Below the pieces are notes generated by a model. That model was not told the DNA's origin. It searched no databases and saw only the letters and a list, made by a program, of their open reading frames with translations. A DNA stretch of 64,000 nt from Bacteroidota bacterium (GTDB taxonomy: Bacteria > Bacteroidota > Bacteroidia > CAILMK01 > JACPUW01): the NCBI GenBank assembly GCA_016192035.1, contig JACPUW010000041.1, positions 81,235-145,234 on the forward strand, in the 5' to 3' direction. Shown piece by piece: positions 1 to 64,000 of this stretch. Both the position numbers and the translations under genes were made by a program. How positions within the stretch are numbered: the first letter of the stretch is position 1; every line of letters begins with the position of its first letter.

Positions 1-471
1 AAACCCTGCCCTATGTTTGTCAAGTGAATCAAATTTTGCTCTATGTTAAGCGCTTTGTCTGTATTTCATGCAATTGGCTTGCTGGGCTTTAGGTGGTTCT
101 TGCGCAGATGCCGAGCTCTGCGTGATTTTATTGCCGATACGCGCCGCATCCCTTCAGCATTGGGGTATAAGCGCAGCAAGGCCACCGAAGTACGCACCGG
201 GGTAAACCCATCCACATCAAAACATGGTGGAGTCCTGTGGATAGTTGGTATGGTGCGGCGGCACCTGCGAATGACTGACTCAAACCCCGCGCATAGTCAA
301 TATATACTCAATGGATTGGGTGGGGGGTATGCGGATGTAGTGGGTCAGTGTAAAAAGACAGCCGACCCGCAAATGGTACATTTGGTTTTCGCCCAATGCA
401 CGGACAAGACTGTTGAAAATTTTTTTGATTACTTGATATCTTACAAAATGAGATACTAAGTATTTTAAAAC
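1..471. other. left flank of the restriction island, no gene supported
   Basis: The track gives a plus-strand ORF (43-459), but it matches no family I recognise, is rich in Arg/Gly/Cys and ends inside AT-rich island DNA, so I do not call it. The visible structure is a nested imperfect inverted repeat: ATTGGG (315-320) pairs with CCCAAT (392-397), and GGGTC (342-346) pairs with GACCC (364-368). It may be a recombination-site-like hairpin bordering the island, but this is only an inference. Confidence 0.4.
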
Positions 472-479
472 TATATTTG
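472..479 (+). promoter_or_regulatory. -7 promoter element for the type III R-M operon
   Basis: TATATTTG fits the Bacteroidota -7 consensus TAnnTTTG. It lies 21 bases before the ATG of the XRE regulator, giving a short leader. No clear -33 TTG is visible at the usual spacing. The track start at 477 falls inside this box and is therefore unlikely. Confidence 0.45.
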
Positions 480-500
480 CGACTTGAATCATTTAAACAA

Positions 501-710
501 ATGAACAGAATAAAAGAAGTGTTGGACGAAAAAGGCATCAAGCAGACTTGGCTTGCCGAGCAATTAGGCAAAAGCTACAATATGGTAAATGCTTATGTGC
601 AAAACAGACAACAACCACGAATTGAAGTGCTTTATGAAATCGCTGAAATTCTTGGCGTAAACGTAAAGGAACTATTGATTGACAACGAAATTAAAAAGGA
701 CAAGAAATGA
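501..710 (+). CDS. XRE-family helix-turn-helix regulator (R-M control protein)
   Basis: A 69-residue protein that is almost entirely one Cro/C1-type helix-turn-helix: the LAEQLGKSYNMV stretch supplies the HTH and the end is a short Lys-rich tail. The ATG at 501 is chosen over the track's TTG at 477 because 477 lies inside a -7 promoter box. Its stop overlaps the mod start (ATGA). A tiny HTH gene co-transcribed ahead of a methyltransferase and nuclease is the usual arrangement of a restriction-modification controller (C protein), which would delay nuclease expression. That role is inferred from context; no C-box was identified. It could alternatively be a generic XRE regulator carried by the island. 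Confidence 0.85.
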   Translation: MNRIKEVLDEKGIKQTWLAEQLGKSYNMVNAYVQNRQQPRIEVLYEIAEILGVNVKELLIDNEIKKDKK

Positions 711-2746
711 GCAACGAGCAAAAAATAACAACCGACATAAAAGTGCCAAACAAGGATTTGGAAGCATTGAGAATAAATTTTCCTCATTGCTTTGACAAAG
801 ACGGAAATTTTCAACTTGAGAAATTCAAAAACAATCTGACTGAGAAGGAAATTAACTTTTCTACTGAGAGTTACGGTTTAGAATGGTTAGGCAAAAGCTA
901 CGCAAGACTTTTGGCAAGCGACCCTGCAACCACTTTGCTAAAAGCAGACGAAACACACAACGCAAAACCCGAAAATGCCAATTCTGAAAACTTGCTCATT
1001 AAAGGCGACAATCTGGAAGTATTAAAGCACCTTGCCAATGCCTACTACGAACAAGTAAAAATGATTTACATAGACCCGCCTTACAACACAGGCAGTGATG
1101 GGTTTGTATATGAAGATGATAGAAAATTTACCGTAAAAGAACTACAGCAACTGATTGGCATTGATGCAGAAAAAGCGAAACGTATTCTGGACTTTACAAA
1201 GCAAGAGAGTAACAGCCATTCTGCTTGGCTTACTTTTATCTATCCACGACTTTATATTGCTAAACAATTAATAAAGAATGATGGGGTAATATTTGTTTCT
1301 ATTGATGATAACGAAGTGGCTCAACTGCGTTTGTTGATGGATGAAGTTTTTGGGGAAGAAAATTTTGTGGCAATTTTTCCTTGGAAAAAAAGAACTGCTA
1401 AAAGTGATGTTCCTTATGGAATATCCCAGGATTATGAATGGATTATTTGTTATTGTAAAAATTATTTTAATGCAGGCTTTGACGTAGAACGAAAATACTA
1501 CAAAACAGATGATTATCCAAATAACAGATGGCGTTTGTCAGATTTAACAACACAAAAAGTAGAACATGATCGCCCTAATTCAGCATTTGACTTGATTGAT
1601 CCTAAATCAAAAAAAATATATAAATATAACCCGAAAAGACTTTGGGGCATAACAAAAGACACATTTGATGAGTATTACAGAAAAGGCAAAATTGTATTTC
1701 CCGACGATTATGACTTTCTGAATATTACAATTCCAGCTTTTAGAGTTTTTGAAAGTGAAGATAAGGCGAAGGCTTTGAAGAAGTATGGTTCAGACAATGC
1801 TAAAAAATCAGCATCAACATATTTACCTAAAGAAGTAGGAATGAGTGAGGATGGAAACAGGGAAAATTTTGAAATATTTAAACAAAAAACCTTCTCGTTT
1901 CCAAAGCCATCAAGTTTAATTAAGCACTTGTTAAGAACTATATACGAAACTGATTTTATAATTCTCGACTTCTTTGCAGGTTCCGGCACAACAGGTGATG
2001 CAGTTATGCAGTTAAATGCCGAAGATGGTGGCAAACGTAACTTTATCTTAGTCCAGCTCCCCGAACCAATTGACCCAAAGAAAAATAAAGCGGCTTTTGA
2101 TTTTGTAAAAACCGAACTCAAAGCCGAGCCAACCATTTTTGAAATTACCAAAGAGCGTTTGATTCGTGCTTCTAAAAAAATCAAAACCGAAACTATTGAT
2201 AAACAGATTGCCGAAAAACAAAAAGAAATTAGAGATTTATCAAGCAAACTGGATTTAGAGAATAAGAATGAAAAAATCAAACAACTCAAATCAGAAATAA
2301 AAGCATTGGAACAACAAGACCTTGGTTTCAAAATTTTTGAAACCATCCCTATTTGGGAAGATTACAATTTTGAAGCGGAACTGTTTGACAGCTCCCAAAA
2401 CTTGTTTGATGCTGGAAAATTAACAGAAGACGACATCAAAGCCATACTGACTACTTGGAAAACGTATGATGGCATAGCCTTAACTCAAGAGTTGGAAAGT
2501 ATTGATTTAAGCGGTTACACCGCTTATTACGGCAATGGTAGATTGTATTTGATGCTCAAAAGTTTTACCACAGACAGCCTAAAAGCATTGTTAGAAAAGA
2601 TAGACACAGACAAGCATTTTGAACCTAAAAGCATCATTGCCTTTGGGTATCACTTGGAGAGCAAGAGTTTGCGAGAAATTTCGGAAAACGTAAAAACTTA
2701 CAACAACAAGAAGAAAAGCGACATTGACTTTATAACAAGGTATTAA
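707..2746 (+). CDS. mod: type III restriction-modification methyltransferase (Mod)
   Basis: Site-specific adenine DNA methyltransferase, 679 residues, the modification and recognition subunit of a type III system. Motif IV DPPYNTGSDG is at about residues 123-132 and the AdoMet-binding motif DFFAGSGTTGD at about 420-430. DPPY preceding FxGxG is the beta-class order typical of Mod. The roughly 290 residues between them should hold the target-recognition domain. A Lys/Glu-rich predicted coiled coil follows at about 490-545. The gene overlaps the HTH stop by four bases and ends one base before res. Its AT-rich, Lys/Asn-rich coding differs sharply from the 6-24 kb neighbours, which suggests horizontal acquisition. 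The recognition sequence cannot be deduced here. Confidence 0.95.
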   Translation: MSNEQKITTDIKVPNKDLEALRINFPHCFDKDGNFQLEKFKNNLTEKEINFSTESYGLEWLGKSYARLLASDPATTLLKADETHNAKPENANSENLLIKGDNLEVLKHLANAYYEQVKMIYIDPPYNTGSDGFVYEDDRKFTVKELQQLIGIDAEKAKRILDFTKQESNSHSAWLTFIYPRLYIAKQLIKNDGVIFVSIDDNEVAQLRLLMDEVFGEENFVAIFPWKKRTAKSDVPYGISQDYEWIICYCKNYFNAGFDVERKYYKTDDYPNNRWRLSDLTTQKVEHDRPNSAFDLIDPKSKKIYKYNPKRLWGITKDTFDEYYRKGKIVFPDDYDFLNITIPAFRVFESEDKAKALKKYGSDNAKKSASTYLPKEVGMSEDGNRENFEIFKQKTFSFPKPSSLIKHLLRTIYETDFIILDFFAGSGTTGDAVMQLNAEDGGKRNFILVQLPEPIDPKKNKAAFDFVKTELKAEPTIFEITKERLIRASKKIKTETIDKQIAEKQKEIRDLSSKLDLENKNEKIKQLKSEIKALEQQDLGFKIFETIPIWEDYNFEAELFDSSQNLFDAGKLTEDDIKAILTTWKTYDGIALTQELESIDLSGYTAYYGNGRLYLMLKSFTTDSLKALLEKIDTDKHFEPKSIIAFGYHLESKSLREISENVKTYNNKKKSDIDFITRY

Positions 2747-2747
2747 T

Positions 2748-5672
2748 ATGAAGGGATTTAATTTTGAGAAGAACCTGAACCATCAATCACACGCAGTAGA
2801 TAGCACTATTGCGGTGTTTGAGAACATTAGCCTTGTTCAACCTATTGAAGCGGATAAGAACTACATCAATCCAGCTTTTGATTTTTTAAGTGATTGGGCT
2901 TACCCAAAAAACCTTAGAAAGGTAATGGATGCCAACGGTGTAAAAGAATCAATAAACCGTAACAGCAATATCATCGATATAATGATGGAAACGGGAACTG
3001 GTAAAACATATACTTATACCAAAACCATTTTTGAACTCAATAAAAACTACGGCATTTTCAAATTCATAGTCGTTGTTCCAACGCTTTCCATTAAAGCAGG
3101 AACGATTGACTTTTTGAAATCGAACAGTAGCCGTGAGCATTTCAAGGAACAATACGGCAAAACACTTCATTTACACATTGTAGAAAGTCAGAAAAACAGC
3201 AAGAGCAAAAAATCATTCATACCACCGGCGGTAACCAGTTTTGCAAATGCCGGAACTTTTGAGAAAAACAGCATTCAGGTTATGATTATCAACGCAGGTA
3301 TGATTAACTCTGAAACAATGCAAAAAAGTTTTGACAAAGGTTTGTTTGACAAATACACCGTTCCGTTTGATGCCGTTGGTGCAACAAAACCTTTTATGAT
3401 TATTGACGAGCCACACAAATTTGGGCAAGGCAATAAGACTTGGGAGAACATTCAGAAAATGAAGCCCCAATTTATTTTGCGTTATGGTGCTACTTTTCCT
3501 GATAAGGAAGTAAAACAAAAAGACCTGTTAACAAATAAAACAGTAACTACTTATGTAAAAGATTATCACAATTTAATCTACCAACTTACAGCCGTAGATG
3601 CTTTTAATAATAATTTGGTAAAAGGTATTATTGGGCATATTACCGAGTTTGATAGTGGTAAAAATGCAGTAGTTAAGTTTATTGATTCGGACGGAACGGA
3701 AGCTACATTTCAACTCAACAATGAAAAGCCTATTTCCTTAACTAAAAAAGAAAGCTTGGCGAAAGTTCACCCCGAAATGACCGACCTGGGAATTGAAAAC
3801 TTGAACAAAAGCACAGTTGTTTTAACCAATGGTTTAGAAATGAAAAAGGGCGATAAAATCAACCCTTATTCTTATGCTGAAAAGTTGCAGGAAACAATGA
3901 TTCAAAAGGCAATCAAGCACCATTTTGAAATTGAAAAACAGCTATTGACAAGAGAAGTAAAGATTAAACCTTTAACGCTTTTCTTCATTGACAATATAGA
4001 CGAATACCGAAACAAAGAAGGATATATCCGAAAAACAGTTGAGCAATACATCAAAGCAGAAATTGAAGAATTGCTAAAAACAGAAATGGATGCTTTTTAT
4101 AAAGCCTATCTAGAAAAAACATTGCTTGACCTTTCGGCTACACACGCTGGTTATTTTTCAAAAGACAATACCGAAAAAGACGAAGCCATTGAAAAAGAGA
4201 TAAACGAAATTTTGCACGACAAGCAAGCAATGCTTGATTTAGAAAATCCAAGAAGATTTATTTTTTCAAAATGGACTTTGCGTGAAGGTTGGGACAATCC
4301 AAACGTATTTCAGATTTGCAAACTCCGAAGCAGTGGCAGTGAAATTTCAAAACTGCAAGAAGTTGGACGTGGTTTGCGTTTACCAGTGAATGAATTTGGC
4401 AATCGAGAAAAGGACGAGCAATTTTATTTGAACTACTTTGTTGACTTTACCGAAAGCGACTTTGTAGATAAATTGGTTAGTGAAATCAATCAGAAATCTG
4501 GAGCTATTTCTATTGAACAAATCCCTGACAAACTTTCTGGGCAAATGATTAAAAAGATTTGCGAGTTATACGAAACAACCGAAGATGAACTTTTGGAAGT
4601 TTTGGACACTAACAGCGTCATCACAAGAACAAATTCATTTAAGACAGGCGGTTTTGACTATATCAAACAAAACTATCCAAGAATATTTGAAGGTGTAAAC
4701 TCTAACAAGGTTCGCAAAGCAACCGACCCGAAAAAGAAAGTTGTTGTAAGAACAGAGAAATATCAAGAACTAAAAGATCTTTGGGAAAAACTGAATGAGA
4801 AAGTAATCCTTGAATATAAGTTTGACAACGAAGCAAATTTCAAAACTCTGTTTACAGAGTTTTTAAAAGCACAAAAAGACAATTTCACTTCGGACGGAAT
4901 TAGCGAGAGAATTTCAAAAGTTGAAATCAAAGACAATAAAGCAGTTGTAAACGAACCTGAATCGGTTTACAATCGAAAGACAACAACAATTTCCATTATA
5001 AAATACAGCGATTTTTTGAAAGAGCTTTCTAAGATGCTGAACATAAACATTGCAACTTTGCATCAATCAATCATTGACGCAGAAACCGACATCAACAAAT
5101 ATCTTAACCAAACAACATTGAGAATCATCAAACAGAATTTTGACTTTTTCTTAATGACACAAGCCTTTGACAAGTACTCGATTGAATACAAAAAGGTTTC
5201 AAACAGCATTCATCCAACCAAGCTGACAGACGAAAAAGGAAATGTGTTGAAAGAAATTTCCGCATCTGATGTTGGTGTTTTGTTCTCAGACGAAGATGTT
5301 GCAAACTCTTACTTCTTTGAAGAATTGTATTACGATTCTGAATTAGAGAAATCAAACATCAAGACAGAAGTAAAAGAAGTTATTGTGTTTACAAAAATAC
5401 CGAAGAATTCAATTAAAATTCCAGTAGCAGGTGGCAAATCATATTCACCTGACTTTGCCTATGTTTTGAAATTCAAAAACGGAGAGCAAAAACTAAACTT
5501 CATTGTTGAAACAAAAGACGTAAACAGCAAAGACGGACTTCGTGACGAAGAAAAATATAAAATCAAACACGCTGAAAAATTCTTTGACGGCAAAGTAAAA
5601 ATTGAGTTCAAGACACAATTCAGCAACAACAAAATAGTTGACTTAATAAAAGAACTTTCAGTTGATGTATAA
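2748..5672 (+). CDS. res: type III restriction enzyme Res subunit (DEAD/DEAH helicase-nuclease)
   Basis: A 974-residue ATP-dependent translocase/endonuclease that acts with Mod to cut unmodified DNA. The Walker A segment METGTGKTYTY is at about residue 78, the Walker B variant DEPH at about 219, and motif VI LQEVGRGLRLP in the second RecA-like domain near 540. A C-terminal PD-(D/E)XK nuclease is visible as SPDFAYVLKF followed by IVETKD at about 900-925. The length and domain order are those of a full Res, so the system appears intact. It starts one base after mod and its end overlaps the next small ORF by eight bases. Confidence 0.95.
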   Translation: MKGFNFEKNLNHQSHAVDSTIAVFENISLVQPIEADKNYINPAFDFLSDWAYPKNLRKVMDANGVKESINRNSNIIDIMMETGTGKTYTYTKTIFELNKNYGIFKFIVVVPTLSIKAGTIDFLKSNSSREHFKEQYGKTLHLHIVESQKNSKSKKSFIPPAVTSFANAGTFEKNSIQVMIINAGMINSETMQKSFDKGLFDKYTVPFDAVGATKPFMIIDEPHKFGQGNKTWENIQKMKPQFILRYGATFPDKEVKQKDLLTNKTVTTYVKDYHNLIYQLTAVDAFNNNLVKGIIGHITEFDSGKNAVVKFIDSDGTEATFQLNNEKPISLTKKESLAKVHPEMTDLGIENLNKSTVVLTNGLEMKKGDKINPYSYAEKLQETMIQKAIKHHFEIEKQLLTREVKIKPLTLFFIDNIDEYRNKEGYIRKTVEQYIKAEIEELLKTEMDAFYKAYLEKTLLDLSATHAGYFSKDNTEKDEAIEKEINEILHDKQAMLDLENPRRFIFSKWTLREGWDNPNVFQICKLRSSGSEISKLQEVGRGLRLPVNEFGNREKDEQFYLNYFVDFTESDFVDKLVSEINQKSGAISIEQIPDKLSGQMIKKICELYETTEDELLEVLDTNSVITRTNSFKTGGFDYIKQNYPRIFEGVNSNKVRKATDPKKKVVVRTEKYQELKDLWEKLNEKVILEYKFDNEANFKTLFTEFLKAQKDNFTSDGISERISKVEIKDNKAVVNEPESVYNRKTTTISIIKYSDFLKELSKMLNINIATLHQSIIDAETDINKYLNQTTLRIIKQNFDFFLMTQAFDKYSIEYKKVSNSIHPTKLTDEKGNVLKEISASDVGVLFSDEDVANSYFFEELYYDSELEKSNIKTEVKEVIVFTKIPKNSIKIPVAGGKSYSPDFAYVLKFKNGEQKLNFIVETKDVNSKDGLRDEEKYKIKHAEKFFDGKVKIEFKTQFSNNKIVDLIKELSVDV

Positions 5673-5808
5673 AGTAACAACTATAACCCGACCCATTGGT
5701 GTTGCCACTTATACCCTCACCAACCAACTTCCTCAAAAATATTGGAATTTGCTGCCGAACGGCAAGGAAATCAGCGATAAAATCAATAAATATTTTGGCG
5801 AAAAATGA
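5665..5808 (+). pseudogene. 47-codon remnant, resembles the C-terminal tail of a DUF1016/YhcG-type nuclease
   Basis: This ORF is too short for the track. Its ATG lies inside the res stop region (ATGTATAA). It contains RPIGVATYTLTNQLP, which I recall as resembling the C-terminal end of PDDEXK (DUF1016/YhcG) proteins associated with restriction loci. If so, only the last ~45 residues survive, placed so that the old end now follows res. The family match is from memory and weak. A real 47-residue accessory peptide translationally coupled to res is the alternative. Confidence 0.45.
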
Positions 5809-5948
5809 CTCAAGAACAAATTCACCAACTGTTTAAACAAAGCTACAATCAAGCCAATTGGAAACAATTTTTGGGCAAAACTCATCCACGTGACTCGATT
5901 GGGCCCAAGCATAAAAAGACCTTCGGCATATACAAAAGAGCCGTATAA
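5805..5948 (+). pseudogene. 47-codon remnant, resembles the N terminus of an Eco57I-like methylase
   Basis: This ORF overlaps the previous one by four bases (ATGA). It begins MTQEQIHQLFKQSY and continues to NWKQFLGKT, which resembles the first ~25 residues of Eco57I-type (type IIG) restriction-methylases as I remember them. The reading then turns into unrelated residues and stops. It looks like the start of a further island gene cut off by a deletion that joined it to the T9SS-gene flank. Confidence in the family is low; that it is a fragment rather than a full gene is more likely. Confidence 0.4.
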
Positions 5949-6089
5949 CACCCAATGCTGTGTGGCTAAGCACCAAACCCATGCCCGCAGGGGTAAAGGG
6001 GACTTCCCAAAAAAAGCCGCAAACACATGCAAATAATTTTATGTCAAGTATATGGGTATTTTATTTCTGTTTATTTTAGGTGCTTATTC

Positions 6090-9000
6090 TCACCTCGCCA
6101 ATATCAATTTTAGCATGGACGATTGATTGCCCATTTCCACCTGCACAAAATACATTCCTGCCCTTAGGGTCTCAGCATTGTCTATCAATGGTATATCATG
6201 CGTTCCTGCCAATAGGTTGCCTTCCCAGGCCGTCCCTACTTGTTGGCCCAGTTCATTGAATACGGTCATGCGCACCCGCCCTTCCTGGGCCATCACTAGG
6301 GCCGCGCGTACCGCACGGTCAAATGGATTGGGGTAGAGGCTTATCATATTTTCGGCACCAGCCGTTTGGCCCAGGCTGGTATATACGTTCACCGATACCG
6401 AGCGCTCATGCACGCTGGCGCAAAAATTCTCGCTGAGTACCGTGAGCTTTACTAAGTAAGTGCCATTGGATGAGTAGGTGTGCCTGGGCTCCTGCAGCAC
6501 AGATGTGTTGCCGTCACCAAAGTCCCAATAATAGCTGGCATCGCCTAAATGCTTGGGTATAAACCTAAACTTGGCACCGGCCTGCTGTATAAACCCAAAA
6601 CTGCTGTCAGGATATGGGTAAATCTCAATAACCTTGTAGGCTGAATCCACACAGTCGCCCTCCCAGGCTATAAATCCTATGGGGAATTTCCCTGCCTTGC
6701 CATAGTATTTCACGGGTTCGCGCAGGTTGGAGCTACTTCCATCAAAGAACAACCACTTGTACGACAAGTTGCCATTGCTGGTAAGGTTTATAAACTGCAC
6801 TTTCTCCCGTGCGCAGGAATTGGCAAACTCAAAGTCCAGGTTTTTGGGGCCCACGGCCAGGTCAATGGTCTTGGCCGCACTGTCGGCGCAGTTGTCATTC
6901 CATGTGGTGTACACCACCTCATATATCCCAGTGCTGGCATACAGATGCTTGGTTCCCAATAAGCTATTGTTGGTATTACCGTCACCCAAGCGCCACTTGG
7001 CGCCCTTTAGCGCGCCTGGGCCGCTGGTGGCTTCAAAGTAGGTAGTATCGCCTAGGCAGCCACCGGTAAACTCAAAGGCCGGCTCTGGTTTGTCCAGAAG
7101 GGTAATGGTCTGCGTGAGAGAATCCATGCACCCGGCGTTGGATGTGGCCACCAGGGTTACATCATAGGCCCCGGCACTGTCAAAGGCGTATTTGCCTTGC
7201 ATGTCTGTTGATGTCAGTTCGCTGCCAAAGCGCCATAGGTAGGTAGCCGTGCCCTGTTTTAGGGTAGTTTGGTTTGTAAATACCACCGAGTCGCGCTGGC
7301 AACTTATGCTGGGCCAGCTAAAGGAAGCCACCGGTACCGACTCGAATTGTATCACTTTTTTGGCCGTATCCCAGCAATTATTTGAGGTGCTTACCTTGAG
7401 CCACCCGGTGGCAGTGCCACTGTTGCCATAGGTATGGCTGGGGTTGTTGGCCGTGCTGGTGTTGCCTAAACCAAAATCCCATAGCACGGTGGCAATACTG
7501 CCTGAGGGTGTGCTTTTATGGGTGAATGATACGGCTTGGTCAGGGCAGCTGGCCGTGTAACCAATTGCAGCTATGGGGTTTTCAAATATGGTGGCCAATA
7601 AAGTTGAGGAATCAGCACATCCTTTGTCGCTTATGGAAACAAGCTTTACCCAGTACGTGCCTGGAGCGGCATAGCCATGTTTGGGTTTTGCGCCTATTTG
7701 CTTGGTGCCGTCGCCCAGGTCCCAAAAGTGGGTCATGCTGCCGCTAGAAATGGTGCTCAAGTTATTGACCCTTAATTGGCTGGTGGCACAGGTGTCATAT
7801 ATGGCATAGGAGGCATTCGGCATGTCAAGCACCCTTATGGCATGAACGGCCAGGTCTGCACACCCTTTGTCGCTGGTGGCTTTAAGTTGGACACTGTAGT
7901 TGCCGGCCTGTGCATAAAGGTAGCTGGGGCTTGTTTGGGTGCTGCTAAAACCATCGCCAAAAGACCATAAGTAACTTATAGTACCACTGGCTATGGTGGT
8001 GGAGTTGGTAAATGTTACGGCAGTTCCCTCACAAACCGTATCGGCTACAAAGGCTGCCACGGGCATGGCGTACTGAGCCAGGTTTTTGGTGGTGGAGTCC
8101 ACGCATCCCTTGTCGCTGGTAGCCTGGAGTACCACGCGGTATGTGGCCGGTGCCCCGTAGGTATATATCGGCGAACTGCTGGTGGTTTTGTAGCCATTGC
8201 CCATAGACCATACGTAGTTCATCGGGCCGCCTCCACTTATGCTTGAATTGTTGGTAAACGAAACTGCGGTGCCCTGGCACCCGTCGGTAGCCGAAAATCC
8301 TGTAACAGGCTTTGGATACACCACCAGGCCTTGTTCAAAGGTGTCGCGGTTGCCTCCCTGCTGCAAAACGATAAGCCGTACCGTATATGTTCCGGCTGTT
8401 TTGTACTTGTATGTTGGATGCTGGCCCGTACTGGTCCCTCCATCGCCAAAATCCCAAACATAGCCCGTCACCGTACCGCAACTGGTGCTGCTTGTATTGG
8501 TAAACCGGGCAGTATCGCCAAGGCAAACATTGGAAACCGCAAAACCAGCCCGTATCACATTGTCAACCAAAATGCTCTTTGAAGACGAGTCGGCGCATGA
8601 TTTGTCGCTGGTAGCCACCAGTTTCACTGCATAGCTTCCTTTGGCCAGGTAGGTATGGGTGGGTGACTTTACCGTTGACTGGTTTCCATCACCAAAATCC
8701 CATTTCCATCCCGTAATACTGCCGGTTGAAATGGCGCTTCGGTTGGTAGGGGTAAAGTCATCACCAAGGCATATGTTGCTCACATCAAAATCAATAGTTG
8801 GTCGTGGCCACACGCCGGCACTGGTATAGGCTGTGTCGCGGCAGCCAGAATCTGACACGGTGATCAATGTTGCCTTGTAAAATCCGGCTATGTTGTATGT
8901 GTGTGTTGGTTGTGCTTGGGTGGCCGTGAAACCATCTCCAAAAGCCCAATCATAGCTGGCAATACTTCCGCTCGCCAAGCTTGTCAAGTTGGTGAATTGG

Positions 9001-12000
9001 TTTTCCAGGCCCTGGCATACGCTGTCGGCCAAGGCTTTGGCTATGGGGGCGGGGGAAACCCACAGGCCTCGGCTGATAGTGGCCACACACCCCAAGTTAG
9101 AAGTGGCCGTAAGCCGTACGGTATAGTTGCCAGCCGGATACGAATGTGTAGGGGCTTTTGAAGTACTGGTGGTCATATCTCCCAAGTCCCACGCATATGC
9201 CAAGGTGCCCGCCGTAATGGCACTGCCATTGGTGAACTGGACTGAATTGTATTCGCAATCAGCTATATAAGAGAATTTTACTTGCGGTAAATAATGAATA
9301 TCCAATCCGGTATATTCTAAGGAATCTGTACAGCCATGGTTGCTGGTAGCCACCAATTTTATAGTGTAGGGCCCTGGCGACGTATAGGCATGGCTGGGCA
9401 CTAGGCCACTGTACTTATTGCCATCCCCCATATGCCAGGTATAGTTTCCTATGCTCCCGCTGGTTATCGTGGACTTGTTTTTTACGCGCACCGCCGATTG
9501 GGCACAGGTATCATGGGCCGCAAAGGCTACCTGAGGGTTTGGGTAAATAACCACCGTTTTTATTAGGGTGTCTTTCCTGCCCGATTTTTCGGTTACCACC
9601 AGTTGCACATTATAGCTGCCGGCCTTGGTATATAGGTGGCTGGGGCTCAGTTGACTGGAGATGTTGCCATCGCCAAAGCTCCACTGATAGCTGCTTACCT
9701 TGCCGCATGAGGCATTGGTAGTGTTGGTAAATGAAACCTGGCTGCCTACACATACATTGCTAAAGGTAAATCCTGGAACCACCACGTTGTCAACCGTTAT
9801 GCTTGTTGTGGCCGTATCGCGACAGCCTTTATCACTGGTGGCCACCAGTGATATGTCATACTTGCCCTTGGCCATATAGTAGTGGAAAGGTGATGTGGCC
9901 GTGGAGCTATTTCCGTCCCCAAAATCCCAGGCATAACCACCTATGCTCCCGGTAGCTATAGAGCTTGTATTCAATGGGTACAAGGTGTCGCCAAAGCACA
10001 CGTTGCCGGCAGTAAACCCTGCTTGCGGCATGGGATATACCTGTATGTTCATAGTGGCAGTGTCCGTACAACCTGAATCGGTGCGCACTATTTGGCTTAT
10101 TAAATAAGTGCCAAAATTCTGGTACAGATGTTTGGGATTCATGGTGTTGTGTCCAAATCCATCGCCAAATTGCCATATATGGCCCATTACCTTGCCCGCA
10201 GCCACGCTTGACTGATCTACGAAAGACGCGCTATCGGCCAAACAGGTATTGGCCGAGGTGAATCCGGCGGTTGGCTTGTGGTGTACCACCCGCACCACTT
10301 TGTATTTTGACACGCACCCACTGTCGGTGGTGGTGGTGAGCACCACGGTATATGAACCGGGATTAATGTACCGGTGGATAGGGTCAGTAGCCACCGAAGT
10401 ATTTCCATCGCCCAATTTCCAAGTGCTTACGTAACTGCCAGAAGATAAAGTTGTTTTGTTGTCAAAGGCCATTGGCTGTCCCTCACAGGTATTATCGGCT
10501 ACAAACCGTGTGTTTGATACAGGGTTGATATACAGTTTTTTCGATTCGGTATCGGAGCAGCCCTGGGCTGAGGTGGCCGTGAGGCTTATGTTGTAGGTGC
10601 CGGTGGCCGAGTAGGTATTGCTTGGGTTGTTTGATGATGTTTTATTGCCATCACCAAAATCCCAGAGGTATGAAAGTGTGCCGCTGGCAATGGTTGAACT
10701 GTTCAGGAATACCGTCGTATCGCCCAGGCAGGTTTTGGCATGGGTAAAGCCCGCTACTGGGTTGGGGTGTACTTCCACGGTCTTTGTTAACCTTTCTTCG
10801 CAACCGTTGTTTGAGGTTGCTATCAAAAGCACGTCATAACTACCCGTAGTGGCATAGGTGTGGGTAGGCGAGGCAAGGGTGCTGGCCGATCCGTTGTCAA
10901 AATCCCACAAATAGCTAAGGCTGCCTGACGGTATGGACGAAGTATTGGAAAATGTAATTCCCTGGCCCAGACAGGCATCGGGAGCACTAAAGGCGGCACT
11001 TGGCGAATAGTACACCGATACGGATTGGGTGCTGCTGTCATTGCAGCCGCCGCTGCTGTAGGCCACCAATTTTACAGGGTATGTGCCAATTGCTGAGTAT
11101 AAGTGGCTGATTTGCTTACGGGTACTGGTGCTGCCATCGCCCAGGCTCCATTTATAGGTGAGCAAGCCAGAGGCTATGCTGGAATTATTTGTAAATAATA
11201 TACTGTCGTTCAGGCATTTGCCGCTTACGGTAAAGCTCGCCGTGGGCAGGTCATATACTTTTACCGTCTTCTCCACCGAGTCCTTGCAGCCGCTGGATGC
11301 CGTACTCACCAGTTTCACAGTGTAAGTACCTGTGCTGGAGTATATATGAGTAGGGCTGGTTAGGGTGCTTGTTTTGCCATCGCCAAAATACCAAAGGTGG
11401 GTCATAGAGCCTGAGGGTACCGATGAGCCATTGGCGTAATTGACAGTGGTGCCTCCACAAGCTGATGGCACGGTAAAGTTGGCAATGGGGGTGGGAAGCG
11501 CGCTCACCGATTTCTTTGCGGAGTCCACACAGCCTTTGTTGGAAGTGGCCACCAGGGTAACCGAATACGAACCAGGACTGGCATACAGGTGATTGGGGTT
11601 CACGGCGGTACTATTGGTTTTGTCGCCAAATCGCCATAGGTAGGAGAGGGTGCCGCTGCTTATGGTTGAGCTGTTGTTAAAAGATATGGCCACATTGGCA
11701 CACTGGTTGGCGGCGCTGAACCCCGGGACTGGCCGGGGGTGAATGGTTACCTGTTTGCTTGAAATACTGCTACATCCGCTGCCTGAGGTGGCTGTAAGCG
11801 TTACGGTGTAGGTGCCTGCCGAAGCATAGGTATAATTGGGGCTTGTTTGGGTGCTGCTAAATCCGTCGCCAAAAGACCAGGCGTAGCTCAGGCTGCCGCT
11901 TGATATGCTTGAATTGTTGCTAAAGGAAACGGAAGACCCCAAGCAAGCGTTGGAAACGCTAAAGCTCGATTTGGGCAACTCATAGATATCCAAACGTTTG

Positions 12001-15000
12001 GTGAGGGTGTCCTTACAACCAAAATTGGAAGTGGACACCAGGCGCACATCATAGGCCCCATGGGTGGCATAGGTATGGCTAGGAGCACTTTGTGAACTTT
12101 TGTTGCCATCGCCAAAATCCCATTGATAGGATGAAATAGACCCCGAACCAATTGAAGAGTTGTTGGTAAAGCTCATTTGCTTACCGGCGCAGGTATTGCT
12201 GGCGGTAAAATTTGATGAGGGATAGGGGTGGGCCACCACCTGCTTGGTAATGCTGTCTTTAACCCCACCTTGCTGATATACAACCAGTTTTACGTTGTAT
12301 GTACCAGCACTTGCGTATTTGTGCCGGGGATTTTCCCTGGCTGAATTGTTGCCGTCACCAAAATCCCAATAATACGATGTAACAGAGCCACAACTTATAT
12401 TGGTGGTATTCTGGAAAAGGGTAGAATCGCCCAGGCACTTTTCGGTAACAATATAATTGGGTGCCAGTTTGCTGTCCACTATCACAGGAATGGTCATGGA
12501 GTCCTTGCATCCCAAATTGCTGGTGGCGATAAGCCGTACATCAAAAGTGTCTTTTGTTAAATACTTGTGGAATGGGTGTTGTGCCGACGAGGTATTCCCG
12601 TCACCAAAGTGCCATGAGTAGCTGCTTATGCTGCCCGATTTGATGGAAGAATTGTTGACCGGATATAGGGTGCTGCCAAAACATACATTGCTTACATCAA
12701 AATCCACTTCAGGATTCACGTTTACCACTGCATTGGCCAGGGCGGTATCAGTACACCCATTGTTGGAGTACACCACAAAGCTTACGGGGTATGTATTGGC
12801 CGTATCATACAGGTGGGTAGGCGATTGGGCAGAGCTGGTAAAGCCATCGCCAAACACCCAGGCATAGGCCGTGAGGCTACCACTTGCTATACTGGTGCTG
12901 TGGTCAAACGTGGTAACAACACCTTCACAAACAGTGCTTACCGATATAGAAGTGGCAGGCTTGTCATAGACCTCCACCGTTTTGCCCAGGCTGTCGCGGC
13001 AACCTTTCACCGATTCAATCACCAGTTTCACCTGGAATGTGCCGCTAGTGGCGTACAGGTATTTGGGTTGTGCCTGGCTTGAACCATTTCCGTCACCAAA
13101 AGTCCAGGTATAGGTATCAATGGTATCAAGCTGGATAACACTGCTATTGGTAAATACTGCCGAGTCGCCCAAACACACATTGGCGGTGGCAAAGGCTGGC
13201 TGGGGTTTGCTAAACACGCCCTGGGGCCTGGTGGCCTGGCTGCTGCATCCATTGGTAAGTGAAGCGGTTAGCATCACGGTGTAGTTTCCTATGGCCCCAT
13301 AGAGGTAGGCTGGATTTGTAGATGTAGAGGTATTTCCATCGCCAAAGGACCAGGCATAACTTGGGGTAAATCCTAGTGGAATGGTAGAAGTGTTGGTAAA
13401 GTGCGTGCTGTCGCCCTTGCAGGTAAATACAGAAGAGAAGGAGGCCGTTGGTTGCGCTGAGATGACCACTGCTGAGGTGGCAGTGTCAGCGCAGCCCTCG
13501 CTGCTGGTAGATACCAGCACTACATCATAAGTCCCTGTGATGGCGAATGTATGTTTTGGATGCCTGCGGGTGGACGTGCTGCCGTTGTCAAAATCCCAGA
13601 GGAAACTGGCTCCGGTGGCCGTGGCTATGCTCGAAGTATTGGTGAAGGTGGTAGAATCACCATGACAAAGCTTGGACACCGTCAATGATGCCAATGGCTT
13701 GGTGTTTAAGGTGATAGATGTGGTTGTGGAGTCTTTGCACCCGCTTGCCGCCGTTACCACAAGTTTCACGCTATACACCCCACTGGTGGAGTATTGGGTC
13801 TTGGGATTGGTGAGGGTAGATGTTTTTCCATTGCCAAAAGTCCATTTCCAGTTACTTATGGTAGAGCTTGTTATGGTTGAACCATCGGTAAAAGTGATGT
13901 CTTCGCCGGTGCAGGCGCCACTGACCGAAAAGGCCGCTTGGGGAAACTCATAGGAATGGATGGTGGCGTATGCCGTGTCGTTGTTGCGGGTAGAATCGTT
14001 CGGCAGGTCGGTCCAGGTTTTCAATTGGTAAGCCGTATAGGCCGTCAAATTGGCCCTGGTAGCGAAAGTGAATGCTATAGTGGCATTTGACAACAGTGCC
14101 GAGGAGAGTATAAAAGTGTCATTTACCTCGGTTCCGCTGCCAATTATGTAGCTTACTGGTATGAGTTCGCCCGTAGGCACTGTTTTGTTTCCCAGGTTTT
14201 TAACTAGAATTTGAACCTGCTCAACCGATGTGCGCTCGCAGCCCGTGCTGGGTGAGAGTATGGCGCTTACGCCCAGGTCGTATAGATCGGAGTATTCGTC
14301 GGCTCCCACGTCAGGGGTTAGTGGGTTGCGTATGTCGCCCTCATAGTCGGTGGTGATGCCAGTGGTTGCGGCACCCCAATTGGACAATTGCTTGGATGTG
14401 GGGGCTATGGTGAGGTCGGTGGCCGAACGATAACCGGGATCACCTTCCTTCGAATCCCTGTTTATGCCGTTCATTCCAGATTTCCAACTGCTCAGACTGC
14501 CGTAAGTTGTGCCGTTATATACCACAAAGTTGTTGCTCGTGCCCTTGTAGTAATTGTTGAAATCCAATGCCGTAAACGAGGCGGTTAGGGAATTGAACAG
14601 GTCGGCAGAGGTGGATTTGGCCAGTGAATTATTGCGAAAATCATATCCGTTGCCATACCTGAACCGTACTACCGATCCACTATTGCCTTTGTTCATATTC
14701 AGGCTGTTGTGTAGTACTTTTATGTTGTAACTATAATAAATATCCAAACCATAATTGTCCGATGAGGTCATTTGGTCGCTTATCAGGTTATTGGCTATGG
14801 TGGACGACTCTTCTTCAAAATAATAGTTTTCATACAGCATGTACACGCCTTCCATACCAGATTTTATGACATTTGAAACCAAATTGGTTTGGCTGGAGAG
14901 GTATATGAAAAGTTGATAATACTCAAGTCTAAGGGAATCAAATTGGCATTGCTCTATGCGCAGGCCGCCCTGGTAAATGGCATATATGCCATATACCCGT

Positions 15001-18000
15001 CCTTGGTAGAATTGGCAGCCCACAAAGGCATTGTTATAAATGAGGGAGGAAGCGCCAATTCCGTCGAGCCTGGCGCAGTAATAACCGCCGCGCATAAGGC
15101 AATTTTCAAACAAGTTGTTGTTCCCGGCATTCCCCACCGTGGGCAGTCCGTCATCACTTATATACACCGGAATACAATAACCATTGAGCGCATCAAGCGG
15201 CAGCTGGAATTGACAATTGGTAAACGTATTGTAATCAGCCTGTTCTGATAATCTTGCGCACCGGCCATAGGTGTTGCTGAAGTTTTTTACTATGATGTTT
15301 TTAAAAGAGATATGGTCAGCTCCGCGCAAACGGATAACCGACATGCTGTCGGCGCGGCCGGTATAGTGAATACGTACATTGCCCTGTGATTCGCCAATAA
15401 AAGAAATGGTATTGATGCTGGAGGCACCTGTGATTTCGCTTATGGATACGCGCTCGTTGTAGGTGCCATTCTTTACCAGGAAAGTCACTGGGCCGCTCAC
15501 GCCGCAACCCAGGGAACGAAGGGCTCCCCTAAACGATTTGAAATCACCATTTCCTTTTTTATCAATGACATAGGTTCCTTTGGCCCCAGGGCACATACTC
15601 TTGCACTTGCGTTGCTTGGTCAGTGAGTCGGGGTCGGGTTTATAGAAAGTATCAAGCTGAGCGCAAAGTTGATAGGTTTTGCCCACGCTTATGGTCCAGG
15701 GCTTGCTGAATGTATGTAAGTAGGTTTGGCCGGGCAACAAGCTTACGATAACAATGGTATCGCGCACGGCCAAGGTACCATCTATGTGGTAGCTCAGCAC
15801 GGCCGTATCGTTGATTAGGGATTTGATTCCGGCATTTTTTAACACCGTCCTTACCTCGTTGCTGCCAATCAATGGAACAATGGGGGAGTCAAGTGCAATC
15901 AGGTCAAGGTCATACGGGCTTACATAATACTCATCCGCACCTATGTCCACTTTTTTATCGGGGGCAAACGGTCGGGCCTGTCCGTCAAAATCCCAATTGA
16001 TATTGATGCTTTTCACCCCCGCATTGTTGAGCTGGGCACCAGAGGCATGCAGGTCATCAATGGCATTGAAATTAGGGTCGCCTTCCTTGGAGCTTTGGTT
16101 GAATTGGGTCTTTACCGTTTTCCAGGTAGCCACATCGGTAAAAGTCAGGCCGTCGTGATAATACTTGGCAGCTCCTGAAGCCTGGTAGTTGTTATGGTCT
16201 ATGGCACCCGCGCTGATGTTTCCATAGTATTTTGAAAAACAAACCCCTTCACCTGACAAAAAGGCGTTGTTCTTGGCTTGGCTGTTGTTGCAGTAGTATA
16301 GGTTGCAGGTTGCATAATAGGGGTTTGAGTAGGAGTTGGTGGTATATACAGAGTTGTGGAAAATATTCACGTTATACCCGGCGTAGGCATAAATACCAAT
16401 TTGATAATTTGGATCCAACATGTTGGTTATCATATTATTGGATAAAAGACTAAAACTGTTTTGGTAATAGTAGTTTTCCAAGTATAGGTATATGCCGTAC
16501 CTGCCGCCTTCAATATAGTTGGCGTCAAAGGTGTCTTTAGAACAGTAGTACGCAGCTAGTCCAAAGGCCGTATAGTCCCTAGGCGATGACACCCGGTTGT
16601 TGGCCAGTTTAGATTCGGTGAGATAGGCTATATCCAGCCCCACGTAGTAATACTTCCTTACCGTATTGCCCTTGACCAAAATGTTGGCAGAAGGGGTATT
16701 GGTTCCCGCGCCACTAATCCTAATGCCGTGGCTGCCACCTACTATGATGTTGTTTTTAAATGAAAGGCCGTAGGATGTGTTGCCCGGAATGGTAGATGCG
16801 CTGGAAGATACCGAGTTGGCCACCAATATGCCCGTGGTGGCGTAGTTGGCCGTTACTGAGTCAAGGTATATGGCGCAGTTTTCTATGCGTACGTCATGGC
16901 AGTTTTCGCGCAGCCAGAAACCATTGGCTACTTGGTTGCCGTCGTTTTTAAGGCTTATGTTTTTGAATATGATGTAATCGGCATCATTCATAAGCACCAC
17001 CGAAGGAAGGGAGGAAGTGCCGGTATATTGCAACACTACCTGGTCGCGGTCTGTGCCTTCAAAAGTGATGGTATTGGTAGCCGAAGACCCCAAAACTTCC
17101 TTTATTTCAATACGTTCCTTATATACTCCTGGCTTTACCTCAAACTTGATAGGGCCGGCTATGCCACAATCGAGGGAGGACACGGCAGCCTTAAAGGTTT
17201 TGTAATCCCCGCTTCCGCTGGGGTCTATCACAAAAGTTCCCGTTCGGCCCACACATTTAGTGGCGCAAAACTTGTCCACGCTGGCCGAGTCGGGGTCGCC
17301 GCTAAGGCCGGGGCTGATTTCCACACATACACTAAAGGAGCCCGATGCACTCACAGCCCAAGCCTTGCTAAAGTAAAGAGTGGTGGAAGAACCAATGGTT
17401 AGGTTTGAAATTACCGCCGTATCACTTACCCAACTGCCATTGTCAATTTGGTACTTGACAAAAATGGTATCGTTAAATGTTTGACTGCCATTGTTTTTTA
17501 AGGAAATTCCCAAGAAATTATTGCCAATGGACGCGGTAACAGGGTAGGGTATGCCCTCTATGTCCATGTCCACCGGTGCCACATAGTATTCATATGCCCC
17601 AATATCCGGTTTCGTATCGGGTGCCTTGGGACGGCCATTGCCGGCCAGGTCGGTGCTGGCATAGCCTTTTCGGGCCCTATTGTTCAATCCGGGGGTTTTG
17701 GGCACCAAATTGCGCTTTCCCGCAAATCCCGGGTTGTCATTGGTAGAGTTCTGGTTCTGTCCGCTCACCGCGCTCTTCAACTGGGCTAGGTTGTTGTAAG
17801 TCGTTCCTTGCCAGCTAATAAGATTTCCATTGGTCCCTGCGTGATAATTATTGTTGTCAATGAGTGTATTGCCCAATGATCCGGCACCCAGGTAAAAGAC
17901 ATTGTTGTTGCCGCTGGCCTTCAAGTTGTTATTGACTACAATATGGTTGCTGGGCTCAGAAAAGTACATGCATGAATAGGCAAAGTCCGAAACCGTGCCG

Positions 18001-18983
18001 TTGGTGTGTACGGCATTGTGATAAACCCTAAGGTTGTAACAAGCACTGGCCAGTATGCCGGCTTGGTAACTGGCATCGGCAAAGTCGCTGATTTCATTGT
18101 TCACGATCATTAAAGAGTCGGACCGGTTGTAGTAGTTGTGCAGGTATAGGTACATGCCAAACCTGCCCATATATAGTTTGGAATTGGTAATGGCGCCACC
18201 TGCACACTGATTGGTATAAATGCCATAGGCATAGTACAATATGGGGTCTTGAAACCTACAGTTGTTCAATCGGATATTTGAGGCATACACCGCGTAAAGC
18301 CCATACACATATTGGCCGGTGAACAATACGTTGTCGAAAGTGAAATTCTTGGAAAGCAAGCTGTTGTTGGTGCCATAAATGATGGTCCCAAAATAGCCGC
18401 CCTCAAGTATGCAGTTTCTTACCGTTACATCCTCACCATTGTCGCCCGCACTGTTATATACTGTTCCTGAAATGCTTATGGGTATGCAGTCGGCTCCAAC
18501 GCCCGAACGCGACGCCACCTCTACCACACAATTGAGCACTGAGATGTGGTGAGCCCCAGCGGTGATGTGTATGCCATAACCGTAGGTATTGTTCGTGCTC
18601 TGTATGGTCATTTCCTTAAACCCGAAATAGGCAGCGGCATTCACTTTCACCACTGATTCATACTGTGAACAGTTGTAATTCAGCAATACCTTGCTGGAAT
18701 CCTTGCCTTGGAAAGTAATCGTATTGGTGGCTGATGAACCCGATACATAGTTCAGGGTTATTTGTTCGGTGTAGGTGCCATTGGCCACATTGAATACCAC
18801 AGCACCGCTCACCCCCACGGAGTTGAGCTGGTTTACTGCTGCGGTGAATGTCTTGAAATTGGTGGTGCCACTGCCGTTGGGGTTAATGGTATAGTTGCCA
18901 GATAACTGGCCCAGGGCTGGAAGTGCAAGCAAGCTAAGAAGGGATAGGAGGCTAATGGGGGCAATTCGGGATTTCATGTTCAT
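6090..18983 (-). CDS. giant T9SS-exported surface protein: beta-helix blocks, ~31 PKD modules, sorting domain
   Basis: About 4,300 residues. The start is taken at the ATG ending at 18983 (or 18977), where a signal peptide (MNMKSRIAPISLLSLLSLL) follows a well-spaced promoter; the track start at 19058 lies upstream of it. Three N-terminal blocks each open with a GxYxIxxxGxGxFKTF-type strand, run as asparagine-rich parallel beta-helix repeats, and close with DIGAxEYY or DVGADEY, separated by CARDB-like linkers. Then come about 31 PKD modules (WxFGDGxxS, then PxHxYxxxGxYxVxL) and a type A T9SS C-terminal sorting domain starting LYPNPF. The likely role is adhesion or extracellular matrix. No catalytic residues are recognisable. 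It is monocistronic, with a divergent neighbour. Confidence 0.93.
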   Translation of the reverse strand: MNMKSRIAPISLLSLLSLLALPALGQLSGNYTINPNGSGTTNFKTFTAAVNQLNSVGVSGAVVFNVANGTYTEQITLNYVSGSSATNTITFQGKDSSKVLLNYNCSQYESVVKVNAAAYFGFKEMTIQSTNNTYGYGIHITAGAHHISVLNCVVEVASRSGVGADCIPISISGTVYNSAGDNGEDVTVRNCILEGGYFGTIIYGTNNSLLSKNFTFDNVLFTGQYVYGLYAVYASNIRLNNCRFQDPILYYAYGIYTNQCAGGAITNSKLYMGRFGMYLYLHNYYNRSDSLMIVNNEISDFADASYQAGILASACYNLRVYHNAVHTNGTVSDFAYSCMYFSEPSNHIVVNNNLKASGNNNVFYLGAGSLGNTLIDNNNYHAGTNGNLISWQGTTYNNLAQLKSAVSGQNQNSTNDNPGFAGKRNLVPKTPGLNNRARKGYASTDLAGNGRPKAPDTKPDIGAYEYYVAPVDMDIEGIPYPVTASIGNNFLGISLKNNGSQTFNDTIFVKYQIDNGSWVSDTAVISNLTIGSSTTLYFSKAWAVSASGSFSVCVEISPGLSGDPDSASVDKFCATKCVGRTGTFVIDPSGSGDYKTFKAAVSSLDCGIAGPIKFEVKPGVYKERIEIKEVLGSSATNTITFEGTDRDQVVLQYTGTSSLPSVVLMNDADYIIFKNISLKNDGNQVANGFWLRENCHDVRIENCAIYLDSVTANYATTGILVANSVSSSASTIPGNTSYGLSFKNNIIVGGSHGIRISGAGTNTPSANILVKGNTVRKYYYVGLDIAYLTESKLANNRVSSPRDYTAFGLAAYYCSKDTFDANYIEGGRYGIYLYLENYYYQNSFSLLSNNMITNMLDPNYQIGIYAYAGYNVNIFHNSVYTTNSYSNPYYATCNLYYCNNSQAKNNAFLSGEGVCFSKYYGNISAGAIDHNNYQASGAAKYYHDGLTFTDVATWKTVKTQFNQSSKEGDPNFNAIDDLHASGAQLNNAGVKSININWDFDGQARPFAPDKKVDIGADEYYVSPYDLDLIALDSPIVPLIGSNEVRTVLKNAGIKSLINDTAVLSYHIDGTLAVRDTIVIVSLLPGQTYLHTFSKPWTISVGKTYQLCAQLDTFYKPDPDSLTKQRKCKSMCPGAKGTYVIDKKGNGDFKSFRGALRSLGCGVSGPVTFLVKNGTYNERVSISEITGASSINTISFIGESQGNVRIHYTGRADSMSVIRLRGADHISFKNIIVKNFSNTYGRCARLSEQADYNTFTNCQFQLPLDALNGYCIPVYISDDGLPTVGNAGNNNLFENCLMRGGYYCARLDGIGASSLIYNNAFVGCQFYQGRVYGIYAIYQGGLRIEQCQFDSLRLEYYQLFIYLSSQTNLVSNVIKSGMEGVYMLYENYYFEEESSTIANNLISDQMTSSDNYGLDIYYSYNIKVLHNSLNMNKGNSGSVVRFRYGNGYDFRNNSLAKSTSADLFNSLTASFTALDFNNYYKGTSNNFVVYNGTTYGSLSSWKSGMNGINRDSKEGDPGYRSATDLTIAPTSKQLSNWGAATTGITTDYEGDIRNPLTPDVGADEYSDLYDLGVSAILSPSTGCERTSVEQVQILVKNLGNKTVPTGELIPVSYIIGSGTEVNDTFILSSALLSNATIAFTFATRANLTAYTAYQLKTWTDLPNDSTRNNDTAYATIHSYEFPQAAFSVSGACTGEDITFTDGSTITSSTISNWKWTFGNGKTSTLTNPKTQYSTSGVYSVKLVVTAASGCKDSTTTSITLNTKPLASLTVSKLCHGDSTTFTNTSSIATATGASFLWDFDNGSTSTRRHPKHTFAITGTYDVVLVSTSSEGCADTATSAVVISAQPTASFSSVFTCKGDSTHFTNTSTIPLGFTPSYAWSFGDGNTSTSTNPAYLYGAIGNYTVMLTASLTNGCSSQATRPQGVFSKPQPAFATANVCLGDSAVFTNSSVIQLDTIDTYTWTFGDGNGSSQAQPKYLYATSGTFQVKLVIESVKGCRDSLGKTVEVYDKPATSISVSTVCEGVVTTFDHSTSIASGSLTAYAWVFGDGFTSSAQSPTHLYDTANTYPVSFVVYSNNGCTDTALANAVVNVNPEVDFDVSNVCFGSTLYPVNNSSIKSGSISSYSWHFGDGNTSSAQHPFHKYLTKDTFDVRLIATSNLGCKDSMTIPVIVDSKLAPNYIVTEKCLGDSTLFQNTTNISCGSVTSYYWDFGDGNNSARENPRHKYASAGTYNVKLVVYQQGGVKDSITKQVVAHPYPSSNFTASNTCAGKQMSFTNNSSIGSGSISSYQWDFGDGNKSSQSAPSHTYATHGAYDVRLVSTSNFGCKDTLTKRLDIYELPKSSFSVSNACLGSSVSFSNNSSISSGSLSYAWSFGDGFSSTQTSPNYTYASAGTYTVTLTATSGSGCSSISSKQVTIHPRPVPGFSAANQCANVAISFNNSSTISSGTLSYLWRFGDKTNSTAVNPNHLYASPGSYSVTLVATSNKGCVDSAKKSVSALPTPIANFTVPSACGGTTVNYANGSSVPSGSMTHLWYFGDGKTSTLTSPTHIYSSTGTYTVKLVSTASSGCKDSVEKTVKVYDLPTASFTVSGKCLNDSILFTNNSSIASGLLTYKWSLGDGSTSTRKQISHLYSAIGTYPVKLVAYSSGGCNDSSTQSVSVYYSPSAAFSAPDACLGQGITFSNTSSIPSGSLSYLWDFDNGSASTLASPTHTYATTGSYDVLLIATSNNGCEERLTKTVEVHPNPVAGFTHAKTCLGDTTVFLNSSTIASGTLSYLWDFGDGNKTSSNNPSNTYSATGTYNISLTATSAQGCSDTESKKLYINPVSNTRFVADNTCEGQPMAFDNKTTLSSGSYVSTWKLGDGNTSVATDPIHRYINPGSYTVVLTTTTDSGCVSKYKVVRVVHHKPTAGFTSANTCLADSASFVDQSSVAAGKVMGHIWQFGDGFGHNTMNPKHLYQNFGTYLISQIVRTDSGCTDTATMNIQVYPMPQAGFTAGNVCFGDTLYPLNTSSIATGSIGGYAWDFGDGNSSTATSPFHYYMAKGKYDISLVATSDKGCRDTATTSITVDNVVVPGFTFSNVCVGSQVSFTNTTNASCGKVSSYQWSFGDGNISSQLSPSHLYTKAGSYNVQLVVTEKSGRKDTLIKTVVIYPNPQVAFAAHDTCAQSAVRVKNKSTITSGSIGNYTWHMGDGNKYSGLVPSHAYTSPGPYTIKLVATSNHGCTDSLEYTGLDIHYLPQVKFSYIADCEYNSVQFTNGSAITAGTLAYAWDLGDMTTSTSKAPTHSYPAGNYTVRLTATSNLGCVATISRGLWVSPAPIAKALADSVCQGLENQFTNLTSLASGSIASYDWAFGDGFTATQAQPTHTYNIAGFYKATLITVSDSGCRDTAYTSAGVWPRPTIDFDVSNICLGDDFTPTNRSAISTGSITGWKWDFGDGNQSTVKSPTHTYLAKGSYAVKLVATSDKSCADSSSKSILVDNVIRAGFAVSNVCLGDTARFTNTSSTSCGTVTGYVWDFGDGGTSTGQHPTYKYKTAGTYTVRLIVLQQGGNRDTFEQGLVVYPKPVTGFSATDGCQGTAVSFTNNSSISGGGPMNYVWSMGNGYKTTSSSPIYTYGAPATYRVVLQATSDKGCVDSTTKNLAQYAMPVAAFVADTVCEGTAVTFTNSTTIASGTISYLWSFGDGFSSTQTSPSYLYAQAGNYSVQLKATSDKGCADLAVHAIRVLDMPNASYAIYDTCATSQLRVNNLSTISSGSMTHFWDLGDGTKQIGAKPKHGYAAPGTYWVKLVSISDKGCADSSTLLATIFENPIAAIGYTASCPDQAVSFTHKSTPSGSIATVLWDFGLGNTSTANNPSHTYGNSGTATGWLKVSTSNNCWDTAKKVIQFESVPVASFSWPSISCQRDSVVFTNQTTLKQGTATYLWRFGSELTSTDMQGKYAFDSAGAYDVTLVATSNAGCMDSLTQTITLLDKPEPAFEFTGGCLGDTTYFEATSGPGALKGAKWRLGDGNTNNSLLGTKHLYASTGIYEVVYTTWNDNCADSAAKTIDLAVGPKNLDFEFANSCAREKVQFINLTSNGNLSYKWLFFDGSSSNLREPVKYYGKAGKFPIGFIAWEGDCVDSAYKVIEIYPYPDSSFGFIQQAGAKFRFIPKHLGDASYYWDFGDGNTSVLQEPRHTYSSNGTYLVKLTVLSENFCASVHERSVSVNVYTSLGQTAGAENMISLYPNPFDRAVRAALVMAQEGRVRMTVFNELGQQVGTAWEGNLLAGTHDIPLIDNAETLRAGMYFVQVEMGNQSSMLKLILAR
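6380..13950 (-). repeat. tandem PKD module array (~31 copies) inside the giant gene
   Basis: Counting WxFGDG-like turns by eye gives about 31 modules of roughly 80 residues. Most carry one Cys near the module start (CxGD/CxGT) and one before the second half (GCxD), consistent with one disulfide per module. Higher-order similarity is visible: the module type with TNTTNxSCG recurs at about 12.22-12.47, 9.53-9.78 and 8.28-8.53 kb, each preceded by a module of the VCFGxxxYPxN or ICLGDDFTPxN kind. Confidence 0.85.
14290..18890 (-). repeat. three homologous right-handed beta-helix blocks in the giant gene
   Basis: Each block opens with a similar segment (GNYTINPNGSG, GTFVIDPSGSG, GTYVIDKKGNG), then NGTYTEQI/PGVYKERI/NGTYNERV and a SSATNTITF-type strand. 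Irregular Asn-rich turns typical of pectate-lyase-like parallel beta-helices follow. Each ends in a DxGAxEY motif. Blocks span roughly 18.89-17.58, 17.23-15.92 and 15.59-14.29 kb, separated by CARDB-like linkers of about 110 residues. Confidence 0.75.
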
Positions 18984-18999
18984 GGGGTCTGTACCTGAG

Positions 19000-19007
19000 C
19001 AAAAGTA
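19000..19007 (-). promoter_or_regulatory. promoter of the giant T9SS protein gene
   Basis: On the minus strand TACTTTTG (-7, TAnnTTTG) is preceded by TTG (complement of 19025-19027) with 17 bases between, the Bacteroidota sigma-A arrangement. It lies 16 bases before the ATG at 18983, supporting that start. Confidence 0.6.
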
Positions 19008-19174
19008 GCCAATTTGTTTGGGTACAACTTGATGTACATCAAAGGCGCAGAAGCGCATGGTGTGATAATCAACCTATTGAATGATTGGCATTTATTGATT
19101 CTTTTAGGACAAGGGGTGTTCTTTTTGACAGGCCAAGTGCAGTTATTGGGCAAACCTTCACATGGCCGGGTAGA

Positions 19175-19182
19175 TATATTTG
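19175..19182 (+). promoter_or_regulatory. -7 promoter element for the exonuclease gene
   Basis: TATATTTG fits TAnnTTTG and ends 10 bases before the ATG at 19193, implying a nearly leaderless message. No -33 TTG at standard spacing is seen. It excludes the longer track start at 19085. Confidence 0.45.
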
Positions 19183-19192
19183 CCCATCTCAT

Positions 19193-20560
19193 ATGGGCAA
19201 TACCTTTTGTGTAGTAGATATTGAGGCCACCGGGGGCAACCAAAAGCAGGGCCGAATCATGGAGGTGGGCATAGTGAAGGTGCGCCATGGGCAGATAGTG
19301 GATGAAATGTCCACATTGATCAATCCGGGCAAGCCCATAGACAAATTTGTGTCAAAGCTCACAGGTATCACCGACCATGAGGTACGACAGGCACCCGTTT
19401 TTGCCGAAGCGGCACCAAGGATTTTGGAGTTTTTGGGCGATGGCACCTTTGTGGGCCACAACGCCGCATTTGACTACAGCTATTTGCGCTTGGAATTGCA
19501 CCGGGCCGGGTTTGAATACCAGGCCGACCAAATTTGTACCATTGACCTGAGCAAAAAGCTGTTTCCCAACGAACTGTCATACAGTTTGGGAAAGCTGTGC
19601 AGGTCATTGGGGCTTGACGTATCGCTGCGCCACCGAGCCCTGGGCGATGCGCGGTGTACTTCATTGCTTTTTTTGAGGCTACTCGATCAAGTAGATGCCG
19701 GGACTGCCATTCAATCGGTCATAAGGCGTAGGCATGCCAAGGGAATAGTGGGGGCAACAATCATTTCAGCTCAAAATGGAGAATCGACAGATGAATTGCC
19801 CGATGACCCAGGGATACTACGGGTAATGAACGACCAACAACAAGTGCTCTATGCCGGGCGTGGGGACTCTATCCGGATCACGGCCAATAGATTTAGGGCC
19901 TTGATGTCCAAAAGTCCCCGATTTGAGCCTTACCGCAACCAATTGGCGACTTTCAACTATGAACTTACCGGGAATGCGCTCTTGGCCGAATTGAAATTCT
20001 ATGATTTGGTGTATAACCAAAGGCCCGTACTCAACCTGCATTTGTCGCAGCTCGAATACAGGTACTGCCTGGGCATCTATTTTAGAGATGACCAACCCCT
20101 ACTGGCCATTGGCCGAGGTACAGTGAAACCGGCGGTGGCTATTGCGTATTTTAAGGATTTCAAATCAGGTGAAAGGCTGCTCAATAAACTGATAACCAAG
20201 TATAAGCTAGGTGCTCATGAGGTGATTGCCACACTGTATAGGCCCAGGTGGGGGGGCAATCGTTCCGGAAAGCACCTGCGTGACTTGCTACACGAGGGGC
20301 TTTGGCATGACGTAGCCCAAGAAGCAGACACCCACCAACCCAAGGGTTGCTATATGGGGCTTGGGCCCAAGCCAAATGAACGCGTGTTGTTCATGCTGTC
20401 AAACAAAACCCTTGATGGTATAGCAATGGTGGACAAGGATATGCCACAAGACCTGGAGGAGGCAATGAGTGGAAAATTGCAGGCAACCCACCTGGCCGAC
20501 GCAGCTAAGATTTGTTGGTATTTTATAGCCAATACCAACCACTACCAAAAACTGGTGTAA
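19193..20560 (+). CDS. DnaQ-like 3'-5' exonuclease with GIY-YIG nuclease region
   Basis: The N-terminal ~165 residues form a DEDDh exonuclease domain: VVDIEATGG (DxE) at the start, HNAAFDYSYL in the middle and HRALGDARC (HxxxD) at its end. A second region beginning GILRVMNDQQQVLYAGRGD resembles a GIY-YIG (UvrC N-domain) fold, with a diverged YIG element. This two-part architecture recurs in Bacteroidota as a standalone protein thought to act in DNA repair or proofreading; its precise role is not established. The start at 19193 is set by the promoter box and by the exonuclease motif beginning at once. It diverges from the giant gene and lies 58 bases before the carotenoid gene. Confidence 0.88.
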   Translation: MGNTFCVVDIEATGGNQKQGRIMEVGIVKVRHGQIVDEMSTLINPGKPIDKFVSKLTGITDHEVRQAPVFAEAAPRILEFLGDGTFVGHNAAFDYSYLRLELHRAGFEYQADQICTIDLSKKLFPNELSYSLGKLCRSLGLDVSLRHRALGDARCTSLLFLRLLDQVDAGTAIQSVIRRRHAKGIVGATIISAQNGESTDELPDDPGILRVMNDQQQVLYAGRGDSIRITANRFRALMSKSPRFEPYRNQLATFNYELTGNALLAELKFYDLVYNQRPVLNLHLSQLEYRYCLGIYFRDDQPLLAIGRGTVKPAVAIAYFKDFKSGERLLNKLITKYKLGAHEVIATLYRPRWGGNRSGKHLRDLLHEGLWHDVAQEADTHQPKGCYMGLGPKPNERVLFMLSNKTLDGIAMVDKDMPQDLEEAMSGKLQATHLADAAKICWYFIANTNHYQKLV

Positions 20561-20618
20561 CATTGAAAAGATCCGAATGGCATAAACAATTGCCCGATTT
20601 GCGGGTTTTAAGCCGTTC

Positions 20619-21263
20619 ATGATAGCAATAAACCATATAGACCCCTGGGTGAAAAGGGTATTCTTTGTGGTACAGGCAGTGGGATTTGTAGGCATACTTT
20701 CTACCGGGTGGCATGGGCTAACCTTGTCGCTCACGCCTGTCAATCTATTGTTTGTGAGCGTGGTACTGCTTTGGTTTCACAGGGGCTGGCACCTGGGTGA
20801 AGCTGTATGGATGTTGGCCACCTTTGCGCTGGGCTACTTGGTAGAGGTACTCGGCGTACACACAGGTTGGGTATTTGGCCAATATGATTATGGCCAAACC
20901 CTAGGGCCACAGATAGCCAAAGTGCCACTGGCCATGGGGCTCAACTGGTTTATTATGTGTTATGTATCCACCCGTTTTGCCGCTCATTTGGGCTTAAACG
21001 CCTGGAAGGGTGCTGTGTTGTCGGCAGCCATGATGGTAGCAATAGACATACTAATGGAGCCAGTGGCCATGGCATTGGATTTTTGGCATTGGGAAAACGG
21101 CCAAATTCCTTATCAAAACTACCTGGCGTGGTTTGTAGTGTCGTTCGGTATCAACTATTGGTGGTTTGGGTTATCAAACAAGGGATTAAACAATTTTTCC
21201 CATTGGGTGTTGGGTTACCTGGCCTTGTTTTTCGCGGTTATGCACATGGCCTTTGCGGCCTGA
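20619..21263 (+). CDS. carotenoid biosynthesis membrane protein, CruF-like (DUF422)
   Basis: A 214-residue polytopic membrane protein with about seven hydrophobic segments. The stretches HTGWVFGQYDYG and DILMEPVAMALDFW are characteristic of the CruF/DUF422 carotenoid hydratase family, which adds water across the 1',2' double bond of acyclic carotenoid ends (for example in myxol- or bacterioruberin-type pathways). The exact substrate here is unknown because no crtI, crtB or crtY gene lies in the window. It is 29 bases upstream of a B12-dependent light-sensing regulator in the same orientation, which fits light-controlled pigment synthesis. Confidence 0.85.
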   Translation: MIAINHIDPWVKRVFFVVQAVGFVGILSTGWHGLTLSLTPVNLLFVSVVLLWFHRGWHLGEAVWMLATFALGYLVEVLGVHTGWVFGQYDYGQTLGPQIAKVPLAMGLNWFIMCYVSTRFAAHLGLNAWKGAVLSAAMMVAIDILMEPVAMALDFWHWENGQIPYQNYLAWFVVSFGINYWWFGLSNKGLNNFSHWVLGYLALFFAVMHMAFAA

Positions 21264-21292
21264 CAAGCCAAAGTATCTAACCTTTAGCAAAC

Positions 21293-22237
21293 GTGAGCAA
21301 AGACAAACAAAACGGTATTTTTTCAATTAAGGACCTAGAACGCCTAACCGGTATCAAAGCGCACACACTCAGGATATGGGAGCAGCGGTACCACATCATA
21401 GAACCCAAGCGTACCGATACCAATATCAGGTTTTATGACGACCAAGACCTGAGGTATGTGCTGAATATAGCCATGCTCAACGGCCATGGCATGCGCATAT
21501 CAAAAATTGCGGAGCTGAGCAGGCAAGAAATCAATACACGGGTACTCACTGTGGCCGAACGGTCGCAAGTGGATAGCGATATGCTTAACGCGCTCACTAT
21601 CACTATGCTTGACCTTGATGAAGATCGATTTGAGCGCATACTGAGCAATGTGGTGATTAAGTTGGGATTTGCCCATGCTGTGACCAAGGTGATATATCCG
21701 TTTATGTACCGGGTGGGCATACTCTGGCAAACGGGCAGCATAGTACCGGCGCAGGAGCACTTTATTTCAAATTTGGTACGGCATAAACTTATAGTGGCGT
21801 CTGATAGCATGATGCCCAAAAAGATAGCCAACCCAAAAAAGTTTGTGCTTTTCTTGCCCGAAGGCGAACTTCACGAAATAGGCTTGCTATTTGCCAACTA
21901 CTTGTTTAAGGTGAACGGACACAAGACCATATATCTGGGGCAAACAGTGCCGTTTGAAGATCTCGATATCATTTCAGATGTATATCATCCTGATTTTCTG
22001 TTTACCGTGCTAACCTATGAAACAGGCTTGGATGAGGTGAAGGCATATATTGAAGCACTCAGCAAGCGGTTTTCTTCCAAAACCATATTAATTGCAGGCA
22101 CCAGGGTAGAAGAGTCGCAAGTAAAAGCCACCTGGGGCAATGTGGTTTTTGTAAACGATTTAGCTGATATGGAGCGGTTTATAGGGCATTTGCAAAAAGT
22201 GGAGGTCCCTTTAATTCCTGCTGATATACCCCAATGA
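21293..22237 (+). CDS. CarH/LitR-type MerR regulator with B12 photosensor domain
   Basis: 314 residues, GTG start. Residues ~9-80 are a MerR winged helix (IKDLERLTGIKAHTLRIWEQRY). Residues ~90-170 form a helical domain with W145-x9-E155-H156, the Wx9EH signature that caps adenosylcobalamin in CarH. Residues ~183-300 are a B12-binding Rossmann domain with E192-L-H194-E-I-G197, matching the ExHxxG base-off motif. CarH-type proteins bind DNA as AdoCbl-loaded tetramers in the dark and release it when light breaks the Co-C bond, usually derepressing carotenoid genes. The position directly after the CruF-like gene supports that role. The residue after W145 is Gln, where Thermus CarH has His as I recall, so the photochemistry may differ. 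Confidence 0.9.
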   Translation: MSKDKQNGIFSIKDLERLTGIKAHTLRIWEQRYHIIEPKRTDTNIRFYDDQDLRYVLNIAMLNGHGMRISKIAELSRQEINTRVLTVAERSQVDSDMLNALTITMLDLDEDRFERILSNVVIKLGFAHAVTKVIYPFMYRVGILWQTGSIVPAQEHFISNLVRHKLIVASDSMMPKKIANPKKFVLFLPEGELHEIGLLFANYLFKVNGHKTIYLGQTVPFEDLDIISDVYHPDFLFTVLTYETGLDEVKAYIEALSKRFSSKTILIAGTRVEESQVKATWGNVVFVNDLADMERFIGHLQKVEVPLIPADIPQ

Positions 22238-22354
22238 GCCGGCTGGCATACCTCACCATGGAGAAGGCCGGTGCCATTTTTTTGGTACAACTATTAAGGA
22301 TTGGGGGCAGGTGTAGCCTTTTGTTAAACCGAACCGCAATTTGGGTGACCTACC

Positions 22355-22362
22355 TACTTTTG
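22355..22362 (+). promoter_or_regulatory. -7 promoter element for the aminotransferase/omega-amidase pair
   Basis: TACTTTTG fits TAnnTTTG and ends 20 bases before the ATG at 22383. The track start at 22341 is upstream of it and therefore unlikely. No -33 TTG at standard spacing is visible. Confidence 0.42.
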
Positions 22363-22382
22363 GCCAAAATATCGGGCCACTT

Positions 22383-23537
22383 ATGACCTTTAGCGGCAAC
22401 ATAGCCTCCAAACTTCCCGCCACGGAAACCACCATTTTCACCATAATGAGCCGCCTGGCCGCCGAGCACCAGGCCATCAACCTTTCACAGGGCTTTCCTG
22501 ATTTTTCTTGCCAACCGGCACTTAGTGCACTGGTGGCGCACTTCATGTCACTGGGGTATAACCAGTATGCCCCCATGCCAGGGGTAGCCTACCTGAGAGA
22601 GCAGGTGTCTGCCATGCGCAAGGAAATACATGGGGTAGAGTACAATCCTGAAACGGAAATCACCATCACAGCAGGGGCAACCCAAGGCATTTATATAGCG
22701 CTGTCGGCTTTTCTACATGAAAATGACGAGGTCATCATCATAGAACCGGCCTATGATTCCTATTTGCCTGGTATATTGATCAATAAGGCAAAGCCGGTGT
22801 ATTACCAAATGCTGGCACCTGACTATACCATAGACTGGAAACAGGTGATGAAACTCATAACCCAGCGCACCCGGATGATCATTATCAACACCCCGCACAA
22901 TCCCACAGGAACCCTGCTTACTTCAGGTGATATGCAGCAGCTGGAGCGCATGCTCAAGGATACCGATATACTGGTGCTCAGCGACGAAGTGTATGAGCAC
23001 ATTACCTATGATGGACAGGTACACGAATCGGCCAGCCGCTACACCGATTTGCGAAGCCGCAGCATAGTGGTTTCATCATTTGGCAAGACCCTGCACACTA
23101 CAGGGTGGAAGGTGGGCTACGTACTGGCTCCTGAAAATCTTAGCAATGAGTTCAGAAAGGTATTTCAGTATGCCCAGTTTAGTGTGTCAACACCCATGCA
23201 GTGGGCCATTGCCCAGTTTCTTGAAGACCCGGCCCAATATAAAGGGCTGAGTGCCTTCTATGAAGCGAAAAGGGATTTGTTCAACAGTTATTTGACCCGC
23301 TCCAGGTTTAAGCCCATCCCTTCACGCGGTACCTATTTTGTGTGTGCCGATTATTCCGGCATTTCCCGCATGAGCGACAGAAAGTTCGTGGAAAGGCTCA
23401 CCAAGGACCACAAGGTAGCAGCTATACCCGTTTCGGCATTTTACAAGAACAAGCACGACCAAAAGGTTATCCGTTTTTGTTTTGCCAAGAGTGAGGAAAC
23501 GCTACATAAAGCGGGAGAAATACTATGCGCGATATAA
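22383..23537 (+). CDS. methionine aminotransferase (YbdL-like, PLP fold type I)
   Basis: 384 residues, class I/II aminotransferase. The N terminus SKLPATETTIFTIMSRLA followed by INLSQGFPDF is typical of the YbdL/kynurenine aminotransferase branch. NTPHNPTG and SDEVYEH bind the cofactor, and the PLP lysine lies in SSFGKTLHTTGWK. It should transfer the amino group between methionine (or glutamine) and 2-oxo acids, including 4-methylthio-2-oxobutanoate in methionine salvage. It overlaps the following nitrilase-family gene by 13 bases, and this pair is a known YbdL/YafV arrangement. The start was moved to 22383 on promoter and family grounds. Confidence 0.9.
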   Translation: MTFSGNIASKLPATETTIFTIMSRLAAEHQAINLSQGFPDFSCQPALSALVAHFMSLGYNQYAPMPGVAYLREQVSAMRKEIHGVEYNPETEITITAGATQGIYIALSAFLHENDEVIIIEPAYDSYLPGILINKAKPVYYQMLAPDYTIDWKQVMKLITQRTRMIIINTPHNPTGTLLTSGDMQQLERMLKDTDILVLSDEVYEHITYDGQVHESASRYTDLRSRSIVVSSFGKTLHTTGWKVGYVLAPENLSNEFRKVFQYAQFSVSTPMQWAIAQFLEDPAQYKGLSAFYEAKRDLFNSYLTRSRFKPIPSRGTYFVCADYSGISRMSDRKFVERLTKDHKVAAIPVSAFYKNKHDQKVIRFCFAKSEETLHKAGEILCAI

Positions 23538-24301
23538 AGATTGCTGCCGTTCAGTACGATATTGCTTGGAAGGACAAGGTGTTCAATAAGAGCTACCTCC
23601 AGGATATTTTCCAGTCTTTGGAACACAAAGGGTACCATCTGGTAATCCTTCCCGAGATGTTTGCTACAGGCTTTTGTTTTGATTTGTCGCTGGCAGAGGA
23701 TTTTAGCGACAGCCCCACCATAGCATGGATGAAAGAGTGGGCAGGCAAAATTGGTGCGCACCTGGTTGGAAGCGTTATGGTGAGGCAGGATGGGGCTTTT
23801 TACAACCGTTTGGTTTGGGTGGACGAAAAAGGGGGGGTACAATACTATGATAAGCGCCATCTTTTTAGCTTGTCGGCCGAGCCTGAACATTTTACCCCTG
23901 GCAAAGAGAAACTGGTTGTGCAGCTCAATGATTGGCGCATCTGCCCTATGATTTGCTATGACTTGCGGTTTCCGGTATGGATACGAAATAGGGAAAACTA
24001 TGATCTACTGATTTTTATAGCCAATTGGCCTGAGCGGCGCATCAATCACTGGGAATGCCTGCTAAAAGCCAGGGCTATAGAAAACCAGTGCTATGTGGTG
24101 GGGGCCAATCGAGTAGGCTTTGATGGTGAGGGGGTATATCACGATGGGCGGAGCGCAGTAATCGACCCCTGGGGCAATACGCTGGTCCAGGCCGCCCACA
24201 GTGCCCACGTGCTGGAACAAACCTTAGACCTGGGAATAGTAGAGAGGGCCAGGGCACAACTGCCTTTTTTGCGCGATATGGACAGGTTTGAGATGGAATA
24301 A
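23525..24301 (+). CDS. omega-amidase / nitrilase-family hydrolase (YafV-like)
   Basis: 258 residues with the full nitrilase triad: Glu44 (ILPEMFATGF), Lys110 (YYDKRHLF) and Cys144 (ICYDLRFP). YafV/Nit2-type enzymes hydrolyse 2-oxoglutaramate and similar omega-amides, the waste products of glutamine-dependent transamination, pulling the coupled aminotransferase forward. It is translationally coupled to the aminotransferase by a 13-base overlap, which strongly suggests they work together. It is the last core gene before the AT-rich accessory patch. Confidence 0.92.
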   Translation: MRDIKIAAVQYDIAWKDKVFNKSYLQDIFQSLEHKGYHLVILPEMFATGFCFDLSLAEDFSDSPTIAWMKEWAGKIGAHLVGSVMVRQDGAFYNRLVWVDEKGGVQYYDKRHLFSLSAEPEHFTPGKEKLVVQLNDWRICPMICYDLRFPVWIRNRENYDLLIFIANWPERRINHWECLLKARAIENQCYVVGANRVGFDGEGVYHDGRSAVIDPWGNTLVQAAHSAHVLEQTLDLGIVERARAQLPFLRDMDRFEME

Positions 24302-24673
24302 TTCAAACAAAGGCAAGGAAGGGCTGGGTTTCGCCCGGTGTTTGACAGTATTTCTCCCCATTAGATAAAATAGTCCTGTGCGCCGCGCAATGGATTGATG
24401 GCCTGTTGTCAATCTAGGGCGCATGTTTTTACCCTCGAAGCATATATTTGTTGTCAATTCAATACTGGAAATGGTATATTATGAGCCATATATGGCAGGA
24501 AAGCAGCAATGCCTAGTAATGGGCAAACGGAGAAACTTTAGTGCCATGTTATTTCTGGGCCAAGCCAAGATTCAATGTTATTTTATAATTGAATTAAATG
24601 AAGTAGCAGGAAGGGTTTTGCCTGTATTTCAAGGAAAAAGTCAGTTTTATGTAAGGAGATAAATATAGTTAAA
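24302..24673. other. gap upstream of the ATPase/nuclease pair
   Basis: The composition shifts from GC-rich to AT-rich within this stretch, marking the edge of the accessory patch. A 79-codon ORF (24423-24662) is present, but a -7 box lies inside its first codons and no family is recognisable, so I leave it uncalled. A purine-rich AAGGAG sits about 15-20 bases before the ATPase ATG, an unusually clear Shine-Dalgarno for this phylum but rather far from the start. Confidence 0.4.
24443..24450 (+). promoter_or_regulatory. possible -7 element for the ATPase/nuclease operon
   Basis: TATATTTG fits TAnnTTTG. If used, the message would have a leader of about 215 bases before the ATPase start, or would carry a short leader ORF beginning at ATG 24471. 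No -33 element is visible. Confidence 0.3.
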
Positions 24674-25894
24674 ATGAGCAGGTTGTACATTAAGAATTTT
24701 GGCCCTATCAAAGAGGGTTACAAAGAAGGAATTGAGATTAAGAAGGTAAGTGTATTTATTGGAAATCAAGGGTCTGGTAAAAGCACTCTTGCTAAGGTAA
24801 TTTCATCTCTGATGTGGTTAGAAAAAGCAATAAATAGAGGGGATGTGGATAAGGGGGATATAACATTTAGGAAATTTCATGATATTTTTGATTATCAAAG
24901 AATTAGTAATTACTTTAAAAAGGACACGGAAATTGAGTATATAGGCAAAAGGGTTAGAATTATGTACAATAGAAAGACCCAAGAATATCCCATAATCGAG
25001 CTAATAGATGGCCATGACTACCAAGTACCCAAGATTATGTATATGCCTTCAGAAAGAAATTTACTGAGTACCATTGAAAATGCATTTGGGCTTAAGAATC
25101 TTCCAGATAACCTCCATGATTTTGCAGAGGAAATGCGCAGGGGACAGTTAGAACTCAAGGAAAATTTGCTTGAATTGCCTATAGGAAATGTTCGGTATAG
25201 GTTTGACAAAGAAACAGGATCGTCGTTTATAGTAGGAAATGACTTTGAATTAGACCTTTTGGAATCATCGAGTGGTTTTCAATCATTGGTGCCGATGTAC
25301 CTTGTAGCTAAATTTCTTACAAATGAACTTGGAAAGGATGCCGATATACTGCGGGAGCAACTAAATGTAGAACAATCTGTTAGGAGAAATCGGGAGATCG
25401 CCGCAATTATGTTTAGTAGTTTGTTGACTTCAGATGAAAAAAATATAAAAGTTGAAGAGATTGATAAGAGATACTTGAACACATCTTTTGTTAACATAGT
25501 AGAGGAACCTGAACAAAATTTGTATCCCACTTCACAGCAACAAGTTCTTTATCGTCTGTTGGAGTTAAATAACATGAACATAAACAATAAGTTGCTTATA
25601 ACAACCCACAGTCCGTACATGATAAATTTCTTGACTTTGGCTGTAGAAGCCAATGGGGTAAAGGCTAAACCGCTTAATGACAAACAAAAGGGTAAACTGA
25701 ATGCCATAGTTCCACTGAATGTAACCATTGATCCAAAAGAATTGGTGGTTTATGAGTTAGATGAAAGAAATGGCTCCATTTCAAAACTGGATGACTACCA
25801 CGGTTTACCATCAGATGGCAATAAGTTAAATCATGAACTTTCAGCAGGTAATGATGCATTTATTGAGCTTCTAGAATTACAGAGAGGGCTATGA
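24674..25894 (+). CDS. AAA/ABC-type ATPase (AAA_21-like), putative defence protein
   Basis: 406 residues. Walker A GNQGSGKST is at 30-38, directly after a RecF/SMC-type start (LYIKNFGPIKEG). The Walker B-like segment FVNIVEEPEQNLYP is near 276-289 and the switch segment TTHSPYMINF near 310. The body between is short and lacks a long coiled coil, so this is an OLD/RecF-like ATPase core without a fused TOPRIM domain. It overlaps the next gene by four bases (ATGA). Such solitary ATPases in AT-rich islands are commonly the sensor or motor of two-gene anti-phage modules; here the partner looks like a small nuclease. No named system was recognised: the partner resembles neither AriB of PARIS nor the HNH protein of Septu. 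Confidence 0.85.
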   Translation: MSRLYIKNFGPIKEGYKEGIEIKKVSVFIGNQGSGKSTLAKVISSLMWLEKAINRGDVDKGDITFRKFHDIFDYQRISNYFKKDTEIEYIGKRVRIMYNRKTQEYPIIELIDGHDYQVPKIMYMPSERNLLSTIENAFGLKNLPDNLHDFAEEMRRGQLELKENLLELPIGNVRYRFDKETGSSFIVGNDFELDLLESSSGFQSLVPMYLVAKFLTNELGKDADILREQLNVEQSVRRNREIAAIMFSSLLTSDEKNIKVEEIDKRYLNTSFVNIVEEPEQNLYPTSQQQVLYRLLELNNMNINNKLLITTHSPYMINFLTLAVEANGVKAKPLNDKQKGKLNAIVPLNVTIDPKELVVYELDERNGSISKLDDYHGLPSDGNKLNHELSAGNDAFIELLELQRGL

Positions 25895-26394
25895 ATATCG
25901 ATTTTAATGTAAGTCAATGTCAATGCCAAACAGATAAGGCGAGGTTTGGCCTATGTGATACCCCATCACATGCGAAAACCCCAGCATACCTTGATGAAGT
26001 AGATGCTTCTAATTGGATTGCCATTGTGGATAACAAGATGAAATACCTTGTAACTTTTACAGCGATAGATCACTGCATTGACATGAAAAGGCAGAATGGT
26101 AAAATGCTTGAACGGTGCGATTGCATGTTGACATACTGCTCAACAGTAATTCTCGTGGAGCTAAAAAAACAAAGGAAAAAGGGGAATGCTTGGGTGAAAA
26201 AAGCTGATTCTCAACTTAGGAATACGATAAAATATTTTGAACGAAGTCAATCGAATTTATATACGGAGAAACGGGCTTATATTGCTAACAGCGAGAAACC
26301 TATGTTTAAGGATAGTCAAATGGAGCGGATGAAGAGATTTTATGAAGAAACTGGTTATATACTAAAAATAAAAGCTGAAATAGAGCTTTCTTGA
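25891..26394 (+). CDS. small putative PD-(D/E)XK nuclease, partner of the ATPase
   Basis: 167 residues, translationally coupled to the ATPase. The central region reads D77 (RCDCML), then after a hydrophobic strand E90-L-K92 (VILVELKKQ), the spacing expected of a PD-(D/E)XK core, followed by a basic helix (WVKKADSQLRNTIKYF). The N terminus carries several Cys (CQCQ, LCDT). I recall similar small proteins beside AAA_21 ATPases in Bacteroidota but know no assigned function. The inference is an effector nuclease controlled by the ATPase. It could instead be a catalytically inactive adaptor, since the fold call rests on three residues. Confidence 0.65.
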   Translation: MNIDFNVSQCQCQTDKARFGLCDTPSHAKTPAYLDEVDASNWIAIVDNKMKYLVTFTAIDHCIDMKRQNGKMLERCDCMLTYCSTVILVELKKQRKKGNAWVKKADSQLRNTIKYFERSQSNLYTEKRAYIANSEKPMFKDSQMERMKRFYEETGYILKIKAEIELS

Positions 26395-26453
26395 CCAAAT
26401 TCCGTTGCAGGCTGATTTTGGGGTAAATCTTACCATTAGATTCGCAATGGAAT

Positions 26454-26465
26454 AAAAATCAATTA
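26454..26465. repeat. left copy of 12-bp direct repeat bordering the RhuM gene
   Basis: AAAAATCAATTA, identical to 27553-27564. This copy includes the RhuM stop codon; the other includes the bcp stop codon. It may be a target-site duplication or a coincidence of AT-rich gene ends. Confidence 0.4.
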
Positions 26466-27320
26466 GATACTAAGGCCAAGCCTGCCAAGCACCTCGGCTA
26501 TAAATGAGTCCATCCTTGAGAACGCAAACCATTTTTTGCCCAGGTCTTTGAGTGATGCCCCCAAGTGGTAAAGCTCCTTTTGGTCAATGATCAAAAAGCG
26601 GTCGTGGCTGTGGGCAAAGGCCTTGGCAACTATGGGCGGGTATTGGCCGTGGTGCCGGTCCAGGTCTAGCTGGACTTGTCTGGAAATGGACTTTGTGAAG
26701 ATGGTGGCGGTAACCTCACTGTTTCGCTTGGCGAGCAGGGTTAGCACGGTTTCGTCCACATAGTTGTCTATGAGTATAATGTCATGCTTAGCCCGTTTAA
26801 CAATTTCTGCCGCAAACACGTAGGCATCAAATACCTGTCCTTCAAAGAAAACCCCCTGGTTGGGCAGCGCTTGTGTGTTGAGTTGCAACGAAATCTCTTT
26901 CACTTCTTTGCTCAGGTTTTCAACGTGGTTTTCCATCCTGTCCATCCGTTGGTTTAGGGCGTATCCCTTGAGCAGATAGTCGCGCAGCACCTGGGTAGCC
27001 CATATGCGGAACTGTGTGCCTTGCTTGGAGTTTACTCGGTAACCTACTGAAATAATGGCATCTAGGTTATAGTATTCAATTTCTCTATTAACTGTCCTAC
27101 CTGCTTCCATTTGAACTGTTGCATTTTTTGCAACTGTTGCTTCTTGGCTGAGTTCGCCTTCAGTGTAAATATTTCTTAAGTGCCTTGATATTACCGATTT
27201 ATCCCTATTGAATAATTGAGATATCTGCTTTAGTGTAAGCCAAACGGTTTCGTCTTCAAGCCTTACCTCTATGTGTTGGGCTACTTCATCGGGCTTGTAG
27301 AGAATGATTTCGTTTTTCAT
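26463..27320 (-). CDS. RhuM-family protein with C-terminal phospholipase D-like domain
   Basis: 285 residues. The N-terminal ~120 match the RhuM/virulence-protein family (VRLEDETVWLTLKQISQLF, YYNLDAIISVGYRV, FRIWATQVLRDYL), a phage- and island-associated DNA-binding-like module. A heptad-like stretch (~125-150) links to a C-terminal domain with H239-D-R-F-L-I-I-D246 and GASLKDLGKK, the H-x-K/R-x4-D plus G-x-S arrangement of PLD-like proteins. Arg replaces the usual Lys. The function is unknown; such genes travel with restriction systems and islands. The segment is bordered by a 12-base direct repeat that includes its own stop codon and that of bcp. Confidence 0.82.
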   Translation of the reverse strand: MKNEIILYKPDEVAQHIEVRLEDETVWLTLKQISQLFNRDKSVISRHLRNIYTEGELSQEATVAKNATVQMEAGRTVNREIEYYNLDAIISVGYRVNSKQGTQFRIWATQVLRDYLLKGYALNQRMDRMENHVENLSKEVKEISLQLNTQALPNQGVFFEGQVFDAYVFAAEIVKRAKHDIILIDNYVDETVLTLLAKRNSEVTATIFTKSISRQVQLDLDRHHGQYPPIVAKAFAHSHDRFLIIDQKELYHLGASLKDLGKKWFAFSRMDSFIAEVLGRLGLSI

Positions 27321-27407
27321 GGGGCATTGGTTTTTGTATTGTCACTATCAGGTATATAGAGAAATGGGTATTGGTATTGCCACGGGTTTATCTGTGTGGT
27401 GTTTTAA

Positions 27408-27415
27408 CAAAAGTA
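27408..27415 (-). promoter_or_regulatory. -7 promoter element for the RhuM gene
   Basis: The minus strand reads TACTTTTG, a TAnnTTTG match, about 90 bases before the RhuM ATG. The upstream region holds a perfect inverted repeat, ATTGAT-6-ATCAAT (27466-27483), which could be an operator. Confidence 0.35.
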
Positions 27416-27465
27416 CACAACATGCACCATAGGCCGCAGGGAAGTGCTTGGGGGCTACAGTAAAT

Positions 27466-27483
27466 ATTGATATATAAATCAAT
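27466..27483. promoter_or_regulatory. inverted repeat between RhuM and bcp, possible operator
   Basis: ATTGAT, six bases, ATCAAT forms a perfect 6+6 dyad. The word AAATCAAT occurs at 27476, 27497 and 27555 within under 90 bases. It may be a regulator-binding cluster for the RhuM gene, but the region is AT-rich and no protein assignment is possible. Confidence 0.25.
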
Positions 27484-27552
27484 TTTACCTAGCTTGAAAT
27501 CAATAAATTGAATCCGAAATATTTCACGCCTTCACAGGTCGTTTTATAGTAA

Positions 27553-27564
27553 AAAAATCAATTA
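27553..27564. repeat. right copy of 12-bp direct repeat bordering the RhuM gene
   Basis: AAAAATCAATTA, identical to 26454-26465, overlapping the bcp stop codon. Confidence 0.4.
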
Positions 27565-28014
27565 ACCCATCACCTGTATGTGGTGTGTTTTTGCCTTCAC
27601 CGAGTCTATTACCTTGGATATTATCCCGTTTTCATCAATCACAAAAGTTGTCCTTTTGGTGTCCATGTACTTGCGCCCGTACATGCTCTTCTCGCCCCAA
27701 ACCCCGTATGACTCGTGCATGGCCCGGTCAGTGTCCACCAACAATTTATAGGGCAGTTGGTGTTTTAAAGCAAAACCACCGTGTGACTTGGCTGAATCCG
27801 TGCTAACCCCCAGTACTGCATATCCTGCCTGGCGCAGTTCGTCATAGTGATCGCGCAGGTTGCAGGCCTCGGCAGTACAGGTGGGGGTGTTGTCTTTTGG
27901 GTAAAAGAACAAAACAAGTTTTCTTCCTTTATAGTCGTTCAGTTTGTGCGTTTTGCCGTCTTGGTCTAACGAGGAAAAGGCGGGTGCGGCTTGGCCACTA
28001 ATGGGCATGGTCAT
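27562..28014 (-). CDS. bcp: thioredoxin-dependent thiol peroxidase (peroxiredoxin Q / Bcp)
   Basis: 150 residues, a complete Bcp/PrxQ. The peroxidatic Cys46 lies in NTPTCTAEAC and Cys51, five residues on, is the usual resolving position, so it reduces peroxides through an intramolecular disulfide recycled by thioredoxin in the cytoplasm. The usual TPGCT is TPTCT here. It starts one base after the M23 peptidase stop and is the last gene of a five-gene minus-strand operon. The accessory patch begins directly behind its stop codon. Confidence 0.95.
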   Translation of the reverse strand: MTMPISGQAAPAFSSLDQDGKTHKLNDYKGRKLVLFFYPKDNTPTCTAEACNLRDHYDELRQAGYAVLGVSTDSAKSHGGFALKHQLPYKLLVDTDRAMHESYGVWGEKSMYGRKYMDTKRTTFVIDENGIISKVIDSVKAKTHHIQVMG

Positions 28015-28015
28015 A

Positions 28016-29803
28016 CTACTTATTGAATTTTACGGTTTTGCGGGCCTCATTGCCCACCTTATCCTTAACCACTATTTCCAGCACATGTTCACCGCTCCCT
28101 AAATTTTCATCAAAATACCAGGTGATCAGGCCGGTTTTATAGTCGTGCTGCATAGGGACAAAAACACCGTCCATATACGCCCTGTAATGGTGAATGCCGC
28201 TTAAGTTGTCGCCTATTTTTACCTGTATGCTCTTATACCTAGCCATATTCTTCCCATTATACACATTGTAAAGTGAAATCATGGGGGATATGGTGTCTAT
28301 GTCCACATAGAACCTGCCGAAATAACGTGCCCTGGTCCGCATCCATCCATCTTCAAATACACCGCCCTCACTAATTCCCGAGCGGCAAATCACGGCCTTG
28401 CCCTCATACTTGGGTGCAATATTTTGGGTGCGAATGGCAACGCCATAAAATTTATGTATTGGTGTGTTGCTGTGGTGTACCAGGTGTACATCAGAGTACC
28501 CCTTACTGCTTGTCCCGGTGTTTTCATATTGTAATTCAAACGGTTCATAAAAGCAATCTTTTGGAAAATCCAAGACGATATATGGGGTTTCATACGTGCT
28601 GTGGCGGTCATGGGGAATTGATGCGACACCGGCCGCACCCAGTTTTGACTCGCTAAAGTGATACCCATCCTGGCCCCTTACATCAAACTGAAGCACCGAC
28701 TGGTTGCCGGTCCGGTCTGCAACATGTATTTCCACGTGATATATAGAATCGGGGGCCAATTGCAGGATCCCATTGTTTACCGCTGATGAGTAAACGCCCA
28801 GTTTATTGCCAGGCAGCAACAGGGCGCGGTAGTAGTACTTGCCTTTTTGCTTTAGTGCCTCATAGTCTATCATGGCGTTTAAGTAGCGCGTTTTTGTAAA
28901 GGGCACCCTATCAATGTCTTGACTAAAAAATGTCTTTCCATTTACTAGTACCTCTATGATAGCCACGCCCAGCCTATTGTATGACCCATTGTGAAAATCG
29001 TTGGCTTCCAGGCCAAAGGCTATCTTGTTCTGACCTTGTATTTCCTTGACGTAGTTAAGCCTATAGCGGTTATCCTTGCCCACTACCACCACTTCTGCCG
29101 GCGCACTTACCTTGGAAATCGATTTGCCATTGCTATATACCACCCTTGCCATGCTTTCATCACCAATGGGATACACCAACAATTTATACATACGGGGGGC
29201 AATTTCGTCGTGTACGGGTATGCCAAGCATAAGGGGGTCCACAGGTACCTGATTTTTGGTTTCCCTAAGTTCAAAGTGCAGGTGAGGGGCCCTTGATGCG
29301 CCCGAATTGCCCGATATGGCTACCACATCCCCTTTTTTTACATTGATTTCGTTTTTTCCCAGGTACACCTCTATCTCCCATGATTCTTTTTCTTTTTGAA
29401 TTGACCTTACAAAACGTTCTATATCATCGTTAAAGCTAAGCAGGTGGGCATACACGGAGGTATAGCCATTGGGGTGGTCTATATATAGGGTAGTACCATA
29501 GTCGTAGGTAGAGACTTTTAGCCTGGATACATATCCGTCGGCCACTGCATGTAGGGGCATGCCCACCACGCCTTTGGTTTTTAAGTCAAGCCCTCCATGG
29601 AAATGATTGGATCTCAGTTCTCCAAAGTTTCCTGCCAATATAAGAGGCTCGCCAGGGGGTAGCGGTGAGCCAAAGCCCATGTCAACTGGCAATGGGCTTG
29701 ACGCTGTGAGCACTACACAGATTATGGCTATTGCCAGGCTAGGTATGGAGGTATTCAAAGGAGGGAGGCTATTTGATGGCACAACGCAAAGATGGGCGGC
29801 CAT
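28016..29803 (-). CDS. exported M23 family metallopeptidase (LytM-like)
   Basis: 595 residues. A hydrophobic N-terminal segment (SLAIAIICVVLTAS) acts as signal peptide or anchor. An M23 domain follows at ~55-190 with the zinc ligands H69-x3-D73 (HGGLD) and H173-L-H175 (HLHFE), so it is predicted to be a catalytically competent peptidoglycan endopeptidase. The long C-terminal part (~200-595) is beta-rich and lacks a name I can give; it probably binds envelope components. The start overlaps the preceding FAH gene by 35 bases. Role: cell-wall remodelling in the periplasm. Confidence 0.9.
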   Translation of the reverse strand: MAAHLCVVPSNSLPPLNTSIPSLAIAIICVVLTASSPLPVDMGFGSPLPPGEPLILAGNFGELRSNHFHGGLDLKTKGVVGMPLHAVADGYVSRLKVSTYDYGTTLYIDHPNGYTSVYAHLLSFNDDIERFVRSIQKEKESWEIEVYLGKNEINVKKGDVVAISGNSGASRAPHLHFELRETKNQVPVDPLMLGIPVHDEIAPRMYKLLVYPIGDESMARVVYSNGKSISKVSAPAEVVVVGKDNRYRLNYVKEIQGQNKIAFGLEANDFHNGSYNRLGVAIIEVLVNGKTFFSQDIDRVPFTKTRYLNAMIDYEALKQKGKYYYRALLLPGNKLGVYSSAVNNGILQLAPDSIYHVEIHVADRTGNQSVLQFDVRGQDGYHFSESKLGAAGVASIPHDRHSTYETPYIVLDFPKDCFYEPFELQYENTGTSSKGYSDVHLVHHSNTPIHKFYGVAIRTQNIAPKYEGKAVICRSGISEGGVFEDGWMRTRARYFGRFYVDIDTISPMISLYNVYNGKNMARYKSIQVKIGDNLSGIHHYRAYMDGVFVPMQHDYKTGLITWYFDENLGSGEHVLEIVVKDKVGNEARKTVKFNK

Positions 29804-30380
29804 CTATATGCCCTTGGAACAAATCGCCCACAGCTATGGGGCCTACCCCGCTCGGGGTACCGGTAAAGAGCATGTCGCCTTGGCGCAACATAAAATACTG
29901 GGATACAAAGGAGATGATGCGGTCTATGGGGTAAATCATCTGTGAGGTATTGCCCTGCTGCACTGGCACCCCATTTTTGTGCAAATCAAAGGGTAGCTGG
30001 GTCAGGGGCGGCAGCTCTTCTAGGGGTATGAAACTGCCTACTACTGCCGAGCCATCAAACGCTTTGGAGAGTTCCCAGGGCAAACCTTTTAATTTGAGTT
30101 TATCTTGGGTGTCGCGCGCGGTCAGGTCTATGCCAAGTGCCACCTCTTGGTAGTAAGTATGGGCAAATCGCTCTTCTATGTGTTTTCCGTTTTTTGCTAT
30201 CTTCACCACTATCTCAGCTTCATAATGAATGTTTTGTGAGTGTTCGGGGTAAAAAAACGGCTTGCCATCCAAGAGTATGGAAGAATCCGGTTTCAAAAAG
30301 ATGACGGGTTCGGTGGGCACCTCGTTCTTGAGCTCTTCTATGTGTTTCACATAGTTGCGCCCTACACAGATAATTTTCAT
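29769..30380 (-). CDS. fumarylacetoacetate hydrolase (FAH) family protein
   Basis: 203 residues, the small FAHD1-like form. The metal-binding segment HYEAEIVV, the catalytic region GIDLTARDTQ and the C-terminal LFTGTPSGVGP are family signatures. Members act as acylpyruvases, oxaloacetate decarboxylases or 2-hydroxyhepta-2,4-diene-1,7-dioate isomerases; the substrate cannot be assigned from sequence. It overlaps the upstream peptidase gene by four bases and the downstream M23 gene by 35, so it is clearly translated within the operon. Confidence 0.92.
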   Translation of the reverse strand: MKIICVGRNYVKHIEELKNEVPTEPVIFLKPDSSILLDGKPFFYPEHSQNIHYEAEIVVKIAKNGKHIEERFAHTYYQEVALGIDLTARDTQDKLKLKGLPWELSKAFDGSAVVGSFIPLEELPPLTQLPFDLHKNGVPVQQGNTSQMIYPIDRIISFVSQYFMLRQGDMLFTGTPSGVGPIAVGDLFQGHIDGRPSLRCAIK

Positions 30381-32128
30381 GAAGGTACCGTGTCGCTTAC
30401 CAGTTGTTGGTAGGCCTGGTTAAGCCGCTCCAGTTCAGACCACACAAAATCGAGTAACCCTTTCACATAGTCGGGTGAAAAGTCAAAGGAAATACCCGCT
30501 GCCTTATATATATCGGGAATGGATTTGGTATATCCAAGTGATAAGGCTTCCTTGTATCGCTTAAGTCCTTTTATCGGGTCGTCCTTATAGTTCCTCCAAA
30601 CAGCTATGGCCCCTAATTGGGCAATACCGTACTCAATGTAATAAAAGGGTACTTCAATAATGTGCAGTTGTTTCTGCCACATATTGCGCTTATACTTGTC
30701 AAAGTCTTTAAAATCAACCAGTGGTGAGTTAAATCGGTCATAAATGTCCACCCAGGCATCGTCCCTTTCCTGGCGTCCGTGGGCAGGATGGGTATATAGC
30801 CAGTGCTGGAAACAGTCCACCGTGGCAATCCAGGGCAACACGTCAAGGGTGCTTTCCAATTGCTCTATTTTAGCCCTAAGTAAATCACTTTCATCTGAAA
30901 AGTAGGTATCCCAGCCGTCCATCGAAATAAGTTCCATGCTCATGGATGCCAGTTCGGCAACTTCACTTGGGCAGTGCTTCAATTGGTTTACGCCCAGATT
31001 GCGGCAAAGAATGCTGTGTACCGCATGGCCACCTTCATGTACCATGGTTGTCACATCGCGCATATTGCCCGTGGCGTTCATGAAAATGAAAGGAACGCCG
31101 TGTTCGTCCAGCGGATAATTGTAGCCACCGGGTGCCTTTCCTTTTCGTGAATCTAAATCAAGGAACCCAAGACCTGCCATGGATTCAAGGGTTTCCTTAA
31201 AAAGCGGGTCTATCTTTTCAAAACAGGCAATGGATTTGGCTAGCAATTCATCTCCCAGATCAAACGGCTTTAGGGGTTTGTTGCTATGGGTGTTAACCTG
31301 TAAGTCGTACGGATGTAGGGTACTCAGGCCAAGTTTTTCCTTGCGCAGGGCCAAGAGTTTCTCCTGTACGGGTAGGGCAATCTCTTCTACCGTTTGGTGA
31401 AAGGTTTTCACGTCGGCAACGGTGTAATCAAACCGGCCTAGGGCCCGGTGCTTGTAGTCGCGATAATTATCGAAACCCGCGTTGATGGCCTGCTGGTGCC
31501 GAAGGGCTATCTGCTTGTCAAGTATGTCGTCTATTTTCCCTTTTACCCCATGCCGCTCTTCACTTATCTTTAGGTAGATCTCCCGGCGCAGGTCGCGGTC
31601 AGGGTTCCGCAAATAGGCACTTGCTTGCTGCACAGTAAGTTCTTTCCCTTGGTGCTGAACCACCAAACCGCCCACGATGGAAGCATATGCCTGGCTCAAA
31701 TTGGTTTGCTCCACTTCAAGAGGGATATTTTCATCCCTATGCAATTCCAAGGTCAACAGTGATTTGCGCTTGAAATTCAAGTAAGGAACGTCAGGCAGTT
31801 TTGAAAAGTACGGAAGGGAGGTTATGTGCTGTGTGAGCCGGTGTTCTTCTTTTACCAATTCGGGTTGTATCTCTTTGATAAAAAAGCTGTAAGCATCTGA
31901 ACGCGCTTGATCATCGGTCTGCCGGGTGTAGTTTATGTACCGCCAGGCCAGGTCTTCATTTAGAAAAGCATCCAACTCGGAGTGCTTTGCTATCAGTTCC
32001 TCCAAATTAGATACCTCTGTGATTTCCCCTTGTTTCAGCGCATCATAGAACGGCCTTATTTCATCAAAGTTTCTAAGAATGAACTCTTTGGGTAAGAAAT
32101 TGCGGGCTTTTTTTTCAAACTTTCTCAT
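30377..32128 (-). CDS. M3 family oligoendopeptidase (PepF-like)
   Basis: 583 residues, a cytoplasmic thimet-oligopeptidase-fold zinc peptidase without signal peptide. The HExxH motif is H364-EGGH-368 in MVHEGGHAVHS, and the downstream glutamate helix (CPSEVAELASMSMELIS) supplies the third ligand. It degrades short peptides. Length and motif order match PepF. It overlaps DUF5606 by 14 bases and FAH by four, placing it second in the operon. Confidence 0.94.
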   Translation of the reverse strand: MRKFEKKARNFLPKEFILRNFDEIRPFYDALKQGEITEVSNLEELIAKHSELDAFLNEDLAWRYINYTRQTDDQARSDAYSFFIKEIQPELVKEEHRLTQHITSLPYFSKLPDVPYLNFKRKSLLTLELHRDENIPLEVEQTNLSQAYASIVGGLVVQHQGKELTVQQASAYLRNPDRDLRREIYLKISEERHGVKGKIDDILDKQIALRHQQAINAGFDNYRDYKHRALGRFDYTVADVKTFHQTVEEIALPVQEKLLALRKEKLGLSTLHPYDLQVNTHSNKPLKPFDLGDELLAKSIACFEKIDPLFKETLESMAGLGFLDLDSRKGKAPGGYNYPLDEHGVPFIFMNATGNMRDVTTMVHEGGHAVHSILCRNLGVNQLKHCPSEVAELASMSMELISMDGWDTYFSDESDLLRAKIEQLESTLDVLPWIATVDCFQHWLYTHPAHGRQERDDAWVDIYDRFNSPLVDFKDFDKYKRNMWQKQLHIIEVPFYYIEYGIAQLGAIAVWRNYKDDPIKGLKRYKEALSLGYTKSIPDIYKAAGISFDFSPDYVKGLLDFVWSELERLNQAYQQLVSDTVPS

Positions 32129-32501
32129 TTTCCCCTGTTTGATTCAGTATAGTAAACCACTTAAGTATTTTCTTTAGGTCGCTCATAAACACTTTGGCTT
32201 CGTTATGGTTGGGCGCTGTGGCTTTAAAGTACTCGCGTATGCCAGCCGGCGAATCTTGGACACTAGGCAATGGCAATTCGCTTTTTTCCATTAAATCAAA
32301 TACTTGACCTAAGAAAAGGTCTGAATTGTCAGAAGTGAAAATGGTTATCTTGTCCAAAAGCGAAATCTGGAAATTACTGCTCACCGGAAAACGCTTTCGT
32401 CTGTCTTCCAAGCTTTCCACAATGATTTGCTTTGGGGTTTCGGCCAATACGCGGTACAATCCCGGTTTTCCAGTAATGGATACAATCTTATCGATTTTCA
32501 T
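32115..32501 (-). CDS. DUF5606 domain protein
   Basis: 128 residues from the ATG at 32501, chosen because MKIDKIVSITGKPGLYRV is the usual start of this Bacteroidota family and a -7 box lies just upstream. The N-terminal half is a small beta-rich domain (VSITGKPGLYRVLAETP); the C-terminal half is helical with an HNEAKVFMSDLKKILKW motif. The function is unknown. It is the first gene of the five-gene minus operon and overlaps the peptidase gene. Confidence 0.88.
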   Translation of the reverse strand: MKIDKIVSITGKPGLYRVLAETPKQIIVESLEDRRKRFPVSSNFQISLLDKITIFTSDNSDLFLGQVFDLMEKSELPLPSVQDSPAGIREYFKATAPNHNEAKVFMSDLKKILKWFTILNQTGENEKV

Positions 32502-32520
32502 GTAAAGTGCTAAAAGCGGG

Positions 32521-32528
32521 CAAAAATA
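32521..32528 (-). promoter_or_regulatory. -7 promoter element for the DUF5606-PepF-FAH-M23-Bcp operon
   Basis: The minus strand reads TATTTTTG, fitting TAnnTTTG, 19 bases before the ATG at 32501. All five genes overlap or abut, so this is probably the operon promoter. Confidence 0.45.
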
Positions 32529-32681
32529 AATCTGCCTAACCATTGCAGCAGGCATTTGTGTTAATCAACAATAAACACGTCCTTAACCCAACCTTTTTCT
32601 ACACCGTCTGTTTCAACAGCCAATGTTTCAATTTTTATCACATCTTTGCCGCCCAACGCAATTTATCTGGATCATTTGCTT

Positions 32682-34757
32682 ATGAGAATCTTGTCATTGA
32701 CCTTACTGGTTATTACCTTGTACAGTGGTGTTGCTTTTGCCCAGTTGCGCCCTAACTTGAACAATTGGTTTTTGGCGGGCAACATAGGCACCACGGTAGG
32801 CCATACCGATGTGAGGCCCAAATCGGGTATGGACTATATCAACCACCCCGGACAGTACATTGGCTACATTATCAGCCCTGAGGCCTCTTATCACTTCACT
32901 CATGGTTTTGGATTGGTGCTGAGCTATAGCTACGCCAAGATCTTGGGCAACGAAAGGAGCAAAATGCCGGCGTGGCCAGCCAGGGAATTCAACACAAACC
33001 TGAGCGAGATCAAATTCATGGGCCATCTTAACCTAGGCCGGGCGCTGAGTTTTAACCTCAGAAAAAACATCATCAGTCCATATGTAAATGCAGGGGTGGG
33101 CTCTACTTGGGGCCGCTTTCATGCCCCTTTATCCAGGGTTTCCGGCGATGCCATTCGCGATTACCTGAACAGCGACCGATTTGACACCGCTGGTTTCCAG
33201 ACCTGGAACAAAAACCTTCAAGTGGGTTTCTATGTGTATGCCGGCCGCTATTTTGACTTGGACATACGGTACAACTACACTTTCTACAACGAAGACTACG
33301 TGGACGGCTCTTGGATGTATATCATAGGCAACCGTGAATGGGACAAATACTCGGCGGTATCAGTAGGCTTTCGATTCAAGTTTGGGGCAAACAACCGCCG
33401 TACCTATGAGCACACGTCTTGGGCGCGAGAACCACTTGAAGAAGATACCTCCTTGTTCAACACGTTTGTGGACATTGAAGAATATGACGATGGCACTGGC
33501 ACACCGGTGTTTAAGGTTCGGACAAGGCCAACCAATGTGAGCGAAGAAAACCTCACCAAGATTGACGCCAGCAACAAGACCGACGACGACATGTACCAAT
33601 CCATCTACAACACGCTGATGGAGAATCCTGATTTGCGCGATAGCCTATTGGCCGCCCTGGCTAAAGACCTTCAGAATAATCCCGCCTTTATTACCAATGT
33701 ACAGAATGGGGTGTGCATAGAGTGCCCCGATGCCGGTGAGGGCGGAGGACTTACCGAAAAGGATGTTGAACGAATTGTGGAGCGCATAGTGGAACGGGTA
33801 ATAGTGCGTGAGGGTACTACGGTGGTAATCAAGGATGATAATACCTACACGGACAGCCCTGCCGATACTACAGGTGCAGGGTCTTCTAAAACCGGCACTA
33901 CCAAGCCTGGTTCAGGTGTGGCAAATGCAGGTAAGGATAAACCTAAAGATACCAACCCCATCACCAAAATTGATGAGTTTGAGCTCCGCGACATATACTA
34001 TGACCTTGATGAGGCCTTTATTAGGAACGATGCATCTAGTTCACTGGATGAATTGGCCAAGTTGCTCAAGAAGTATCCCAACCTCAAAATCGAATTGGGT
34101 TCACATACCGATTGTCGCAACTCTAAGAATTACAACCTCGCGCTATCTCAAAAGAGGGCCTTGGCGGCTGTTAACTACTTGGTTTGCCAAGGTATAGACC
34201 GATGCAGGTTGGTGGCAAAAGCCTATGGTGAATCACAGTTGGTGAACATGTGCGATTGCGAAGGTGAAGACACCGGCGGGGACTGTACCGATGCCGAGCA
34301 CCAAAGGAACCGTAGAACAACCGTTAAAATACTGGATTACAACTACCAAAAGGGAAGTGGATGCCAAGAGGCCGTAGAAGTGGATGTGGCTGCCGCTGAA
34401 GATGCACGCCTGAATTCAAAGGAATTGCCCGTGGCTGATCCAAAATCCATAGTAGTTACCGAAGACGACATAAAAAATGCCGGTATTTCCACCGATCCTG
34501 CCGCTGGGTATTATGTGGTTATTGGCACTTCCTATGTGCCTAAGTATGCATCGGCGCTGGCCGCCCTAGCTCAGGATAAAGAAAGTTTTGATGGGTCTGG
34601 TGTGCTTTATTTGGGTAATACCAAGTACTTTGTCTATGCCGATATGTCAACTGACTATGACGCTGCCATGGCCAAACTCAAGGCCGTAAGGTGCTGTACC
34701 CGGTTCCCCGATGCCTGGATTTATGCCTACAAAATGGACAATACAAAGGGCAAATAG
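32682..34757 (+). CDS. OmpA-family outer-membrane protein with SPOR-like tail
   Basis: 691 residues from the ATG at 32682, where a clear signal peptide starts (MRILSLTLLVITLYSGVAFAQ). Residues ~25-240 look like an outer-membrane beta-barrel with alternating aromatic strands. A linker follows with an ERIVERIVERVIV-type charged repeat (~365-375) and a Thr/Gly/Lys-rich stretch. The OmpA peptidoglycan-binding domain (~430-560) shows GSHTDCRNSKNYN and QRNRRTTVKI, with extra Cys pairs. The last ~100 residues (YYVVIGTSYVPKYA) resemble a SPOR domain. It probably anchors the outer membrane to the wall. It diverges from DUF5606. Confidence 0.9.
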   Translation: MRILSLTLLVITLYSGVAFAQLRPNLNNWFLAGNIGTTVGHTDVRPKSGMDYINHPGQYIGYIISPEASYHFTHGFGLVLSYSYAKILGNERSKMPAWPAREFNTNLSEIKFMGHLNLGRALSFNLRKNIISPYVNAGVGSTWGRFHAPLSRVSGDAIRDYLNSDRFDTAGFQTWNKNLQVGFYVYAGRYFDLDIRYNYTFYNEDYVDGSWMYIIGNREWDKYSAVSVGFRFKFGANNRRTYEHTSWAREPLEEDTSLFNTFVDIEEYDDGTGTPVFKVRTRPTNVSEENLTKIDASNKTDDDMYQSIYNTLMENPDLRDSLLAALAKDLQNNPAFITNVQNGVCIECPDAGEGGGLTEKDVERIVERIVERVIVREGTTVVIKDDNTYTDSPADTTGAGSSKTGTTKPGSGVANAGKDKPKDTNPITKIDEFELRDIYYDLDEAFIRNDASSSLDELAKLLKKYPNLKIELGSHTDCRNSKNYNLALSQKRALAAVNYLVCQGIDRCRLVAKAYGESQLVNMCDCEGEDTGGDCTDAEHQRNRRTTVKILDYNYQKGSGCQEAVEVDVAAAEDARLNSKELPVADPKSIVVTEDDIKNAGISTDPAAGYYVVIGTSYVPKYASALAALAQDKESFDGSGVLYLGNTKYFVYADMSTDYDAAMAKLKAVRCCTRFPDAWIYAYKMDNTKGK

Positions 34758-34817
34758 GCCCAAGGCACCTATCCTTATTACATTCTGCTGCTTTACCGCC
34801 CCGCTGGGCCTAGTGGC

Positions 34818-34825
34818 TATTTTTG
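34818..34825 (+). promoter_or_regulatory. -7 promoter element for icmF
   Basis: TATTTTTG fits TAnnTTTG, 21 bases before the ATG at 34847. The track start (34823) lies within it. Confidence 0.45.
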
Positions 34826-34846
34826 CCTTCATTTAGCTGTCATTTC

Positions 34847-37800
34847 ATGATGTTACAAGAAAAGTATGTGCCTAAGAACCACATTAGAATGGTTACTGCG
34901 GCATCCTTATTTGACGGACATGACGCCGCCATTAACGTGATGCGGCGCATCATCCAATCAACCGGGGTGGAGGTCATTCATTTGGGACATGACCGAAGCG
35001 TGGATGAGGTGGTTTCTTGCGCTATTCAAGAGGATGTGCAAGCCATAGCCATGACCTCATATCAAGGCGGCCACATGGAGTATTTCACCTATATGTTTGA
35101 TTTGCTCAAGGAAAGGGGAGCAGGGCACATCAAAATTTTCGGTGGTGGAGGTGGAGTAATCCTACCTTCTGAAATTGAACAGCTTATGAATTACGGTATC
35201 GCCAGGATATACTCCCCTGACGATGGCCGCGAAATGGGCTTGCAGGGCATGATCAACGATATGGTGCGCCAGTGCGATTTTCCCATTGGCGATCAATTGA
35301 ATGGACAACTTGAGAAGGTAGGTGAGAAATCGGCCCTGGCTATTGGCCGCCTCATTTCTGCCGCCGAGAATTTCCCAAGCCTGCACGCCGACATGCTTTC
35401 AGGAATTGAGCAAAAGGCACTACAGGCGCAAGTGCCCGTGCTGGGCATTACAGGCACGGGAGGGGCTGGCAAATCCTCGTTGGTTGATGAACTTGTCCGG
35501 AGGTTCTTGCTCGATTTTACCGACAAATCCATTGCAATACTTTCCGTGGATCCATCCAAAAGGAAAACAGGTGGTGCCCTACTGGGTGACCGTATCAGGA
35601 TGAATGCCATTAGGTCATCTAGGGTATATATGCGTTCACTGGCTACCAGGCAGTCTAATTTGGCCCTGTCGGCACATGTGCGCCAGGCACTCAACATAGT
35701 GAAAGCTGCAGGCTTTGACTTGGTCATTTTGGAAACCTCTGGTATAGGTCAGTCTGATACCGAGATTGTGGACCACTCTGATGTGTCTCTCTATGTGATG
35801 ACTCCTGAATACGGCGCAGCAACCCAGTTGGAAAAAATTGATATGCTTGATTTTGCCGACGTGATTGCCATAAATAAATTTGACAAAAGGGGGGCTCTGG
35901 ATGCCCAGCGGGATGTGGTAAAGCAATACAAGCGAAACCACCAGGTTTTTCACCTGCCCGACGGGAAAGTCCCCGTGTTTGGCACCATCGCATCGCAGTT
36001 CAATGACCCCGGCACCAATCGTTTGTACCGGCATACCATAGATTTGGTACAGGCTAAAACCGGTGCGCCATTGCACTCAAACTATGCGGTAGAAGTCGGT
36101 ATGTCAGAAAAGATCTACATAATACCGGCCACCCGTACCCGCTACCTTTCTGAAATAGCCGAAAACAACCGTCAGTACGATGTTTGGGTTGATAAACAAG
36201 CCAATATAGCCGAAACGCTTTATGCCCTCCACACTTCTATGGAAGTGATCAAGGCCAGTGGGCCAAACGTGGCAATTGATGAAGTGCAAAAAGTTTACGA
36301 GCAGACAAGCATGGAGCTTGACCCCAAGAACAAAAAATTGATAGAAAACTGGCCTAGCACACGCCAACGCTATCGCAGTGAGGAGTTTATTTTCAGTGTG
36401 AGGGGCAAGGAATTGCGATTGAAAACACATACGGAATCACTCTCACATACCAAAGTGCCAAAAGTGAGTACTCCCCGATACCGGGGTTGGGGTGATGTGC
36501 TCAAGTGGCAACTTCAAGAGAATGTGCCAGGGGAATTTCCTTATACATCGGGTTTGTTTCCGTTCAAAAGGGAAGGGGAAGACCCTACCCGCATGTTTGC
36601 CGGGGAGGGTGGCCCTGAACGCACAAATAAGCGCTTTCACTATGTGAGCCAAGATATGCCGGCCAAACGGCTAAGTACCGCATTTGATTCGGTAACCCTA
36701 TATGGCGCAGACCCCGATTATAGGCCCGATATCTATGGTAAGATTGGGAATTCGGGCGTAAGTGTGTGCTGTTTGGACGATGCCAAGAAGCTATACTCCG
36801 GGTTTAACCTTTCTGACCCCAAGACATCTGTTTCCATGACCATAAATGGGCCAGCCCCCATGTTGCTTGGGTTTTTCCTCAATGCGGCCATTGATCAGCA
36901 GTGCGAACGCCATATCAAGGAACATGGCATGGAACAAGCCGTGCGCCAACAAATTGAATCCATGTACGCAGCGCGGGGCGCATCGGTGCCCACATACCAG
37001 GGTGCATTGCCAATGGGTAATGATGGACTGGGGCTTATGTTGCTGGGCACATCGGGCGACAAGGTGCTAGACCCTGAGGTATATCAGCGCATAAAAACGG
37101 AGACCCTACAGCAGGTGCGCGGTACGGTCCAAGCCGATATTCTCAAGGAAGACCAGGCGCAAAACACCTGTATCTTTAGCACAGAGTTCGCACTTAGGCT
37201 CATGGGCGATGTGCAGGCCTACTTTATTGATCACAAGGTCAGGAATTTCTATTCCGTTTCCATATCAGGTTACCACATTGCCGAAGCAGGCGCCAACCCT
37301 ATTACCCAGCTGGCTTTTACCCTGGCCAATGGATTTACCTATGTAGAATACTACTTGAGCAGGGGTATGGATATCAATGACTTTGGGCCTAACCTTTCTT
37401 TTTTCTTTTCCAATGGTATAGACCCTGAGTACGCGGTGATAGGCCGGGTGGCGCGCAGGATTTGGGCTAAGGCCATGCGCCTAAAGTATGGGGCCAACGA
37501 AAGGGCCCAGATGCTCAAGTACCACATTCAAACTTCTGGAAGGTCACTCCACGCCCAGGAAATTGATTTCAACGATATACGCACCACCCTTCAGGCCCTG
37601 TATGCCATATACGACAATTGCAATTCACTGCATACCAATGCATATGATGAAGCCATTACCACTCCTACCGAAGAATCGGTGCGCCGGGCCATGGCCATTC
37701 AATTGATCATAAACCGGGAGTTGGGCTTGGCCAAAAATGAAAACCCTTTGCAGGGTTCGTTTATCATTGAAGAGCTCACCGACTTGGTGGAGGAAGCCGT

Positions 37801-38218
37801 ACTGGCCGAATTTGACCGAATAACAGAAAGGGGTGGGGTACTGGGCGCCATGGAAACCATGTACCAGCGCAGCAAGATACAAGAAGAGAGCCTGTACTAC
37901 GAAACCCTAAAACACAGCGGTGAAATGCCCATCATTGGGGTAAATACTTTCCTAAGCTCCAAGGGTTCGCCCACCGTGGTGCCGGGGGAGGTGATAAGGG
38001 CTACTACCGAAGAAAAGGAAACTCAAATAAACACCCTTACCCGCCAACATGCCTTTTACCACAAGGAAGCCAAAAACTGGCTTGGAGTGCTTACTCAGTC
38101 TGCCCTTTCTGGTGCAAACATGTTTGATACCCTGATGGAAGTGACCAAGTATTGCACCCTGGGCCAAATAACCCAGTCCCTTTTCCAAGTAGGTGGACAA
38201 TACCGCCGCAACATGTAA
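34847..38218 (+). CDS. icmF: fused isobutyryl-CoA mutase IcmF (B12-dependent)
   Basis: 1,123 residues in the IcmF order. First comes a cobalamin-binding domain ([31 protein letters not shown]). Then a MeaI/ArgK-type GTPase chaperone with P-loop GTGGAGKSS at about 203, NKFD and a [10 protein letters not shown] switch. Last is the mutase TIM-barrel (ATPSSFPF-like [38 protein letters not shown]). It interconverts isobutyryl-CoA and n-butyryl-CoA, or related branched acyl-CoAs, using adenosylcobalamin; the built-in GTPase protects and reloads the cofactor. Full length, with no disruption seen. Start moved to 34847 on promoter evidence. Confidence 0.95.
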
Positions 38219-38240
38219 GATATTTCGGTATATTGCACAG

Positions 38241-39098
38241 ATGCCCGTATTGATTATTTGCTTGTTGTTCACCTCGTTTGCGGCTAAAGCCCAGTCCGTG
38301 TACCATGTGGTTTCACCCAGCGCCGAGCTTATGAGCCTGCCAAATCCAGGATCATCCAGGCTGGCCCTACTTAGTAAGGGCGACGAGGTGAACTATCTCA
38401 AAACCATGGAATCAGGGTCATGGGCCAAGGTAAGCTTTGAAGGCCAAATAGGGTATATGGAAGTGGCCCACATCAAGGAAGGAAAAATGGAAGTGAAAGC
38501 CACCGTGGCCGAAGTAAAAAAGTACCACGTTGTAGTATTTCAATCAGCCATTTATGCAAGTCCTGACTTTTCGGCCAATAAGTTAAAAACCTTGGTGCGC
38601 GATGAAATTTTGGAAGTGTTTGTGGGTGACGATATAGAGTGGCTTAAGGTTAAAACCAAAACAGGGGTAGGATATGTATTTGGTGCACATATGGAAGAAG
38701 GCTTACCAAAAAAGGAGGAAAAAGCAGAAGAGGAAGTGATTGAAATCTATACCGTAAGGGTTGATGTGCCTGCCTTTGCCGGTAAAGACAAGAAATCTAA
38801 GGTTATGGCCAAGTTTGAACGGGGCGATTTAGTGGATGTGGTTTTGGCTGAAGATGGATGGGCTAGGGTAAAACTGCCCCAGGGATATGGATATATTGAA
38901 TTGTCGGCCCTTGACAAACCTGAAACGCCTACCGGTGGCGCAAGCAAGGGTAAAGTCAATCCAGGCGATATAGGCAAGTCAAAGGATCCCATTAAGTTTG
39001 GTGCCATTTGCCGCGATGGCAGCACCGACTACACCGTAGGCCCCCACACCTGCTCCAAGGGCAACGGAGTGCAAATGTGGATCTATAAAAAACCGTAA
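38241..39098 (+). CDS. exported SH3-like domain protein with DUF3761-like C terminus
   Basis: 285 residues from the ATG at 38241, where a signal peptide begins (MPVLIICLLFTSFAAKAQ). Three bacterial SH3-like repeats follow (~20-90, ~95-170, ~180-245), each with a GDEVxxL or GDLVDVV turn and a W-x-K/R-V strand. The last ~35 residues (ICRDGSTDY, HTCSKGNGVQMW) look like the small Cys-containing DUF3761 motif. It is likely periplasmic or surface exposed and binds wall material or a partner protein. The precise role is unknown. It lies just 22 bases after icmF but has a different kind of function. Confidence 0.85.
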   Translation: MPVLIICLLFTSFAAKAQSVYHVVSPSAELMSLPNPGSSRLALLSKGDEVNYLKTMESGSWAKVSFEGQIGYMEVAHIKEGKMEVKATVAEVKKYHVVVFQSAIYASPDFSANKLKTLVRDEILEVFVGDDIEWLKVKTKTGVGYVFGAHMEEGLPKKEEKAEEEVIEIYTVRVDVPAFAGKDKKSKVMAKFERGDLVDVVLAEDGWARVKLPQGYGYIELSALDKPETPTGGASKGKVNPGDIGKSKDPIKFGAICRDGSTDYTVGPHTCSKGNGVQMWIYKKP

Positions 39099-39143
39099 CA
39101 AGGACTTACCAAATGGAAAACATACAAACGCTTAGAAATGCCA

Positions 39144-39151
39144 TACTTTTG
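39144..39151 (+). promoter_or_regulatory. -7 promoter element for the barrel protein gene
   Basis: TACTTTTG fits TAnnTTTG, 15 bases before the ATG at 39167, and lies inside the longer track ORF, supporting the shorter start. Confidence 0.42.
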
Positions 39152-39166
39152 CCCCAAACGGGTAGT

Positions 39167-40012
39167 ATGCGAGCCTTCATTATAGCCACCATTCTTCTAC
39201 TGGGATTAGCCGGTCAAGGGTTAGCCCAACGAAAGGTCAACAAAATGAACGGCCTTACCGAGGCCAGTGTCACCAAGAGAAAATATAACAAGCAGTGGAT
39301 CAAGATGCGGCAACATGGTTTGCCATCATTTGCCACATCGGTTGGAGTAAATGGGGGCATTGCAAACTTTATGTATGACGACCCCGCCATTGCTTCATTT
39401 GGTAGATATACCCTGATACATGCCCCGCAGCTTACCTTTCACATAAACCCAAGCAAATTCGCCGGGTTTAACCTGGGGTTGGGGTACCGCAGCACCATGT
39501 TTAGCTACTCCACCAGCGGTTCTTTTTCCAATGATTCCATTATGGCAATAGCCAATGGCGAATGGCAACAAAAGTTTGGCAACATTGGCATTTCACTCGG
39601 CGGGGTGTATTACGTAAACATAGCCAAGCAAATGTCCAACTGCACGGGTTTCGGTATAAGCAATGCCACCACCGCGCACTTGTTTATTGACATGGGGATT
39701 ACCCTGGCGCCATCACTTTTTAACGAAGTTTATTTCGTTGGAAATTTCAATGAGTTCGTGAACGGAGAACTCAAGAACTCTGGCGAGTATGACAAATACA
39801 CCATTATGTACAACGAGAAACCCCGGCGCGAAGCCATGTTTTTCTACTATGCCAAACTGGGTATCCGTGTCCAAAACGAATCCTTTTCTACTCGTATAGG
39901 CCCTGTGTTTGAATATCAGCTAAATACCAACAGGGGAATCGCCAATGATTTCACTGCCACCACCACTTCCATCATGATGTACGGACTCTGCCTGGCCTTT
40001 GAGTTTTATTGA
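39167..40012 (+). CDS. exported beta-barrel protein of unknown function
   Basis: 281 residues from the ATG at 39167, which opens a signal peptide (MRAFIIATILLLGLAGQGLAQ). The start at 39113 would put 18 polar residues ahead of it and would precede the promoter box. The mature part alternates aromatic and polar residues (FNLGLGYRSTMFSYS, YYAKLGIRVQNESFS) and ends in an amphipathic strand with a terminal aromatic (LCLAFEFY), the hallmark of an outer-membrane barrel inserted by BamA. I do not recognise a named family. Confidence 0.72.
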   Translation: MRAFIIATILLLGLAGQGLAQRKVNKMNGLTEASVTKRKYNKQWIKMRQHGLPSFATSVGVNGGIANFMYDDPAIASFGRYTLIHAPQLTFHINPSKFAGFNLGLGYRSTMFSYSTSGSFSNDSIMAIANGEWQQKFGNIGISLGGVYYVNIAKQMSNCTGFGISNATTAHLFIDMGITLAPSLFNEVYFVGNFNEFVNGELKNSGEYDKYTIMYNEKPRREAMFFYYAKLGIRVQNESFSTRIGPVFEYQLNTNRGIANDFTATTTSIMMYGLCLAFEFY

Positions 40013-40159
40013 TCAGGTCTTTCCTGCCAGGTCCTTCCAATTTCCCCCTTTTTTCTCATCCTTTTTCAAGGGTAGAACCTTATGGTCTGCCCAAGCCGTT
40101 TGGGCATTATTGGCACTATAAACGCCCTTTCAGATGCCAAACGCCCGTGGAACTGTGCC

Positions 40160-40167
40160 TACATTTG
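40160..40167 (+). promoter_or_regulatory. -7 promoter element for the cystathionine beta-synthase gene
   Basis: TACATTTG fits TAnnTTTG, 17 bases before the ATG at 40185, and sits inside the track ORF, so the longer start at 40134 is unlikely. Confidence 0.45.
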
Positions 40168-40184
40168 AACCACAGCAACCGCAC

Positions 40185-41558
40185 ATGAAGTACTTTCATA
40201 ATGTATTGGAAACCATTGGAAACACACCCTTGGTTAAACTCAATAAGGTGCTGGGCCCCCAGTGGCCCTGCCTGGTACTCGCCAAAGTAGAAACCACCAA
40301 TCCAGGTAACTCCATCAAAGACCGCATGGCGGTGAAAATGATAGACGATGCACTGGCCAGTGGTCGGCTTAAGCCTGGAGGCACCATCATAGAAGGCACC
40401 TCTGGAAATACCGGCATGGGCTTGGCCATTGTGGCCGCCGTCAAAGGCTATAAATGTATTTTCACCACCAACGACAAGCAATCCAAAGAAAAAGTGGACC
40501 TGCTTAAGGCCGTGGGTGCAGAGGTAATCGTATGTCCTACCAATGTGGCGCCTACCGACCCCAGGTCTTACTACTCCGTGGCCAAACGGCTGAGCGAGCA
40601 AATCCCCAACTCTGTGTACCTTAACCAGTACGATAACCTGTCAAACCGCCAAGCCCACTACGAACAAACCGGGCCTGAGATATGGAGCCAAACCGAAGGT
40701 AAAATAACCCACTTGGTGGTAGGCGTGGGAACTGGCGGCACCATTTCGGGGGTGGGTAAATACCTAAAGGAGCGAAACCCCAATATACAGGTCTATGGCA
40801 TAGACACCTATGGATCGGTGTTTAAGAAATACCACGAAACCGGCATTTTTGATGAAAAGGAAATCTATTCCTATGTGACCGAAGGGATAGGAGAAGATAT
40901 CCTGCCTGAGAATGTTGATTTTGATGTAATAGACCTGTTTGAAAAGGTAAGTGATAAGGATGGCTTGCTGTACCAGCGCAGGCTGGCCCGTGAGGAGGGA
41001 ATCTTGGTGGGAAATAGCGCAGGGTCGGCCGTGGCGGGCCTGGTGCAATTGGCCAGCCGGTTCAAGCCTGGCGATGTGGTGGTGGTGATTTTCCATGACC
41101 ACGGCAGCCGATATGTGGGAAAGGCGTACAACGACGACTGGATGAGGGAACGCGGTTTTCTGGACGACAACCTCTTGAGCCTGGCCGATATAATAAAGTA
41201 TAAACCCAACACCGATCTGATAACCATAGGGCCCAGCGCCTCGGTGGCCGATGCGCTCAAACTCATTGGCTCGCTCAATATCTCCCAAATACCCGTGGTA
41301 CAAGGCCTTGAATTTGTGGGATCGGTGTCTGAATCCAAATTGTTCCGTGAACTCATGGGCAACCCTGACCTAAAATTCCTCTCCGTGGAGAATGTCATGG
41401 ATAAACCCCTGCCAATTCTCCGTGAAGATTCAGCTTATGGCCAACTAACCCAGTTACTTGACCAAGGCCACGGAGCCGCACTCATTGCCCTGCGCCAGGG
41501 CGGGTACGGCATTATCACCAAACATGATGTTATCTATGCTTTAACTAAAATGAAATGA
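40185..41558 (+). CDS. cystathionine beta-synthase (PLP domain plus CBS pair)
   Basis: 457 residues. A fold type II PLP domain comes first: IGNTPLVKLNKV at the start, the Schiff-base lysine in NSIKDRMAVKM, the substrate loop EGTSGNTGMG and the phosphate loop GVGTGGTISGVGKY. A C-terminal pair of CBS motifs (~330-457) is the regulatory Bateman module. It condenses serine or O-acetylserine with homocysteine or sulfide; the Bateman module favours cystathionine synthase over plain cysteine synthase. The start is set by family and promoter. It overlaps the GAPDH gene by four bases, an unusual partner. Confidence 0.92.
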   Translation: MKYFHNVLETIGNTPLVKLNKVLGPQWPCLVLAKVETTNPGNSIKDRMAVKMIDDALASGRLKPGGTIIEGTSGNTGMGLAIVAAVKGYKCIFTTNDKQSKEKVDLLKAVGAEVIVCPTNVAPTDPRSYYSVAKRLSEQIPNSVYLNQYDNLSNRQAHYEQTGPEIWSQTEGKITHLVVGVGTGGTISGVGKYLKERNPNIQVYGIDTYGSVFKKYHETGIFDEKEIYSYVTEGIGEDILPENVDFDVIDLFEKVSDKDGLLYQRRLAREEGILVGNSAGSAVAGLVQLASRFKPGDVVVVIFHDHGSRYVGKAYNDDWMRERGFLDDNLLSLADIIKYKPNTDLITIGPSASVADALKLIGSLNISQIPVVQGLEFVGSVSESKLFRELMGNPDLKFLSVENVMDKPLPILREDSAYGQLTQLLDQGHGAALIALRQGGYGIITKHDVIYALTKMK

Positions 41559-42562
41559 GTAAGTTGAAACTTGCCGTTAATGGTTTTGGGCGAATTGGCC
41601 GCGTATTTTTTAGGCGTGCCTGGCAGCATCCATCTATTGAAGTAGTGGCCATCAATGATTTGACCGATGCGGCTACCTTGGCGCATTTGCTCAAGTATGA
41701 CAGCGTGCACGGCGTGTGGCAGGAAGACATAAGGGCAGGCGACTCCTACATTGACATTGGTCAAAAGCGCGTGGAGGTTAGCGCACTGGCCCTGCCCGAT
41801 GCCCTGCCCTGGGCCTCCCTGGGGGTCGATGTGGTCCTGGAGTCCACGGGTAAACTGCGCAGCTTGGTGCAGGCCCAGGGCCACCTACGGGCAGGTGCCA
41901 AAACGGTATTGCTCTCTGCACCCCCTAAGGGGCCTGGCATTGGCACCTATGTAATGGGCATAAACGAGCACCTGATTGAAGCACATGAAACCGTGCTGTC
42001 AAACGCCAGCTGTACCACCAACTCTTGTGCCCACATAGTGAAATACATAGACCAGCATTGGGGCATAGTAGATGGCTACCTCAGCACCGTACATGCCTAT
42101 ACCGGCGACCAACGGCTGCACGATGCACCCCACGCTGACTTGCGACGGGCCAGGGCAGCCGCCCGATCCATGATTCCTACAAGCACCGGCGCCGCTCAGG
42201 CCTTGATTACCGTTTTTCCGCATCTTGATGGCCATTTGGTGGGCAGCGCCATAAGGGTCCCCACCGAGAGTGGATCAATTACCGAGCTTACTTTCCAATT
42301 GCAAAAACCCGCAGAAGCCCAGCAAGTGAACGAGTTGTTTCGGTCATTATCTGCCCATCAATTAAAAGGTATTCTGGCCTACAACGAAGACCCAATCGTG
42401 TCCATTGACATAGTGGGCAATCCGCACTCAGGAATCTTTGACGGCACGCTCACCCATGCCATGGGCCACTTGCTCAAGGTAAGTGCCTGGTATGACAACG
42501 AAACAGGCTACGCCAGTAGGTGTGTGGACATGATGGCTTATCTGGGTTCCCGGTTTTTTTAG
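41555..42562 (+). CDS. gap: glyceraldehyde-3-phosphate dehydrogenase (type I)
   Basis: 335 residues, cytoplasmic glycolytic/gluconeogenic enzyme. The Rossmann start NGFGRIGRVFFR and the adenine-binding INDLTD indicate NAD rather than NADP preference. The catalytic Cys153 lies in SNASCTTN, and HAYTGDQRLHDAPH and SMIPTSTGAAQA follow as in classical GapA, ending with WYDNETGYASR. Translation is coupled to the cystathionine beta-synthase gene by an ATGA overlap. Whether it is the main GAPDH or a second copy cannot be told from the window. Confidence 0.96.
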   Translation: MSKLKLAVNGFGRIGRVFFRRAWQHPSIEVVAINDLTDAATLAHLLKYDSVHGVWQEDIRAGDSYIDIGQKRVEVSALALPDALPWASLGVDVVLESTGKLRSLVQAQGHLRAGAKTVLLSAPPKGPGIGTYVMGINEHLIEAHETVLSNASCTTNSCAHIVKYIDQHWGIVDGYLSTVHAYTGDQRLHDAPHADLRRARAAARSMIPTSTGAAQALITVFPHLDGHLVGSAIRVPTESGSITELTFQLQKPAEAQQVNELFRSLSAHQLKGILAYNEDPIVSIDIVGNPHSGIFDGTLTHAMGHLLKVSAWYDNETGYASRCVDMMAYLGSRFF

Positions 42563-42572
42563 TGACTTACAG

Positions 42573-43349
42573 GTGGGATGGATAGAATATACAGGAAATG
42601 GGCCAAATGCCCTCACGGGGCCCCAGAGGCTGGTGAGCCTGGTCCCATCGCTCACCGAACTCTTGTTTTACCTGGGTTTGGGGCCGCAGGTAGTGGGCAG
42701 GACCCATTTTTGTGTACACCCCATGCCTGAGGTACGAAAGGTAGCCTCAGTAGGTGGCACCAAGAATGTGCACCTAGAACAGGTATTGGCACTAAACCCC
42801 ACCCTGGTGCTGGCCAGCAAGGAAGAAAACCAGCGAAGCCAGGTAAGCGCCATAGCAGGGCATTGCCCTGTGTATGTTACTGATGTGGACTGCCCAAGTG
42901 CTGCGTATGACATGATACGGCAAATAGGTGCCCTCACGGGCAAAGAAGGCCCTGCGGCGGCCCTTGCAGGGCTCATAGATGCCCAATTTGAGCAGCTTGC
43001 CAAGATTTCCACCGAGGCGGTTTACCTTATCTGGAAAGACCCCTGGATGGCAGCGGGCGGGGGTACCTACATACATAGTCTTATGGCCATGCTGGGCATG
43101 GCCAACCGTTTTGGCCACCTGCCTCGGTACCCACAGATAGACTTGGCCCAATTGGAACAACTGGCACCTGTCTGGGTGCTGCTTTCATCTGAACCGTACC
43201 CATTTGGGCAGGCGCATAGGCTGGAGCTACAGGCACGCCTACCCTATAGCCGGGTAATGCTTGTGGACGGCGAGATGTTTTCTTGGTACGGCAGCCGAAT
43301 GCTGCTGGCAGCCACATATTTCGAACAATTGGTACATGCAATGGCATGA
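42573..43349 (+). CDS. BtuF-like helical-backbone metal receptor (no signal peptide)
   Basis: 258 residues, GTG start. It has the two-lobe helical-backbone fold seen in BtuF and related cobalamin or metal-chelate binding proteins: RLVSLVPSLTELLFYLGLG and GRTHFCVHP at the start, LNPTLVLASKE in the middle and FGHLPRYPQIDLAQLEQLAP later. There is no signal peptide or lipobox, so it probably stays in the cytoplasm, a variant common in this phylum whose role is unclear. No ABC transporter genes are adjacent. Its stop overlaps the DUF3108 gene start. Confidence 0.85.
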   Translation: MGWIEYTGNGPNALTGPQRLVSLVPSLTELLFYLGLGPQVVGRTHFCVHPMPEVRKVASVGGTKNVHLEQVLALNPTLVLASKEENQRSQVSAIAGHCPVYVTDVDCPSAAYDMIRQIGALTGKEGPAAALAGLIDAQFEQLAKISTEAVYLIWKDPWMAAGGGTYIHSLMAMLGMANRFGHLPRYPQIDLAQLEQLAPVWVLLSSEPYPFGQAHRLELQARLPYSRVMLVDGEMFSWYGSRMLLAATYFEQLVHAMA

Positions 43350-44152
43350 AGTGGTGGCATGCGGTGATGGGGGCCTTTCTGGCAACAATGGGGGCGACAA
43401 TGGCACAAAACCACCTGCGCGATGCCGTCTATGCCCCTGAATATAGACCTTTTAAAGCCGGTGAATTCCTTAGGTACAACATACACTATGGGCTGGTGAA
43501 TGCCGGGGAGGCATCATTTAGGCTGGCCGATACGCTGAGGAACATGGCCAACCGACCACATTATGTGGTAGAGGTAACCGGCAGGTCGTACAGGGCGTGG
43601 GACGTGTTTTTTAAGGTACGCGACTACTATTATTCTTATATTGATACGGCTTCCATGTTGCCTTTGGTTTATAGCCGCAACGTGCAGGAGGGTGATTTTT
43701 CCTACAAGGAAAGCTTCTTGTTTGACCGCGTGAAAATGGAAGCCAGGGGTAAAAACCCCCAAGGCCCACAGGCAATAGACATACCGGCCAGGGTGCAAGA
43801 CCTGGCATCTATGATGTATTTTGCCCGTAGCGTGCGCTTCTACAACAAACCCAAGGGCTTTGTGCTGCCTATTGACGTGTTTTTTGAATCGGAATGGTTT
43901 GCCAGCGGTGCCAAACTTGATGGTATGGCCGAAGTGCAAACAGCCCTGGGCACGTTTAGGTGCATGCGCATCATACCCCAACTGGTGGAAGGCCGCGTGT
44001 TTAAGGGCCAGGACGACATGGTGGTGTACGTGAGCGCCGACAAGAACCAAGTACCCATCCGTATTGAGTCCGCAATTTTTGTGGGTAGCATCAAAGTGGA
44101 CCTGGTAGAGTACCGAAACCTTCGCCACAGGTTCACCTCTCAGGTTCGCTAA
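43346..44152 (+). CDS. DUF3108 family exported protein
   Basis: 268 residues from the ATG at 43346, which overlaps the previous stop (ATGA) and begins a signal peptide (MKWWHAVMGAFLATMGATMAQ). The mature region has the DUF3108 pattern: FKAGEFLRYNIHYGLVNAGEA, a mid-protein YYSYIDTASMLPLVYSR, and a C-terminal VYVSADKNQVPIRIES strand. The fold is a lipocalin/LolA-like beta sheet and the proteins are periplasmic; their function is not established. It forms an operon with the metal receptor and follows cystathionine beta-synthase and gap. Confidence 0.85.
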   Translation: MKWWHAVMGAFLATMGATMAQNHLRDAVYAPEYRPFKAGEFLRYNIHYGLVNAGEASFRLADTLRNMANRPHYVVEVTGRSYRAWDVFFKVRDYYYSYIDTASMLPLVYSRNVQEGDFSYKESFLFDRVKMEARGKNPQGPQAIDIPARVQDLASMMYFARSVRFYNKPKGFVLPIDVFFESEWFASGAKLDGMAEVQTALGTFRCMRIIPQLVEGRVFKGQDDMVVYVSADKNQVPIRIESAIFVGSIKVDLVEYRNLRHRFTSQVR

Positions 44153-44295
44153 GCATGTGCCGTTCCTTTGGCCTGTAGGCATGTAGGATGTAGGCCTATC
44201 ATTGAAAAAAAATCATGCGATAAACCTGGTGACAAAGGGAGGAGGCCTGCACTTTTAACAAGGAGCAGGGACTGGGTAAGCCTTGTTTTTATGTC

Positions 44296-44303
44296 TAGCT
44301 TTG
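44296..44303 (+). promoter_or_regulatory. -7 promoter element for the aminotransferase/amidase operon
   Basis: TAGCTTTG fits TAnnTTTG, 36 bases before the ATG at 44340. The longer track start (44283) precedes it. Confidence 0.42.
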
Positions 44304-44339
44304 CAGCTCAATACCCAGCAAAACCCTAGAAAAGTAGAA

Positions 44340-45644
44340 ATGGACAAGCAGCGAAGTGCAGCCTTGGTAGAACGCCGAAAGAACGTGGTTCCCAATGGTA
44401 TAAGTTTGAATTTTGATGCCACCGCAGCACATGCCAAAGGTGCGTTGTTGGTGGACATGGACGGCAATGAATACATAGATTTTGTGGGCGGTATAGGCGT
44501 GAACAATTCGGGCCACTGCCCCGCCCCGGTAATAGAAGCCATAGTGGAACAATCCAACAAATTGATACACGGGTGTTTTCAAGTGGTAACCTATGAACCC
44601 TATGTGGCACTGGCAGAGAAACTGGCCATCATGTTCCCACATGGCGATGCTACCAAGGTGATGATAACCGGAAGCGGGGCGGAGAGCGTGGAGAATGCCA
44701 TAAAAATAGCCCGTCAAGCTACCAAAAGGCGGGCAGTACTGTGCTATACCGGCGCTTTTCATGGGCGCACCAACCTGACCATGGCGCTCACTTCCAAGAT
44801 AGCCTACAAGAAAGGTTGCGGGCCGTTTGCACCTGAGGTATATAGAATTCAGTACCCCAACTACTACCGCTATGGCGACGGCCTGAGCCCAGAACAGTTT
44901 GCCGACAGGGAAATAGCGCGTCTGCGCGAGGCCATGCTCAACGTGGTGAACGAGGAAAACCTGGCTGCCATAATCATAGAACTGGTGCAGGGCGAAGGCG
45001 GATTCTATGTGGCACCCCAGCGCTATGTGGAAGAACTGCGCAAACTCTGCGACGAAAAAGGCATATGCCTGATTTTTGACGAGGTACAAACGGGTTTTGG
45101 CCGCACCTCAAAATGGGGCGCTTACCAGCACTATGGCGTGGTGCCCGACATAAGCACCTGGGCCAAATCGCTGGGGGCGGGTATGCCCATAGGTTGTGTG
45201 ATAGGCAAGGCCCACGTGATGGATGCCGCCGCACCGGGCACCATAGGGGGCACGTATCCGGGCAACCCAGTGGCATGTGCCGCTGCCTTGGCCAACCTGA
45301 AGTACATGGAAGACATAGATATAAACGGCAAGGCCGCCCATGTGGCATCCATAATATGGCGTCGGTTTACCGACTTGCAGCGCCGGTGCCCCGCCATAGG
45401 CGACGTGCGCGGGCTGGGCGCCATGATAGCCTTTGAATTGGTAGAAGACAAGAACCCCCGCAAACCGGCGGCAGACCTTACCAGCCGTTTGGTAAAGGCG
45501 TGTTATGACAGGGGCTTGCTAATACTCAAGGCAGGAACCCATGCCAATATCATACGGGTCCTGTCGCCACTGGTGATAGACGATGCCCTGCTGAACCGTG
45601 GACTGGATATAATTGAAGAGGAAATGCTGCGCCTAACCGCGTAG
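44340..45644 (+). CDS. class III aminotransferase, 4-aminobutyrate aminotransferase-like
   Basis: 434 residues, PLP fold type I subgroup II. GSGAESVENAIKIAR binds phosphate, GAFHGRTNLTMALT and IFDEVQTGFGRT hold the cofactor Asp, and the Schiff-base lysine is in TWAKSLGAGMPIG, followed by GTYPGNPVACAAAL. It transfers an amino group from an omega-amino acid (GABA, beta-alanine, ornithine or putrescine-derived) to 2-oxoglutarate. The substrate is undecided, but GabT-like features predominate. It is four bases upstream of a nitrilase-family amidase, which suggests that together they degrade an omega-amino amide or carbamoyl compound. Confidence 0.9.
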   Translation: MDKQRSAALVERRKNVVPNGISLNFDATAAHAKGALLVDMDGNEYIDFVGGIGVNNSGHCPAPVIEAIVEQSNKLIHGCFQVVTYEPYVALAEKLAIMFPHGDATKVMITGSGAESVENAIKIARQATKRRAVLCYTGAFHGRTNLTMALTSKIAYKKGCGPFAPEVYRIQYPNYYRYGDGLSPEQFADREIARLREAMLNVVNEENLAAIIIELVQGEGGFYVAPQRYVEELRKLCDEKGICLIFDEVQTGFGRTSKWGAYQHYGVVPDISTWAKSLGAGMPIGCVIGKAHVMDAAAPGTIGGTYPGNPVACAAALANLKYMEDIDINGKAAHVASIIWRRFTDLQRRCPAIGDVRGLGAMIAFELVEDKNPRKPAADLTSRLVKACYDRGLLILKAGTHANIIRVLSPLVIDDALLNRGLDIIEEEMLRLTA

Positions 45645-45648
45645 CGGT

Positions 45649-46605
45649 ATGCATATGGACCAAGGAATGCGCAATTTCTCTATAGCCGGTGTGCAGATGC
45701 TGGTGTCGGCGGGCCACAGCAATGTGGAGATGATGAAGTTTAAGCTTGATGTGCTCATGTCCATTTACCCCTGGGTACAGATGGTGGTTTTTAGTGAGTT
45801 GTGCGCCCATGGCCCCCTTACCCAATTTGCCCGCGAGTTTCCCAACAAGGATATAGGCGATTTTCAGCAAATGGCGTCCAAGTATGGTATTTGGCTGTTG
45901 CCGGGCTCTATGTTTGAGCGGGTAGGCGCTACGGTATATAACACGGCAGTGGTGATCAATCCCGATGGGGAATTGGTGGGCCAGTACCGAAAGATGTTTC
46001 CGTTCTTTCCCTACGAGGAAGGGGTGCAGCCCGGCGCGGAGTTCTGCGTGTTTGATGTGCCGGAGGTAGGACGCTTTGGGGTGAGCATTTGCTATGATAT
46101 GTGGTTTCCCGAAACCTCGCGGACGCTGGCCACCATGGGGGCAGAGGTGATCTTACACCCCACGCTCACCGGCACCATAGACCGTGACATAGAGCTGAGC
46201 ATAGCCAGGGCCACGGCTGCCATCAACCAGTGTTACTTCTTTGATGTGAACGGGTTGGGCGCTGGCGGCAACGGCAAGTCGGTGGTGTGCGGGCCTGATG
46301 GGCGCATTCTATACCAAGCAGGCCAGATAGAAGAGTTTATACCCATGGAGATAGACCTGGAAGCGGTGAAAAGGAGCCGCGAACGCGGGGTGCTTCGCCT
46401 TGGACAGCCACTTAAGAGTTTCAGGGACCACCTTTCGGAGTTTACCATATACCAAAAAGGGGCCACCCACCCGTACCTTGATTCACTGGGGCCGCTTATT
46501 AAGCCCAGTAAAATAAAAAAGAAGGAAGGCAACCTGGGGGTGATAAGCCAACCCCCACCTGCCCAGGGTAATAGGGAGCTGTGGGACTTGAATGAAAAGT
46601 ACTAG
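45649..46605 (+). CDS. nitrilase-superfamily amidohydrolase (aliphatic amidase/carbamoylase-like)
   Basis: 318 residues with the Glu-Lys-Cys triad at Glu50 (VVFSELCAHGP), Lys115 (QYRKMFPFF) and Cys148 (SICYDMWFPE). It hydrolyses C-N bonds of an amide, N-carbamoyl amine or similar compound. The C-terminal ~50 residues extend beyond the core domain. It starts four bases after the aminotransferase stop, so the two probably act in one catabolic route. The sequence does not let me choose between amide, formamide or carbamoyl substrates. Confidence 0.88.
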   Translation: MHMDQGMRNFSIAGVQMLVSAGHSNVEMMKFKLDVLMSIYPWVQMVVFSELCAHGPLTQFAREFPNKDIGDFQQMASKYGIWLLPGSMFERVGATVYNTAVVINPDGELVGQYRKMFPFFPYEEGVQPGAEFCVFDVPEVGRFGVSICYDMWFPETSRTLATMGAEVILHPTLTGTIDRDIELSIARATAAINQCYFFDVNGLGAGGNGKSVVCGPDGRILYQAGQIEEFIPMEIDLEAVKRSRERGVLRLGQPLKSFRDHLSEFTIYQKGATHPYLDSLGPLIKPSKIKKKEGNLGVISQPPPAQGNRELWDLNEKY

Positions 46606-46682
46606 GGATAGGGTAAGAGGGGGAGGTTAAGGCCTACGGACAAGGTGTGGGTTTATGTGGTTTGATGCTTTGGCTAATCCGG

Positions 46683-46690
46683 TATATTTG
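46683..46690 (+). promoter_or_regulatory. promoter ahead of the small ORF / decayed ATPase unit
   Basis: TATATTTG (-7) is preceded by TTTG at 46661-46664 with 18 bases between, a good Bacteroidota -33/-7 pair. It lies 14 bases before the ATG at 46704. Confidence 0.6.
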
Positions 46691-46703
46691 ACCAATAAAT
46701 GAT

Positions 46704-46940
46704 ATGGCTCAAAGTGTAACCGTGCGCAAGGTGTTGATAGATAATAAAATTGACCTACTGCCATTTAAGGCCAACCGCCAGCCGGTTTATGGCCTGAATG
46801 AACCACCTGTGCCACGTAAACGCAAGGTTTGGAGGCAGGATGTGGGTTGGATAACGAGATTGGTGGGCATACGCTCAGGGAAGGCAAGGACAGGGCTTAA
46901 CCGAGCGTGCGCAGATAATTATTTGTTGGTAACCAAATAG
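46704..46940 (+). CDS. small hypothetical protein, 78 aa
   Basis: I recognise no family. The support is positional: a well-formed promoter ends 14 bases upstream of this ATG, and the ORF stops 14 bases before the ATPase remnant. The sequence is basic (PPVPRKRKVWRQ, GIRSGKARTG), with no membrane segment. It could be a short leader gene of the ATPase/protease unit, or chance reading over a leader. Confidence that it is translated is moderate. Confidence 0.45.
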   Translation: MAQSVTVRKVLIDNKIDLLPFKANRQPVYGLNEPPVPRKRKVWRQDVGWITRLVGIRSGKARTGLNRACADNYLLVTK

Positions 46941-46954
46941 CTAACACCATAATC

Positions 46955-47377
46955 ATGGCCAAATCCGACTACATAGCATCATTGATCAAAGCGCACTACA
47001 ACAGCGAAGCCGAGAGGTTTACCACAGTTGCACTACAGATAGCTGCCCATGAGGCCAAGTTGGGCCATACCCTAGTGGTCAATGAGATGGAAGAATCAAA
47101 ACTTATAAAAACCAGGCTTCTGGGCAATGCCTTGTTTTGTGGGAACGGACTATTGGGTATTGAATTTTTGGGGATGATTCGCAGATTGCTGGCTATCAAC
47201 TATTTTATTCAGTACTTTAACATCAACAACAATGGTCAAGTTGACCGCTTGGTAAAAAACAGGCCTGTATCCGGCCACGAAAGCCAATTGATTATTTTAG
47301 TAAATCCGCCTTATGGTGTATCTCATGGCCAATCGAATTATCGTGATGTTTGGGGCGTTGGATTTGTGGGGGAGTAG
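46955..47377 (+). pseudogene. truncated N-terminal remnant of the ATPase partner of a subtilisin-like protease
   Basis: The first ~50 residues (MAKSDYIASLIKAHYNSEAERF then VALQIAAHEAKLGH) match, as I remember them, the N-terminal recognition segment of AAA ATPases encoded directly upstream of S8 peptidases in defence-type islands. After residue ~50 the reading becomes unrelated and no Walker A appears, so the ATPase core is gone. The gene ends at 47377 with composition shifting to AT-rich just beyond. A deletion fusing the ATPase start to sequence before the protease explains this best. Confidence 0.55.
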
Positions 47378-49320
47378 AAAAAGAAATAAAGGACCAAGAA
47401 CAAATTGCACAGTTTCTTGAAACGCTTGACAATATTGGTATAGAATATAAACACAACCGCATTATTTTCCCCGAAAGAGCCGTTTTGTTGGTAAATGCCA
47501 ACCGTGAACAGTTGGTTGAATTGATGCTGCAAAGCGATTTGTTGGCAGAGTTCCGTGCAGGACAAGAACCAGCTGGGTTTTGGGTAAACGAAAGCAGTGT
47601 TGAACAACAGGCGTGGGTTGATGATTTGTTGAACAGAATTGAATTGATTGAAAGTAACATAAAAGTTTGTTTGTTGGATAGCGGAGTAAATAACGGACAT
47701 CAATTATTACAACCGTTACTTGACAATGCAGATACTCTTACTGTTGATAACGCTTGGGGAACAGACGACCACGAGCCAAGAGCAGGACACGGAACACTAA
47801 TGGCAGGCATTGCAGGCTATGGACAAATGGAACAAGTGGTTGTTTCTTCAAATTCAGTTCCACTTACACATAAACTTTGTTCTGTAAAAATTCTTCCACG
47901 CCCCAGTCAGGTACAAACACCACGAGAATTGTGGGGCGATGTAACCGCACAAGCTATTGCAAGGGCTGAAATTCAAAACCCGCAAATAATGTTGGTTTAT
48001 TGTATGTCTGTTACTTCAACCGAAGATGTTAATATGGGCAGACCTTCTTCTTGGTCAGGTGCTGTGGACAATTTGGCTTTTGGCGAAGGCGAAAACCAAC
48101 GATTGATAATTGTTTCCGCAGGAAATATCAGCGATGAAGAATTGTGGCGAAATTATCCTAACTCCAATTTGGCATCATCGGTTCAAAATCCTGCACAAGC
48201 GTGGAATGCCCTTGTTGCAGGAGCATATACCGAAAAATTTCAGGTAAATGACCCAGATTTTCAAAATCATAAACCTGTTGCTAATGAAGGACAACTTTCA
48301 CCTTTTAGTTCAACTTCATTAGTCTGGGAACAAAGAAAATGGCCTATTAAACCCGATGTAGTTTTTGAAGGCGGAAATCTTTTACAAGCACCTGACAACA
48401 GCGTAACACCACACGAAAATTTGGATTTGCTGTCTACTTCAAGGTCATTCAACATAAAACCTTTTGACACAATAAATGCCACAAGTGCTGCGGCAGCCCA
48501 AGCTTCGTGGTTTGCTGCAAAGATTGCCTATGAATACCTAGGCAGTTGGGCAGAAACTATTAGGGGCTTAGTAGTTCATTCAGCAAATTGGAATGCTGCA
48601 ATGCTCAATCAATCTCAGGTTCAACAAGGCAACCGCGCTAGTTTTAGAAATTTATTGAGAACCTTTGGTTTTGGCGTTCCCGATTTAGATCGCGCATTAT
48701 ATAGTCGAGAAAGTGCATTGACATACATAGCACAAGAAATCATTCAGCCTTTTAATTTTAAAGAAGGAAGCAGCACCCCTGAAACAAACGAAATTCACTT
48801 TTTCAATCTTCCTTGGGCAAGCGATTTGTTGCTGCAAATGGGGGAAACACCCGTGAAACTAAAAATTACACTTTCCTATTTCATTGAACCCGGAGCAGGT
48901 GAAATCGGTTGGAAAGACAAATACCGCTATCAATCACACGGGTTACGTTTTGATGTCAATAATGTAGATGAAGGAGAAGAAATTTTTAGAAAGCGAATAA
49001 ACATCGCAGCAAGAGAAGAAGATGAAGATTTCCAAGGAAATTCGGGTGCTGAACGTTGGAAAGTTGGAAAAGATAATCGCAGTAATGGTTCAATTCATTC
49101 AGATTATATGGAAATGACAGCAGCAGAACTTTCTGAATGTAATCTCATTGCTGTTTATCCTGTTATTGGTTGGTGGCGTGAACGCAAGCATTTGGGTAAA
49201 GTGGAAAATCAAACACGTTATTCTTTGATTATTTCTCTTGAGACTCCCGCACAAGATGTTGAGCTATACACAACCGTTCGAAATATCATAGAAGCCCCCA
49301 TCCAAATCCCCTATTTGTAG
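47350..49320 (+). CDS. S8 subtilisin-like serine protease, probably missing its N terminus
   Basis: 656 codons open from a TTG that follows an in-frame stop, so no convincing start exists; the ORF overlaps the ATPase remnant by 28 bases. The protease core looks intact: Asp110 in CLLDSGVNNGH, His147 in RAGHGTLMAGIAGYG, the oxyanion region IIVSAGNISDEE and Ser379 in INATSAAAAQAS. The ~100 residues ahead of Asp110 resemble the second half of the family's N-terminal domain, so perhaps 100-200 residues are missing. It has no signal peptide and should be cytoplasmic. Intact relatives pair with an AAA ATPase; with that partner gone this is probably a dead remnant. Confidence 0.75.
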   Translation: MGRWICGGVEKEIKDQEQIAQFLETLDNIGIEYKHNRIIFPERAVLLVNANREQLVELMLQSDLLAEFRAGQEPAGFWVNESSVEQQAWVDDLLNRIELIESNIKVCLLDSGVNNGHQLLQPLLDNADTLTVDNAWGTDDHEPRAGHGTLMAGIAGYGQMEQVVVSSNSVPLTHKLCSVKILPRPSQVQTPRELWGDVTAQAIARAEIQNPQIMLVYCMSVTSTEDVNMGRPSSWSGAVDNLAFGEGENQRLIIVSAGNISDEELWRNYPNSNLASSVQNPAQAWNALVAGAYTEKFQVNDPDFQNHKPVANEGQLSPFSSTSLVWEQRKWPIKPDVVFEGGNLLQAPDNSVTPHENLDLLSTSRSFNIKPFDTINATSAAAAQASWFAAKIAYEYLGSWAETIRGLVVHSANWNAAMLNQSQVQQGNRASFRNLLRTFGFGVPDLDRALYSRESALTYIAQEIIQPFNFKEGSSTPETNEIHFFNLPWASDLLLQMGETPVKLKITLSYFIEPGAGEIGWKDKYRYQSHGLRFDVNNVDEGEEIFRKRINIAAREEDEDFQGNSGAERWKVGKDNRSNGSIHSDYMEMTAAELSECNLIAVYPVIGWWRERKHLGKVENQTRYSLIISLETPAQDVELYTTVRNIIEAPIQIPYL

Positions 49321-49431
49321 TGCTTCTGAAAAGCCATCTCCACATGCCCCTTTCATCCGGCCAATTCCTATGCCTGTCTCCCGCCACAGGTTCCCATTTA
49401 AGAATGCAGTATCTATAAAACACAGATATAC

Positions 49432-49830
49432 ATGGGTATAACCTATTCCGCCGAGGCCATTCCCAGCATTGGCCACATCATAGAAGTATATGAAAGCTCG
49501 GGCATCAATCGGCCCACTGGCAACTTGGCAAGGATGGAAAAAATGTATGCCAACGCCAATTTGGTGGTCACTGCTTGGCACAATGACCTCCTAGTGGGCA
49601 TTGCCCGGTCTCTTACCGACTTTTGCCACAGCTGTTACCTGGCTGACCTGGCTGTGCGAAAAGAGTACCAGTCCAAGGGCGTAGGAAAACAGCTTATAGC
49701 GCTCACCCGCGAACAAATTGGCCATCAAACGTCCCTGATCTTGTTGGCCGCACCCGCCGCCATCAATTACTATCCAAAACTGGGTTTCCATAAGATTGAC
49801 AATGGCTACATCATACCTAGGGAAGGGTAG
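49432..49830 (+). CDS. GNAT family N-acetyltransferase
   Basis: 132 residues, one GNAT domain. The acetyl-CoA loop VRKEYQSKGVGKQLI is motif A (Q/RxxGxG/A), preceded by YLADLAV and followed by a YYPKLGFHKIDNGYI-type motif B with the usual aromatic-Gly-Phe. The acceptor is unknown. Codon use returns to the GC-rich style of the core genome, marking the right edge of the protease patch. It is apparently monocistronic. Confidence 0.92.
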   Translation: MGITYSAEAIPSIGHIIEVYESSGINRPTGNLARMEKMYANANLVVTAWHNDLLVGIARSLTDFCHSCYLADLAVRKEYQSKGVGKQLIALTREQIGHQTSLILLAAPAAINYYPKLGFHKIDNGYIIPREG

Positions 49831-49946
49831 ATAGGGCCCTACATGGATAGGCCATGAAAAATGCCTGATTTTTTATATTATGGAAAGGGGCCTATGCCCT
49901 TTGTGTACCAATGCCTACCAATATGCCCATCCTGTATCATTGCACC

Positions 49947-50756
49947 ATGAAAGCCCAAGCCGTATTGCTCCTCGCTATCTGCCTGTTTTCTGCGGCATCT
50001 TTTCCCAAACCTGCTCACCTTGTGCACAATAAGCGGTACGCCTTACTGGTGGTAGGCCACCAAGAAGACGGTACCGCAAAGGCCATGAGCGAAATGGACA
50101 GCATAGCCAAGCTGTTTGAAAAGAATGGAATAGGCGTTTTTACCTTTTATGATGCTACTGCTACTTGGGAAAAGATAGTGAAAGCGGCACCCAAATGCCA
50201 TTTTTTTGTGTACTCAGGCCATGGCACCAGGCTGGGCAGCGATGGCAGCCCCGGGGGATTGTGCATTACCTCCCGAATTTCATCTAGCTATATTCAAGAA
50301 AACCTGCGTCTTAAAGAGAACGCGCTGGTATTGTTCAAATCAGTATGTATGGGTGCAGGTTCCTCGGCAGGCGATACCGCCGACATAGGCCTGACCGAAG
50401 CCAAAAACCGCGTGGCCCATTACGCACAGCCTTTTATGGCCATTGGCGCAGCAGGGTACTATGCCAACAACTACTCAGGCGGGGTACATGGTTTTATAGT
50501 TGATTTCTTGGGTGGCATGACCATGGGGGATGCTTTTGCCCAAAGCGTGTATGCTTCACTCTCCATAGAACTGGATGAACCATACGAATTTGACAAGGCC
50601 AAGCGCATTTGCCTGAGCAGTAGCCCAGGTGGCAATAAGTACGTCCTTACCACCTACGCAAACGGTAAGAAAACCACCAAAGAGGGCATTTCGCCTAAGG
50701 GGTATGACATTGCCTATGTGGGCAATCCCAACTTTTCGGTGAGCGATATGGAATAG
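49947..50756 (+). CDS. exported caspase-like (clan CD) protein
   Basis: 269 residues from the ATG at 49947, which opens a signal peptide (MKAQAVLLLAICLFSAAS). The body has the caspase/metacaspase pattern: KRYALLVVG as the first strand, His92 in the HFFVYSGHGTRLG loop, Cys134 in LVLFKSVCMGAG, then a GxHGFIVDFL-like helix. The His-Cys dyad of a clan CD protease is therefore in place. Most bacterial caspase-like proteases are cytoplasmic; this one is predicted to be exported, so the target would be periplasmic or surface. It may alternatively be a Peptidase_C13/gingipain-like relative. Confidence 0.7.
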   Translation: MKAQAVLLLAICLFSAASFPKPAHLVHNKRYALLVVGHQEDGTAKAMSEMDSIAKLFEKNGIGVFTFYDATATWEKIVKAAPKCHFFVYSGHGTRLGSDGSPGGLCITSRISSSYIQENLRLKENALVLFKSVCMGAGSSAGDTADIGLTEAKNRVAHYAQPFMAIGAAGYYANNYSGGVHGFIVDFLGGMTMGDAFAQSVYASLSIELDEPYEFDKAKRICLSSSPGGNKYVLTTYANGKKTTKEGISPKGYDIAYVGNPNFSVSDME

Positions 50757-50845
50757 GATGCCCTGCCTATGGGTAAATACTGGTTCTTCGACATTTGGAT
50801 CGCGGATTTGTTGCTCTTTTCCACTTCTTCTGTCACAATTTAATT

Positions 50846-50853
50846 TACATTTG
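50846..50853 (+). promoter_or_regulatory. -7 promoter element for the receptor/kinase operon
   Basis: TACATTTG fits TAnnTTTG, about 14-17 bases before the GTG (50867) and ATG (50870) start candidates. No -33 element at standard spacing is seen. Confidence 0.42.
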
Positions 50854-50869
50854 TTTACAATAATGTGTG

Positions 50870-52960
50870 ATGGGAGTTCTTCGCAAACACATGAAAATGG
50901 GAGCGGCTGGCCCGGGTGACTACCTGCCTAATGGCAGGCCCTATGGGTGCATAAGCCTTACTGGCACAAGAAATCCGCTTCCCGTATATCATCCTTTATT
51001 GTTGTTATTCAGTGTGTTGTTCTGTAGTTTGGTCTTTAGTCAACCGGTACAGGCCCAGCCTGATACACAAGACATTTTCAATCTTGGGCTCGAAGCCCTG
51101 TCCAAGCTCACTGTTACCTCCGCCGCCAAAGTGCCCCAAGCCGTTAAGGAGTTGCCCACCAGCGTGCACGTAGTTTCTAAGGAGCAACTCTTGCTCTATG
51201 GATACACATCCCTAGAATCCATCCTGTCCGACCTGCCCGGTTTTCAGTTTAGAAATATTCAGGGTATGAACAGTTATGTGTTTCAGCGTGGGGTGCCTAA
51301 CCAAAATAACCTTACCCTGGTGCTCATAGATGGTGTGCAGGTCAACGAACTCAATTCTGGCGGGTTTTATGGTGGAGGGCAATTCAATATCAACAACATA
51401 GAGCGAATAGAAATCATTTATGGCCCGGCATCTGAAACCTATGGCACCAATGCCCTTACCGGTATCATCAATATCATCACCCGGTCAGCCTTGGCCCCTC
51501 GGGTGGCTGCCAACCTTTCGGCGGGTTCATTCCGCAGCCGGCACGCCGACTTGAGCGTGTGCCAAACCAACAAAGAAGGGAATAAGGGAATCTTGGTCTC
51601 GGCCATGTGGCGCACAACCCAGAAAACCCCCATGGGCGGCGATATTGGCGACAACAACTGGACTGAAGGAATAGAAAATTTTGAACACGACCTGGCCCTT
51701 GATATAAAGTATGAAACCCCTAATTGGATAGTGGCAACCAATATACAGGATAAACAAGCGTCCAGGGCCACCACCGAAAAATCCATCGGCACCCACTATC
51801 TGGATCATGGCAGCCTTTGGCATATTTGGTTTGCCAACCAATACGCGAAATACACCAAGGTTTGGCCAAAAAAAGGCTCCATTAGAGCTATGGCCTACTA
51901 TAGGAACACCACCGTAGCCAAAAACTCCATCTATGCAGTGACTGACACGGCACAGATTGGCTGCTACCGCCCGGGCAACCTCATGGGAATTGAAGCCATA
52001 GGCGAGCTTTTCAGCGACCTGAAGTGCCAACTCTCGGGGGGCGCGCTCTTGGAGTATGCCAGGTTTTCACAAGATTTCTCTTTTTCATCAAGCCATTCTG
52101 CCGGGACCGCTCCCCCCAAGCCCAACACTCCCGTGGCCGTGCCTCAGTACATGGCCAGCCTGTTTTTTCAGCCTCGCTTGGCCATCACTTCCAGTTGCTT
52201 TCTTACCGCTGCCATCAGGGCTGAGTATTCGTCGGCCTATCATTTGGTGTTCACGCCCAAGCTTGGGCTTTCATACGTGTGGCCGCGACTGACCCTTAGG
52301 GGCACCTGGGCCAACGGCTTTAGGGGACCCCGGCCTTGGGACTATACCCATGGATTGGGAAACACTGACTTGCAGCCCGAAAAAATGCGATCACTTGAAG
52401 TTGGTGCCCTGTGGAGCCCATCCCATCATTTCACCTGCGACATACGCGCGTATAGAAATTTCTTGACCAATCTGCTCACCCTAGACCAAACTGACGCCGG
52501 GCCCCGAATGGCCAATCTAGGCCAGGTGTACACCAATGGACTCTGTGTATCAGGTAGCTATAAATCAAACCCTTTCACCTGTTTTGGTTGGTATGCCTTT
52601 ACACAACACCCTAATCAGTTGCACGCCACCCTACCTGAAATAAGTGCCCATACTGCCCAAGCTGGGGTGTCTGTTGGATTGCCCAAACACTTTACGGGCT
52701 TGATACGCGCCCAGTATGTGGGTCCAAGGCACAATCCCGGCACCATTCCCGCCACCGGCTCTACCCTCATTGAGCCTTACCTTTTGTTCCATGCAGCCTT
52801 GTTGTCCACCCAGTTCAAGGGTGTTTTTCTTCAAGTAACGGTAGAAAACATCTTCAATGCCCAATACTTCCATCCTTCCAACCGGTCGCCGAGCCGGTAC
52901 AAACAGGCCGACAGGAACATACAATTGACCGCCCGATATTCAATCAAGCCTAAACCATGA
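50870..52960 (+). CDS. TonB-dependent outer-membrane receptor
   Basis: About 696 residues (GTG 50867 also possible). A long polar N terminus precedes a hydrophobic signal region (LLLLFSVLFCSLVFS). The plug domain follows: KELPTSVHVVSKEQLLLYG, LSDLPGFQFRNIQG, LVLIDGVQVNE, then IERIEIIYGPASETYGTNALTGIINIIT, the conserved plug end. The remaining ~470 residues form the 22-strand barrel. It lacks the SusC carboxypeptidase-like domain, so it is of the siderophore, vitamin or metal-chelate size class. Its stop overlaps the next start, coupling it to a sensor kinase. The ligand is unknown. Confidence 0.93.
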   Translation: MGVLRKHMKMGAAGPGDYLPNGRPYGCISLTGTRNPLPVYHPLLLLFSVLFCSLVFSQPVQAQPDTQDIFNLGLEALSKLTVTSAAKVPQAVKELPTSVHVVSKEQLLLYGYTSLESILSDLPGFQFRNIQGMNSYVFQRGVPNQNNLTLVLIDGVQVNELNSGGFYGGGQFNINNIERIEIIYGPASETYGTNALTGIINIITRSALAPRVAANLSAGSFRSRHADLSVCQTNKEGNKGILVSAMWRTTQKTPMGGDIGDNNWTEGIENFEHDLALDIKYETPNWIVATNIQDKQASRATTEKSIGTHYLDHGSLWHIWFANQYAKYTKVWPKKGSIRAMAYYRNTTVAKNSIYAVTDTAQIGCYRPGNLMGIEAIGELFSDLKCQLSGGALLEYARFSQDFSFSSSHSAGTAPPKPNTPVAVPQYMASLFFQPRLAITSSCFLTAAIRAEYSSAYHLVFTPKLGLSYVWPRLTLRGTWANGFRGPRPWDYTHGLGNTDLQPEKMRSLEVGALWSPSHHFTCDIRAYRNFLTNLLTLDQTDAGPRMANLGQVYTNGLCVSGSYKSNPFTCFGWYAFTQHPNQLHATLPEISAHTAQAGVSVGLPKHFTGLIRAQYVGPRHNPGTIPATGSTLIEPYLLFHAALLSTQFKGVFLQVTVENIFNAQYFHPSNRSPSRYKQADRNIQLTARYSIKPKP

Positions 52961-55900
52961 CTGCGCCACACACCTATGGCAGCGCAGTGAAACGCCCGTA
53001 TGGGTGGTGGGCCATGGCATTTCTTTTTTTCTTGCACCTATGTTCCCCACTTGATATCGGTGCCCAGGCCAATGACCGCAACCAGGTGGTAGCCGCCTAT
53101 TTATACAACTTTGCCAAAGAAGTGCCCTGGCCAAATGAATCACAGTGGGACAAATTCAACATCTTGGTCATTGGCGAAAACACAGGTGCATTGCAACAAT
53201 CATTGAAAGGACTGGCCGCCACGCACAGCATCAATGACAAGCCCATAGTCATCAATGTTTCTGCTCAATTGTCTGATTGGAAGGGTGCGCAACTTATTTA
53301 TTTGCAAAAGGATAGAGAGTATCTCCTGCCACATTTGTTTGAACTTGTGGTTGGTAAGCCCATATTGCTGGTTACCGACAACTGCAACGAAAAGCGCCTG
53401 GTGATGCTCAACCTATATGACACCCCTGACAAACGGGTGTTGTTTGAACTGAACCGCGCCAATATGATCATTCAGCGGCTTGGGGTAACGGATGAATTGG
53501 TACTACTGGGCGGCACGGAGCTTGACGTGGCCCAATTGTACCGTGAAGGACAAAAAGCCCAGCACCAAATGCAGCGCCAGGGCGACTCGCTGAAACGGAA
53601 CCTTGACCTGCTGCAAATGGCCCTGGACGAAAGCCGAAAGACGCTCCAGTTTCAGGGCGATAGCATAGCCCAGCAGGCCAACAGAATAGTAAGGCAACAG
53701 GCCAACTTGGCAGGGCAGATTGAAAAAATACGTCAGCAAAAACTGTTGATAGAAAATCAATTGGCCAACCTAAACGCCCAGAAGGCCGCCCTAGATGAGC
53801 TTTTTGCCCGGGTGGGCCAGCAAGAAACCAAACTGGCCGAAGGCCAAATGGAAATAGATAGGCAAGAAACCACCATTGCGGCACAAAGGGAACAAATGGC
53901 CGTACAGAAAGATGTACTGGCCCAACGAAATCAAATTATCAGAAAACAGCAACAAATCAACCTTTTGCTCGGATTGGTCTTCGTCATGTTGGCCGTGCTT
54001 GCCATACTGGTGTATAGGGGGTATAGGCGTGAAGGACGGGCCAACCGACTACTGGAACAACGGGTAGGGCAGCGCACCCAGGCCCTAATGGAAGCTAAAG
54101 ACCTGCTCGAAAAGGAACTAATGGAAAGGCAAGTGCTTGAAAAACAATTGACCCGCACCAACGCGCACCTAACCAATGTGCTGGGAAGCATGACCGATGC
54201 CTTTATTACCCTTGACCGGGAATACCAAATCACGTACATGAATGCCGAAGCGGTACGCATCAACAACAAACCCGCCGGAGAGGCAATAGGAAAAACCCAC
54301 TGGGAGGAATGGCCCGGCTCGGTGGGCACTCCCGTAGAAGCCGCCTACCGCAAGGCCATGACCGAAAGGGTGGCCCTACACCTAGAGCACCACTATGAGT
54401 ACGAAAACCTGTATGATGTGTGGCTTGACATTCATGTTTACCCCACCGACGAAGGTTTGGGTATTTATTACCACGACATCACACAGCGTAAAAAAGCCGA
54501 ACAAAAACTGTTGCATTCGCAGGCTGCCCTGGCCGAAGCCGAGTCCATAGCCCGAATGGGGAGTTGGGAACTCGACATGGCCACCGGCCAAACTTCTTGG
54601 TCAGCCCAGATGTACCGTTTGATGGGTGTTGACCCGGGCGGGCCCGTGCCGCCCAAGGAATGGTTCTTGGAGCGGGTGCATGTGCAAGATAGGCCTGATT
54701 TGGAGAGAAATATGGAAGCCGCACTGGAATTTGGCCAACCTTTTTCCCAAGTCTTTAGGCTATGGGTAGCAAGCGCACAGTGGGCATGGGTGGAAGCACG
54801 CGTGCGGCCTGAGCCAGGCCCCAATGGAATGGTGCATTCCCTGGCGGGCATCCTTATTGATATTTCCGAATTGCAAGAATCGGCCTTACAGCTCAGGCGC
54901 CATTTGAGCGAATTGGACGCGCTCAATGCCGTGGGCAGGAGGGTGAGTGCCAGCCTTTCACTCAGTGAAGTGGTTATGTGGGCACTGGAGGCCATACTTG
55001 AAGAGACAAAACCCGATGCGGCTTTTTTGTTCCTGCGCCAAGGCGACCGATTGGTGCTGCAAGGGTTTGCCCCTGAAAAGGCCAAGGAGAGCTACGGCGA
55101 CATGCCCGAGCACCACCTGGGCAAATGCCTTTGCGGCATGGCGGTGAGCCAGGGTAGGGCCATATATTCACTAGACATACACCGCGATAGCCGGTGTACC
55201 TGGCAGGAGTGCAAAGAGGCACAGATGCAATCATTTGCCGCTCTGCCCCTGCGCAGCGGTGAGGATTTTTTTGGGGTCATCGGACTCTCATCTAAGCTGG
55301 AACGAAATTTTGAAGCCCAGGCCAAGTTTCTCGAAACCCTTGCCAGCCAAGTGGCTACCGGTATCAGCAATGCCATGCTGCATGATTCGGTGTTGCAGAA
55401 CCAAACACAACTTGAAATGCGGGTGGCAGAACGCACCCACGAACTGGCCCAGGCCCGCGATCGGGCCGAAGCTGCCGATAGGGTAAAATCTGCCTTCCTG
55501 GCCACCATGTCGCATGAGCTGCGCACCCCATTAAATTCTATCATCGGGTTCACGGGCATTATGTTGCAGGGCCATCCTGGCCCTCTTAACCTCGAACAGA
55601 AAAAACAACTTGGCATGGTGCAGCACAGTGCCCGCCACTTGCTAGAGCTTATCAATGATGTGCTTGATATTTCAAAAATTGAAGCCGGCGAATTGGAGCT
55701 TTTTTACTCAAATACAAACCTGATGGAACTCATGCAAGATGTGCTTGGCTTGGTGGCGCCTATGGCCAAAGCCAAGGGCCTGGAACTTGATTTTGAGTCT
55801 AACCAGGGTTTTTTGGAAATGAGTATGGATAGCAGAAGGCTCAAACAAGTGGTCCTCAATATAGTGAACAATGCCGTCAAGTTTACCGAGATGGGAGGCG

Positions 55901-56175
55901 TACGCGTGGGCTGCCACAGGCACAATGGCCAGGTTTCCATTTCAGTTGCCGATACGGGGATAGGCATCGATCCCCAAAAAATTGCCACTATTTTCCAGCC
56001 GTTTAGTCAGATAGACAATGGATTGACACGGTCACACGAGGGCACTGGCCTGGGCCTCTCCATCAGCCTTAAGCTAGCCCAGCTTATGGGTGGCCATATT
56101 TCCGTGGCGTCCATTCCTGGGGAGGGTAGCACCTTTACCATACACCTGCCCATATCAAAACACACAGAAACATGA
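52957..56175 (+). CDS. sensor histidine kinase with YfiR (DUF4154) periplasmic domain, PAS and GAF
   Basis: 1,072 residues. Signal/anchor region ~17-37; YfiR/DUF4154-like sensor ~40-190 (VVAAYLYNFAKEVPWP). A Gln-rich coiled coil runs ~190-325 (QQANRIVRQQANL), then one TM ~334-354 (INLLLGLVFVMLAVLAILV). In the cytoplasm: two PAS domains (~405-510, ~520-635), a GAF domain (~640-805), HisKA with His853 (ATMSHELRTPLN), and HATPase (NIVNNAVKF, DTGIGI, GTGLGLSIS). YfiR is usually a separate periplasmic regulator of a diguanylate cyclase; here it is fused to the kinase as its sensor. Coupled to the receptor and to the next response regulator by four-base overlaps. Confidence 0.93.
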   Translation: MTAPHTYGSAVKRPYGWWAMAFLFFLHLCSPLDIGAQANDRNQVVAAYLYNFAKEVPWPNESQWDKFNILVIGENTGALQQSLKGLAATHSINDKPIVINVSAQLSDWKGAQLIYLQKDREYLLPHLFELVVGKPILLVTDNCNEKRLVMLNLYDTPDKRVLFELNRANMIIQRLGVTDELVLLGGTELDVAQLYREGQKAQHQMQRQGDSLKRNLDLLQMALDESRKTLQFQGDSIAQQANRIVRQQANLAGQIEKIRQQKLLIENQLANLNAQKAALDELFARVGQQETKLAEGQMEIDRQETTIAAQREQMAVQKDVLAQRNQIIRKQQQINLLLGLVFVMLAVLAILVYRGYRREGRANRLLEQRVGQRTQALMEAKDLLEKELMERQVLEKQLTRTNAHLTNVLGSMTDAFITLDREYQITYMNAEAVRINNKPAGEAIGKTHWEEWPGSVGTPVEAAYRKAMTERVALHLEHHYEYENLYDVWLDIHVYPTDEGLGIYYHDITQRKKAEQKLLHSQAALAEAESIARMGSWELDMATGQTSWSAQMYRLMGVDPGGPVPPKEWFLERVHVQDRPDLERNMEAALEFGQPFSQVFRLWVASAQWAWVEARVRPEPGPNGMVHSLAGILIDISELQESALQLRRHLSELDALNAVGRRVSASLSLSEVVMWALEAILEETKPDAAFLFLRQGDRLVLQGFAPEKAKESYGDMPEHHLGKCLCGMAVSQGRAIYSLDIHRDSRCTWQECKEAQMQSFAALPLRSGEDFFGVIGLSSKLERNFEAQAKFLETLASQVATGISNAMLHDSVLQNQTQLEMRVAERTHELAQARDRAEAADRVKSAFLATMSHELRTPLNSIIGFTGIMLQGHPGPLNLEQKKQLGMVQHSARHLLELINDVLDISKIEAGELELFYSNTNLMELMQDVLGLVAPMAKAKGLELDFESNQGFLEMSMDSRRLKQVVLNIVNNAVKFTEMGGVRVGCHRHNGQVSISVADTGIGIDPQKIATIFQPFSQIDNGLTRSHEGTGLGLSISLKLAQLMGGHISVASIPGEGSTFTIHLPISKHTET

Positions 56176-56549
56176 AAACAGCGCTCATCATAGAAGACAA
56201 CGCCCAAAACATGTACCTGCTCACGTATTTGCTGGAGTGCGCTGGTTACCGGGTACTCCAGGCTTTTGATGGACAAAGGGGTATTGAAATGTCGCTTGGG
56301 CATACGCCGGATATTATTCTTCTTGACATTCAATTGCCTAAGATGGACGGTTATGAGGTGGCAAGGGAACTTATTGGTATCCACGGTACCAAGAGTATCC
56401 CCATAGTAGCCGTTACCTCATATGCCATGCCCGGCGATAGGGAAAAAGCACTGGCATCAGGTGCTACGGGATACATAGAAAAACCTATTGACCCCGACAA
56501 TTTCGTGGCTCAATTGGAAAAGATAATACCCCCTTTACACCCTAAATAA
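56172..56549 (+). CDS. single-domain response regulator (CheY-like)
   Basis: 125 residues, one receiver domain and no output domain. Acidic residues in IIEDN bind Mg2+, Asp52 in LLDIQLPKMDG is the phosphoacceptor, and Lys104 lies in YIEKPIDPDN. The start overlaps the YfiR kinase stop (ATGA), so it is almost certainly a phosphorylation target of that kinase. With no DNA-binding domain it acts through protein contacts or as a phosphate relay. Confidence 0.94.
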   Translation: MKTALIIEDNAQNMYLLTYLLECAGYRVLQAFDGQRGIEMSLGHTPDIILLDIQLPKMDGYEVARELIGIHGTKSIPIVAVTSYAMPGDREKALASGATGYIEKPIDPDNFVAQLEKIIPPLHPK

Positions 56550-56556
56550 TGCATCT

Positions 56557-58203
56557 ATGAAACATGTACTGATAGTGGACGACAAAGAAGAAAACCTGTA
56601 CCTGCTGCGTGCGGTGCTTGAAGCTAGTGGCAAAACGGTAACCGCTGCACCCAACGGGGCAGAGGCACTCAAAGAGCTGCGAAACAAGATGGTGGACGTG
56701 ATAGTGAGCGATATACTCATGCCGGTGATGGATGGGTTTTCACTCTGCATTGCCTGTAAGAAAGATCCCATCATCAACCGAATCCCATTCATTTTCTACA
56801 CAGCTACCTATACCGATGCATCTGATGAGGCATTTGCCCTGGGTTTGGGCGCCGATAGGTTTCTTACCAAGCCGCTACAGCCGGAGGATATCGTGCGGGA
56901 GGTGGACAAGGCATTGTGCCGCAGTGATCTGGGACAGGCCCAGGCAATCCCCCCTTTGGATGACGAAAAAGTGGTGCTCAAGCTCTACAACCAAACCCTG
57001 GTGCGAAAACTTGAAAAAAAAATGGCCGACCTTGAGGCTGCCAACAAACAACTGTCACTAGAAATTGAAGGGCATAAAAAGGCACAGGCTGCCCTGGAAA
57101 AAAATGAACGGCTACTGCGCGACATTGCTTCTTCCATTCCAGGGGTAGTATATCAGTTTGTCCTTGATCCTAAGGGCTATATGTCTTTCTCTTATGTGAG
57201 CGATGGGGCCAGCGCAATACTTGGGGTACCTCCTCCTGACATTTATGGCGATGCCATTAAAGCCTTTTCAAGGGTGCATCCTGAAGATTTTGATATGGTC
57301 ATGGCATCTATCAGTGAATCGGCCCAGGGGCTAAAGCCCTGGACCATGGTATTTAGGGCCATGCATCAAGAAGGTTTTTACCGCTGGGTAAAGGGAAACT
57401 CCATTCCCCGAAAACAGGATGGTGGCGGCGTGCTTTGGAACGGTACTTTTTTCGACTATACCCAGATAAAGGACTACCAGCATAACCTGGAATCGAAAAA
57501 TGCCGAACTCACCAAGGCAAATACCGAACTGGACCGTTTTGTTTATAGCGCATCACATGACATGCGTGCACCGCTCACCTCAATTATGGGGCTCATAGAC
57601 ATAACCCTGGCCGATACCACAGATGCCACGGCCAAGGCCAGGCTGAACATGATGCACAAATCGGTGGAGAAGCTGGACATGTTTATCAGGAAAATACTGG
57701 AATACTCCCGCAACACCCGGCTTGACCTGGCCCACGACTTGATACAATGGGATAAGTTGATATCAGAGTGTTTTGACGATCTGAGGTTTATGCACCAAGA
57801 CTCATCTATAGCACTGCTCGGAGAGGTAAGCCAAGAAACTAAATTTGCCACCGACCAATACCGCTTGCTTGTGGTACTCAACAATATACTATCAAACGCC
57901 ATAAAGTACAGCGATCCTCATAAGGACAAACGGGAGGTGAAAGTGCATGTGAAGTCTGACCACAACAAGGCGATAATTCAGGTGATGGACAACGGTATAG
58001 GTATTCAAACAGAACATGTGACGCGCATTTTCGAAATGTTTTACCGCGCTACGTCCACCTCTACGGGTTCTGGCCTAGGACTGTACATAGCCATGGAGAC
58101 CATTCACAAACTAAGGGGGAGTATAGAGGTAGTGTCTGAACTGGGTAAGGGCACTACCATGACCATAGAAATACCGAACCTGTATGCCAATGAAGAAATT
58201 TGA
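56557..58203 (+). CDS. receiver-PAS-histidine kinase hybrid (soluble)
   Basis: 548 residues. An N-terminal receiver holds Asp52 (VSDILMPVMDG) and the Lys in FLTKPLQPED. A coiled coil (~145-185) and a PAS domain (~190-310) follow, then HisKA with His334 (YSASHDMRAPLTS) and HATPase (LSNAIKYSD, MDNGIGI, GSGLGLYIA). There are no transmembrane segments, so it is cytoplasmic. A receiver at the N terminus of a kinase suggests a phosphorelay in which an upstream kinase controls this one. It starts seven bases after the preceding regulator. Confidence 0.93.
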   Translation: MKHVLIVDDKEENLYLLRAVLEASGKTVTAAPNGAEALKELRNKMVDVIVSDILMPVMDGFSLCIACKKDPIINRIPFIFYTATYTDASDEAFALGLGADRFLTKPLQPEDIVREVDKALCRSDLGQAQAIPPLDDEKVVLKLYNQTLVRKLEKKMADLEAANKQLSLEIEGHKKAQAALEKNERLLRDIASSIPGVVYQFVLDPKGYMSFSYVSDGASAILGVPPPDIYGDAIKAFSRVHPEDFDMVMASISESAQGLKPWTMVFRAMHQEGFYRWVKGNSIPRKQDGGGVLWNGTFFDYTQIKDYQHNLESKNAELTKANTELDRFVYSASHDMRAPLTSIMGLIDITLADTTDATAKARLNMMHKSVEKLDMFIRKILEYSRNTRLDLAHDLIQWDKLISECFDDLRFMHQDSSIALLGEVSQETKFATDQYRLLVVLNNILSNAIKYSDPHKDKREVKVHVKSDHNKAIIQVMDNGIGIQTEHVTRIFEMFYRATSTSTGSGLGLYIAMETIHKLRGSIEVVSELGKGTTMTIEIPNLYANEEI

Positions 58204-58570
58204 CCACATACTGTTGATAGACGACAGTGACATAGATAATTACATAAACCGCGAAGTACTGGAGGATGCCGGTATCTGCGCACAGATCACCGTGCAGGTG
58301 GGTGCCCGCCAAGCCATTGACTACCTTAAATCCCTCACCGGGGCATTCCCCAATGTCATTTTCCTCGACATCCGCATGCCCATGATGGATGGCTTTGACT
58401 TTCTTGAGGAATTTGAGCACCTGCCAGCTGCGCAAACCATTGATTGTGATGTATTCATGCTCTCGTCTTCTATCAACCCCGCTGATTTGGCCCGGGCCCG
58501 CTCTTTTGCCAGGGTCAAAGACTACCTAAACAAGCCGCTCAACAATCACCAACTGGAGGCAATTTTTTGA
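58190..58570 (+). CDS. single-domain response regulator closing the signalling operon
   Basis: 126 residues from ATG 58190 (58184 is two codons longer). LIDDSDIDN supplies the acidic pocket, the phosphoacceptor Asp is in IFLDIRMPMMDG, and the lysine is in DYLNKPLNNHQ. It overlaps the hybrid kinase gene by 14 bases. Again there is no output domain; this subtype commonly accompanies soluble PAS kinases in Bacteroidota. The operon thus has kinase, receiver, receiver-kinase, receiver in series. Confidence 0.92.
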   Translation: MKKFDHILLIDDSDIDNYINREVLEDAGICAQITVQVGARQAIDYLKSLTGAFPNVIFLDIRMPMMDGFDFLEEFEHLPAAQTIDCDVFMLSSSINPADLARARSFARVKDYLNKPLNNHQLEAIF

Positions 58571-58752
58571 CTCAGGCATGCCATTTCTGAATGGATGTCA
58601 ATGTCCCAGCCGCCGTCCACAAAATTCCAATACGAGGCCTTGGTGGCCATATAACAGTACAGCAAGCACTGGGTGAGGGCAAAAGCCTTCCGCCATAGGG
58701 TTTTTGGTACTTTCATGCGTTCCGCCTGTCCATTTTGCGCATCAGCCTTCAT
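58546..58752 (-). CDS. possible small protein, 68 aa, convergent with the last regulator
   Basis: A minus-strand ORF filling most of the 58.57-58.82 kb gap. The sequence (KVPKTLWRKAFALTQCLLYCY, SYWNFVDGGWDIDIHSEM) is amino-acid-like and its codon third positions favour G/C as in the core genes, but I recognise no family. It overlaps the regulator gene end by 25 bases. No -7 box is visible upstream. Confidence 0.3.
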   Translation of the reverse strand: MKADAQNGQAERMKVPKTLWRKAFALTQCLLYCYMATKASYWNFVDGGWDIDIHSEMACLSQKIASSW

Positions 58753-58818
58753 CCCAATCCCGTTTCTTTGCAGTCTTTAAGTTGCAGGTAAAAGAAATTA
58801 GCCAACAATAGGTAGTGT

Positions 58819-59649
58819 ATGCCAATCATGGGTCTGATATTGCTAAGTAGCGCCACCTCCCAACTGCTTTCCACCGAGGGCCTTTACCTAAGTCCTGATG
58901 AAAAACGCCTGGTTTTTCCCCTGGCATTGGCCCTGGTTTCCTTCTATGGCTATTGGTTTATAGCCAATTCAAAAAAAATCAAGGAGGGGTTTTTTCGGCG
59001 CCATGAACATGATGAGGCATCGCTTCGCCATGTGCGCTTTGGCAAGATTTCCGGCTTCTTTTTTATGGGTATTTTCCCGCTATTGGCCATGGGCCTGCTC
59101 TTGCCTGAATACTTGCCTGCCGACCTGGGCATTGGGTTCAACCCCGATACACAATACTTTACCGGGGCTTGGATACTGGGATTGGGCCTGGTGACGGTGC
59201 CACTGGCCTATATAAATGGCCGCAAGGAAAAAAACTGGCAACTATACCCCCAAATCCGCGCAAAAAATTGGACCGAACGCACGGTCTTTTGGGCTGCAAT
59301 TGGCTGGGCTATATACCTATTTGGGTATGAGGTGCTTTTTAGGGGGGTGCTGCTTTTTCCCCTGGTCCATGCCCTGGGACTCTGGCCCGCCGTGTTCATC
59401 AATATGGCTGTGTACTCCCTGAGCCACCTACCCAAGGGTATGGACGAAACCCTGGGTGCCCTGCCCATTGGACTGGTATTGTGCCTGCTCACCCTGGCTT
59501 CTGGCACCATTTGGATAGCTTTTGCGGTACATGTGGTCATGGCATGGACCGTGTGTTTTACCGCCCTAAGGTTCAACCCAGAAACCAATTTTGTAGGCTC
59601 CACCAAGTTAGTAATGGCACTTAGGCGGATTAGAAAACAGGGCCATTAG
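58819..59649 (+). CDS. CPBP family intramembrane metalloprotease-like protein
   Basis: 276 residues with about seven or eight TM segments. Motif 1 reads GYEVLFRGVL: the Glu-Glu pair of Rce1/CPBP proteases is Tyr-Glu, a substitution seen in many bacterial members. Motif 2 is the His in MAVYSLSHLPKG and motif 3 the His in IAFAVHVVMAW. Members cleave or bind membrane substrates, sometimes in bacteriocin immunity; the role here is unknown. With one Glu replaced, catalysis is uncertain. It stands alone between the signalling operon and the epimerase gene. Confidence 0.85.
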   Translation: MPIMGLILLSSATSQLLSTEGLYLSPDEKRLVFPLALALVSFYGYWFIANSKKIKEGFFRRHEHDEASLRHVRFGKISGFFFMGIFPLLAMGLLLPEYLPADLGIGFNPDTQYFTGAWILGLGLVTVPLAYINGRKEKNWQLYPQIRAKNWTERTVFWAAIGWAIYLFGYEVLFRGVLLFPLVHALGLWPAVFINMAVYSLSHLPKGMDETLGALPIGLVLCLLTLASGTIWIAFAVHVVMAWTVCFTALRFNPETNFVGSTKLVMALRRIRKQGH

Positions 59650-59791
59650 GACAGGGATACATGGATAGCCCCCCAACCATCAACACAGGGTGTTTCTGCC
59701 ATGCCCGCCTTAGCCAGGCATACATCAATTGTACGCACATTGGCGTTTGGCCTTGGGCCATCCAAGGCTACCAAGCATATAGCACATCAAT

Positions 59792-60778
59792 ATGAACAAA
59801 CGGATCTTTATATCGGGTGCCAGCGGCTATATAGGTGCACCACTCACGCAGCGGCTTGTGTCGCAGGGGCATACGGTACATGTGCTGCTTAGGGGCACCA
59901 AGGCATTGCCCTGGGCTTCCCATGAGCGCATCAAGGTATTTTACGGCGACATCTGCAATTACGATGATGTGGCCAGGGCCATGCATTTATGTCAAGAAGC
60001 CTATCACCTGGCGGCATTTGCCAGGGTATGGGCCAGGGACACAACCGAGTATTTCAAACAAAATGTCCACGCCACCGAGCAGGTGCTGCGGGCGGCCCGT
60101 GAAGTAGGGCTTGGGCGCACGGTATGCACCTCTACTGGGGGCATCTTTGGGCCATCTTTTCAAGGTGCCATTGCCGAAGGATATGCACGCAAGGTAGATT
60201 TTTTTAACGAGTATGAAAGCTCCAAGTGTGTGGCCGAATTGCTGATAAAGAACTGGGCCATACAGGGACAGGATATTGTATCGGTAGCCCCAACCAGGGT
60301 ATATGGCCCCTCCGCAGGCGGTAAGCTCCAGTCGGTGAACCTGATGATAGACATGTACCTGCGAGGTAAATGGAGGTTCATACCCGGCGACGGTTCAAAG
60401 GTGGGCAACTATGTGTTGGTGGACGATGTGGTGGAAGGACACCTACTGGCCATGGAAAAGGGCAGGTCTGGGCATACGTATTTATTGGCTGGCGAAAACC
60501 ACGACTATCTTTCCCTCTTTCGGCTTCTGGCACAGGTATCTGGCCGCCACCACCGCATGGTGTTCATGCCTCATTGGGTGCAGGGCCTTTTTGCCCACTG
60601 GCAATTGTGGAGGGGCTATCTGGGCATGGAACCCTCGGTTACACCCAAGTGGACGGCCAAGGGCAGGTATGATTTTGAGGTGTCAAACCAAAAGGCATGT
60701 GAGGAATTGGGCTTGAAAATCACTCCCTTGGCACAAGGCATTGAAAAAACGGTAGGCTGGCTAAAAGCGGATAGATAG
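59792..60778 (+). CDS. NAD(P)-dependent epimerase/dehydratase (extended SDR)
   Basis: 328 residues. The nucleotide loop GASGYIGA is at 10-17, the catalytic Tyr and Lys are in NEYESSKCVAE, and the preceding TSTGGIFG supplies the Ser/Thr. The extended C-terminal substrate domain contains GDGSKVGNYVLVDDVVEGHL. It resembles dihydroflavonol-reductase-like and hopanoid-associated (HpnA-type) sugar epimerases; the substrate is unassigned. It is convergent with the M16 peptidase gene, whose stop is nine bases away. Confidence 0.9.
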   Translation: MNKRIFISGASGYIGAPLTQRLVSQGHTVHVLLRGTKALPWASHERIKVFYGDICNYDDVARAMHLCQEAYHLAAFARVWARDTTEYFKQNVHATEQVLRAAREVGLGRTVCTSTGGIFGPSFQGAIAEGYARKVDFFNEYESSKCVAELLIKNWAIQGQDIVSVAPTRVYGPSAGGKLQSVNLMIDMYLRGKWRFIPGDGSKVGNYVLVDDVVEGHLLAMEKGRSGHTYLLAGENHDYLSLFRLLAQVSGRHHRMVFMPHWVQGLFAHWQLWRGYLGMEPSVTPKWTAKGRYDFEVSNQKACEELGLKITPLAQGIEKTVGWLKADR

Positions 60779-60786
60779 GTTGTGGC

Positions 60787-63690
60787 TCAGGGCATAAAGT
60801 CTTTTCGCTTGAGCCGGTGTACCTCACCGTATTGCGCCAGGTCGTCCATGTCCACTTTGCGCAGGTCGCCCACCAGTGCAATGGATACCACGGTGTGTTT
60901 TAGGTGGTTTAGGTAGAAACCTTCAATTTCTGAAAACCTCATTTGCTCAAAGGATTCAAGCAGGGCCCGCCGGGGGTCTTCTCCCATGCCCCATGCCTGC
61001 CATTCTTCTATTTCACGGCTCAGCCCGCGCATGTCCGGACGGTCTATCGCCGTGGTATTTATTAGGTATTCCCGTATCATTTTCATTCGGTTGCGCTTGG
61101 GCGGCATATTTCGTATCAGGCCATGCATCACCTGCACGGCTTCATTGGTCTTATCTGACTGGGTGCCCACATAGCCCATAAATACGGCTTTTTCATTGGG
61201 GTGGCTTGGCAGGTACACGCTGGCGCCAGCGGAATAGGCCAGCGCGCGGTATTCCCGTATCTCTTGCAGCACAAGACCTGAGAAATCACCGCCAAAATAC
61301 AGGTTAAATGCTTGAACGGAAGCAAATTGATCATGTGTTATGTCAAAATCGTTGCTGCTGAAATACACCTTAGACTGCCTGGCGCTCCGCTTGTGGTAGG
61401 TATATACCTGTGCTTTTGACCGCACTATGGCTTTGGTGCTGCCGGGTTCGGTGGCAGGCAGGGGCGTTAGGTGCAGCAAACCCTGGTCATAGAGCATGGG
61501 CACCAATAGGTCATGCGGGGTGCGGCCCACAAAATGTGCCGATGCCGTGTAACTCAGGGCATCCATTATGGGTTTGCACAGGCTGGGCCCGTCCATGCGC
61601 TTAATGCTTTTGGCGCTGGGCCGCTGCAGGTAGGTGCTGGCCGGGCCGTAGCGTAGGTAAGCCGCCAGGGCATCGGCCAGGGCATCGGGCTGGCGGCGCT
61701 TGATCCTTCTTTCTATCCATAGGCCTTGACGCAGCGTGCGGAGCTGTTTTTCATCCAGTTGTGGTTTGTGCAGCAGCTTGCCCAGTAGTTCCAGGGCTTC
61801 GGTTAGGTGGGCTTCGTCGCCTTCCAGCAGTATGGTCAGTTCCGTGTCGCCCGACCACACCTGGTAGCTACAGTTCAGTTGGTCCAGTTGTTCCTTAAAT
61901 GCACCGGCAGCATATTCACCGCCTCCTGCCAGTGAAATGGCCTGCGAGGCTATGTCAAGCAATGGGTTTGTTTCATCGCCAATGCCATATACCAATCTAA
62001 GGCTAAATATTTCGTTTACAGGGTTTTCGGTATGATAAAAGGAATGTCCTTCAGGCAGGGGCAAATACTGCACGTCCACCATGGGGTCCACAAAAAGGGG
62101 TGAAGGCTTTCCCGTCTCCATCCTGCCAAACATGCGGGCATATTCGCTGGTGGTATCGCCCTGCGGCACTGCGGGTTTATATCCGGGTTTGGTTATTTTT
62201 TCCTTTTGGGTGCGCAGGTTTTGGGTAGAATAAAAGGCCAGGTAATCATGGCCAAAATAGCGTTTGGCTATGGCCGCTATGTGGTCCATATCCATTAGGG
62301 CCAGCGCTTCGCTCCGCTCAAATACCCTTAGGGGGTCTATGCCCATCACCTCGGCCTCCAGCAGTGACAACGCGGTTTCTTCGTTGTTTTCCAGTTCTTT
62401 GGCCAGTTCCAATTCCAGGCTTCTTTTGGCCGACTCCAATTTCCAGGGCTCCAGTTCACCCGCTTGTAGTTTGGCTATTTGGTCCAGTACAAGTTTTTCG
62501 GCTTCTTCCAGCTTTTGGCCCGCTACCTTGGGTATAAATATCACCGCTGCCCCGCCCAGGTCGTGGTAGGGCAGGGGCGTGAGCATGGCGGCCAGCAGGC
62601 TATTGTTGGTGGTAAGTGCGTCAAGCAGGCCACTACCGGCCTCGTTGTTGAGCAGCCGGTACACCACCTGGAGTGCCAGGTAGTCTTCGTGCCCTTTGGG
62701 CACTGTTCTATAGCCCAAAATGCCCAGTTTAATGGGGCTCAGGGCCTTTTCTACTTTCACCCTTCCAGAAAAAGGGGCCTCGGCACCCATGCGCTGGGTG
62801 GTAGCCAGGCCTTGCGGCAGACCGGAAAACCGCCGTTGGATCATCTCGCGGGCCTCGTCGGGATTGAAATTGCCCGCCAACACCAGCACCATATTGGCTG
62901 CCACATAGTGCTGGGTAAAGAAATCGTACATCTTGTTGAGTGAAGGGTTCTTAAGGTGCTCCACAGTGCCTATGGCGGTTTTGTAGCCATAGGGGTGGGT
63001 AGGGAACATGGCTTTTTGAAACTCTTGAAATACCTGGGTGACAAATACATCGCTGCCCATATTATACTCCTCATAGACCACTTCCAGTTCACTCTGGAAT
63101 CCCCTAAATACCGGGTTGCCAAAACGGTGGGCATAGAGCTCCAGCCATTTTTCCATTTGGTGTGCAGGGAAACTGTTGTGGTACACGGTCATGTCAGGTG
63201 AGGTAAAGGCATTGAGCCCTGTGCCGCCAATGGATTTGATAAGGTTGCTAAACTCGTTTGGCACCGCAAACTTTCCAGCCCTCACCGATACCCCATTGAT
63301 TTGTTGCTGTATGCCCGCTCGGTCATCCGGGTCGCTTGTCTTGCCCAGTTGTTCGTAGAGCATGAAAATACTGTCTATGAGTGGCTTTTCATGGTTCCAG
63401 TCTATGGTGCCTAGTTGTGTGGTTCCCTTAAACAGCATGTGTTCCTGGTAGTGTGCCATGCCGGTGGCCTCGTCTGGGTCGTGTTTGGAGCCCACTTTCA
63501 CGGCCACGGCACCAAACACCGAAGGGGCCTCGGGATTGGGGTATAGCAGCACGGTTAGGCCGTTGTCCAATTGGTAGCGCTGCACTAGGGGCAGGGCAGG
63601 GCCTTGTGCCCGGAGAGTGCCCACAAGTGCCGTAAAAAGTGCCATAAAAAAGGCTGCTGCGGGCCGCAGGGTGAAGATACCTTGGGTCAT
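60787..63690 (-). CDS. exported M16 family zinc metallopeptidase (pitrilysin-like)
   Basis: 967 residues from the ATG at 63690, which begins a signal peptide (LRPAAAFFMALFTALVGTLRAQ); the track start is 12 codons further out. The inverted zinc motif H80-YQE-H84 sits in GMAHYQEHMLFKG, with the distal Glu in ELEVVYEEYNM. Four M16 lobes fill the length, with the second half catalytically inactive as usual. It should degrade peptides in the periplasm or at the outer membrane. The lone near-match to a -7 box upstream is TATTTTCG (minus strand, 63707-63714). Confidence 0.93.
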   Translation of the reverse strand: MTQGIFTLRPAAAFFMALFTALVGTLRAQGPALPLVQRYQLDNGLTVLLYPNPEAPSVFGAVAVKVGSKHDPDEATGMAHYQEHMLFKGTTQLGTIDWNHEKPLIDSIFMLYEQLGKTSDPDDRAGIQQQINGVSVRAGKFAVPNEFSNLIKSIGGTGLNAFTSPDMTVYHNSFPAHQMEKWLELYAHRFGNPVFRGFQSELEVVYEEYNMGSDVFVTQVFQEFQKAMFPTHPYGYKTAIGTVEHLKNPSLNKMYDFFTQHYVAANMVLVLAGNFNPDEAREMIQRRFSGLPQGLATTQRMGAEAPFSGRVKVEKALSPIKLGILGYRTVPKGHEDYLALQVVYRLLNNEAGSGLLDALTTNNSLLAAMLTPLPYHDLGGAAVIFIPKVAGQKLEEAEKLVLDQIAKLQAGELEPWKLESAKRSLELELAKELENNEETALSLLEAEVMGIDPLRVFERSEALALMDMDHIAAIAKRYFGHDYLAFYSTQNLRTQKEKITKPGYKPAVPQGDTTSEYARMFGRMETGKPSPLFVDPMVDVQYLPLPEGHSFYHTENPVNEIFSLRLVYGIGDETNPLLDIASQAISLAGGGEYAAGAFKEQLDQLNCSYQVWSGDTELTILLEGDEAHLTEALELLGKLLHKPQLDEKQLRTLRQGLWIERRIKRRQPDALADALAAYLRYGPASTYLQRPSAKSIKRMDGPSLCKPIMDALSYTASAHFVGRTPHDLLVPMLYDQGLLHLTPLPATEPGSTKAIVRSKAQVYTYHKRSARQSKVYFSSNDFDITHDQFASVQAFNLYFGGDFSGLVLQEIREYRALAYSAGASVYLPSHPNEKAVFMGYVGTQSDKTNEAVQVMHGLIRNMPPKRNRMKMIREYLINTTAIDRPDMRGLSREIEEWQAWGMGEDPRRALLESFEQMRFSEIEGFYLNHLKHTVVSIALVGDLRKVDMDDLAQYGEVHRLKRKDFMP

Positions 63691-63767
63691 AGGTGTGATT
63701 TGGCGGCGAAAATAGGGTAGGGGCACGGGGCGCGGGGTCTTGGGGGCGTATCGCTAAGGGATTAAGA

Positions 63768-64000
63768 AAAACAACGGGCGCAACCCGGGGTGCATGGCCC
63801 ACCATTCGTTCCAAAACCCCGAAAGGGGTGGGCTTCGACAAGCTCAGCCACCGCTGTAAACATTTGAAAACCATACCCATAAACCCCGAAAGGGGTGACA
63901 TGATTATAGCCACGGGCGCAGCCCGTGGTACGTGGCCAGCCCTAAGTCCCAAAACCCCGAAAGGGGTGGGCTTCGGCAAGCTCAGCCACCGCTGCAAACA
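63768..64000. repeat. intergenic hairpin repeats (ACCCCGAAAGGGGT family)
   Basis: A unit of about 90-95 bases occurs twice. Each has an ACGGGCGCA(A/G)CCCG palindrome followed by a 50-base block, at 63813-63862 and 63951-64000, differing at only two positions. The core ACCCCGAAAGGGGT can form a 5-bp stem with a GAAA loop, and a third core copy lies at 63882-63895. CCACGGGC/GCCCGTGG (63910-63928) forms an 8-bp stem. The array probably continues past the window. The track ORF 63428-63997 (minus) is a spurious reading through these repeats. Confidence 0.8.

Follow-up and report, generated by a model that had tools for sequence, protein, structure and literature searches.

We report that a CarH/LitR-like MerR-type protein, encoded beside a CruF-family carotenoid gene in the 64,000-nucleotide stretch of Bacteroidota DNA analysed here (the window), is fairly probably a light-released repressor of the B12 type that acts in trans, as a phylum-specific variant of CarH/LitR. 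The wider proposal, that Bacteroidota possess a phylum-wide B12-type switch with no bis-His adduct, an altered tail pocket and one operator, through which crt and proteorhodopsin genes would be jointly controlled, sometimes in trans, appears to us evenly balanced. The CarH/LitR-like identity of the regulator is right, with sequence, predicted fold and carotenoid context in agreement, while its DNA binding, its adenosylcobalamin (AdoCbl) binding, light as its signal and repression are properties that we infer.

The regulator and the adjacent CruF-family gene

The two genes and the conserved elements of the regulator are located as follows:
20619-21263 (+): CruF-family carotenoid gene, 214 aa, matching PF04240 (Caroten_synth) with 96.4 bits against a cut-off of 25 (Pfam)
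21293-22237 (+): MerR-type CarH/LitR-like regulator, 314 aa, GTG start, recognized through Pfam and structure comparison
21356-21391 (+): predicted DNA recognition helix KAHTLRIWEQRY, residues 22-33, kept across the Bacteroidota clade
21716-21730 (+): G142-x-x-W145 adenosyl cap (GxxW signature) followed by Q146, the latter at the position of Thermus CarH His132
21755-21760 (+): E155-H156 of the Wx9EH motif, with E in 149 and H in 141 of 149 homologues
21863-21883 (+): G191-E-L-H194-E-I-G197, lower axial His motif (GxxH, ExHxxG), with H194 in 141 of 149
21938-21952 (+): G216-x3-P220, final element of the light signature, with G216 in 146 and P220 in 137 of 149
22007-22099 (+): altered distal B12 motif, V239-x-T241 and A268-G269, where CarH has SxV/T and GG

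An initial annotation of this DNA had described a CruF-like gene followed after 29 bases by a MerR-type gene, and this arrangement was borne out, with the spacer spanning positions 21264-21292. With its membership in the PF04240 family, the product of the first gene is a putative CruF-type carotenoid hydratase. Its scores against the CruF equivalog models of NCBIfam fell below the cut-offs (82.5 of 154.7 bits for TIGR03460 and 38.4 of 400 bits for NF045693). A PF04240 gene is found near the MerR gene in 37 of 161 related loci and directly upstream of it in 28. Pairs of CruF and MerR genes without the rest of the cluster occur in Spirosoma, Runella, Arundinibacter and others; the layout in the window is thus a known partial form, and a gene pair of this kind is fairly commonplace among Cytophagales-like bacteria.

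Searches with Pfam detected the MerR_1 (54.4 bits, cut-off 21.6) and B12-binding_2 (39.4 bits) domains of the regulator above their cut-offs, and its Rossmann part scored 20.3 bits against B12-binding (PF02310), under the cut-off of 32.1; the CarH equivalog NF052513 of NCBIfam gave 93.5 bits, below its cut-off of 400. The nearest solved structures in a sequence search were those of Thermus CarH, and the AlphaFold model (mean pLDDT 89.1) gave its best Foldseek matches to CarH (5c8e/5c8d), with further matches to the H132A mutant and to the B12 domains of SasPcob and CtMerR. The counterpart of the recognition helix in CarH and CarA is RxWERRY (PMC9304148). A published light signature consists of GxxW, EH, GxxH and GxxxP (PMC11796333), and all its elements are present in the regulator (G142..W145, E155-H156, G191..H194 and G216..P220). 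The initial annotation had placed correctly every residue that it singled out, namely W145, Q146, E155, H156, E192, H194 and G197. Its claim of complete CarH signatures holds for the light signature, Wx9EH and ExHxxG and fails at the distal B12 motif: an older definition of CarH demands Wx9EH plus ExHx2Gx41SxV/Tx22-27GG (PMC8156234), of which the regulator keeps the spacing and has changed two of the four distal residues (S239V and G268A).

The conservation of W145, E155 and H156 in 146, 149 and 141 of 149 near homologues from Bacteroidota, respectively, indicates that the CarH residues of the regulator are not there by chance. Serine at position 239 is seen in only 16 of these 149, as against 11 of 12 members of a more distant Bacteroidota group, and bulky residues (Val, Tyr, His, Ile) are often found there across the near-homologue clade; the altered distal motif is therefore a clade trait. 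In base-off B12 proteins the residues of the distal motif line the pocket for the nucleotide tail. With these residues altered, cobalamin binding by the regulator appears likely from its sequence, but not assured. No second CarH-like gene was found in the genome that contains the window (2.98 Mb, 44 contigs). The window also encodes another B12-binding domain (51.9 bits, at about 34886-35185) inside a 1134-aa open frame, and on the reverse strand (6090-19058) a 4322-aa open reading frame with many repeated W.FGDG-like units, apparently of the PKD type, and a C-terminal end resembling a secretion tag.

The carotenoid operon and gene neighborhoods

A search for crt genes elsewhere in the genome, as suggested in the initial annotation, was rewarded with a sigma-crt operon: the phytoene genes lie on a separate contig, C31, in the order ECF sigma factor, crtI, crtB, CrtYcd-type cyclase, a glutathione peroxidase family gene (L013:5611-6165), crtZ-like gene and glycosyltransferase, with the genes overlapping or nearly so. 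The crtZ-like gene drew no match in Pfam or NCBIfam, and we read it as CrtZ from four His motifs (HX4H, HX2HH, HX4H and HX2HH) seen in its sequence. Contamination was rejected as an explanation for C31 given its match to the window in G+C (0.479 vs 0.478) and in tetranucleotides (r 0.95). The protein encoded by crtI (L013:7671-9185) is 59% identical to desaturases from distant Bacteroidota lineages (L108, L115) and only about 33% identical to the near-relative enzymes, and crtB shows 62% identity to the crtB of near relatives; this contrast of a distant-type crtI with a near-type crtB suggests that crtI was likely replaced within the operon.

Among the 161 homologue loci, the recurrent neighbors other than CruF were ECF sigma factors (73), crtI (65), crtB (65) and crtZ-like genes (54). 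Algoriphagus-type loci (L044-L047, L124-L135) present the same genes in one run, CruF - crtZ-like (o163) - MerR - sigma - crtI - crtB - cyclase, whereas the set of the window genome is split over two contigs and includes a crtI of the distant type. In Bacteroidales-type loci (L153-L168, L171-L200) we noted many pairs of MerR and ECF sigma genes, often with the operator described below, and no crt genes nearby.

A spaced inverted repeat upstream of sigma, MerR and crtI genes

An unbiased 7-mer count recovered TGTTTAA/TTAAACA from 66 of 68 sigma-upstream regions, where 12 were expected. The half-sites form inverted pairs whose starts are 23 or 24 apart, and two such pairs frequently stand at a distance of 44. 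Across 2.40 Mb from 162 MerR loci, TGTTTAA-N-TTAAACA occurs 70 times with a gap of 16 and 15 times with a gap of 17, and none of the other gaps between 8 and 29 occurs more than once. Eighty of these 85 copies are situated just upstream of a sigma (58), MerR (15) or crtI (7) gene. A TGTACA-type operator, as in Pseudomonas LitR, was not enriched in the upstream regions. The repeat was also considered as an ECF sigma promoter, a reading that was rejected because flavobacterial loci without a sigma gene also have it, in front of crtI or MerR.

The 2.98 Mb window genome contains a single copy of the motif, at C31:110694-110724 (L013:9695-9725), 2 bp before the start of the sigma gene; a reversed control pattern had no copy in the same 2.98 Mb, and a looser form with 12 fixed bases brought up nothing in this genome beyond the C31 site. 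Near the CruF and MerR genes of the window only matches with three mismatches were seen, 5 and 4 in number against 5.2 and 5.2 expected. Given the clear site on C31 and no above-chance site in the window, mobility shifts on the DNA upstream of 20619 and 21293, as proposed in the initial annotation, would be aimed at the wrong target.

We then considered sites away from regulator genes in forty stretches, which were picked from the listed sites and hence not sampled at random. In most cases a gene begins no more than 250 bases downstream of the site. Among the annotated first or operon genes we noted rhodopsin, ten fasciclin-domain proteins, additional ECF sigma factors, a single photolyase operon, and a 6-pyruvoyl tetrahydropterin synthase together with GTP cyclohydrolase I. 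Others are unrelated, such as a tRNA methyltransferase and Hsp90, and some of these are probably chance or divergent neighbors. Fasciclin-domain genes stand behind the operator in L205, L209, L217, L221, L227, L228, L232, L234, L237 and L238, and rhodopsin genes in L207 (with a lycopene cyclase gene next), L210, L213, L248-L258 and L260. Among 17 rhodopsin genes from 77 regulator-bearing genomes, eight have a perfect upstream site and four a site with one mismatch, making 12 of 17, as compared to 0 of 340 shuffles; three of the 12 cases (G194, G146 and G356) prompted the test, and their exclusion leaves 9 of 14. The window genome itself has no rhodopsin gene. Photolyase genes were discarded as direct targets, with 0 of 29 showing an upstream site at one mismatch or fewer.

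Proposed mechanism and its alternatives

In the dark, the regulator would bind AdoCbl between its four-helix bundle (W145, E155, H156) and its Rossmann domain (H194), assemble, and in this assembled form repress through TGTTTAA-N16/17-TTAAACA. Its target in the window genome would be the sigma-crtI-crtB-cyclase-(GPx)-crtZ operon headed by the ECF sigma gene; because the only operator copy is on C31, the window protein would act in trans, and the contact of the operator with the start of the sigma gene suits repression. Light would then split the Co-C bond and release the repressor, allowing carotenoids to be made. The weakest step of this reading is AdoCbl as the chromophore, owing to the altered distal B12 motif. 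The reading is also weakened by the sub-cut-off scores for PF02310 and NF052513, by the finding that no more than 77 of 138 homologues with an intact signature show a site (at most one mismatch) within 400 bp of their gene, by the want of an above-chance site in the window, and by the scarcity of the site at photolyase genes, which would be a natural target of light control. A cobalamin adenosyltransferase (PF01923) is encoded in the window genome, as in each of the 90 regulator-bearing genomes of the comparison given below; as this gene is nearly class-wide it does not discriminate, and the use of AdoCbl is permitted by it, not proven.

The main rival takes the regulator for a B12-independent descendant, comparable to Myxococcus CarA or the class II LitR of Pseudomonas. 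Such a protein would have kept the fold and the same operator, but would leave AdoCbl unused and be controlled by a partner or by some other ligand (another corrinoid or a tetrapyrrole). We consider this unlikely, while granting it real weight: S239V and G268A are clade-wide, the Rossmann domain is under the Pfam cut-off, and class II LitR is held to have lost B12 binding and yet controls light genes via LOV proteins (PMC9758184). Residues of the B12 signature are broken in the homologues L074, L076, L056, L079, L092, L098, L117 and L120, and two of these, L074 and L076 with EQ for EH, nonetheless keep perfect operators. However, the adenosyl-cap and lower-ligand residues W145, E155, H156 and H194 are jointly intact in 138 of the 149 near homologues, which argues against a B12-independent descendant, in that such retention is unlikely if the cap and lower ligand were useless. 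CarA has lost the Trp and its flanks (PMC9304148), whereas the Bacteroidota clade has not, and no LOV-like gene is seen among the annotated recurrent neighbors, these being a minority of the neighbor clusters.

An improbable alternative is that the operator belongs to another factor, the ECF sigma or some further regulator, and that the window protein controls something else. The strongest enrichment directly before the sigma gene and the window's want of an above-chance site would fit such a reading. On the other hand, a long dyad is not the form of an ECF promoter, the inverted repeat retains its fixed gap of 16 or 17 before crtI or MerR in sigma-less loci, and the motif follows the regulator across genomes and recognition-helix type. 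In a comparison of 393 Bacteroidota genomes, 77 of the 90 with the regulator have a motif site as against 23 of the 303 without it, and within the same class the figures are 70 of 77 and 6 of 29, with the reservation that these genome counts are not phylogenetically independent and that regulator-adjacent sites helped to define the motif. The same-class genomes with the regulator hold 221 motif sites, compared to 24 of a composition-matched control, and an adjacent site was found for 0 of 12 homologues with a different recognition helix.

A CarH of the classic Thermus type, forming a bis-His adduct in light, to which the overall similarity to TtCarH might point, is scarcely credible given Q146 in place of His132 and the occurrence of His in 0 of 149 near homologues. 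In a phmmer alignment Q146 falls opposite the His that follows the Trp of Thermus CarH, as the initial annotation had stated in predicting a different light-state adduct; what does not stand is any peculiarity of the residue, since Gln is the commonest at this position (86 of 149, followed by Leu 26, Val 9, Ile 9, Met 6 and others) and is thus a clade trait and not a local oddity. With Gln at 146 the bis-His adduct of Thermus CarH is not available as the light state, and the sequence contradicts such an adduct here unless another His were to serve. The light state likely involves water or hydroxo ligation, by analogy with CtMerR or TtCarH H132A. SasPcob, a proven B12 photoreceptor, has Gln and CtMerR Arg at the His132 position and both are light-responsive (PMC11796333). 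TtCarH H132A adopts a hydroxo state in light, near 352 nm as compared to 359 nm for the bis-His state of the wild type, and mostly remains tetrameric (PMC10442372), while an earlier study cited therein saw its disassembly. The persistence of the tetramer counts against our preferred reading of a light-released repressor, in that a His-less protein might switch differently.

Significance and comparison with known systems

Light-induced pigmentation has been reported among Bacteroidota, as in Chryseobacterium lacus, for which a new regulator was proposed after none of the known ones turned up (PMC7064467). Our literature search, with subscription journals largely outside its reach, found nothing on the motif or on CarH control of proteorhodopsin in Bacteroidota; the operator, its unique place in the genome and the rhodopsin link, in which the interest of this system lies, were absent from the literature searched. 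An operator linking a CarH-like family to crt operons and rhodopsin pump genes makes light sensing in Bacteroidota directly and cheaply testable. In addition, the clade supplies a natural collection of candidate B12 photoreceptors without the His132 switch, the worked examples that we found of switching without His132 being a mutant and proteins of other phyla.

The operator of Thermus CarH consists of direct repeats, unlike the spaced inverted repeat proposed for the window regulator. The two proteins share the MerR head, the four-helix bundle with Wx9EH, the Rossmann domain with ExHxxG and the control of carotenoid genes (Thermus thermophilus CarH, PDB 5C8D/5C8E/5C8F), and differ in Gln for His132, VxT...AG for SxV/T...GG and an identity of only about 20% over the model. 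CtMerR of Chloracidobacterium (8JBS) and the photocobilin SasPcob (8J2W) resemble it as light-responsive B12 domains with the same signature and no His132 (PMC11796333), but they come from other phyla and SasPcob also binds bilin. The class II LitR proteins of Pseudomonas (PplR1/PmlR2) are likewise MerR-type light repressors, with paired TGTACA half sites and light-induced folE (PMC9758184). Their operator, T(G/A)TACA-N12-TGTA(C/T)A, has a similar two-half-site plan to TGTTTAA-N16/17-TTAAACA and a different sequence, and of the B12 domains they keep just the four-helix bundle, working with a LOV partner. Finally, CarA/CarH and CarQ of Myxococcus xanthus likewise join a CarH-type repressor with an ECF sigma factor in carotenoid control (PMC8156234), whereas in the window genome the sigma gene comes first in the crt operon and follows the proposed operator, with no CarQ-type anti-sigma partner seen.
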